Part shown: positions 1-29,592 of the stretch, in pieces
How positions within the stretch are numbered: position 1 is the stretch's first letter
Layout: every line of letters starts with the position of its first letter
IMG/VR virus record: IMGVR_UViG_3300028895_000882
Coordinates: 1 to 29,592 of that record
Strand: one strand, 5' to 3'
Length of the DNA: 29,592 nucleotides
Source of the DNA: a virus
The notes under the pieces: model-generated
Told to the model about the DNA's origin: nothing
Seen by the model: the letters and a program-made list of their open reading frames with translations, nothing else
Database searches by the model: none
Program-made: the position numbers and the translations under genes

Positions 1-595
1 GCAGCAGATACACCGTGGCCCGCCACGAATCAGACGCCACCGCGTGATCCGTAGACTCAATCGCTTCGTACGTGCCGTTTTCCTGATACAGATCCGACGC
101 GATGAAATGCTGTTGACCTCCCACGACTTCCAGCCGCAACGCGGGAGCCGTCTCCACCACACGCACCTGAACCGACCACCGGCGGCCGTCCTCCGTCGTA
201 TCCGCGTCCGCGTCCATGCGTTCGGCCAGCTCTTTGTTGAACCACACCATCGGCGGAACAAACTCCTCCGGATCCACATCGCCTGCCGGTGCAATTTCCC
301 CGCTGTAATCTTCACCGCCGACCATTGGAAGATACCGCTCGAACCTCAACGCCGGAATCCACTGCGGATGATGCCCGACGTCTAGCGGCTCACCCTCCGC
401 CGACAACTGCGGGAACGTGTCGAGCGTATAGGTGTCCATTCGCCACTGAGCGAACACATTGCGAAACGCATCCGCCGCGCGGAATCGCGCGTTTGCCCGA
501 GCCTTCTCATCTTCTGTCAGATCCGCGTAATTGGAATCCGCACTGCGTGCCGCGTTGTATTCAGTGACCTGCGATTCCTCCCAATCCGCCACCAT
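1..595 (-). pseudogene. Displaced 3' part of the tail hub-like gene (partial at window edge)
   Basis: Reading the minus strand in the frame of the ATG at 595 gives an unbroken, normal-looking protein through base 1: it begins MVADWEESQVTEYNAARSAD and continues with acidic, Trp-containing segments such as VFAQWRMDTYTLDTFPQ and EEFVPPMVWFNKELAERMD. No stop occurs before the edge. Deleting one copy of the 41-bp duplication joins this frame exactly to the upstream 379-aa frame (junction reads TISAAEGMVADWEE). It is therefore the genuine C-terminal part of the same protein, now out of frame. It could be expressed only if a second start (ATG 595, GGAAGG only one base upstream) is used or if the duplication is lost. 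Confidence 0.75.
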
Positions 596-1656
596 GCCTT
601 CCGCCGCCGAAATCGTCCGCACGCTGCCCCGCCGTTCCCCGATCCCGCCGAAATCGTCCGCACGCTGCCCCGCCGTTCCCCGATCACTCGCACCCGGTCG
701 GCCTGCTGCACCGCCGATTCGGTCAACTGCAACGACAGCACATTAACCGCTTCCGAAATGTTGATTTCCACCACGTCAGAATTGCCCCGCAGCACCGTTT
801 CGTTTTCATCCTCCAGCGACACCGGCTCCGCCAGCGCGGAAAACACGGACAGACTCAACACATCCGGTTCACCGACCACAACACGATGCCGCAACCCCAA
901 ACCCCGCCGACGGTCCACCACTTTGTTCATCAACTGCCACGGAGTCATCCCCGCCGGATCCATCTGAGGCAACTCATAATCCAGATCCGCAAACGCCACA
1001 TCGTCCAACTGTTCAAACTGCCACGCGATCAATGCCGCGGCCTCCGCATCCAGCGGAGAAAAATGATTGAGCACATACTGCAGGACTCGTTTCGCCGTCC
1101 ACGGCGTCACGTCGATTTGCAGCGCCGTGAATTCCGGCGACGCAACCGAACTGTTGCAGTTGTTTTCGCTTCGCGGCCCGCGGCCGACACTGGCCCCGCC
1201 ATTGAACGCGAACACCTCGCCAATCGTGTCACCATCCACGACAGAATGCCGAATTGGCTTTAGATCCCAAAGATACGTGAGCGCAAACGCCGTGAGTGAT
1301 TCGACACCCTGAGGCACCACCGGTGATTCTTCATCCGCCTGCCCGGCCCCCTGCCGCACGTCCGTGCGATCCACCACGATTCCGATCCACCCGAGCCCGT
1401 TGGACGTGACGACCTTCACATATTGGCCGAGCAACCCGCTGCGATCCACTGCCTCATACGTCGAATCCGCCGGACGGCTGCCGATCGCCGGCCGGAGTTG
1501 CTCGCCGTACAACCATCGAAACTCCGCCGACCCGTGAGCCGGCCCCGCCTGATCGGAAAACCGCAGGCAAACCAGATCCGGAATTTCCACCCACGCGTCC
1601 GACCAACTGGCCTTCGCGTAACACAAATGACTCACCGCATCATGTGTCGCGACCAT
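517..1656 (-). CDS. Tail hub/tail-tip-like protein, truncated by a frameshift
   Basis: This frame encodes 379 residues starting at an ATG with a strong ribosome site (GGAGG, 6-base spacing). The first ~355 residues read as a normal globular protein. Segments such as TPWTAKRVLQYVLNHFSP (about residues 184-201) and GMTPWQLMNKVVDRRRGLG (about 236-254) resemble the repeated wedge segments of phage tail hub proteins (gp27/baseplate-hub-like) that sit after the tape measure gene. After the 41-bp tandem duplication at 604-685 the reading frame changes and the last ~40 residues become Arg/Gly-rich nonsense ending at 517. The natural product is therefore probably much longer and continues past the left edge in another frame. 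The hub role is inferred from position and segment pattern; I do not recognise a named family with certainty. Confidence 0.65.
   Translation of the reverse strand: MVATHDAVSHLCYAKASWSDAWVEIPDLVCLRFSDQAGPAHGSAEFRWLYGEQLRPAIGSRPADSTYEAVDRSGLLGQYVKVVTSNGLGWIGIVVDRTDVRQGAGQADEESPVVPQGVESLTAFALTYLWDLKPIRHSVVDGDTIGEVFAFNGGASVGRGPRSENNCNSSVASPEFTALQIDVTPWTAKRVLQYVLNHFSPLDAEAAALIAWQFEQLDDVAFADLDYELPQMDPAGMTPWQLMNKVVDRRRGLGLRHRVVVGEPDVLSLSVFSALAEPVSLEDENETVLRGNSDVVEINISEAVNVLSLQLTESAVQQADRVRVIGERRGSVRTISAGSGNGGAACGRFRRRKAWWRIGRNRRSLNTTRHAVRIPITRI
604..685. repeat. Perfect 41-bp tandem duplication
   Basis: Two adjacent identical 41-base copies occupy 604-644 and 645-685; each begins CCGCCGAAATCGTCCG and ends CGTTCCCCGATC. 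The flanking bases differ (603 G against 644 C; 645 C against 686 A), so the unit is exactly 41 bp. Because 41 is not a multiple of three, it shifts the frame of the tail hub-like gene that contains it. The lack of any difference between copies suggests a recent event or an assembly artefact. Confidence 0.95.
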
Positions 1657-1729
1657 TTCTCACCTCCATGCCTTCCGCTGATTTCCCCCGCGGCGACATC
1701 ATACCATTTAGACGACTTCACGCGCCACA

Positions 1730-1930
1730 TCACATGCGTTTTTGACTCACGATCCACTGCCGCACCTTGTCGGCCACTTCGGTGGATGTCGCCGCCGGAA
1801 TCGCTGTCGCTTTCTTTCCGTCTCGACGAATCAACCAACTGCCGTCCAGCAGTTCCGTCAGATTCAGTCGCGTGGTTTTCCCGCCGCGATTTTTGAGCGA
1901 AATTCTGATGTCAGATTTTGGGCGCGTCAT
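1730..1930 (-). CDS. Small hypothetical protein, 66 aa
   Basis: This is a 66-residue basic protein beginning MTRPKSDIRISLKN and ending VRQWIVSQKRM. It has no Cys, signal peptide or membrane segment. The upstream ribosome site is weak (AGG about 6 bases before ATG). It lies between the HNH nuclease gene and the tail hub-like gene in the same orientation, 73 bases before the hub start. Its central part (LLDGSWLIRRDGKKATAIP) looks like a small beta fold followed by a helix. I do not recognise a family. It is accepted because it fills the space, shares the orientation and has normal composition. Confidence 0.6.
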   Translation of the reverse strand: MTRPKSDIRISLKNRGGKTTRLNLTELLDGSWLIRRDGKKATAIPAATSTEVADKVRQWIVSQKRM

Positions 1931-2011
1931 GCTGTGCCTGCTTTGTTATTTCCTTGCCGCCGACCGCTGCCCCATAAAATGGGACCGGGTTAACGCCGTT
2001 GTTCGCCAGAC

Positions 2012-2314
2012 CTAAAACAGTACGTTATTGGCCTCGCTCTTAATCCGTTTCGCTGCCAACCGTTGCCAGCGTTTCCGTTCCGCGTCGTACTTCAAATGGC
2101 ACACGGCACACGCCGCGACCAGATTCTCTTGTCTGCAATCCGATTCAACGTGGTTGATGTGCGCCACAGTCAAAACGTCTTGCGTGTTCTCGACTGGTTC
2201 GCCGGGCCGATAGCATTGCTTTCCGCACACTTGGCACTTCCAGTCGGTCGCTTCCTTTACGTCGGTTGCGATTTCTTTCCAATTGTCTGGATACTTCGAC
2301 CAATCAACAGGCAT
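2012..2314 (-). CDS. HNH endonuclease, small zinc-binding type
   Basis: From the ATG at 2314 the product is 100 aa. It contains a CxxC pair (CQVCGKQC, about residues 27-34), then LTVAHINHVESD with the H-x-N-H metal-site pattern, then NLVAACAVCHLKYD, which supplies the second CxxC and the final His. This order (CxxC, His-Asn-His, N, CxxCH) is that of small HNH nucleases with a structural zinc ribbon. Such genes in phages are either free-standing homing endonucleases or packaging-associated nucleases. This one is far from the terminase, so homing or DNA processing is more likely. No good ribosome site precedes ATG 2314; a GTG at 2335 would add seven residues. The lack of a ribosome site fits an independently inserted gene. 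Confidence 0.85.
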   Translation of the reverse strand: MPVDWSKYPDNWKEIATDVKEATDWKCQVCGKQCYRPGEPVENTQDVLTVAHINHVESDCRQENLVAACAVCHLKYDAERKRWQRLAAKRIKSEANNVLF

Positions 2315-2368
2315 GGCGAACAATCGGTTGCACACGAGTCGCCGATCTCGCGTTTTTGATATGGAGGC

Positions 2369-2452
2369 TCACACGCGGCGACCGTGTGAACCGCAGCGTT
2401 CGCCCCGCTGATCGACAATTTGCCGCAACTTCGCCAACGCCGCATCGTCCAT
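2369..2452 (-). CDS. Possible 27-aa leader or small peptide
   Basis: A 27-codon frame starts at ATG 2452 (MDDAALAKLRQIVDQRG) and ends at 2369. It has a good ribosome site (GGGAG, 8-base spacing) that overlaps the stop codon of the upstream gene at 2454-2456, as expected for coupled translation. The amphipathic helical start is plausible for a real peptide, but the length gives no statistical support. It fills most of an otherwise empty gap before the HNH gene. Treat it as a candidate only. Confidence 0.35.
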   Translation of the reverse strand: MDDAALAKLRQIVDQRGERCGSHGRRV

Positions 2453-2453
2453 T

Positions 2454-2792
2454 CTAATGGCTCCCACTGTACTGGCGGCCGCTGACCGACACGCGGATTG
2501 TCGACAGCCGACCGTATGGATTGTCTCGTTCGATGATTCCACGCAACGGCACCGGCTCACACTCCGCCGCCGCCAGCGACTGATACACCCGACGGAACCT
2601 CACCGCCAAATCGCTGTGCAGATCCACGGAGGAACGACCACACAAACCGATCCAGCCGCCCAGTTTGGCAATCGTGACCGACACCGCCGGATCATCGAAT
2701 TCCACGGAGTAATACGCCCCGTATTTCCGAATGGCCGACAACACGCCATCCCACGCCTGCCGCGCCGACTTGTCCGCTGCATCCTGCCACAT
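2454..2792 (-). CDS. DUF6475-like protein, stand-alone C-terminal domain
   Basis: The start is placed at ATG 2792 because GGAGG lies 8 bases upstream; a GTG at 2807 is inside that ribosome site. The 112-aa product has the pattern AWDGVLSAIRKYGAYYSVEF then DDPAV and IAKLGGWIGLCG then FRRVYQSLAA. This matches, from memory, the second half of phage replication-associated proteins annotated DUF6475 (helix, Gly-x-Tyr-x-Ser-Val, then a Gly-Gly-Trp block). Those proteins usually have an extra N-terminal half of about 100 residues that is absent here. It may be a replication accessory factor. Its position among tail genes is odd. The family match is moderately sure; the function is unknown. Confidence 0.65.
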   Translation of the reverse strand: MWQDAADKSARQAWDGVLSAIRKYGAYYSVEFDDPAVSVTIAKLGGWIGLCGRSSVDLHSDLAVRFRRVYQSLAAAECEPVPLRGIIERDNPYGRLSTIRVSVSGRQYSGSH

Positions 2793-2809
2793 CGCATGAT
2801 CCTCCACGA

Positions 2810-3007
2810 TTAAGATTCCACCACGCGTTCCCTCTGCCGCCGCCGATACGGAATCGTATTGGCCGCCAGCGGCCGACGAATCGCACCGTCCGGCAGCCGC
2901 ACCGTGAGCCGCCGCGCGTCACGCGGCCCATACACCTCACAAATCACACCCACGCCATCCCGCACGCGCACGCGACTCCCCACGCGAAAATCACGGGACA
3001 ACGTCAT
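2810..3007 (-). CDS. Small basic SH3/KOW-like protein, 65 aa
   Basis: The ATG at 3007 overlaps the stop of the DUF1937 gene (ATGA), implying coupled translation. The product is Arg-rich (about one fifth Arg) and begins FRVGSRVRVRDGVGVICEVYG, followed by RRLTVRLPDGAIRRPLAANT. Alternating hydrophobic and charged residues with a Gly-Val-Gly turn are typical of a small SH3/KOW-like beta barrel, often found in nucleic-acid-binding proteins. No named family was recognised. The next gene starts 18 bases further on. Confidence 0.6.
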   Translation of the reverse strand: MTLSRDFRVGSRVRVRDGVGVICEVYGPRDARRLTVRLPDGAIRRPLAANTIPYRRRQRERVVES

Positions 3008-3726
3008 GGCTCCACATACTCCACCGGCATTCCCAGCGACTCCGCCAGTTCAATCTCCGCACGCACTCCCACTGATTCCTGCCAGCCGTGTTGTTTCACC
3101 ACCACCATGCGCGAACACGCGGATACCATCACGCGGCAGTTTTCGGCCCAATACTTCCAATCGTGCGGCAGCCCATGCTGGATGCTCATTTCATGTGTAT
3201 GGCTGATCGGCGAAAACACGTGTTCCCCGCGTGCCATCATTTGCGCGGCCACTCGATTCACCACCCGAAACCGACCCGCCCGCACGGCCGGATCGTCATG
3301 AGTGTACGGCGTCGCCAAATAGACGATTCCGGCCGGAGCCGATTCCGTGGCCGGTGGATCCATCACCCACACTTCCGCACAGCCACAACTGAAACCCCGG
3401 CCCTCCACCACAAATCCGCCCGGAAATGACTCCCAGTCATCGGACGTCATAACCACTTGTACTTCCCGACACTCCCGCAACTGCGGCGGGAACACTTTCA
3501 TTCCCGGCACAATCAACACCCCGTCCCGCGAAATCGGCCAGGACGAAGGAGCGAACCCGTGAGCCAATGACGGATGATTGAGCGCCCGAGCCGCCACATC
3601 GTGCAGCACCGGAGGCACCGTTTCGGACTGCTGCACCCACCGCAACACGTACTCCGCATCCGCACAGCGCAACCGCCGTTCCGCCGGATCCGACATTTCT
3701 GCCTCAATCGCTTCCAACACGCTCAC
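3004..3726 (-). CDS. DUF1937 (nucleoside deoxyribosyltransferase-like) protein
   Basis: The start is a GTG at 3726 with a strong GGAGG 7 bases upstream, overlapping the stop of the previous gene (GTGA). The 240-aa product has an N-terminal part of about 130 residues of unknown type. The C-terminal domain is clearly DUF1937: IVYLATPYTHDDPAVRAGRF, then EHVFSPISHTHEM, then DWKYWAENC, then HGWQESVGVRAEIELAESLG. That domain belongs to the nucleoside 2-deoxyribosyltransferase/TIR-like Rossmann fold. The Tyr-Leu-Ala-x-Pro-Tyr start, the H-x-H after SPI and the GW-x-x-S-x-G-V-x-x-E loop are conserved family features, and the last Glu would be the nucleophile-like residue. Such proteins are common in phages and may act on nucleotides or NAD. 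The N-terminal extension has Cys-x-Cys at GFSCGCAEVW and could be a separate module. Function in this phage is not known. Confidence 0.8.
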   Translation of the reverse strand: MSVLEAIEAEMSDPAERRLRCADAEYVLRWVQQSETVPPVLHDVAARALNHPSLAHGFAPSSWPISRDGVLIVPGMKVFPPQLRECREVQVVMTSDDWESFPGGFVVEGRGFSCGCAEVWVMDPPATESAPAGIVYLATPYTHDDPAVRAGRFRVVNRVAAQMMARGEHVFSPISHTHEMSIQHGLPHDWKYWAENCRVMVSACSRMVVVKQHGWQESVGVRAEIELAESLGMPVEYVEP

Positions 3727-4130
3727 GTCACTGCCTCCAGTTGCCAGATGGCTGGCAGGACTCGTGTGGAGCCGGCGACTGATCCGCCCACGCTGCCACT
3801 AATGATTCGCCACGCCTGCGGGCGGACGTCGTGGATCAGGACGTGGTCAAACAACACGCCCTGCCAATAGAAATCCAGCACGGAACCCCGCGCCGCCAAA
3901 TACGCTTCCCGCGTGGACGTTACCGCCGCATCGTTGAGCACATCCACAAACGTGGACACCGCGAACGGCTGGCCACGCAACGGATGACGCAACACGCCAA
4001 TCCCTTCCACACCGGTTCGAAACACACGTTCCAAATGTCTCCGCCTGGGCGTCGGTTCGCCGCGAAAACTGAGAAACGGGAACACGACCGTGGCCGAATC
4101 TCTAATTGTCATATACGACCGCGTGGCCAT
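3723..4130 (-). CDS. Putative minor/distal tail protein, 135 aa
   Basis: ATG 4130 follows the stop of the 51-aa membrane protein by one base, with AAGGA as ribosome site. The product is beta-rich with no signal or membrane segment: TVVFPFLSFRGEPTPRR, then HPLRGQPFAVSTFVDVLND, then EAYLAARGSVLDFYWQGVLF, ending in LPAIWQLEAVT. The pattern of a ~130-residue beta-sandwich between tape measure and hub genes is typical of small distal-tail proteins. The assignment rests on location and fold impression, not on a recognised motif. It overlaps the DUF1937 start by four bases. Confidence 0.45.
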   Translation of the reverse strand: MATRSYMTIRDSATVVFPFLSFRGEPTPRRRHLERVFRTGVEGIGVLRHPLRGQPFAVSTFVDVLNDAAVTSTREAYLAARGSVLDFYWQGVLFDHVLIHDVRPQAWRIISGSVGGSVAGSTRVLPAIWQLEAVT

Positions 4131-4131
4131 G

Positions 4132-4287
4132 TCATTTTTCCTTCAACAAAAACCCACACCACACCAGCCACGCCGCAGTCAGCGGCAGCCACACCGCCAG
4201 CGCCACCTGCCACGCGGCCAGCGCTCCACTGGCTGCCACACCAGCAGACAACGAAACAAGCAACACGCACAACTGCCGATCCCACAT
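4132..4287 (-). CDS. Small two-helix membrane protein (holin-like)
   Basis: ATG 4287 is chosen because GGAGG sits 6 bases before it; an ATG at 4293 abuts the GGAGG directly. The 51-aa product has two hydrophobic segments: QLCVLLVSLSAGVAASGALA and ALAVWLPLTAAWLVWCGFLL, separated by a short turn, and ends in the positive tail KEK. Size and topology match small class II holins, but many phage membrane peptides look the same. It follows the helix-turn-helix gene by two bases and shares its predicted promoter. No endolysin gene is adjacent, which weakens the holin reading. Confidence 0.55.
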   Translation of the reverse strand: MWDRQLCVLLVSLSAGVAASGALAAWQVALAVWLPLTAAWLVWCGFLLKEK

Positions 4288-4289
4288 CG

Positions 4290-4499
4290 TCATCCTCCAG
4301 AAACTGCCGGACAACCACGACTGATCCACTCCATGATTTCCCGCCGACGAAACCGCCGCAACTTCCCAAGCGCAACAGCCTGCGGCATCTTTCCGGCGGA
4401 ACGTAAATAATCAACATGCCGAGCAGAACACCCCAACAACTGCGCGGTCTGCTCACGAGTCAGCAATTCTGGCTGCACAGATTCCTTTTCCATCCTCAT
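4290..4499 (-). CDS. Helix-turn-helix DNA-binding protein (excisionase/MerR-like HTH_17)
   Basis: The preferred start is ATG 4499 (GAAGG 6 bases upstream), giving 69 aa; ATG 4493 is an alternative. The core PELLTREQTAQLLGCSARHV then DYLRSAGKMPQAVALGKL then RRFRRREIMEWISRGCP is a standard winged helix-turn-helix of the AlpA/excisionase type (LLT-x-x-x-x-A-x-x-LG-x-S at the start, W-I-x-x-G-C-P at the end). Family members bind DNA as excisionases or transcription factors. It is the first gene behind a sigma70-like promoter with an overlapping inverted repeat, which suggests autoregulation. It could control the cassette of non-structural genes downstream. Confidence 0.85.
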   Translation of the reverse strand: MRMEKESVQPELLTREQTAQLLGCSARHVDYLRSAGKMPQAVALGKLRRFRRREIMEWISRGCPAVSGG

Positions 4500-4545
4500 T
4501 CCCAACCTTCCCACATCCGCAATCATCAACGAACCGAAACCGCAC

Positions 4546-4575
4546 GAAGGATAGAAATTTGTTTCCTTCTGTCAA
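4546..4575 (-). promoter_or_regulatory. Sigma70-like promoter with overlapping operator-like dyad
   Basis: On the minus strand a perfect -35 box TTGACA (4575-4570) is followed after 16 bases by TATCCT (4553-4548), 4 of 6 matches to the -10 consensus. It lies directly after the tape measure stop codon at 4580 and about 50 bases before the helix-turn-helix start. The spacer carries a perfect inverted repeat, GAAGGA (4569-4564) and TCCTTC (4551-4546), 12 bases apart, which covers the -10 box and would suit a dimeric repressor. The region is visibly more AT-rich than its surroundings. No experimental support; the -10 is imperfect. Confidence 0.6.
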
Positions 4576-4579
4576 CCCC

Positions 4580-6619
4580 TTACGGCCCGGATTCCCCGCG
4601 ATTTCGGAGGCGTCCCACTACCGCCTGCCTCTGGCCTTGGTTTTGCCGTTCTTTATTGGCTTCCATCACCGCGTCCCGCGTTTCTTCCTGAATCGCCGTT
4701 TGCCGGTCCAGAATTTCAATCAGACGATCGACGGCGTCCAACTGCTGCCCGGCGGCCTCGCGGCCCACGTCGGCTTCGCCACTCAACCCCAGCAACCGCC
4801 GAAAATTCAAACCGGCACGAACCGCCAACGGCTTTGAGTCATCGGTGACAAAATCTCGCCGATTATTCGGACCCGCCGCTGTCACCAATCTCGGACGCAA
4901 CGCGTTCAGCCCGGACCTCAACGCCGGCAAATCGAACTGGCCGCCCGCCTGCGCGTCATCCAGCAACCCGGCCAGTCCGGCATAACTGCCACCCTGCCCC
5001 ATCGCCGCCCGCATTTCCTGCAACCCTTCGCGAATCGCCGCCGACTGCGCGCCGCCCTGATCCCCCAACGCCATCTGATTCACTGTGTTTTGCAACCCCT
5101 GCTGCAGCCGTGCCGTTTGCACCGTTGGCAACGATCCAATCTGAGCCACCCGCTGATTGAACGCATCAATTCCGCTCACACCCTGCAGCCCCGCCAACGC
5201 TGTTTGAAACTGCCGATTCACGGCGGTTCCCGGAGTCAGCAACGCCTGCATCACCGGCAGCGTTTTCGCTTCGAACGTGGCCCCAAATCCGCCTTCCGAC
5301 GTCTTGCCGAAAAAGTCTTCCCGCGCGCCCGGCAGTGTCGTCAATGCTTGAAACCCGCCTTCCAAACCGGCTCCCGGAGCAAACTCCGAAATCTGTTTGG
5401 CCAACTGGATCACCGCCGTATTCGTCAACGCGCCTTTGGTATCCACAGCCCCCTGACTGATCGCTCCAAACAACGCGCCGCCGAATTCTTCCGAGCCGCC
5501 AAACTGCTGGACACCCGAAATGGCCGGCGTGGCATTTTCGGCCAACGCCCGCTGATTTGTGACACGCGAAAACTGACCGACGGATTGCAGGAACCCCAGC
5601 GAACCCTTCAACCCGCGTTTGTTGTTTTTCGACAAGTCCAAAGCTGCCCCGGCCAGCGTCTGCCGCCCGGCGGCGTCAAACGGAGCCAACTCCGCCGCCG
5701 CCAGCACCGCATCCACCGCCGCCTGCGCGGAATTATCACCCCGAGCCGACAGCGCATCGCTCACCGCCGTGGTCAACTCCGCTTCATCAATGCCCATCCG
5801 CCGCGACGCACCCCGAATCCGGCCGAACAGCTTCGCCGGGTTCAACTGCGCATCCTGCCCGAAATTATTTACCGCCGCCACCTGAGCGCCCGCCAGCGTG
5901 GTCGTGGCTCCCAGCGACTTCTGCTGCCGCTCAATCAACCGGTCGTATTCCTGCCGCAGCAGATCGATGGCCTTCCGCCCGGCTTCCATCGCCAGATTGG
6001 CCGAGAACACTCCGGCCGCCACTTCGCCCATGCGTTGCCCAAATGACTGAGCTTTCGGCGTGGCCTTTTCCATCGCCTGCCGTTCCTGATCCACGGCCCG
6101 CTGATGCGTGGTCGCATCAATCCGCCCCTTCGCCCGCAGCTTGTTCAGCCGCTTCACGGCCATTTCATAGCGTTCCGTGGCCGTGCGTGTCTTATCGACC
6201 ACCGCCGCCGCTTCGCGCATTTCGTCGTTTGTTCCGTCCTGCGCGCGTTTCTCCTCCCGCATCTGCCTCAACAACTGCACTTTTGACCGCCGGAACTGAT
6301 CCGTGGACAACTTGCCGGCGTTCAGCGCTTCCTGCAAATCGTGCAACTGTTTTTCGTACTGCTGGTACGGCGTGCGCAACGATTCCACGGCTTTTCGAGC
6401 GATCTTTGCCACGCGTTCTTCATCGGCCGCCCGGCGACGACTGGCCGCGGCCTGCTCTTTGGCCACGTTCCGCGCGGTCGTGGCTTGCGACTTCATTTCC
6501 TTTTCAAGCTGCGACCGCTTTTCGCGTTCTTTGTCCAGTTCGTTTCGCAGTTTGCGCTGGAACGCAATCATCCCCGCATCGTTCGCCACATAATTTAGAA
6601 CAACATCTTCACCGGCCAT
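4580..6619 (-). CDS. Tail tape measure protein
   Basis: This 679-aa protein starts at ATG 6619 inside the end of the SEC-C gene (GGGAGG, 7-base spacing). Residues ~15-190 are a long, highly charged coiled coil (for example KEREKRSQLEKEMKSQATTA). A central region follows with tail-tape-type helices and Ala/Gly-rich, low-complexity segments, and then a C-terminal helix ending in LRNRGESGP. It has no catalytic domain such as a peptidase or lysozyme and no strong membrane helix. Length, composition and position after a frameshifting chaperone-like gene are the standard signature of the protein that sets siphovirus tail length. At about 0.15 nm per residue it would give a tail near 100 nm. No other phage gene type fits so well. 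Confidence 0.85.
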   Translation of the reverse strand: MAGEDVVLNYVANDAGMIAFQRKLRNELDKEREKRSQLEKEMKSQATTARNVAKEQAAASRRRAADEERVAKIARKAVESLRTPYQQYEKQLHDLQEALNAGKLSTDQFRRSKVQLLRQMREEKRAQDGTNDEMREAAAVVDKTRTATERYEMAVKRLNKLRAKGRIDATTHQRAVDQERQAMEKATPKAQSFGQRMGEVAAGVFSANLAMEAGRKAIDLLRQEYDRLIERQQKSLGATTTLAGAQVAAVNNFGQDAQLNPAKLFGRIRGASRRMGIDEAELTTAVSDALSARGDNSAQAAVDAVLAAAELAPFDAAGRQTLAGAALDLSKNNKRGLKGSLGFLQSVGQFSRVTNQRALAENATPAISGVQQFGGSEEFGGALFGAISQGAVDTKGALTNTAVIQLAKQISEFAPGAGLEGGFQALTTLPGAREDFFGKTSEGGFGATFEAKTLPVMQALLTPGTAVNRQFQTALAGLQGVSGIDAFNQRVAQIGSLPTVQTARLQQGLQNTVNQMALGDQGGAQSAAIREGLQEMRAAMGQGGSYAGLAGLLDDAQAGGQFDLPALRSGLNALRPRLVTAAGPNNRRDFVTDDSKPLAVRAGLNFRRLLGLSGEADVGREAAGQQLDAVDRLIEILDRQTAIQEETRDAVMEANKERQNQGQRQAVVGRLRNRGESGP

Positions 6620-6839
6620 CAGCCACCTCCCAAACGCAACAGCGTTTCGCCTTCATTCCACTGCCACACTCACACGACTGATTCCGCGGTTGTTTCCGTT
6701 TGGCTCCGCGCACTCCATCGCGCCCACACACATGGCCCCGACTGCTGCCGAATTCGTCCAGTTCCAGCTTCACGCCCGGAGGCAACACAAACCCCGCGGC
6801 CAATGCGGCCAGCGCACCGGCCATCTGCATTCGTTCCAT
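6609..6839 (-). CDS. SEC-C motif protein, 76 aa
   Basis: ATG 6839 has GGAGG 8 bases upstream. The C-terminal half contains QPRNQSCECGSGMKAKRCC, an almost canonical SEC-C zinc motif (C-x-C-G-S-G-x-K-x-K-x-C-C). SEC-C is known from the tail of SecA, where it binds zinc and SecB, and from many small proteins of unknown role. The N-terminal 30 residues are hydrophobic/Ala-rich. An extra Cys pair-like stretch (GHVCGRDG) lies between. It sits between the putative frameshifted tail chaperone and the tape measure and overlaps the tape measure start by 11 bases, so its translation is likely coupled to it. A role in chaperoning the tape measure is inference only. Confidence 0.75.
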   Translation of the reverse strand: MERMQMAGALAALAAGFVLPPGVKLELDEFGSSRGHVCGRDGVRGAKRKQPRNQSCECGSGMKAKRCCVWEVADGR

Positions 6840-6857
6840 CGCTCACGCCTCCACGCT

Positions 6858-7741
6858 TCACGCTTCCACACTGGCCAGCCACAACTCCCCCGCCGTGGGA
6901 CAATGCTGCGGCCGGCGGCGTTTTAGCCACATCCACAGATCCACCAGCGCCGGCTCTGCGCTCAACTGTTCCGAATCATCTTTTTTTTTTCCATGCTGTG
7001 CCGACACACCAATTCATACCCGCAACTGACCCGCGCCACGTCCCAAATGTTTTCCGTGGTGATCCACTGGCCGTCGAACGCGGAATGCATCAAATGACCA
7101 TAGCGATAATTCAGCGACATCACCCGCACGCAATAATCGAACAAATCCGACCAACGCACTTCCGCGGATTCCCGCACCAGAAAAAACTCAAACCACTTGC
7201 GCGACAATTCAAACAGCTCCGCATATTCCGGCAACACGCGCGACTGCCAGCCGCCCGTCAACGGATCTTTGCGGATCGACTGCGGCAACCCCGGATGATG
7301 CAATTCCGGCAACACCATCTGTTCCGTTCGCCCCACCGGTTCCCTCAACAACGGCACCTCCCAAATACTACCGTTTGCAAACACCACCGGCTCCGTCGAT
7401 TTCGCGGCGATATAGTGCCGCTCCAGATCCTGCGGCCGCGGCACATCAGCGCACGCCACCCACACGCCCGGAGCCGCCGGAATCCACTTTTGCCGCTGAG
7501 GGAAATAGCCCAGCACGGCCGGCGGTTCGGCGTCTTCCGGCCAAACACTGGCGACGCATCCGGCGACACCTCCCGGCCCCGTTTTCGCATCGTTCACCGC
7601 GCACGCGTCGGCGTCTTTGACGTCGCCGAAATAATCCGCCAACCCGACGTCCTGCCATTCGGCCGCCCATTCCTGCCGTCGCAAACACGCAAACAAATCA
7701 TCCGCCTGCAGCCCTTCCACAAACAACACCGGCACCGCCAT
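6858..7741 (-). CDS. Predicted -1 frameshift product of the chaperone-like gene (about 294 aa)
   Basis: If ribosomes slip -1 on the A10 run at 6981-6990, translation leaves the 259-aa frame and continues DDSEQLSAEPALVDLWMWLK then RRRPQHCPTAGELWLASVEA, stopping at TGA 6860-6858. This 40-codon extension has normal protein composition, fills the gap between the zero-frame stop (6962) and the SEC-C gene (start 6839), and ends 18 bases before that start, leaving just enough room for its ribosome site. The G/GT arrangement of lambda-like phages (a short form and a -1 frameshifted long form just before the tape measure gene) is the model. A homopolymer miscall would also make the long form, but as the only product. 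Confidence 0.65.
6962..7741 (-). CDS. Putative tail assembly chaperone (short, zero-frame form)
   Basis: The start is ATG 7741, which overlaps the upstream stop (ATGA) and has GGGAG 7 bases before it. The zero-frame product is 259 aa and ends HSMEKKKMIRNS right after an A10 run. The protein has no signal peptide; its C-terminal third is helical and aromatic (SRKWFEFFLVRESAEVRWSD, SLNYRYGHLMHSAF). I do not recognise a domain. Position two genes before the tape measure plus the slippery run suggest the gpG role: binding the tape measure and recruiting tail tube protein. At 259 aa it is larger than lambda gpG (about 140 aa), so the assignment is by context. Confidence 0.65.
   Translation of the reverse strand: MAVPVLFVEGLQADDLFACLRRQEWAAEWQDVGLADYFGDVKDADACAVNDAKTGPGGVAGCVASVWPEDAEPPAVLGYFPQRQKWIPAAPGVWVACADVPRPQDLERHYIAAKSTEPVVFANGSIWEVPLLREPVGRTEQMVLPELHHPGLPQSIRKDPLTGGWQSRVLPEYAELFELSRKWFEFFLVRESAEVRWSDLFDYCVRVMSLNYRYGHLMHSAFDGQWITTENIWDVARVSCGYELVCRHSMEKKKMIRNS
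6981..6990 (-). promoter_or_regulatory. A10 slippery run, predicted -1 frameshift site
   Basis: The minus strand reads ATGG, ten A, then GATGATTCGG. In the zero frame this is ATG GAA AAA AAA AAG ATG. It satisfies the X-XXY-YYZ slippery rule (A-AAA-AAA or A-AAA-AAG) for -1 slippage, and could also cause polymerase slippage. It is the only such long homopolymer in the window. No obvious stem-loop or pseudoknot was identified just downstream by eye. Confidence 0.65.
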
Positions 7742-8088
7742 CAGATCACTCCCATCTGCCGCGACTGCTGCTCCTGCAGCCACCGCCATGTCCACCGCGC
7801 CACCTGTTTCACAAACGCCACCACCAACGGCTGGACAATCCACATCCACACCGAAAACCCGGACACCGCAAACGCCACCGCGTCCCGCTCCGTCAACTCG
7901 CCCCCGGATTCCACAAACCGCCCGACAATCCGCCCCGACACCTGATCCGCCCGCCGCCGGCGACTCTCCCGCTTCTGTTCGCGGCGGAGTTCTTTCCGAC
8001 TGAGCCCCCGCCGCTGCACTGCCGTGAGCGGAACCAGTCCGAATTCTTCCCGCAGCGCCCGCTGCAAATCCAATGGCCTCACAATCAT
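7741..8088 (-). CDS. Basic protein with one C-terminal membrane segment, 115 aa
   Basis: ATG 8088 overlaps the stop of the lipoprotein gene (ATGA). The N-terminal half is very basic (GLSRKELRREQKRESRRRRA). Residues ~75-95 form a hydrophobic segment (AFAVSGFSVWMWIVQPLVVA), followed by an amphipathic Trp/Arg/Gln tail. The first ~25 residues (RPLDLQRALREEFGLVPLTA) look like a small helical domain. This is a tail-anchored topology. It is coupled to the thioredoxin lipoprotein on one side and the chaperone-like gene on the other. No family recognised. Confidence 0.65.
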   Translation of the reverse strand: MIVRPLDLQRALREEFGLVPLTAVQRRGLSRKELRREQKRESRRRRADQVSGRIVGRFVESGGELTERDAVAFAVSGFSVWMWIVQPLVVAFVKQVARWTWRWLQEQQSRQMGVI

Positions 8089-9272
8089 TCGAACACCACC
8101 GTTAAATCAGGAACCGGAAGCAAACCCCGCCCGCGCAAATCCAGCCGCACCTCCCGGCCATCTGCCGACACCGTCACGCCATGCAGCTCCGCCGTGATTC
8201 TCACCGGCCCGCGATCCACCGACACCATCAACGGCTCCGACAACGACAATTCCCGGCCGTTCATCGTGAGCCCCGACGATTCCGGCAACGACAACCGCAA
8301 CCCCAGCGACTCACTGTTCCACACACGATCGAGCAACAACGCCGACAACAACGATGGCAACGTGTCCGGCACATCCAGCGTAATTTCGAACAACCCAGCC
8401 ACTGCCGGTTCCACCTGCTGCGAGCGTGCGACGTGATCGGCCAGCAACTGCAACACGCCCGCCAGCGACGGATCCGCCACCACCGCTGCCGTGGTGACTC
8501 CCGCCGCCACCTTTGCCGGCAACGGCTGCAGACTCACGCCGCTTTCCCGTGCCATCTGTTCCAGTCCCGCCCGCGTACTGCCGCCCACTCGCAACTGCGT
8601 CACCCTCGCCCCGCCGCCTGCATAAACAAAAAACGACGGCAACGACGCCGCCTGCATCACGTTGTATTCCGCGGCGTAGTCCGGATTTTTCTCCACATCC
8701 ACCACCTGCACCACCGCCGCCGCATCTGGTCCGATCAAATCCCCGGCCGCCTGTTTTGTCGTGCGACACGGCCCGCACCATTCGGCCGACAACATCACAA
8801 TCCGCGGCAACCGTTCCGCCGCCGATGCCGCCACTGGTCGATCCACCGACCAGCGAACCACCAAACCTTCGACAACACGATCCACACCAGAAACAGGAAC
8901 AGCCGCATCCAGACCACCAGACTGAACATCGCCCGAGCCATCCCCACACCGGCACGCCTCACCAATGCAATCCACACACTGGCAATCCGGGTTCCCACAT
9001 TTGCACGGAGCCGGCACCATTTCCGATTGACCCTCCGGAACATACTGCACCTCCACGAATTCCACCTGCGGCTCCGGTTCTGAGTCCAGATCCACGGCAC
9101 TGCCAGCCGCATCGGTCAACGTTCGCATTCCCGACAACTCCATTCGCAGCCGTGCCAGTTCCAGATCACGTTCCACGGTTTCCGGCGTGATCCCGCGCGG
9201 CGTGGCTGGCGGCTCAACACAGCCCGCCACCAACACCGCCACCAAACACACAAACATCCAACGCGTCATCAT
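8085..9272 (-). CDS. Lipoprotein with Cys-rich cluster and thioredoxin domain
   Basis: The product (395 aa from ATG 9272) opens with a lipoprotein signal: FVCLVAVLVAGC, lipobox Cys 18. A short helix follows (residues ~30-50), then a cluster of seven Cys between 90 and 109 (CKCGNPDCQCVDCIGEACRC). Residues ~150-250 are a thioredoxin fold with AEWCGPCR (active-site Cys 166 and 169) and the cis-proline loop SLPSFFVYAG. The C-terminal ~120 residues (ITLDVPDTLPSLL onward) are beta-rich and unknown. A lipid-anchored disulfide oxidoreductase outside the inner membrane is the simplest reading; the Cys cluster may bind metal. The start overlaps the stop of the peptidase gene (A-TGA-TG), with GGAAGG upstream. 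A thioredoxin lipoprotein inside a tail operon is highly unusual. Confidence 0.85.
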   Translation of the reverse strand: MMTRWMFVCLVAVLVAGCVEPPATPRGITPETVERDLELARLRMELSGMRTLTDAAGSAVDLDSEPEPQVEFVEVQYVPEGQSEMVPAPCKCGNPDCQCVDCIGEACRCGDGSGDVQSGGLDAAVPVSGVDRVVEGLVVRWSVDRPVAASAAERLPRIVMLSAEWCGPCRTTKQAAGDLIGPDAAAVVQVVDVEKNPDYAAEYNVMQAASLPSFFVYAGGGARVTQLRVGGSTRAGLEQMARESGVSLQPLPAKVAAGVTTAAVVADPSLAGVLQLLADHVARSQQVEPAVAGLFEITLDVPDTLPSLLSALLLDRVWNSESLGLRLSLPESSGLTMNGRELSLSEPLMVSVDRGPVRITAELHGVTVSADGREVRLDLRGRGLLPVPDLTVVFE

Positions 9273-10138
9273 GTCGCCTTCCGTGTCCACGGCGATTCCC
9301 TCCGCCAATCCACAAACCGTTCCTCCGGCTTATCCGGGAGCAACAAATAACCACCAAACGGCTGAGCCTGCGTGCGCTGCAGTTGTTCATAACACTTGCG
9401 GCTCATCAGATAGTACTGATCGCCGTGAGAATTCCAGACGACCAGATACCACACGCCATCAATCCGCACCGCCCAAATGATTTCCGTTGCGTGGCCTCCA
9501 CCACCTCGCGGCAACGTGTCCATCAGCCGCCGCGCGCCAATCTGAGACCACCGCGGCGGCCAATACGTTCCAATGTGACCGCTGCCACCCGCCGCCAGTC
9601 CCACCAGCATTCCCTCCCAATCCGGGAGTTCACCGTGTTCAGACACCCACGTTTGATCGATGTCAACCGCCGACGCACGCCGCGCAAAATTCGAACTGCT
9701 CCGTTCGTACGAATCGTACGGCCAATCCGATTCCAGCGGCAAACCGGGAGCCACTCCGATGGCTCCGAGCCCCCGCGTGAGCACGCCGACGCCCGACTGA
9801 ATCGACGTCCCCTGATCCCGCCCGACGTTTTGCGGCCGCCCGAAATACTCAGACGCGTTGTATGCGTAGATATCCGCCATCTGCCACATTTTGCCGGTCA
9901 CGTACCACTGCCGCTTTTCTTCGCCGTTGGCCAGCGACTGGCCCTGACAATCGTTCCGCGCCTGCCGCTGAGCCCTCATGTGAGGCATCGGATTCGCATC
10001 CGGATCCAGCAGACGGGACTCCCAGTTGGGATAGTCCCTCGCGTTAATGGCCTTCACTTTCATCAACGCATTGCAAAACCGGCGTTCCGTTTCCGTCGGT
10101 TCAATCAGTCCGGAATACCACGTTTCAGTTGTTGGCAT
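9269..10138 (-). CDS. Papain-like (C1-type) cysteine peptidase
   Basis: The start is ATG 10138 (GGAGG 6 bases upstream; a second ATG at 10141 is adjacent), giving 289 aa. The catalytic set of the papain fold is visible in order: Cys 64 in ARNDCQGQSLA with Gln 57/59 just before it, then GLPLESDWPYDSYE, which closely mimics the papain segment before the central helix, then His 216 in GGGGHATEIIW, and Asn 236 in VVWNSHGD (papain NSWG). There is no propeptide or signal peptide, so it acts in the cytoplasm or rides in the virion unless released by lysis. Phage C1 peptidases are rare. Possible roles: virion maturation, host protein degradation, or breakdown of a protein envelope at entry or exit. 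It overlaps both neighbours. Confidence 0.85.
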   Translation of the reverse strand: MPTTETWYSGLIEPTETERRFCNALMKVKAINARDYPNWESRLLDPDANPMPHMRAQRQARNDCQGQSLANGEEKRQWYVTGKMWQMADIYAYNASEYFGRPQNVGRDQGTSIQSGVGVLTRGLGAIGVAPGLPLESDWPYDSYERSSSNFARRASAVDIDQTWVSEHGELPDWEGMLVGLAAGGSGHIGTYWPPRWSQIGARRLMDTLPRGGGGHATEIIWAVRIDGVWYLVVWNSHGDQYYLMSRKCYEQLQRTQAQPFGGYLLLPDKPEERFVDWRRESPWTRKAT

Positions 10139-10505
10139 CATCAACCTCCGATCCGTCTCCGCCTTCCAGAATCGACGCGTGCAATTCCGCGGTCCACTTG
10201 CCGTCATTCAACGCGTCCGCTTCGAAATCCAGCACCGGCTGCCACGCCGCCGCTTCCGCACGTGCCGCTTCTGCCGTCAGATACTCGGCCACCTCCCGAT
10301 CCGTGGCGAACTCCCCCGCCCGCAGCTTTGCCGCTGCGGTTTTGCGGATGTCGCGATTCAACTCCGCCTCCACGCGCCACGCCCGTTCGTACCGGTTTTC
10401 CGTCACCGGATCAGGTTTCGGATTCGGCGTGTCATCCGCTCCCGGAGGAGACCACGACAACACCAGCACCGCCGCCACCAACAACCCCGCCGACCATTTC
10501 CACAT
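10125..10505 (-). CDS. Secreted or membrane-anchored helical protein, 126 aa
   Basis: ATG 10505 overlaps the stop of the previous gene (ATGA; GGGAG 8 bases upstream). Residues 1-20 form a signal or anchor (WKWSAGLLVAAVLVLSWSPP), followed by a Pro-rich linker and an Ala/Arg/Glu-rich helical domain (for example REVAEYLTAEAARAEAAAWQ). The end is acidic. Topology resembles an inner-membrane spanin (N-terminal anchor plus periplasmic coiled coil), but no partner outer spanin was identified unless the neighbouring lipoprotein serves. No family recognised. It overlaps the peptidase start by 14 bases. Confidence 0.65.
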   Translation of the reverse strand: MWKWSAGLLVAAVLVLSWSPPGADDTPNPKPDPVTENRYERAWRVEAELNRDIRKTAAAKLRAGEFATDREVAEYLTAEAARAEAAAWQPVLDFEADALNDGKWTAELHASILEGGDGSEVDDANN

Positions 10506-10828
10506 CAGAACTTCTCCCGCTGCAGAAGTTCCGCAATCCAGTCTGCGCGAGCCTGATCCCGTGTCCGGCACGCTTTCACCGCCGACCACAGAAACTCCGC
10601 CCCGGCTCCTTCGCACGCCTGCTCCAGATCCCGCGCGTATTCCTGCACTCCCGCCGGAGCCGGATCATCAGCCCCGCGCGGCGCATCGCCGAACACGTCC
10701 CCCAACAGACCATTGGCCCACCGCTTCCACGCCGCGATCCCTGCGACAACCACGGCGGCCAGCAACAACACCCCCGCCACCAGCGCCTGCGCAGCAGGCA
10801 TCCCGAACAATTCCGCCGTGGCTACCAT
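10505..10828 (-). CDS. Single-pass membrane protein, 107 aa
   Basis: The start is ATG 10828 within GTGATG, where the TGA is the stop of the preceding gene. After a short N-terminus comes a hydrophobic helix (AQALVAGVLLLAAVVVAGIA, residues ~13-32) followed by the positive AWKRW. This suggests an N-out/C-in single pass. The cytoplasmic remainder is helical and charged with two Cys. It could be a holin-like or scaffold protein for the neighbouring peptidase. No family recognised. Confidence 0.6.
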   Translation of the reverse strand: MVATAELFGMPAAQALVAGVLLLAAVVVAGIAAWKRWANGLLGDVFGDAPRGADDPAPAGVQEYARDLEQACEGAGAEFLWSAVKACRTRDQARADWIAELLQREKF

Positions 10829-11172
10829 CACGCCACCGATTCTGTCAACGACAGCCCTTTGGCGGCGTAGCTCAACACGTGAGTCACCACCTGTTGAATC
10901 ACCACGCCTTCATACGTTTCCGGAACGTACGGAAGATCCACATAGCGATTCAGCACCGTAGACAACAACGTGGCAATCCGTTCGATTTCTTCCGCGGACA
11001 ACCCATCCGCCGAATCCAGCAGCAGATCCAACTCCGCCGGACCCAACAACCGCACGATTTGCCACACGATGAATTCAATCACCACCGCTTCATGCGATTC
11101 ATCGAGCCACGGTAAATCCAACCGCAGATTCAGCGCGGCCGTGATTTTGTCGGCGTATTCTTCGCGCGTCAT
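10828..11172 (-). CDS. Internally duplicated helical protein, 114 aa
   Basis: ATG 11172 has GGAGG 7 bases upstream and overlaps the stop of the 73-aa gene (ATGA). Two copies of a ~32-residue unit are visible: LRLDLPWLDESHEAVVIEFI (from about residue 16) and RYVDLPYVPETYEGVVIQQV (from about residue 76). Each follows a Leu-Asn and leads into a hydrophobic helix. The shared pattern is D-L-P-x-x-x-E-x-x-E-x-V-V-I. Single copies of this kind of motif occur in small phage proteins of unknown role. The duplication suggests pseudo-twofold assembly. No enzymatic motif. Confidence 0.65.
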   Translation of the reverse strand: MTREEYADKITAALNLRLDLPWLDESHEAVVIEFIVWQIVRLLGPAELDLLLDSADGLSAEEIERIATLLSTVLNRYVDLPYVPETYEGVVIQQVVTHVLSYAAKGLSLTESVA

Positions 11173-11390
11173 GGCGTGGCCTCCACAATATCCGGATGGC
11201 AGTCCAACTGCTCCGCTTCCGGCATTTCCACCAACCGCCGCGATCCTCCGGCTTCAGACACTTCCACTGTGCGACGGTACACCGTGACACCGACCGGCGG
11301 AGCCGGAGCCGTCTGCGATTCCGCACCCGGCATTGTCGGTTCCGGCGGCACGGCTCCCAGCACGTCCGCCACTTCTTCCTGATCAGCCAT
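11169..11390 (-). CDS. Small acidic Pro-rich protein, 73 aa
   Basis: The start is ATG 11390, with GGAGG 8 bases upstream; a TTG at 11396 lies within the spacer. The N-terminus is acidic and Pro/Ala-rich (LGAVPPEPTMPGAESQTAPA), then a short beta-like segment (VGVTVYRRTVEVSEAGGSRR). It is probably disordered at the start. It is the first gene after the putative tail tube gene and opens the accessory cassette, overlapping the next gene by four bases. No family recognised. Confidence 0.6.
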   Translation of the reverse strand: MADQEEVADVLGAVPPEPTMPGAESQTAPAPPVGVTVYRRTVEVSEAGGSRRLVEMPEAEQLDCHPDIVEATP

Positions 11391-11447
11391 TTTCAACTCC
11401 TCCCGTGAGCCTGCTTTCTGCTTCCGTTCACTTCATTCCGCCACCAA

Positions 11448-12377
11448 CTACTCCAGCGCCACCGCGGCATTCACCGCCCACGCAATCGGCGCATCACTGA
11501 ACCCGTTCGCATCGTCGCCGGACGCCACCACCGTAACCTGCCGAGCCGCCGGACGACCGGCAATCCGCTGCACCAGCCATACACCCTTCGTGATTGTGCA
11601 TCGAATGTGCTGCGACTCCCCGTCGCCGTAAGTGTCGTTTTCATCTTTCTTCCGCAGCAAATGCACACGGAAATTTTCCACCGGCGTTCCCCGCAACGCA
11701 TCCACCGACACATCCGTTGTCGTGAACGAAACCGTTGGAGCGATCGTATCCCCCGCCGCAAACGTGATGGCTTCTTCGGACTCATCGCCAAATTCCATTT
11801 GCGACGCGTTCAGCGAAACGTCGAGCCCATCACATCCCTGCAGCTTCGCCGCCGACGACGTGCCATAGCTGATCGGACCCAACACAAACCCCTCCGCCGT
11901 TGTCGGCGTGATTGTCGTGATGGCGACTGAGCCCGAGCGAATCAACACCGCGTTGGTGCCGTCCGCCACGGGAACAATCCGACCACTGGCCACGGCTTCC
12001 TGCCGATTGCCCGCGCTGATGGAATCGAGATACATCCGCGCCAGCGTCGCCCGGAACCGAATGTGTTCCGTGGTTCCGTGAGCCACCCGGCCGGTCAAAT
12101 TCGAGACCTTCCGATAATAGATATCCGCCGGCGAAACATTGGCTCCCATGTTTCCACACTGAGACAAAAACGCGGCCACCTGCTGCGTGCCGATTGGAAT
12201 TCCCGGTTCCGATCCGTTTTTCGCCACGAACCGCGGATGCGTATCACCCGCCGCAATGTGCGAAATCAACTGATCGTTGAATTCCAAATCTGCGGATTCC
12301 AACTGCGTATATTTCACCGGCGACGTGTCCGCCAACGTGACCACCGCGTGTAGCAACGAAACATCTGAAACACTCAT
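11448..12377 (-). CDS. Putative major tail tube protein
   Basis: ATG 12377 overlaps the stop of the preceding gene (ATGA) and has AGGAGGG 8 bases upstream. The 309-aa product is soluble and beta-rich, with Thr/Val/Ala strands (SGSVAITTITPTTAEGFVLG, GDTIAPTVSFTTTDVSVDAL) and no Cys clusters, signal or membrane segment. It ends with the Ala-rich AWAVNAAVALE. It is the last gene of the connector block and the next large structural gene is the tape measure, the usual place for the tail tube subunit. The tube call is by context and composition; a head-fibre or decoration role is possible. Confidence 0.55.
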   Translation of the reverse strand: MSVSDVSLLHAVVTLADTSPVKYTQLESADLEFNDQLISHIAAGDTHPRFVAKNGSEPGIPIGTQQVAAFLSQCGNMGANVSPADIYYRKVSNLTGRVAHGTTEHIRFRATLARMYLDSISAGNRQEAVASGRIVPVADGTNAVLIRSGSVAITTITPTTAEGFVLGPISYGTSSAAKLQGCDGLDVSLNASQMEFGDESEEAITFAAGDTIAPTVSFTTTDVSVDALRGTPVENFRVHLLRKKDENDTYGDGESQHIRCTITKGVWLVQRIAGRPAARQVTVVASGDDANGFSDAPIAWAVNAAVALE

Positions 12378-12916
12378 CCTGCCAACCCTCCTGGAAGCGC
12401 ACCGGTCGCCCGATACTGACCAATGGCCGCCAGCAACGCACGCCGGCCAACCTGTTTCAAAACCTTCAATTCTTCCACATTCACCGCCGTCAGTTCCGCG
12501 TGAATGTTCGGACGATTTCCCTTCGGCCGTTTCGGAATATAGAACATCGACGCCATGTGAATTCGAACCCGCGTAGGAAACACCCGGAACGCCACCTGCT
12601 GCGTGACTCGCTGTTCCAGCCGGCCGGTGAATCGCAAATAATCGCGACCATTCGCCGCGGCCAAACCTCGCTGCCGTTCCTTGCGGCGTTCATGCCCCGA
12701 CGTTCGTTTTTTGTAAACGCCTTTGTATCGGCGGCCGGCTTCCGGCCCGAAATGCTTCGGCAAAAACATTTTGTGCCAATGCTGCGCCATCGTCAGATTG
12801 GTATGTTTCAGAATCGCCCGCCACGCCCGCACCGGCACGCCTTCCGGTCGATCCTCCGGCCGATTGATCACCTGCCCGCGATATGTTAGCTCCACCTTGA
12901 ACGCCGAATCCGCCAT
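12374..12916 (-). CDS. Putative tail completion/neck protein (HK97 gp10 / lambda Z-like)
   Basis: ATG 12916 overlaps the upstream stop by one base (TGATG). The 180-aa product is strongly basic (TSGHERRKERQRGLAAANGR), with a pattern of helix (AWRAILKHTNLTMAQHWHKM) and short strands ending in FYIPKRPKGNRP. Basic neck/tail completion proteins of this size immediately before the tail tube gene are typical (lambda Z, HK97 gp10). No diagnostic motif was recognised, so the call is based on position, size and charge. Confidence 0.5.
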   Translation of the reverse strand: MADSAFKVELTYRGQVINRPEDRPEGVPVRAWRAILKHTNLTMAQHWHKMFLPKHFGPEAGRRYKGVYKKRTSGHERRKERQRGLAAANGRDYLRFTGRLEQRVTQQVAFRVFPTRVRIHMASMFYIPKRPKGNRPNIHAELTAVNVEELKVLKQVGRRALLAAIGQYRATGALPGGLAG

Positions 12917-13422
12917 CAGCGCCACCCCCAATCGACGAAAAACACGCCCTGCCACACCAGCAGCTCCGCCACATCGTCAATTCCATCGTCGTTCACATCC
13001 TGAGCGTGATGGCTGTTTTGCACCATCAGCGTGTACGGATTGGCCGGCTGATTGACCCCCTGCAGCAACACGGGAAACACTTCTTCCTGCCCCACATAGT
13101 CCCGGATCAAATCGCCCACCAACCCGCCAAACCGGTCCTCATCTTCCTGAACCGTGTTGTCCGTGTCGTACGTGTCCCACACTTTGACGGCCAGCCCACC
13201 CGTGGACCTCATTTGCGAACTACTGTCGGCGCTGCCCTGTTCAGACCATCGCAGCCCGTTCAGACTGATCACCATTTGAGGATACACATCGAGCAGCAGC
13301 TCCGGCCACACGATCCGCGCACGGCGAGCCGACTGATCGGCCAGACCGGTCCACGTTTGCCACGTGGCCAGATCCGCGAACGCGTTCCGCAACGCCACCC
13401 GATTGTTGATATCCACGCCCAT
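12916..13422 (-). CDS. Putative head-tail connector/tail terminator, 168 aa
   Basis: The ATG at 13422 lies 5 bases after the previous stop; the ribosome site is weak (GGTGA). The product opens with a helix (NRVALRNAFADLATWQTWTG) and then alternates strands and acidic loops. A segment DVNDDGIDDVAELLVW is Asp-rich and resembles a single calcium-binding loop. Size and location between a neck-type gene and the tail tube gene fit a tail terminator (lambda U-like). The assignment is by synteny only. Confidence 0.5.
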   Translation of the reverse strand: MGVDINNRVALRNAFADLATWQTWTGLADQSARRARIVWPELLLDVYPQMVISLNGLRWSEQGSADSSSQMRSTGGLAVKVWDTYDTDNTVQEDEDRFGGLVGDLIRDYVGQEEVFPVLLQGVNQPANPYTLMVQNSHHAQDVNDDGIDDVAELLVWQGVFFVDWGWR

Positions 13423-13427
13423 TCAGA

Positions 13428-13967
13428 TCACCGATACGGAACCACTTCGGCTCCGCCGCGTGCCTTGCTGAGTGTTCTTGAAAATTCCAGTTCCCATTCC
13501 AACTGCCCCGCCGCTTCCGTCGGCGATTGCGACAACCGATATCGACGCGTGCCGTGACTGGCCAACATCACCAGACCGTCCCCCTTTACCGGAGCCGCCA
13601 CGCCGTTGTATCGTCTCACCATCACCTGCAGCAGTTCCAGCCGCACGCGGGATTCGCCGTCACTGTCCCACACTTCCCGCGTGTCCACGATCAACGCTTT
13701 CACTCGCGTGGTTCCTCCGTCACTGTCGACGTAATCCACATCCACGCCCGACCGTTCATAAAACGAATCCAGCGCCGTGCGTTCGGACGTTTCGAAATCA
13801 GACGCGTTCAGCGTGTCCAGATCCGCCAACGCCGTGGCAAACGTCGTGGCGGTTCCGCTGAGCGCATTGGCCACACCGTACGCCACGCCACTGCGCACAT
13901 CGCCCACCACCGGCAGGGAAACCGCGTCGCCGCTTTGTTCAAAATGTGCCAACGCAAAATGCTTCAC
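13428..13967 (-). CDS. Putative head-tail connector protein, 179 aa
   Basis: GTG 13967 is preferred because GGAGGT lies 8 bases upstream; an ATG at 13988 would add seven residues but has no ribosome site. The product has a Thr/Ala-rich helix (SGTATTFATALADLDTLNAS), an acidic aromatic middle (DSFYERSGVDVDYVDSDGGT) and beta segments up to the end. No signal or membrane segment. It is the first gene of the block leading to tail completion and tube genes. No family recognised; connector role inferred from order. Confidence 0.5.
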   Translation of the reverse strand: MKHFALAHFEQSGDAVSLPVVGDVRSGVAYGVANALSGTATTFATALADLDTLNASDFETSERTALDSFYERSGVDVDYVDSDGGTTRVKALIVDTREVWDSDGESRVRLELLQVMVRRYNGVAAPVKGDGLVMLASHGTRRYRLSQSPTEAAGQLEWELEFSRTLSKARGGAEVVPYR

Positions 13968-13991
13968 GTTCCCGGACCTCCATCCCATCGC

Positions 13992-14264
13992 TCAAATTGG
14001 CTGTTCTTCCGCCCGAGGAGCCGGCAACAAATCCCGCAGCTCCGCCACTTCTTCTGCCAGCGCGACAATCTGCCCGGCCTGCTGGTTCACCACTTCCACG
14101 CACCCCTGCAGCGTCGCCAGCACTTCCGCCGACACACCGGCATCCGTACCACGCGACATCAACGCCACTATTTCCAGCAGCACCAGCCGCAACTGAGCCG
14201 CTCCAATGCGAGTTCCCGGCGACTTAATTTCTTCAATTGATTCGCCCAATTCTTCAATTGTCAT
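13992..14264 (-). CDS. Small coiled-coil protein, 90 aa
   Basis: The 90-aa product starts MTIEELGESIEEIKS and is almost entirely helical: AAQLRLVLLEIVALMSRGTD, then CVEVVNQQAGQIVALAEEVA with heptad-like Val/Leu spacing. The ribosome site is weak (GAGAG next to the ATG). The start is unusually AT-rich and holds a direct repeat of CAATTGAAGAA 18 bases apart. It probably oligomerises. No family recognised. It ends 25 bases before the GTG of the next gene. Confidence 0.6.
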   Translation of the reverse strand: MTIEELGESIEEIKSPGTRIGAAQLRLVLLEIVALMSRGTDAGVSAEVLATLQGCVEVVNQQAGQIVALAEEVAELRDLLPAPRAEEQPI

Positions 14265-14288
14265 TCTCTCAACTTTCTTTCAAACCAC

Positions 14289-14774
14289 TCACGACAACAC
14301 CACCGACCGTTCGCCGCCTGACACCGTCGATTCGAACGCGTCCGTTCCATCGGCGAACTCAAACGTTTCCACTCCATCGGCCGCCGTCACATCTCCGACC
14401 ACCGCCGCCACCAGCAACTCCACCATCCGCAGATAAGACAACGACCCTTTGCCCCGCGGCTGCGTTTCCAAATGATCAATCAGCGCCGCCGCCGCGTCGC
14501 TTGGTTCCGACGCGTACACTCCCGCCGCCGATCCCAACACACGCCGACCCACGGACAACAACTGACCGCCGGCCGTGACAAATCTAAATTCATAATTCCC
14601 GGCCGGCACACCCGCATCAATGTCACACACCCACGCTCCCGGCTTCGACCCGTGGGCACTCACCGACATATTTTCCGCATCCGCCACGGAAGACGATCCA
14701 CCGATGGCGTACAACGTCACCACCGCCCCGGTTCCCGGCGATCCTGCTGCGTTCACTTCAATCTGCCGCGCCAT
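14289..14774 (-). CDS. Beta-rich virion-type protein, 161 aa
   Basis: Two tandem ATGs (14777 and 14774) follow GGAGGTGA; spacing favours 14774. The first ~90 residues look like a small Ig/beta-sandwich domain (GSPGTGAVVTLYAIGGSSSV, PGAWVCDIDAGVPAGNYEFR, with the PAGNYEFRF ending typical of such folds). Residues ~98-125 are a helix (AAALIDHLETQPRGKGSLSY), then another short strand region. It overlaps the previous gene by 17-20 bases. Likely a minor virion or fibre-associated protein; no family recognised. Confidence 0.55.
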   Translation of the reverse strand: MARQIEVNAAGSPGTGAVVTLYAIGGSSSVADAENMSVSAHGSKPGAWVCDIDAGVPAGNYEFRFVTAGGQLLSVGRRVLGSAAGVYASEPSDAAAALIDHLETQPRGKGSLSYLRMVELLVAAVVGDVTAADGVETFEFADGTDAFESTVSGGERSVVLS

Positions 14775-15090
14775 CATTCACCTCCATTTCTACACAGCCC
14801 CGCGAACTCAACCGATTGACCGCCGCCGTCAACCCTTCCACTCCCTGTTCCAAACCTTGCAACTTATCCACCGTCTCGTTTCGCTCCTGCATCCGCCCTT
14901 CCAGATACGAAAACTTGACACCTAATTCTTCGACTCTTTCCGACTGCTTTCCATGCTGTTCCTCACAGTGTTGCAGTTGCCGCCGCGTTTCCTGCATGCC
15001 GGTAAACACAATTTTCCACAGCACTCCCACCGCTGTTACTAAACCACCCGCTACCGCCACACCGACCGGCCACGACACTGACTGTTCCAC
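14758..15090 (-). CDS. Membrane-anchored coiled-coil protein, 110 aa
   Basis: The start is GTG 15090, with AAGGG 7 bases upstream and 16 bases after the previous stop. Residues ~5-27 form one hydrophobic helix (SWPVGVAVAGGLVTAVGVLW). The rest is a charged coiled coil (EELGVKFSYLEGRMQERNET, then DKLQGLEQGVEGLTAAVNRL). The topology resembles spanin-like or XhlA-like membrane proteins of phages (anchor plus helical rod). Its neighbours are fibre and virion-type genes, not lysis genes, so the role is open. Confidence 0.6.
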   Translation of the reverse strand: MEQSVSWPVGVAVAGGLVTAVGVLWKIVFTGMQETRRQLQHCEEQHGKQSERVEELGVKFSYLEGRMQERNETVDKLQGLEQGVEGLTAAVNRLSSRGCVEMEVNDGAAD

Positions 15091-15106
15091 GACGTTCCCT
15101 TTCAAG

Positions 15107-15466
15107 TTAAGCCGTCTGAGTGTTCTGCGCCGCAATTTTCGCGTTGGCGACAATCTCTGCCGGACTCGGCACAATTCGAAACTGCCACCGCAACGGATAC
15201 CCCGTGCTTGATATCGTCGCGGTTTCTTCCACGTGAATCACTTCATCAATCGCCGTACTGGTGGGAGTGTACGAACAATCATAAATCCCGGTTGTGGCTG
15301 CTCGTTTAGTGACAGTCACCGAATCACCAACGTCGGCCGGAGGCGTACCGCGTCGAATCTGCACCGCAGGATTGGAATCAGCGTCGACAGGCTCCCCCGC
15401 CGCGTTGAGCGTGTCGATTGTCCATCGCAGAGTGCCGCCTGATATGAGTTTGTCTGGTCGCATCAT
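15107..15466 (-). CDS. Ig-like beta-sandwich protein, 119 aa
   Basis: ATG 15466 forms an A-TGA-TG overlap with the stop of the upstream adhesin-type gene (ribosome site AAGGG). The fold looks like a single Ig-like/BppU-type domain: GGTLRWTIDTLNAAGEPVDA at the start, then PAVQIRRGT, TGIYDCSYTP (the typical aromatic strand) and a final YPLRWQFRIVPS. Such domains are common in phage adhesion and fibre-associated proteins. Upstream sequence in the same frame (to 15706) is Arg-rich out-of-frame reading of the neighbour and is not part of the gene. Confidence 0.6.
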   Translation of the reverse strand: MMRPDKLISGGTLRWTIDTLNAAGEPVDADSNPAVQIRRGTPPADVGDSVTVTKRAATTGIYDCSYTPTSTAIDEVIHVEETATISSTGYPLRWQFRIVPSPAEIVANAKIAAQNTQTA

Positions 15467-16767
15467 CGCACCCTTGACTGGTTGAATGGATTGTAAGCGC
15501 CGCCTCCGCCTTCGCTGAGTTCGATCACCGTGACGCCTCCCGGCAGCGTTGCTGACCCGCTGAGCGTCCCGATTGAATAAAGAGTCGACCACGTTGTAGC
15601 ACTGGCCAACACGACCTCGCCGGTGAAAGCTGGACCGTTTACCAACTTGTAATCGCCGTACCACGTCCCAACAGCCCTGCCGGTGTTGTCTGTTGTTTCT
15701 CGGCACTCAGCATAGTTATTAGTGATTCCACATGCCGCCGCATCGCTGCCTCCAATTGCCGTCACGACGGTCGCATTGTTGTTGGCTACCCCTGTCCCGC
15801 CAACTCCGCCTTCTGCGGTGCTAATGACGTTGTAGTTGTTCTGACATCCGTTTGCCCCTGATACACCTCCGCCAAGCGACCGAACAATGAGGCCGAAATT
15901 ATTGTTACACCCTTCGCTGCCGATCGAATCGCCGCCCTGAGCTAGTAGAATGCTGCCGTAACTATTCAGAACACCACGAGCGGTAGACACTGTACCGCCT
16001 GTCACCGTCCCGACTGTCACATTTGCTGGCAATGTGGCAATCATTGTCCCCGTGCCTGCGGTAAAGTCCCACGTCGAGATATTGCAGGCCGCGACAACCG
16101 AAAACACAACTGTTCCGGCAGAGCCCGGCGACTCTACTGTAATTCCGGTTTCGGTCGGCACCGCGTCAATGTCGAGTTCGTAGCCCGCCAGATCAATTGT
16201 GTCATCGTCTTCGATGCTTGCCGCAATAGCTGAGTACGTCGTATTCCCGGTGAGTGTATAACCGCTGGCTGGAGGACTCAGCGGATGATTCACCACCAAC
16301 TGCATGTTGGCGGAACCGAGATCAAGGGGAGCCTGATCGTTGCTTGGAGATGCCCCTTCCAAAATGAATACAACACGATTCAGATTTGCCCAGCCGCCAC
16401 GATTGACAATCTCCTGCAACTCCGTGGTCACATCAATTGCCTTCGTTCCAATTGCCGTCATTTCAACTTCAACGCTGGCCGTAGTGCGAGTACGGCCAGA
16501 GATATCATTGGTCCCTGCCGACAAAGCCGTAGCGTTGTCTGAGTCATCCCCTTGCGTAATCACACGCCCGCCATCGTTGTCTGTGGATTCCACATACAAC
16601 GTGGCCGCCGTGATTGTCTCACCGTTCTGCACCTGCACCGCATCAAACTGCACCGCGATTAAATCGCCAGACGCATTGATATCAGTGACTGCGCCACTGT
16701 TGAGCGTGACCGACGTTCCGCCCAGTTGGGCAGAATGTGCTGCATCATTGTACGTATCAATTGGCAT
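15463..16767 (-). CDS. Adhesin-like virion protein with DNRLRE-type beta domain
   Basis: This 434-aa protein has an N-terminal domain of about 170 residues with the layout of DNRLRE-type/galactose-binding-like beta sandwiches: LIAVQFDAVQVQNGETITAA (rigid strand plus 'Gly-x-x-Ile-x-x-Ala' turn), KAIDVTTELQEIVNRGGWAN (helix), and ANMQLVVNHPL at the end. Residues ~175-400 are a Gly/Asn-rich region with degenerate repeats such as GCNNNFGLIVRSLGGGVSGA and GCQNNYNVISTAEGGVGGTG, resembling a beta-solenoid. There are no Lys-rich segments or signal. It follows the fibre cassette and is likely part of the adsorption apparatus. Base composition looks less strand-biased than in the surrounding genes. Confidence 0.65.
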   Translation of the reverse strand: MPIDTYNDAAHSAQLGGTSVTLNSGAVTDINASGDLIAVQFDAVQVQNGETITAATLYVESTDNDGGRVITQGDDSDNATALSAGTNDISGRTRTTASVEVEMTAIGTKAIDVTTELQEIVNRGGWANLNRVVFILEGASPSNDQAPLDLGSANMQLVVNHPLSPPASGYTLTGNTTYSAIAASIEDDDTIDLAGYELDIDAVPTETGITVESPGSAGTVVFSVVAACNISTWDFTAGTGTMIATLPANVTVGTVTGGTVSTARGVLNSYGSILLAQGGDSIGSEGCNNNFGLIVRSLGGGVSGANGCQNNYNVISTAEGGVGGTGVANNNATVVTAIGGSDAAACGITNNYAECRETTDNTGRAVGTWYGDYKLVNGPAFTGEVVLASATTWSTLYSIGTLSGSATLPGGVTVIELSEGGGGAYNPFNQSRVR

Positions 16768-16770
16768 CGG

Positions 16771-17391
16771 TTACGCATCCAGTTGAGCGACAACGGCCTG
16801 CATTCGCAGCACGGCAGCGGACTTCGCTCCGGCGAGGTATTCGTTTTTGGCCATGTCGATTTGTTCAGACTGCGACTCCCAGACATCCCGCCACCGGACG
16901 GCGTCAATATCTGCCTGCGTTGCATCGCGACCAATTGCAGCAAGTGCTGGCGTGGTGAATGTGCAACCAAGAGCAAGGTATGGTGCCGGATCGATCCCTG
17001 CTGCGGTCAATATCGCGGACACGTTCCCGCGTATCGAATCATCGGCCATATTGATTCCGTCAGCGGAATTGCGGAACCTCGACAGGAAGCCTTCCAGATT
17101 CTCGACAGTCCCCAACAGTGTCATCTTCGTTGCCGGATCAGACTCCGTTGCCGCCGATGCCGTGTATGAATCAATCGTCCCGCGAATAGCTAACTGAAAC
17201 GCAGCCAACGCGGCTTCGCCAAGGATGTCACCCATCGTCGCAACGGAGATGAATCCCGGAACCTGCTGCGATTTCTGCTTTGTCAGCACTTTGGTCGTCG
17301 ATGCGTTCAACGCTGTCAACAGATCGGCGTCATTCTCAGCCTGGTACAGACTGAGCAAAGTGGAGTCTGAATAGATAGTGTCTCGTATCAT
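16771..17391 (-). CDS. Helical phage protein next to the fibre gene, 206 aa
   Basis: ATG 17391 follows the fibre stop by three bases with a weak GGAT ribosome site. The product is helical, with an opening LLSLYQAENDADLLTALNAS that recalls a family of phage proteins of unknown function that begin with a short 'loop-helix-LNA' motif and end in WRDVW-x-type helices (VRWRDVWESQSEQIDMAKNE here). It has no signal, membrane or catalytic motif. By position it is likely a virion component or fibre chaperone. The family resemblance is from memory and low confidence. Confidence 0.6.
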   Translation of the reverse strand: MIRDTIYSDSTLLSLYQAENDADLLTALNASTTKVLTKQKSQQVPGFISVATMGDILGEAALAAFQLAIRGTIDSYTASAATESDPATKMTLLGTVENLEGFLSRFRNSADGINMADDSIRGNVSAILTAAGIDPAPYLALGCTFTTPALAAIGRDATQADIDAVRWRDVWESQSEQIDMAKNEYLAGAKSAAVLRMQAVVAQLDA

Positions 17392-17394
17392 GGT

Positions 17395-20300
17395 TTATCC
17401 GTAATTCAGTGTGAGTCGATTTGTCCACGCCGTGGCAAGATCCGTTGTCCCACCGTTGTTCGATTCCGTCGCCTGCGTCTTCGTGCCGCTGCTGTCGTAG
17501 CGATTGATCACCCAGCCACTGGCAGGATCAATCCCGAAATACGTGTATGTGCTGGTATGGTCGTAGTTTTCGGTTTCCACGAACTGCGTGGACTGCGTCA
17601 CAATCGCCTGCGACACTCGTTCCGCCGTCCAGCGTCTCACCGTGGTGGCCGTTCCCGCTTCGGCTTCCGCCTGCGACACGATCCCGACCTGATTGTTGTA
17701 CGCCGTTTCAATTTCGGCGTCTGACTGATCCGCGGTCGCTCCGTCCTGCACATTCAACAGCGTCCGCTGAGCCGCCGCATCAGCCGCCGCCATCAACGCC
17801 CGGCCCGCCGCCGTGGTATCGCCCAGCGTGGCGTCCGTCAAAATCGCGTTGAGTTCCGCCAGCGTGTCGATGTCGGCCGGTTTCACCGCCAACGCGTCGA
17901 TCGCCTGAGCCACTCGCTGAGGCGTCCAGCGTTCCGCCGTGGTCGACGTGCCAGCTTCCGCCGCGGCCTGCGACACGATCCCGACCTGATTGTTGTACGC
18001 CGTTTCAATTTCCGCGTCTGACTGATCGGCGGTCGCTCCGTCTTCCACATTCAGCAGCGTACGCTGAGCCGCCGCATCCGCCGCGGCCATGATCGATCGA
18101 CCGGCGGCCGTGGTATCGCCCAGCGTGGCGTCCGTCAAAATCGCGTTGAGTTCCGCCAGCGTGTCGATGTCCGCCGCGACCAAACCACCGCCGCCGCCAC
18201 CGGACAACGCATCAATGGCCTGTTTGACTCGTTCCGGCGTCCACCGGTACACCGTCGTGGACGAACCGGCTTCCGCAATCGCCTGCGAAACCACATCCAC
18301 CTGATTGTTGTACGCCGCCTCAATTTCCACGTCCGACTGATCCGCGGTCGCTCCATCCTGCACATTCAGCAGCGTCCGCTGAGCCGCCGCATCGGCCGCC
18401 GTCAGCATCGACCGGCCCGCCGTAGTCGAATCACTGACTTCGCTGGCCGTGTGGGTGTGAGCCGTCGGCGTGCGCGCGTCGCTCAATCTCGCATCGGCCG
18501 TATCAATCAGCGTGGCGTCGGTCAAAATCGCGTTGAGTTCCGCCAGCGTGTCGATGTCCGCGGCCGTCAATGTTCCCGATCCACCCGGAGCCAACGCATC
18601 AATGGCCTGTGCAACTCGCAACGCCGTCCAGCGTCTCACCGTGGTGGACGTTCCCGCTTCGGCTTCCGCCTGCGACACTTCATCCACCTGATTGTTGTAC
18701 GCCGTTTCAATTTCCGCGTCTGTCTGATCCGGCGTCGCTCCGTTGGAGACATTCAGCAGCAACCGCTGAGCCGACGCATCGGCCGCCGTCATCAACGCCC
18801 GGCCCGCCGCTGTCGAATCACTCAACGTGGCATCCGCCACAATCGCGTTGAGCTTCGCCAGCGTGTTGATATCCGCCGACTGTAACGCCAGCGCATCAAC
18901 CGCCTGTTTCACTCGCTGAGGCGTCCAGCGTTCCGCCGTGGTCGACGTGCCAGCTTCCGCAGCCGCCTGCGACACGATCCCGACCTGATTGTTGTACGCC
19001 GTTTCAATTTCCGCGTCCGTCTGATCGGCGGTCGCTCCATCCTGCACATTCAGCAGCGTGCGCTGAGCCGCCGCGTCGGCCGCCGTCATCAACGCCCGAC
19101 CCGCTGCTGTCGAATCGCTCAACGTGGCATCGAGCACCAACGCGTTCAGCTTCGCCAGCGAATCGATTCCGGACACCGACACGCCCAGCGCGTCAATGGC
19201 CTGTTTGACTCGTTCCGGCGTCCAGCGTTCCGCCGTGGTCGACGTGCCGGCTTCCGCCGCCGCCTGCGACACGATCCCGACCTGATTGTTGTACGCCGTT
19301 TCAATTTCCGCGTCTGACTGATCCGCGGTCGCTCCGTCTTCCACGTTCAGCAGCACACGCTGAGCCGCCGCGTCGGCTGCCGCGACAATCGCCCGGCCCG
19401 CCGTCGTGGTTTCCGCTCGCTGCAACGCCAGCGCATCAATGGCCTGTTTCACTCGCGCCGGCGTCCAGCGTTTGATGGCCCCGGATGTTCCCGCTTCGGC
19501 TTCGCCCTGAGTGACCGCCGCCACCTGATTGTTGTATGCCGTTTCAATTTCCGCGTCCGACTGATCGGCGGTCGCTCCGTTTTCGACGTTCAGCAGCGTC
19601 CGCTGAGCCGCCGCATCGGCCGCAGTCAGCATCGATCGGCCGGCCGCCGTCGAATCGCTGATTCCCGTGGCCGGATGATTGTGAGCCGTCGGCGTGCGCG
19701 CGTCGCTCAATCGTGCGTCGGTCGTATCAATCAGCGTGGCGTCCGTCAAAATCGCGTTGAGTTCGGCCAGCGTGTCGATGTCCGCGGCGGAAAGACCGCC
19801 GGCCGCGGGAGACAACGCATCAATGGCCTGTTTCACCCGCGCCGGTGTCCAGCGGCCGGCCGTTGTTGACGTCCCGGCTTCTGCGTCGACCTGCGACACC
19901 ACCGGGATTTCAGCGTCATAAGCCGCCGCAATTTCCGCGTTCGTCTGATCGGCGGTCGCTCCGTTTTCGACGTTCAGCAACGTCCGCTGAGCCGCCGCAT
20001 CGGCCGCCGTCAACATCGATCGCCCGGCCGCCGTGGAATCGCTGATTCCCGTGGCCGGATGATTGTGAGCCGTCGGCGTGCGAGCGTCGCTCAATCGTGC
20101 GTCGGTCGTATCAATCAGCGTGGCGTCGGTCAAAATCGCGTTGAGTTCCGCCAGCGTGTCGATGTCCGCGGCCTGCAACGCTCCACCACCACCCAGCGCA
20201 TCAATGGCCTGTTTCACACGCTGAGGAGTCCAGCGGCGAACATCCGTCACCGTGCCGGCTTCAGCTTCCGCCTGCGACACCACATCCACTTCATTTCCGT

Positions 20301-21024
20301 ACGCCGTGACAATTTCGGCGTCTGACTGATCGGCGGTCGCTCCGTCTTCCACATTCAGCAGCGTCCGCTGAGCCGCCGCATCGGCCGCCGTCAGCATCGA
20401 TCGACCGGCCGCCGTGGAATCGCTGATTCCCGTGGCCGGATGATTGTGAGCCGTCGGCGTGCGCGCGTCGCTCAATCTGGCGTCGGTCGTATCAATCAGC
20501 GTGGCGTCGGTCAAAATCGCGTTGAGTTCCGCCAGCGTATCGATGTCCGCCGCAGTCAATCCCGTAGCCGACGCCAACGCATCAATGGCCTGTTTGACTC
20601 GCGCGGCCGTCCACCGTCGCGGCGTTGTGGACGTTCCGGCTTCCGCTTCCAGTTGAGAAACCACATCCACCTGATTGTTGTACGCGGTTTCAATTTCCGC
20701 GTCTGACTGATCGGCGGTCGCTCCATCTTCCACGTTCAGCAGCGTCCGCTGAGCCGCCGCATCGGCCGCCGTGATCATCGATCGACCGGCCGCCGTGGAA
20801 TCACTGAGTTCACTGGCCGCGTGTGTGTGACTCGTCGGCGTTCGCGCGTCGCTCAATCGCGAATCCCCCGTCACCACCAGCGTTTCCGCAATGGCTCCGT
20901 TGAGCTTCGCCAGCGTGTCGACCATTTCGGCCGCATCGACCACGCTGCCCGTCGAATTTCCGACGATGCCCCGCGGCACGCTGCGCACGCCTTCCGGCGG
21001 TATGGAAAAAATCACGTCTGCCAC
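17395..21024 (-). CDS. Repetitive long tail fibre protein
   Basis: A GTG start at 21024 (GGGG before it) opens a 1209-aa protein built of ten tandem repeats. The repeat core is AADAAAQRTLLNVEDGATAD then QSDAEIETAYNNQV, followed by EAEAGTSTTVRRWTPQRVKQ. Long units also carry IDTLAELNAILTDATL and DARLSDARTPTAHNH; short units lack the latter. The His-x-His motif after TPTA occurs five times and matches the metal-binding HxH motifs of trimeric phage fibres such as T4 gp37. The C-terminus (WVINRYDSSGTKTQATESNN then RLTLNYG) is a non-repeated tip domain. Near-identical repeats allow copy number change by recombination. The gene lies right behind the capsid gene, an unusual place for a fibre. Confidence 0.9.
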   Translation of the reverse strand: MADVIFSIPPEGVRSVPRGIVGNSTGSVVDAAEMVDTLAKLNGAIAETLVVTGDSRLSDARTPTSHTHAASELSDSTAAGRSMITAADAAAQRTLLNVEDGATADQSDAEIETAYNNQVDVVSQLEAEAGTSTTPRRWTAARVKQAIDALASATGLTAADIDTLAELNAILTDATLIDTTDARLSDARTPTAHNHPATGISDSTAAGRSMLTAADAAAQRTLLNVEDGATADQSDAEIVTAYGNEVDVVSQAEAEAGTVTDVRRWTPQRVKQAIDALGGGGALQAADIDTLAELNAILTDATLIDTTDARLSDARTPTAHNHPATGISDSTAAGRSMLTAADAAAQRTLLNVENGATADQTNAEIAAAYDAEIPVVSQVDAEAGTSTTAGRWTPARVKQAIDALSPAAGGLSAADIDTLAELNAILTDATLIDTTDARLSDARTPTAHNHPATGISDSTAAGRSMLTAADAAAQRTLLNVENGATADQSDAEIETAYNNQVAAVTQGEAEAGTSGAIKRWTPARVKQAIDALALQRAETTTAGRAIVAAADAAAQRVLLNVEDGATADQSDAEIETAYNNQVGIVSQAAAEAGTSTTAERWTPERVKQAIDALGVSVSGIDSLAKLNALVLDATLSDSTAAGRALMTAADAAAQRTLLNVQDGATADQTDAEIETAYNNQVGIVSQAAAEAGTSTTAERWTPQRVKQAVDALALQSADINTLAKLNAIVADATLSDSTAAGRALMTAADASAQRLLLNVSNGATPDQTDAEIETAYNNQVDEVSQAEAEAGTSTTVRRWTALRVAQAIDALAPGGSGTLTAADIDTLAELNAILTDATLIDTADARLSDARTPTAHTHTASEVSDSTTAGRSMLTAADAAAQRTLLNVQDGATADQSDVEIEAAYNNQVDVVSQAIAEAGSSTTVYRWTPERVKQAIDALSGGGGGGLVAADIDTLAELNAILTDATLGDTTAAGRSIMAAADAAAQRTLLNVEDGATADQSDAEIETAYNNQVGIVSQAAAEAGTSTTAERWTPQRVAQAIDALAVKPADIDTLAELNAILTDATLGDTTAAGRALMAAADAAAQRTLLNVQDGATADQSDAEIETAYNNQVGIVSQAEAEAGTATTVRRWTAERVSQAIVTQSTQFVETENYDHTSTYTYFGIDPASGWVINRYDSSGTKTQATESNNGGTTDLATAWTNRLTLNYG
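17600..20960 (-). repeat. Ten imperfect tandem repeats of about 290-390 bp in the fibre gene
   Basis: The DNA encoding the fibre consists of ten recognisable unit copies. Long units (about 125-130 codons) include the DARLSDARTP/HxH insert; short units (about 85-105 codons) lack it. Stretches such as the coding for AADAAAQRTLLNV are almost identical between copies at nucleotide level. The boundaries given are approximate. This is a coding repeat array, not a CRISPR or noncoding array. Confidence 0.9.
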
Positions 21025-21033
21025 GGTCCACCC

Positions 21034-21297
21034 CTAGAACTGCGGACGCGCAACCGTCGGAACCGACGTTGCACCCGCCTGCAGATTGACCACCAAACGC
21101 AATCCCTGCTCCGCTTCCAGCAACTGATCCAGATACCGCATGTCCATCCGCTGACTGCGACCCTGCCCGTGGGTATGCTCCACCACCGCCTGCCGCACTT
21201 CCGTGATATGCTGCAGCAAATCGGCCAGCCGCAACGCCGGCGTAGACAACTCCTGCCACCCTGCGTGTTCCCACCCTGAAGTATTGACGCCCGCCAT
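21034..21297 (-). CDS. Small helical protein, 87 aa
   Basis: ATG 21297 has GGAGG 6 bases upstream. The product has an N-terminal loop (MAGVNTSGWEHAGWQELSTP) and two helices (RLADLLQHITEVRQAVVEHT and MDMRYLDQLLEAEQGLRLVV). The length and two-helix layout resemble gpW-like head-joining proteins, but no motif confirms it. It is the first gene after the intrinsic terminator and ends 10 bases before the fibre start, so it may instead belong with the fibre. Confidence 0.6.
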   Translation of the reverse strand: MAGVNTSGWEHAGWQELSTPALRLADLLQHITEVRQAVVEHTHGQGRSQRMDMRYLDQLLEAEQGLRLVVNLQAGATSVPTVARPQF

Positions 21298-21316
21298 GAA
21301 CTGCCTCCGTTACCTC

Positions 21317-21349
21317 AAAAAGCCGGTTCCGCCTGCAGACGGAACCGGC
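21317..21349 (-). terminator. Rho-independent terminator after the capsid gene
   Basis: On the minus strand a perfect 10-bp stem, GCCGGTTCCG (21349-21340) and CGGAACCGGC (21331-21322), encloses an 8-base loop and is followed at once by TTTTT (21321-21317). It lies 49 bases after the capsid gene stop and 20 bases before the next start codon. This is the clearest terminator in the window and would end or reduce head-gene transcription. Confidence 0.92.
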
Positions 21350-21397
21350 CTGAATTCGTGGCGAGAGAATCCACGAATCCCAACCACAGCAACGCGG

Positions 21398-22351
21398 TTA
21401 GCTCACGATCGAATCAATCACCATGCCGGCATCGGCGTGAATGATTTTTTCGGTCGTATCCATGCGGCACCGCATCACGCGGCACCGTCGTTTGGCGTCT
21501 TCGTATTCCTCGAACGCTCCACCGATTCGGCTTCCATCAGCCGCCCAGTGAATGGTCCGCATGAACTGCCGACGCACAAGATTCGGAGACGTCTCCTTAC
21601 GGAACAGCAACACTTTGTCCCGCGGCCAAATCGCCGAACCGGACCACGCCAGCGGAGCCGCCGCCGTGTTTTTCACGCCGTTGGCCACAATGACTTCGTC
21701 CAGCTTCAGCGCCGCGGCCAGACCATCCAGACGGATGTCTTTCGCCGTGCGAGCCGATGCCCCCACAAACTTTTCCAGAATCGACTGATTCTCCATCAGT
21801 AAATCCGCAATTTCCGCGTCCATACAAATGGCGTTCGGACGAACACCGTTGGCCAGACGGAATGTCTGGATGAATCCGTTCATCTGCGACGCCACGTCCG
21901 TGGAATCGGTACTCCAAACCGCCGCCGCACTGGCTCCGGCTGACTTTGCATTGATTGCCGCGATCACTCGCATTTCATGCGCTTCAATCACCGCGTGGCG
22001 GCAGAGTTCTGCGGCCAACATGTCGGCATCAATCAAATCTTCATGAGCCGCCGCCGTGCGTTCATCCACCGGCGATTCCACACCGTGTTCCTGACACGCG
22101 TACGTATCGGTTTCAAAATCGGCCGTCAGATCCTGATACGACCCGTCCTGATTGCGTTCTGTCCGCCGCGGCTGCAACGCCGCCGTTTTCTTGAGCGTAC
22201 GGAACTGATCGAACGCCTTACCGACTTCGGCCACTGGCGCAATCTGCAACCCCACATACCCGCCACGAATGGCGTCTAGATCCAGCTCCTCAAACGCCAG
22301 ACCCAAATCGGAACGCGGCGTCACCAACGACGACCCCGGAGCGATTCCCAT
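21398..22351 (-). CDS. Major capsid protein (HK97-fold, lambda E-like)
   Basis: ATG 22351 is preferred (GGAGG 8 bases upstream), giving 317 aa. The size and order after portal, S49 protease/scaffold and a decoration-type gene fit a capsid protein. Sequence features: an extended N-arm (LGLAFEELDLDAIRGGYVGL), the segment GVRPNAICMDAEIADLLMEN (a 'P-N-x-x-x-x-D-x-x-x-x-x-L' block common in E-type capsid proteins), WPRDKVLLFRKE and a final strand CRVMRCRMDTTEKIIHADAG. It has no signal or membrane segment. A terminator follows the gene, consistent with high transcript output. The call is strong by order, moderate by sequence. Confidence 0.82.
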   Translation of the reverse strand: MGIAPGSSLVTPRSDLGLAFEELDLDAIRGGYVGLQIAPVAEVGKAFDQFRTLKKTAALQPRRTERNQDGSYQDLTADFETDTYACQEHGVESPVDERTAAAHEDLIDADMLAAELCRHAVIEAHEMRVIAAINAKSAGASAAAVWSTDSTDVASQMNGFIQTFRLANGVRPNAICMDAEIADLLMENQSILEKFVGASARTAKDIRLDGLAAALKLDEVIVANGVKNTAAAPLAWSGSAIWPRDKVLLFRKETSPNLVRRQFMRTIHWAADGSRIGGAFEEYEDAKRRCRVMRCRMDTTEKIIHADAGMVIDSIVS

Positions 22352-22423
22352 TGTTTCATCCTCCAAAAAATGGCGACTGATCACCGCCTGTCAAATCAAC
22401 GACTACCAGCACAGCGCCAGCAA

Positions 22424-22798
22424 TCAGCCTGCCACAATTGGCCTGTACTCGAAATACGCACCGGCCGCAGCCGCTTCCAGCGGCACACCCACGACGGTTC
22501 CACTTCCCGTGGCCGTTTGCAGCTTGCCGGCGTCAGCGGTTTCCACAATGTCCGTCAACGCGATGGCTTCTGACGCCCATCCAATATGGGTTCCCGGCGC
22601 GTTGAGCATTTTCACGCAACGCTTGTCCCCGTCGGCAAAACTTTCCTGAGTCAAATGGCCGACGATCAACGCGGCCGCCGTAGCTTCCTGCGCCAGATCG
22701 CATTTGCCCGTGGACGTGTTCACGCACAACAACGCGTTTCGAGCGAACGCGCCCGAGACTGTCACGTTGAGATACCCTGTGTCCGTTTTGGTTTCCAT
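22424..22798 (-). CDS. Putative capsid decoration protein, 124 aa
   Basis: ATG 22798 has GGAG 7 bases upstream. The product is a small beta-rich protein with GAFARNALLCVNTSTGKCDL, ALIVGHLTQESFADGDKRCV (a 'G-D-x-x-x-V' turn) and GTVVGVPLEAAAAGAYFEYR near the end. The pattern of short strands, a Gly-Asp turn and a C-terminal 'G-x-A-x-x-x-A-x-A-G' strand resembles DUF2190-type and lambda D-like head decoration proteins. It stands directly between protease/scaffold and capsid genes, the usual site of gpD. Exact family not certain. Confidence 0.65.
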   Translation of the reverse strand: METKTDTGYLNVTVSGAFARNALLCVNTSTGKCDLAQEATAAALIVGHLTQESFADGDKRCVKMLNAPGTHIGWASEAIALTDIVETADAGKLQTATGSGTVVGVPLEAAAAGAYFEYRPIVAG

Positions 22799-22884
22799 GT
22801 TTCCACTCCTTCAACTTCCGGCAGCGTGCCGCCTGTTTTTTCTTCGCAACAGGAACCCCCCTGCCGCGTTATCCTGTCAACGGA

Positions 22885-23451
22885 CTACTCCGCCGCCCCC
22901 GTCCGAACCAACTCGCGCCCCACCTGTCGACGTCGCCGGCGTGCGGCTCCGCCCGGACTGAGAGACGCCACCGCTTCGCGATATTTCGCATATGTTTCCG
23001 GATGTTCGGACACGCACGACTGAAACGCCGCCATCCGATCCCCACACGCCTGAGCTTCCTCCGCCACCAGCTTTTCGAACACTGCCACCGGATCTCCGCC
23101 CGCTGTTCCGCCGCTTGTCGCCGTAGCCTGAAACTGCGAACCACTCGCCGCCGGTCCACCTGCCACGCGTTCAACTTCCTGCGATTCCTGCGCGGCCTGC
23201 AACTGCTGCCGCAATTCGGCGTTGTAAGCCTGCAACGCCTGAGACGCCGTGGCCTTTGCATCCAACTGGCCCACCAGAAAATCAGAACTTGCATCCGGAC
23301 ACGCGGCCCGCAACTCATCCAGACTGGCCGCCGATTCCACGACGGGAGCCGGTGCCGAAACTGCCGCCGGAGCCGACTGTTCCACCACGGGAACTTCCGC
23401 CGCCGCTTCCACTTCCGGAACCGCTGCAGCCGCTTGGCTTTCTTTGCTCAT
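22885..23451 (-). CDS. Predicted scaffold protein from an internal in-frame start (Nu3-like)
   Basis: An ATG at 23451 is in frame with the protease gene at residue 278 and is preceded by AAGGGTGAGG, a ribosome site. It would yield a 188-aa protein that starts MSKESQAAAAVPEVEAAAEV, Ala/Pro/Glu-rich, then a helix (NAELRQQLQAAQESQEVERV) and a C-terminal helical part with basic residues. In lambda the scaffold Nu3 (about 200 aa) is made in just this way from within gene C. Size, place, composition and the internal ribosome site agree. The prediction is from sequence only. Confidence 0.65.
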   Translation of the reverse strand: MSKESQAAAAVPEVEAAAEVPVVEQSAPAAVSAPAPVVESAASLDELRAACPDASSDFLVGQLDAKATASQALQAYNAELRQQLQAAQESQEVERVAGGPAASGSQFQATATSGGTAGGDPVAVFEKLVAEEAQACGDRMAAFQSCVSEHPETYAKYREAVASLSPGGAARRRRRQVGRELVRTGAAE

Positions 23452-24282
23452 TTCCTCACCCTTCAACTGCGCGGATCCACGATCCGCAGAATGGACGACT
23501 GCCGCCGACGACATCGCCGCCACCACTTCGTCCAGTGTTTTCACTTCATCCACCAGCCCGAGCCCCACCGCGTCCGATGCCAGCCACCACTGGCCACCGG
23601 ACACGGCTGCAATCTGATCCGCGGACAATCCACGCGCCGCCAATGACTGCGTGAAACCTTCGTGAACTCGATTCACCCACGACTGCAGAAACGCCCGTTG
23701 CTCATCGCTTACCGGCAGCCCCGGAAAGCCCAGCGACTTCACCGGCCCGGTGTCCGCCATCACGACTTCCACACCGGCCTGCTTGTATTCCTGCGAGCGG
23801 TCGAACACGCTCATCCGCGTTCCGATGTTGCCGACGTTCGCGGATTCCGTGGCGTAGATCGCATCGCAATGACACGCTAGCCGATACGCCGCCGATGTCA
23901 TATAGCCGGCGGCATACGCCACAATCGGCTTACTGAATGCATCAATGGACGCACACGCTTCGCCGCACAACATGGCAGCTCCGCCGGGACAATCGCACAC
24001 GATCACCACGCCCGTCACGTTTTCTGCCGCTTCCAGCTTTTGCAGATCTCGCTGCAACACCGGATAGTTTGCGGCCAAAGCAGATTCCCACCGAACCAAC
24101 GGCCCGTCCAGATTCAGCAACGCCACGCCGTCCGCCGTGATTTCGGAAACCATTGTGTTTTCCGATTCCAACAACCCGAGATTCATGGCCATCAATCGCG
24201 ACCGCGACGACTGCAGCGCGGCCTGCATCTGAGACGCAAATCGCGGATCCACCTGACACAATTCGCCATCCACAAACATCAT
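22885..24282 (-). CDS. S49 (SppA/lambda C-type) capsid maturation protease with scaffold extension
   Basis: The 465-aa product starts at tandem ATGs (24282/24279) with GGAGGTGA just upstream; the portal stop is embedded in A-TGA-TG. Residues ~50-250 are an S49 peptidase: GVVIVCDCPGG (oxyanion loop, normally DSPGG), AYAAGYMTSAAYRLACHCD with nucleophile Ser 130, and TGPVKSLGFPG with the probable catalytic Lys 182. The Cys in place of Ser in DCPGG is unusual but not catalytic. Residues 278-465 are a scaffold-like, low-complexity and helical region that may also be made separately from an internal start. Role: cleavage of portal, scaffold and capsid proteins during head assembly. Confidence 0.88.
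   Translation of the reverse strand: MMFVDGELCQVDPRFASQMQAALQSSRSRLMAMNLGLLESENTMVSEITADGVALLNLDGPLVRWESALAANYPVLQRDLQKLEAAENVTGVVIVCDCPGGAAMLCGEACASIDAFSKPIVAYAAGYMTSAAYRLACHCDAIYATESANVGNIGTRMSVFDRSQEYKQAGVEVVMADTGPVKSLGFPGLPVSDEQRAFLQSWVNRVHEGFTQSLAARGLSADQIAAVSGGQWWLASDAVGLGLVDEVKTLDEVVAAMSSAAVVHSADRGSAQLKGEEMSKESQAAAAVPEVEAAAEVPVVEQSAPAAVSAPAPVVESAASLDELRAACPDASSDFLVGQLDAKATASQALQAYNAELRQQLQAAQESQEVERVAGGPAASGSQFQATATSGGTAGGDPVAVFEKLVAEEAQACGDRMAAFQSCVSEHPETYAKYREAVASLSPGGAARRRRRQVGRELVRTGAAE
23454..23463 (-). promoter_or_regulatory. Internal ribosome site for a Nu3-like scaffold
   Basis: The minus strand reads AAGGGTGAGGAAATGAGC; the start ATG occupies 23451-23449. The AAGG is 8 bases before the ATG and GAGG is two bases before it. 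It lies exactly where the protease domain ends and the Ala/Pro-rich scaffold begins. Confidence 0.6.
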
Positions 24283-25874
24283 TCACCTCCGCCCGCTGCT
24301 GTTTCATCCATCACCGGCAATTGCAGTCCCTGACGATTCGGCGGAGCAAACAAATACCGCCAATCAAATTCGGCTCCAGGAAACCGCTGTTCCAATCGCT
24401 GTTTGCCTTCGTACGCTTCCGCCAGCGCGAATTCGTTGTACTTGACGACTCGCCGAATATGTTCCTCGCCGCTGATTCCATGCTTGCGCCGCGCGAACCG
24501 GTCCAGATCTTCCATCGAATTGGACAACTGCAACACGTCGCCCTGCGCATCGTCGACTGGATGGATATATTTCCAGCCGGTCGGATTCCACTGATGTCGA
24601 TAGATGCGCGACCGCCGCGGATCCGCTGGCCGTTCGGCTTTGACAAACCGCTGCAACACCGGATCCGTTCGCAATCGCGTGCGGACAAAATGACGAAACC
24701 GCGGCCGATGATACGCCGACGCGAACCACCGCTGGATCTTGCTGAATGACATCCGAGCCTGATCGAGCACGTTTCGATAACTGCTGAAATTTGCACCCTT
24801 CGCGTCCAGCAACAGCACGATCAACGGCAGATCCAGATTCATGGCCAGATACTGGATCATCAACATATTGAGATCGAAAAAACCATCGCCCGGAATGTCC
24901 GGACTATGCATCACCAGTTTGCGGCCCAGCTCCGGCCGCAACACTCGGCCGGGATGCATGGCCGCCGTGGCCATTTGAAAACCGGCATCGTCCGTGGCGT
25001 AGTACGACGTTGGGAGCGGAGGCGTTGCCGAGCTTCCATGCTGCAGCAACTGCTTCACCGTTTCCATGTCCGTGATCTCTTCGGACCACGTCACACACGA
25101 CGCCATTTGACTTTTCAGAATTGTCGCGAATTCGTTATCGTCGCGGCGATTGGCCGCCGTGCCACACGGAGCCAGCGACGTGATTCCCCTGTTGAGCGAA
25201 AACCGCGACGGCCGGAACACATGAAACACGTTCGGCCAGCCGTTCGAATCGTACGCCGACACCGGATCCACATCTGCCACCCGCATCACGTGGCCGTATG
25301 GCTTTGTTTCTTTGCTCAAAAAATACGACTGAGCCACACGGCCGTCCGTCTTGACTCCGCACACCCCGCGATCCACTTTGGTTCGGTGCGGCGTCTGGCA
25401 ACGATGCGCTTCCAGATGGAGAACACTGCCATCGGGTTCCGGAATCGCAAACACGTCGCCATCAAACACCGTGCGAATGAATGCGATGTCTGCCTGAGCT
25501 TCGTAGGAAAACCGGCGTTGCGCGTCGCTCAACTGCGGATCGTTGGCGTATTCGTTCCATTCGGCTTTCAGGTGTTCGTCAACGTCATCGTCCCCGGTAT
25601 CCGGGGAAACCGTCATCTGCCCCACGTTGACGTTCGCGATCAAACGCTGACCGGCGGAACCCACCACCGGATCATTGCGTTCCATCATCCGAACGAACGC
25701 GACCATTCGCAGAAACGCGTTTTGGTCGTCAATGTGATAATCGGCATCCGCTCCGATCATCCCCGTCAACGCCATTTTTTTACCGGGAGCCGCAGCCGTA
25801 CGAGCCAACTCGTACGCCTGCTCAGCTTCCAGCTTCATTTCCTGAAATTGGCGTTGGACATTGATTGTCTGCAT
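24279..25874 (-). CDS. Portal protein (lambda B family)
   Basis: From ATG 25874 the product is 531 aa; a TTG at 25892 would add six. Neither has a clear ribosome site, and a small dyad lies directly upstream. The sequence matches the lambda-type portal layout: RTAAAPGKKMALTGMIGADA near the start, MVAFVRMMERNDPVVGSAGQ (first helical wing), SYEAQADIAFIRTVFDGDVF with a following strand, and HRTKVDRGVCG in the middle, ending with LPVMDETAAGGGE. Length agrees with lambda gpB (533 aa). It forms the 12-subunit ring at the packaging vertex. The stop overlaps the protease start. Confidence 0.85.
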   Translation of the reverse strand: MQTINVQRQFQEMKLEAEQAYELARTAAAPGKKMALTGMIGADADYHIDDQNAFLRMVAFVRMMERNDPVVGSAGQRLIANVNVGQMTVSPDTGDDDVDEHLKAEWNEYANDPQLSDAQRRFSYEAQADIAFIRTVFDGDVFAIPEPDGSVLHLEAHRCQTPHRTKVDRGVCGVKTDGRVAQSYFLSKETKPYGHVMRVADVDPVSAYDSNGWPNVFHVFRPSRFSLNRGITSLAPCGTAANRRDDNEFATILKSQMASCVTWSEEITDMETVKQLLQHGSSATPPLPTSYYATDDAGFQMATAAMHPGRVLRPELGRKLVMHSPDIPGDGFFDLNMLMIQYLAMNLDLPLIVLLLDAKGANFSSYRNVLDQARMSFSKIQRWFASAYHRPRFRHFVRTRLRTDPVLQRFVKAERPADPRRSRIYRHQWNPTGWKYIHPVDDAQGDVLQLSNSMEDLDRFARRKHGISGEEHIRRVVKYNEFALAEAYEGKQRLEQRFPGAEFDWRYLFAPPNRQGLQLPVMDETAAGGGE

Positions 25875-25877
25875 GGC

Positions 25878-25890
25878 GGCACACTGTGCC
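25878..25890. repeat. Perfect small dyad next to the portal start
   Basis: GGCACA and TGTGCC are separated by a single base (25884). The dyad sits 3 bases before ATG 25874, where a ribosome site would normally be. It could form a small hairpin or be a protein-binding site. Confidence 0.55.
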
Positions 25891-25921
25891 AACCTGCAAA
25901 CGTTCGTTGAATCCCGGCGTT

Positions 25922-25942
25922 CGTGTTAACACTGTTAACACG
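25922..25942. repeat. Perfect 21-bp palindrome upstream of the portal gene
   Basis: Two 10-base arms, CGTGTTAACA (25922-25931) and TGTTAACACG (25933-25942), are perfect reverse complements around a single central base. It lies in the 60-base noncoding gap between the 176-aa gene (stop 25952) and the portal gene. The AT-rich GTTAAC cores contrast with the GC-rich surroundings. No T-tract follows, so it is more like an operator than a terminator. Confidence 0.8.
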
Positions 25943-25951
25943 CGCAGAAGA

Positions 25952-26482
25952 TCAAATCGCGGGGATTTGCGCGGCGACCTGATCCAGAATCCACTTCAGC
26001 GAATGCCCGAGCTTATCCACGTGCGTTCCGTCCGCTCGCATCACGTGCGAATTGCGGCACCCTTCCAACACGCGTCCCATTGCCTCGCGTGCCAAACGAT
26101 CGTAATCGCCGGAACCGAACCGAAACCCGGTCATAGGAGCGTGAGCAATCCGCGGAGCTTTACCTGCCGCCACACTGACCGGAACCCTGATTTCCACCCA
26201 CACGACGTTTTCCACTTCCGGCGGAGCCACCGGTTCGGGTTCCGTCTGCGGATTTTGCGGAGGCACGACTGCCGCCACCGCTTCTGCCACCACGCCGTCT
26301 TCCGCCGACCACAACCCCACACGCACCGCGAATTCCCTCACGTCAGATTCCAACGCCACACCTTCCGCCGCCAGCGGAAACCCGTCGATCCCTGACCAAC
26401 CCGCCACCGTTCCTTCCGGCAATTCCATTTTCCGATCAATCGTCTTGAACTGCACCGGATTCGCTGCCTTCGCTGCCATCAT
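25952..26482 (-). CDS. Hypothetical protein, 176 aa
   Basis: Tandem ATGs (26482/26479) follow GGAGTTGA. The protein has an N-terminal basic part (QFKTIDRKMELPEGTVAGWS), a Pro/Glu-rich linker (VPPQNPQTEPEPVAPPEVEN, about residues 73-92), and a C-terminal helical domain (RLAREAMGRVLEGCRNSHVM, ending HSLKWILDQVAAQIPAI). No catalytic motif, signal or membrane segment. It is a three-part protein of unknown role between terminase and portal genes. No family recognised. Confidence 0.65.
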   Translation of the reverse strand: MMAAKAANPVQFKTIDRKMELPEGTVAGWSGIDGFPLAAEGVALESDVREFAVRVGLWSAEDGVVAEAVAAVVPPQNPQTEPEPVAPPEVENVVWVEIRVPVSVAAGKAPRIAHAPMTGFRFGSGDYDRLAREAMGRVLEGCRNSHVMRADGTHVDKLGHSLKWILDQVAAQIPAI

Positions 26483-26518
26483 TCAACTCCATTCGAAACC
26501 CTGAAACCACCGCCGCAC

Positions 26519-26791
26519 TCAACGGCCTTCCCGACACTCCACCACGTGGAAATACTCAGCCGCGCCGAGCCCGTTGGCCCATTCGCGCACCACGTCCTCC
26601 GCGTTGTCGAATTCTTCCGCTTCGCCAGGAATCGACCATCCATCACCTGACTCCTCACAAATGTGACCGTTTTCCACCAGCCGTTCCGCCGCGTACTGAT
26701 ATGCCGCCGGCTGATCATCAAACAACACGATTTCCATCGGCTCCAGCGGCTCCATCGGACATTCAGACAAACTCACAAACAACCCGTACAT
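26519..26791 (-). CDS. Small acidic hypothetical protein, 90 aa
   Basis: ATG 26791 is chosen (GGAG 7 bases upstream) rather than the longer reading to 26842. The protein is strongly acidic (for example AAERLVENGHICEESGDGWS and AEEFDNAEDVVREWANGLGA) and probably an alpha/beta fold with C-terminal helix. Acidic small proteins in head modules may be regulators, anti-host factors or DNA mimics, but nothing here identifies a role. Confidence 0.6.
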   Translation of the reverse strand: MYGLFVSLSECPMEPLEPMEIVLFDDQPAAYQYAAERLVENGHICEESGDGWSIPGEAEEFDNAEDVVREWANGLGAAEYFHVVECREGR

Positions 26792-26869
26792 TTCTGAACT
26801 CCATTCCACCCAACGGCTCCCGCTGGGACAAACTGATATCACCCGCCTCCCTGCGACTGCTTCGCCGAA

Positions 26870-27073
26870 TCAATCGGCGGATTTCTGAGACCCCACCAAC
26901 ACACGTTTGATTCCTTCCCCCGCGAACATCACGCCACCAATCCACGTCAGCGCCTTCAATTCTGTTTCATCGAAATCAGACGCGTTGGCCCACATAATGA
27001 ACGCCGCAAAAACCAGATACACCACTGTCTGCAGCAACCGCCACACCGGATGATTCGGATTCTTCCACGCCAT
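26870..27073 (-). CDS. Small membrane protein, 67 aa
   Basis: ATG 27073 has GGGGAGG just upstream (7-base spacing). Residues ~12-29 form one hydrophobic helix (LLQTVVYLVFAAFIMWAN), then an acidic loop, then a weaker second segment (KALTWIGGVMFAGEGIKRVL). It is holin-sized but could as well be a minor membrane factor. It stands between terminase and portal genes, where lambda has the unrelated soluble gpW (68 aa). No family recognised. Confidence 0.6.
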   Translation of the reverse strand: MAWKNPNHPVWRLLQTVVYLVFAAFIMWANASDFDETELKALTWIGGVMFAGEGIKRVLVGSQKSAD

Positions 27074-27107
27074 ACCACACCTCCCCTCCACCACCAAAAA
27101 AACACCA

Positions 27108-29093
27108 TCAACGCTGACTGAGCAAAAACGGACTGTTGTGGAATTCACTCACCGCCTGAGCCGGCCGATCGGTGCGGCCGACCGTTTGAGCCGCCACCGG
27201 AGCCTGCCCACTGAACCGTTCCGGAAACGACACCGCGTCCCACACCTGACCGTTTCGCGTGTAGTATTCTGCCAGGACGCGACAATACCGGATCCCGTCC
27301 CCGGCTTCATTCGGCCCGCTGCGGCTCCACTTGTTCCCGTCGCGATAGTCGGCGTTCAACTGCGAAAACAGATGTTCATACGCCTGCCAGTTGTCGCACA
27401 CGTCGGCCGGGAAATACACAAACCCCGCATCCCCGCGATTGATCCGCTTTTGAACCAGCGCCTCCCGGTACTGCTGCGACGCGTGCGAATTCACCATCAG
27501 CAAATCACCCATCCCCAACTGCTTCTGCATGGCGATTAGTTTTGCCGGCTTGTCCGTGCGACGATGTCCCCAATAGTACAAATCCACCGCCACATTCTGC
27601 CCCGTGCGTGAATCCCCTTTGAACGCCTGCGCCTGCTCCAATCGGTCGCACACGCTGTAGACTTCCGCCGTGTATTTGCCGGAATCGATGCCGATTGGAA
27701 ACTCCGCCACCGGCAGAAACGCACCCGCACGATCCACCACCGGATACGTCGAATTCGTCCACTTCAAAAACGCCGACACACCGGCCGACAATCCCCAATC
27801 CACCAGCGCCCCCTGAGCCCGGCCATCGACGTGCCACCACGCACACACGAACCAATGAAACAACAACTCATCCCCTGCCAGCCCGACGTCCGCGGCCGTC
27901 GTCAGAAAACAGGACTCCGGAGGCAACTGGCCGCGGAGATGTTCGCCTCGCAAATGCCCCGCCAACGCGTTTGGCTGCACCACGTCGAATGTCGGCGTCC
28001 ATGATTCGGCCAGCGTCTCCGTTCGAAACTTGCGAAACGATTCCAGATCCCCCGCCCGCTGCCGCTGGATGGCTTCCACGAACTCCCGAGCCACATCGCC
28101 CCAGCCACCAATGAACAGCGAATACAACTTGGACAACGGCCCGAAAATCAGCGTGTCTGATTCCACGGATGGATGCCCACACACGTTGCCCAGCGCGTCC
28201 ACGTATTCTCCATCTGCCAGCCACTGCCCCGCCTTCATCATGACCGGCCGATGATGATCCAACACGAACTGCTCACAATGGGCGCACACATACCGCGCGG
28301 TTTTCTTCGCCTGAGCCGGCGTCGATTCTCCGGCTTCCGTTTTGTCCCACTGGACCCGCTCGAACTCCAGCGTCTGATATTCTCCACAATGCGGACACGG
28401 CACCCAATACCGCAACTGCTGCACGGTTTCATCCTGCAACAACCGATACGCGCGACACGTTCCCGTGTCCGTCGGCGTGCCTTCCTCCACGATTTTGGCC
28501 CCACGTGGATACCCCGTGCAACGGCTTTCAATCGTGTAATACGCATCCGCTTCTGACGACTTGCGGGAAATGATTTTGTTGACTTCCATTTTGAACACGT
28601 ACAACGCGGGATACCCGGCCACACTGCTGCGGCTGCCCGCGTTGGCAATACGGAGCCGGCAATCGGTGAAATGAATGGCTGTGCGGTTCCGCAAATGCAC
28701 CGGAGGCAACTGCCGCCGAATCACCGGCGTTTGCTCCATCATCGGATACACGTGTTCCTCCATGCCGGCGTTCAAAATCCCGGTGTCTGGAAACATCAGT
28801 ACCATTGGAGCCGGCGACTGATCCGCCACCCATTGCACCAGCGAAAGCATTGTGGACGTTTTGCACAGCCTGGTAGCAAACGACAAATGGATTTTGCGGA
28901 CGGCCGGATTGTTCCAGCCGCGTTCAATCACGCCGCGGACGTGCGGAGCTTTCTCGAAATCAAACGCTGTCGACTCCCACGTTGACGGAAACCGCACGTT
29001 CCACGGAGCCCACACCAGCGGATCCTGCGGCACTTCCCGACGAAACCCGACGGCCACACTTCGCCGCAACTGATCAAAACAGACCCCGTACAC
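27108..29093 (-). CDS. Terminase large subunit (GpA family)
   Basis: The start is GTG 29093: GGAGG lies about 6 bases upstream and the gene overlaps the small subunit stop by 20 bases. A TTG further upstream (29156) has no ribosome site. The 661-aa product (lambda gpA is 641 aa) shows the ATPase region (IHLSFATRLCKTSTMLSLVQ, then MVLMFPDTGILNAGMEEHVY), the GTPTDTGTCRAYRLL motif, a zinc-like CPHCGEYQTLEF with later CAHC, and the nuclease domain (TAADVGLAGDELLFHW, IGIDSGKYTAEVYSVCD, GPNEAGDGIRYCRVLAEYY). The phosphate-binding loop reads RLCKT rather than the usual Q-x-GK(T/S), and the Walker B region reads YVFKMEVN with the Asp replaced by Met but the Glu kept. It cuts and packages phage DNA with the small subunit. 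Confidence 0.93.
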   Translation of the reverse strand: MYGVCFDQLRRSVAVGFRREVPQDPLVWAPWNVRFPSTWESTAFDFEKAPHVRGVIERGWNNPAVRKIHLSFATRLCKTSTMLSLVQWVADQSPAPMVLMFPDTGILNAGMEEHVYPMMEQTPVIRRQLPPVHLRNRTAIHFTDCRLRIANAGSRSSVAGYPALYVFKMEVNKIISRKSSEADAYYTIESRCTGYPRGAKIVEEGTPTDTGTCRAYRLLQDETVQQLRYWVPCPHCGEYQTLEFERVQWDKTEAGESTPAQAKKTARYVCAHCEQFVLDHHRPVMMKAGQWLADGEYVDALGNVCGHPSVESDTLIFGPLSKLYSLFIGGWGDVAREFVEAIQRQRAGDLESFRKFRTETLAESWTPTFDVVQPNALAGHLRGEHLRGQLPPESCFLTTAADVGLAGDELLFHWFVCAWWHVDGRAQGALVDWGLSAGVSAFLKWTNSTYPVVDRAGAFLPVAEFPIGIDSGKYTAEVYSVCDRLEQAQAFKGDSRTGQNVAVDLYYWGHRRTDKPAKLIAMQKQLGMGDLLMVNSHASQQYREALVQKRINRGDAGFVYFPADVCDNWQAYEHLFSQLNADYRDGNKWSRSGPNEAGDGIRYCRVLAEYYTRNGQVWDAVSFPERFSGQAPVAAQTVGRTDRPAQAVSEFHNSPFLLSQR

Positions 29094-29592
29094 TGGCCGC
29101 CTCCGTTTCGTTTTGTTCCGGCGGCAACTCCTCCAGCTCCGCCATCGATTCTTCAAACACTTCCGCCGGAATGCGGTCCAGATACCGCTGATAATTCTCC
29201 ACCACTTTCATCACCGCACGCTGCAACGGAGCCAAATCGCCGACCGCCGCGGCCTTGCCGATTTCCACCGTGTAACACTGCTCCGCAAACTCCGGCGACA
29301 CCTGCCGGCTGAACACCCACGGCAGATCGTCCAGACCTCGCCGCAACTCGCCCAACGCCTCCCGCAACAACGAACGCACCACCTCCACACGCACCAGCTC
29401 CCCGGCCGCCTGCTGCTCCAGCCGCTCCCGCTTCTGCCGGTCCAGTTGTTTCACCCGCGCTGCTTCTTCCGCTTCCAGCAACGCGGCCGCCTGCATCCGT
29501 TCATCAAATTCCGTCCGCGGCGTTTCTGCTTCCAGTTTTTTCAACTGCTCCTGATGATGCCATTCCGCCTGAGCCAACGCGATTCCCACCAC
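29074..29592 (-). CDS. Terminase small subunit, Nu1-like (partial at window edge)
   Basis: The reading frame is open from the right edge to 29074; the window begins at a GTG codon but the true start is probably outside. The 172 visible residues are helical: a charged coiled coil (ALLEAEEAARVKQLDRQKRE) then GELVRVEVVRSLLREALGEL and the 'R-x-x-L-D-D-L-P' segment RRGLDDLPWVFSRQVSPEFA. This helical layout matches the C-terminal half of Nu1-type small terminase subunits; the N-terminal winged helix would lie off the edge. It overlaps the large subunit start. Confidence 0.7.
   Translation of the reverse strand: MVGIALAQAEWHHQEQLKKLEAETPRTEFDERMQAAALLEAEEAARVKQLDRQKRERLEQQAAGELVRVEVVRSLLREALGELRRGLDDLPWVFSRQVSPEFAEQCYTVEIGKAAAVGDLAPLQRAVMKVVENYQRYLDRIPAEVFEESMAELEELPPEQNETEAASVRGLF

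Follow-up and report, generated by a model that had tools for sequence, protein, structure and literature searches.

The window, by which we mean the whole stretch of DNA that was analysed, spans 29,592 b and corresponds to a complete IMG/VR virus record. Its main genes occupy the minus strand, and a terminase of the GpA type is encoded at 27108-29156. At 7741-11390, on the minus strand, the window carries seven ORFs, P0001 to P0007, all of which are open, and neighbouring genes are joined by ATGA/TGATG overlaps or by an overlap of 14 b, as was described in an earlier, sequence-only reading of the region. That reading placed the genes between those for a tail tube and a tape measure protein. 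No family confirms the tail tube assignment of the gene at 11448-12377, and the adjacent tape measure gene receives weak support from a match to phrog_1272 (E 6e-4). In the window the cassette precedes the tape measure gene and sits between structural genes, a site that is unusual for lysis genes and that counts against an assignment to lysis.

The outermost genes of the set are the least certain members. P0001 (11169-11390), the first of the overlapped genes, encodes a small acidic protein; its likely start is ATG 11390, about 57 b past the preceding gene, and it has a ribosome-binding site of its own (ggaggag). It matched no family in PHROG and Pfam scans and its membership of the cassette is doubtful. 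P0007 (7741-8088), a basic protein whose C-terminal part contains a single hydrophobic segment, yielded no homologue in about 65 loci, and its membership is likewise uncertain; in relatives, the exported gene is frequently followed by a gene for a transmembrane protein.

P0005 (9269-10138) lacks a signal peptide and a recognised pro-region, and its sequence matched no Pfam, PHROG or NCBIfam family and gave no meaningful match to a PDB chain. An AlphaFold model (pLDDT 86), based on 15 sequences from the window and from viruses, was matched by Foldseek to xylellain (3ois; E 2.7e-9, probability 1.0) among 246 PDB matches at E <= 0.001, and the closest folds are those of protein-cleaving C1 proteases (xylellain, cathepsins). 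Gln59, Cys64, His216 and Asn236 are invariant both in the 15 aligned sequences (A2) and in a distant set (A5), Cys64 being the sole invariant cysteine, and they follow the order Cys-His-Asn, with the oxyanion Gln upstream of the Cys, that defines papain family C1 (PF00112). P0005 gives no PF00112 match, whereas relatives exceed the cut-off of 20.7 bits (L085, 31.5; L129, 22.7; L131, 50.7). Since P0005 itself lacks this match, its C1 membership is based on the fold, the residues and the chain of relatives, and together with the model these indicate that it is a real and intact papain-fold protease, in agreement with the peptidase proposed earlier.

Searches for relatives of the protease recovered 53 viral loci, one metagenome-assembled genome (MAG) contig and copies in Planctomycetota chromosomes, and clustering at 90% identity yielded 36 independent lineages. 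Phage database searches with P0005 and with the protease of L003 gave no match, and a viral scan with the L084 protease gave no confirmed match, while two distant proteases used as queries against the phage database produced a single distant match, in the 595-kb uncultured phage LR756511.

P0006 (8085-9272) is a predicted lipoprotein (lipobox LVAGC) with a Cys cluster, a thioredoxin domain and a C-terminal beta-rich region. The thioredoxin domain, at about residues 153-245, scores 28.5 bits against the Pfam cut-off of 23.5 for PF00085, and both its active site, WCGPC, and its cis-proline motif, SLPSF, are intact, which bears out the thioredoxin lipoprotein of the sequence-only reading. A possible relationship between the C-terminal domain and a separate downstream gene family of 90-110 aa in the relatives was not supported (hhalign probability 0.7%).

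In no fewer than 32 of the 36 lineages the product of the gene downstream of the protease has a hydrophobic N-terminus, often with a lipobox. This product is thioredoxin-like with a CxxC motif in 26 lineages, a count that includes L129, L130 and L131 by motif alone (a Pfam scan of L129 and L131 gave no thioredoxin match), trypsin-like in two (L121, PF13365; L122, by sequence) and of another type or without a recognised domain in eight. Of these eight, seven are lipoproteins or secreted proteins that combine a stretch rich in His ('LHDxxH') with a CPGGVCP-like motif at the C-terminus, and one consists of a coiled coil only. The partner in L033 combines a thioredoxin-like CxxC with a C-terminal stretch related to the 'LHDxxH'/CPGGVCP-like proteins, and in L123 and L077 thioredoxin is fused to a trypsin-like domain (PF13365), the thioredoxin part of L077 being assigned by motif. 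In L131 a C1 protease, a transmembrane segment, a coiled coil and a CPAC domain all occur within a single ORF.

P0004 (10125-10505, with the start refined to ATG 10505) represents a family that we term c0. It has an N-terminal hydrophobic segment, acting as membrane anchor or signal, followed by an apparently exported two-helix domain that AlphaFold models as a helical hairpin, with pLDDT >90 for the helices. A P0004 profile iterated over all ORFs on both strands gathered 66 members, all of them either just upstream of the protease or, in loci with a truncated protease, in the equivalent position; it found no member anywhere else. In 34 of the 36 lineages c0 and the protease are immediate neighbours, with c0 upstream. 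The predicted topologies of P0004 (inner-membrane helical) and P0006 (outer lipoprotein) fit the layout of a two-component spanin. A comparison of the hairpin model with solved structures, spanins included, gave no significant fold match, and the resemblance to spanins is therefore one of topology alone.

Upstream of P0004 lie P0003 (10505-10828, refined start ATG 10828), a single-transmembrane protein, and P0002 (10828-11172), an amphipathic helical protein in which the duplication noted earlier is visible as the repeat LDLPWLDE/VDLPYVPE. Homologues of P0002 occur upstream of the cassette in L075 and L041. In L029 and L030 the P0002 slot is occupied by a recognised holin, PF23987 (Phage_holin_10, Pam3 gp28 family), which is present in five of 34 records (E <= 1.2e-18). 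In all five it immediately precedes c0, and it occurs only there, the positions in L054 and L060 being hand-converted. P0003 homologues at position -2 are located between this holin and c0 in L029, L030 and L031, and in the same place in L042 and L060. P0002 and P0003 themselves matched no holin family and no protein of the window was recognised as a holin, an observation that counts against lysis. From their positions, P0002 and/or P0003 may act as the holin in the window.

The order P0004 family, C1 protease, exported lipoprotein or secreted protein is kept in all 36 lineages. The core occurs in viral contigs and, beside terminases, in Planctomycetota chromosomes, and its neighbours in relatives are terminases, tail fibres, early genes or DUF1353/SNase genes. 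Because the core order is kept while the surrounding genes change, it is the cassette that is conserved and not its place. For the same reason a role in tail assembly was rejected, as the sequence-only reading had anticipated, although its description of the cassette as a feature of the tail operon does not extend to the relatives. That reading had also treated all seven genes as a system, an idea that would be weakened if the genes were to occur apart in unrelated contexts. The opposite was found, with the peptidase and an exported, mostly thioredoxin-like protein recurring in the same order, and the core comprises P0004, P0005 and P0006, preceded by a holin-slot protein and a one-transmembrane protein; P0001 and P0007 are doubtful members.

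These results bear on two alternative explanations. That the set consists of unrelated accessory genes, adjacent by chance, would accord with the unestablished conservation of P0001 and P0007, but for P0004-P0005-P0006 it is refuted by the direct adjacency of c0 and protease in 34 of 36 lineages and by the existence of a fusion ORF, and we assign it next to no probability. The genes could instead serve virion maturation or entry, with a maturation or injected protease and a thioredoxin that folds the disulfides of tail proteins, which would suit the location of the cassette within the structural operon of the window, before the tape measure gene. However, the context varies in relatives (terminase, tail fibre, early genes) while the order stays, and an exported partner would be away from the site of virion assembly, so that we consider this explanation very unlikely.

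The relatives also point to the host. A short-pattern scan of limited reach across 84,980 genomes of bacteria and archaea from all phyla matched the protease in a single contig, from a MAG labelled Planctomycetaceae. A sample of 392 Planctomycetota genomes yielded four strong matches (E <= 1e-8), all in the order of this MAG; this corresponds to 4 of the 28 genomes that appear to belong to the order and none of the 364 outside it. Within that order 10 matches were obtained in 170 genomes, and when sampling was extended to the whole class, other orders also yielded matches, single chromosomes holding as many as four copies. Four of the chromosomal copies scanned have a terminase as neighbour, and G498 and G798 each carry several prophage copies. 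Given these relatives in the MAG and in chromosomes, the host of the window virus is probably a member of the Planctomycetota.

For decades it has been debated whether Planctomycetes rely on peptidoglycan or on disulfide-linked protein as their stress-bearing wall (PMC4432640 versus PMC3035269, PMC10632474). The envelope was found to resist SDS and to consist of protein rich in Pro and Cys and stabilised by disulfides (PMC3035269), and the wall has been called a 'protein sacculus with disulfide bonds' (PMC2754498). Cell-wall preparations contain Cys-rich YTV proteins (PMC8567305) and most peptidoglycan-synthesis genes of P. limnophila are non-essential (PMC10632474). Planctomycetes also possess peptidoglycan sacculi that are sensitive to lysozyme (PMC4432640).

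Among the three envelope-related roles suggested earlier for the cassette, namely lysis of a protein-rich envelope, blocking of entry and disulfide handling of virion proteins, a function at the cell envelope appears likely and the first is the best supported. With moderate confidence, we favour the view that the cassette is a host-lysis module of Planctomycetota phages in which a protease serves as the lytic enzyme, its target probably being a Cys-rich, disulfide-bonded protein wall. Late in infection, a small membrane protein (the holin in relatives, P0002 and/or P0003 here) would open the inner membrane and allow cytosolic P0005, which carries no export signal, to reach the periplasm. The exported lipoprotein P0006, already present there, would reduce disulfides, and in some relatives the exported partner would supply a second, trypsin-like protease. 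Reduction and proteolysis together would then break up the host wall of Cys-rich, disulfide-linked protein, and the inner-membrane-anchored P0004 together with the outer lipoprotein may disrupt or bridge the membranes in a spanin-like manner. We infer lysis by the cassette, protein as its substrate and an action of thioredoxin on wall disulfides from these combined observations; reduction cannot be obligatory, since thioredoxin is absent in about 10 of the 36 lineages.

A search for other lytic enzymes is consistent with this proposal. No lysozyme, amidase, CHAP, NlpC/P60, SLT, M15 or M23 domain was among the 25 commonest or strongest Pfam families listed per scan for six other contigs (37-52 kb) and the window. 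These scans covered ORFs of at least 70-85 aa and single-member matches with E of at most about 5e-10 (A3), 1e-5 (A4) or 1.6e-8 (A7), in viral contigs mostly of unknown completeness, so that weak single matches could be hidden. A PHROG scan of A3 matched 110 families, and the 25 of them listed carry no information on endolysins. Apparently, the cassette protease replaces the usual peptidoglycan-cutting enzyme.

The main rival to lysis of a protein wall is that the papain-fold enzyme is itself an endolysin cutting the stem peptides of peptidoglycan, with the thioredoxin maintaining the one cysteine of its active site in the reduced state despite the oxidising conditions of the periplasm. Cys64 is indeed the only invariant cysteine, and CHAP and NlpC/P60 enzymes, which have papain-like folds, are peptidoglycan hydrolases (PMC4126393, PMC10461829). 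Moreover, lysozyme dissolves planctomycete sacculi (PMC4432640), so that the substrate of the cassette may be peptidoglycan. Nevertheless, the nearest folds are those of proteases that cleave proteins, no cell-wall-binding domain was recognised, and two lineages in which a trypsin-like protease takes the place of thioredoxin, together with two others in which thioredoxin is fused to one, point to protein substrates. On this evidence we regard a peptidoglycan-cutting enzyme as rather unlikely.

Lysogenic conversion or superinfection exclusion, in which exported proteins would alter the host envelope and block the entry of other phages, also draws on the membrane and lipoprotein partners, as well as on the multiple prophage copies in G498 and G798. 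It appears quite improbable, however, as the genes are overlapped inside late-gene blocks rather than placed separately, a protease without a signal could not reach the envelope unless the membrane were opened, and a recognised holin adjoins the cassette in five records.

The lysis proposal has a stricter form, in which a holin, a C1 protease and an exported thioredoxin (or trypsin-like protease) dissolve a disulfide-cross-linked protein wall, and not peptidoglycan, in a system specific to Planctomycetota phages. We advance this form tentatively, as a serious possibility rather than an expectation. If true, protein and not peptidoglycan would be the wall to be broken for phage release in these hosts, and if protein is the true substrate this would constitute a new lysis principle. 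Phages reveal which layer must be broken for their release, and the cassette, with no detectable peptidoglycan hydrolase beside it, renders the question of the planctomycete wall directly testable, besides offering enzymes for planctomycete lysis. Titles and abstracts of a literature from which subscription journals are largely absent yielded no account of how planctomycete phages lyse their hosts, nor any of thioredoxin serving in lysis.

Several known systems share features with the cassette. The 'Peptidase C1A' proteins of uncultured Caudovirales (for example A0A6J5QDM8 and A0A6J5RCA6 in BFVD) have the same fold as P0005 but are listed by family name or as uncharacterised, and their descriptions assign no role. 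Xylellain (3ois), of papain family C1, shares the fold and the Cys/His/Asn/Gln catalytic set, whereas P0005 is about 16% identical, is encoded by a phage within a conserved cassette and has no recognised pro-region or signal. The mycobacteriophage LysA/LysB pair similarly illustrates lysis enzymes fitted to a peculiar host envelope, (PMC3314691, PMC6116114), although LysB acts on lipid of the mycobacterial outer layer besides a peptidoglycan endolysin, and no such endolysin was found beside the protease here. A parallel in layout is the holin-endolysin-spanin cassette of the lambda S-R-Rz-Rz1 type. In contrast to that cassette, the enzyme here is a C1 protease and no recognised peptidoglycan hydrolase, the lipoprotein bears a thioredoxin or a trypsin-like protease, and P0004, for which no homology to spanins was found, precedes the enzyme rather than following it. 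Shared with it are compact, overlapped genes for a small membrane protein (in relatives the PF23987 holin), for a cytosolic enzyme that lacks a signal peptide and, by predicted topology, for a helical protein anchored in the inner membrane and an outer lipoprotein.

The exported gene of the cassette occurs in forms with and without a thioredoxin domain. In the window its product, the lipoprotein P0006, carries a Cys cluster, CKCGNPDCQCVDCIGEACRCG, N-terminal to the thioredoxin domain (window positions 8930-9010), which is perhaps metal-binding, given a weak metallothionein match (E 0.34). Exported genes lacking thioredoxin were found at loci L028, L041, L042, L051-L054, L060 and L132. Their products, for which there is no known family, have the stretch 'HGI..mThqqm.diHa.lHdG' conserved and end in a CPGGVCP-like C-terminal motif.

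Loss of the stop codon between two genes may have produced the single ORF at L131 (7392-8882) in the Planctomycetota genome G728. Its C1 protease part (PF00112, E 3e-13) is joined to a TM segment and a coiled coil, and its thioredoxin-like end bears CPAC. Individual chromosomes can carry several protease matches, three in G498:C1 (L120-L122) and four in G798:C1 (L128-L130), and the cassette was present at all those inspected.

Many relatives' P0004-like helical proteins contain an extra beta-rich domain between the signal and the helical part (c0 genes of L026, L036, L055, L063). At L003 (8089-8837) and loci like it, and at L026, DUF1353 and/or SNase genes recur upstream, separated from the cassette by a few genes.

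A distant C1 protease is encoded by a 595-kb uncultured phage (LR756511.1; L134 3926-4765), immediately preceded by a secreted-protein gene and with a weak cytochrome-like CxxCH protein in its vicinity.
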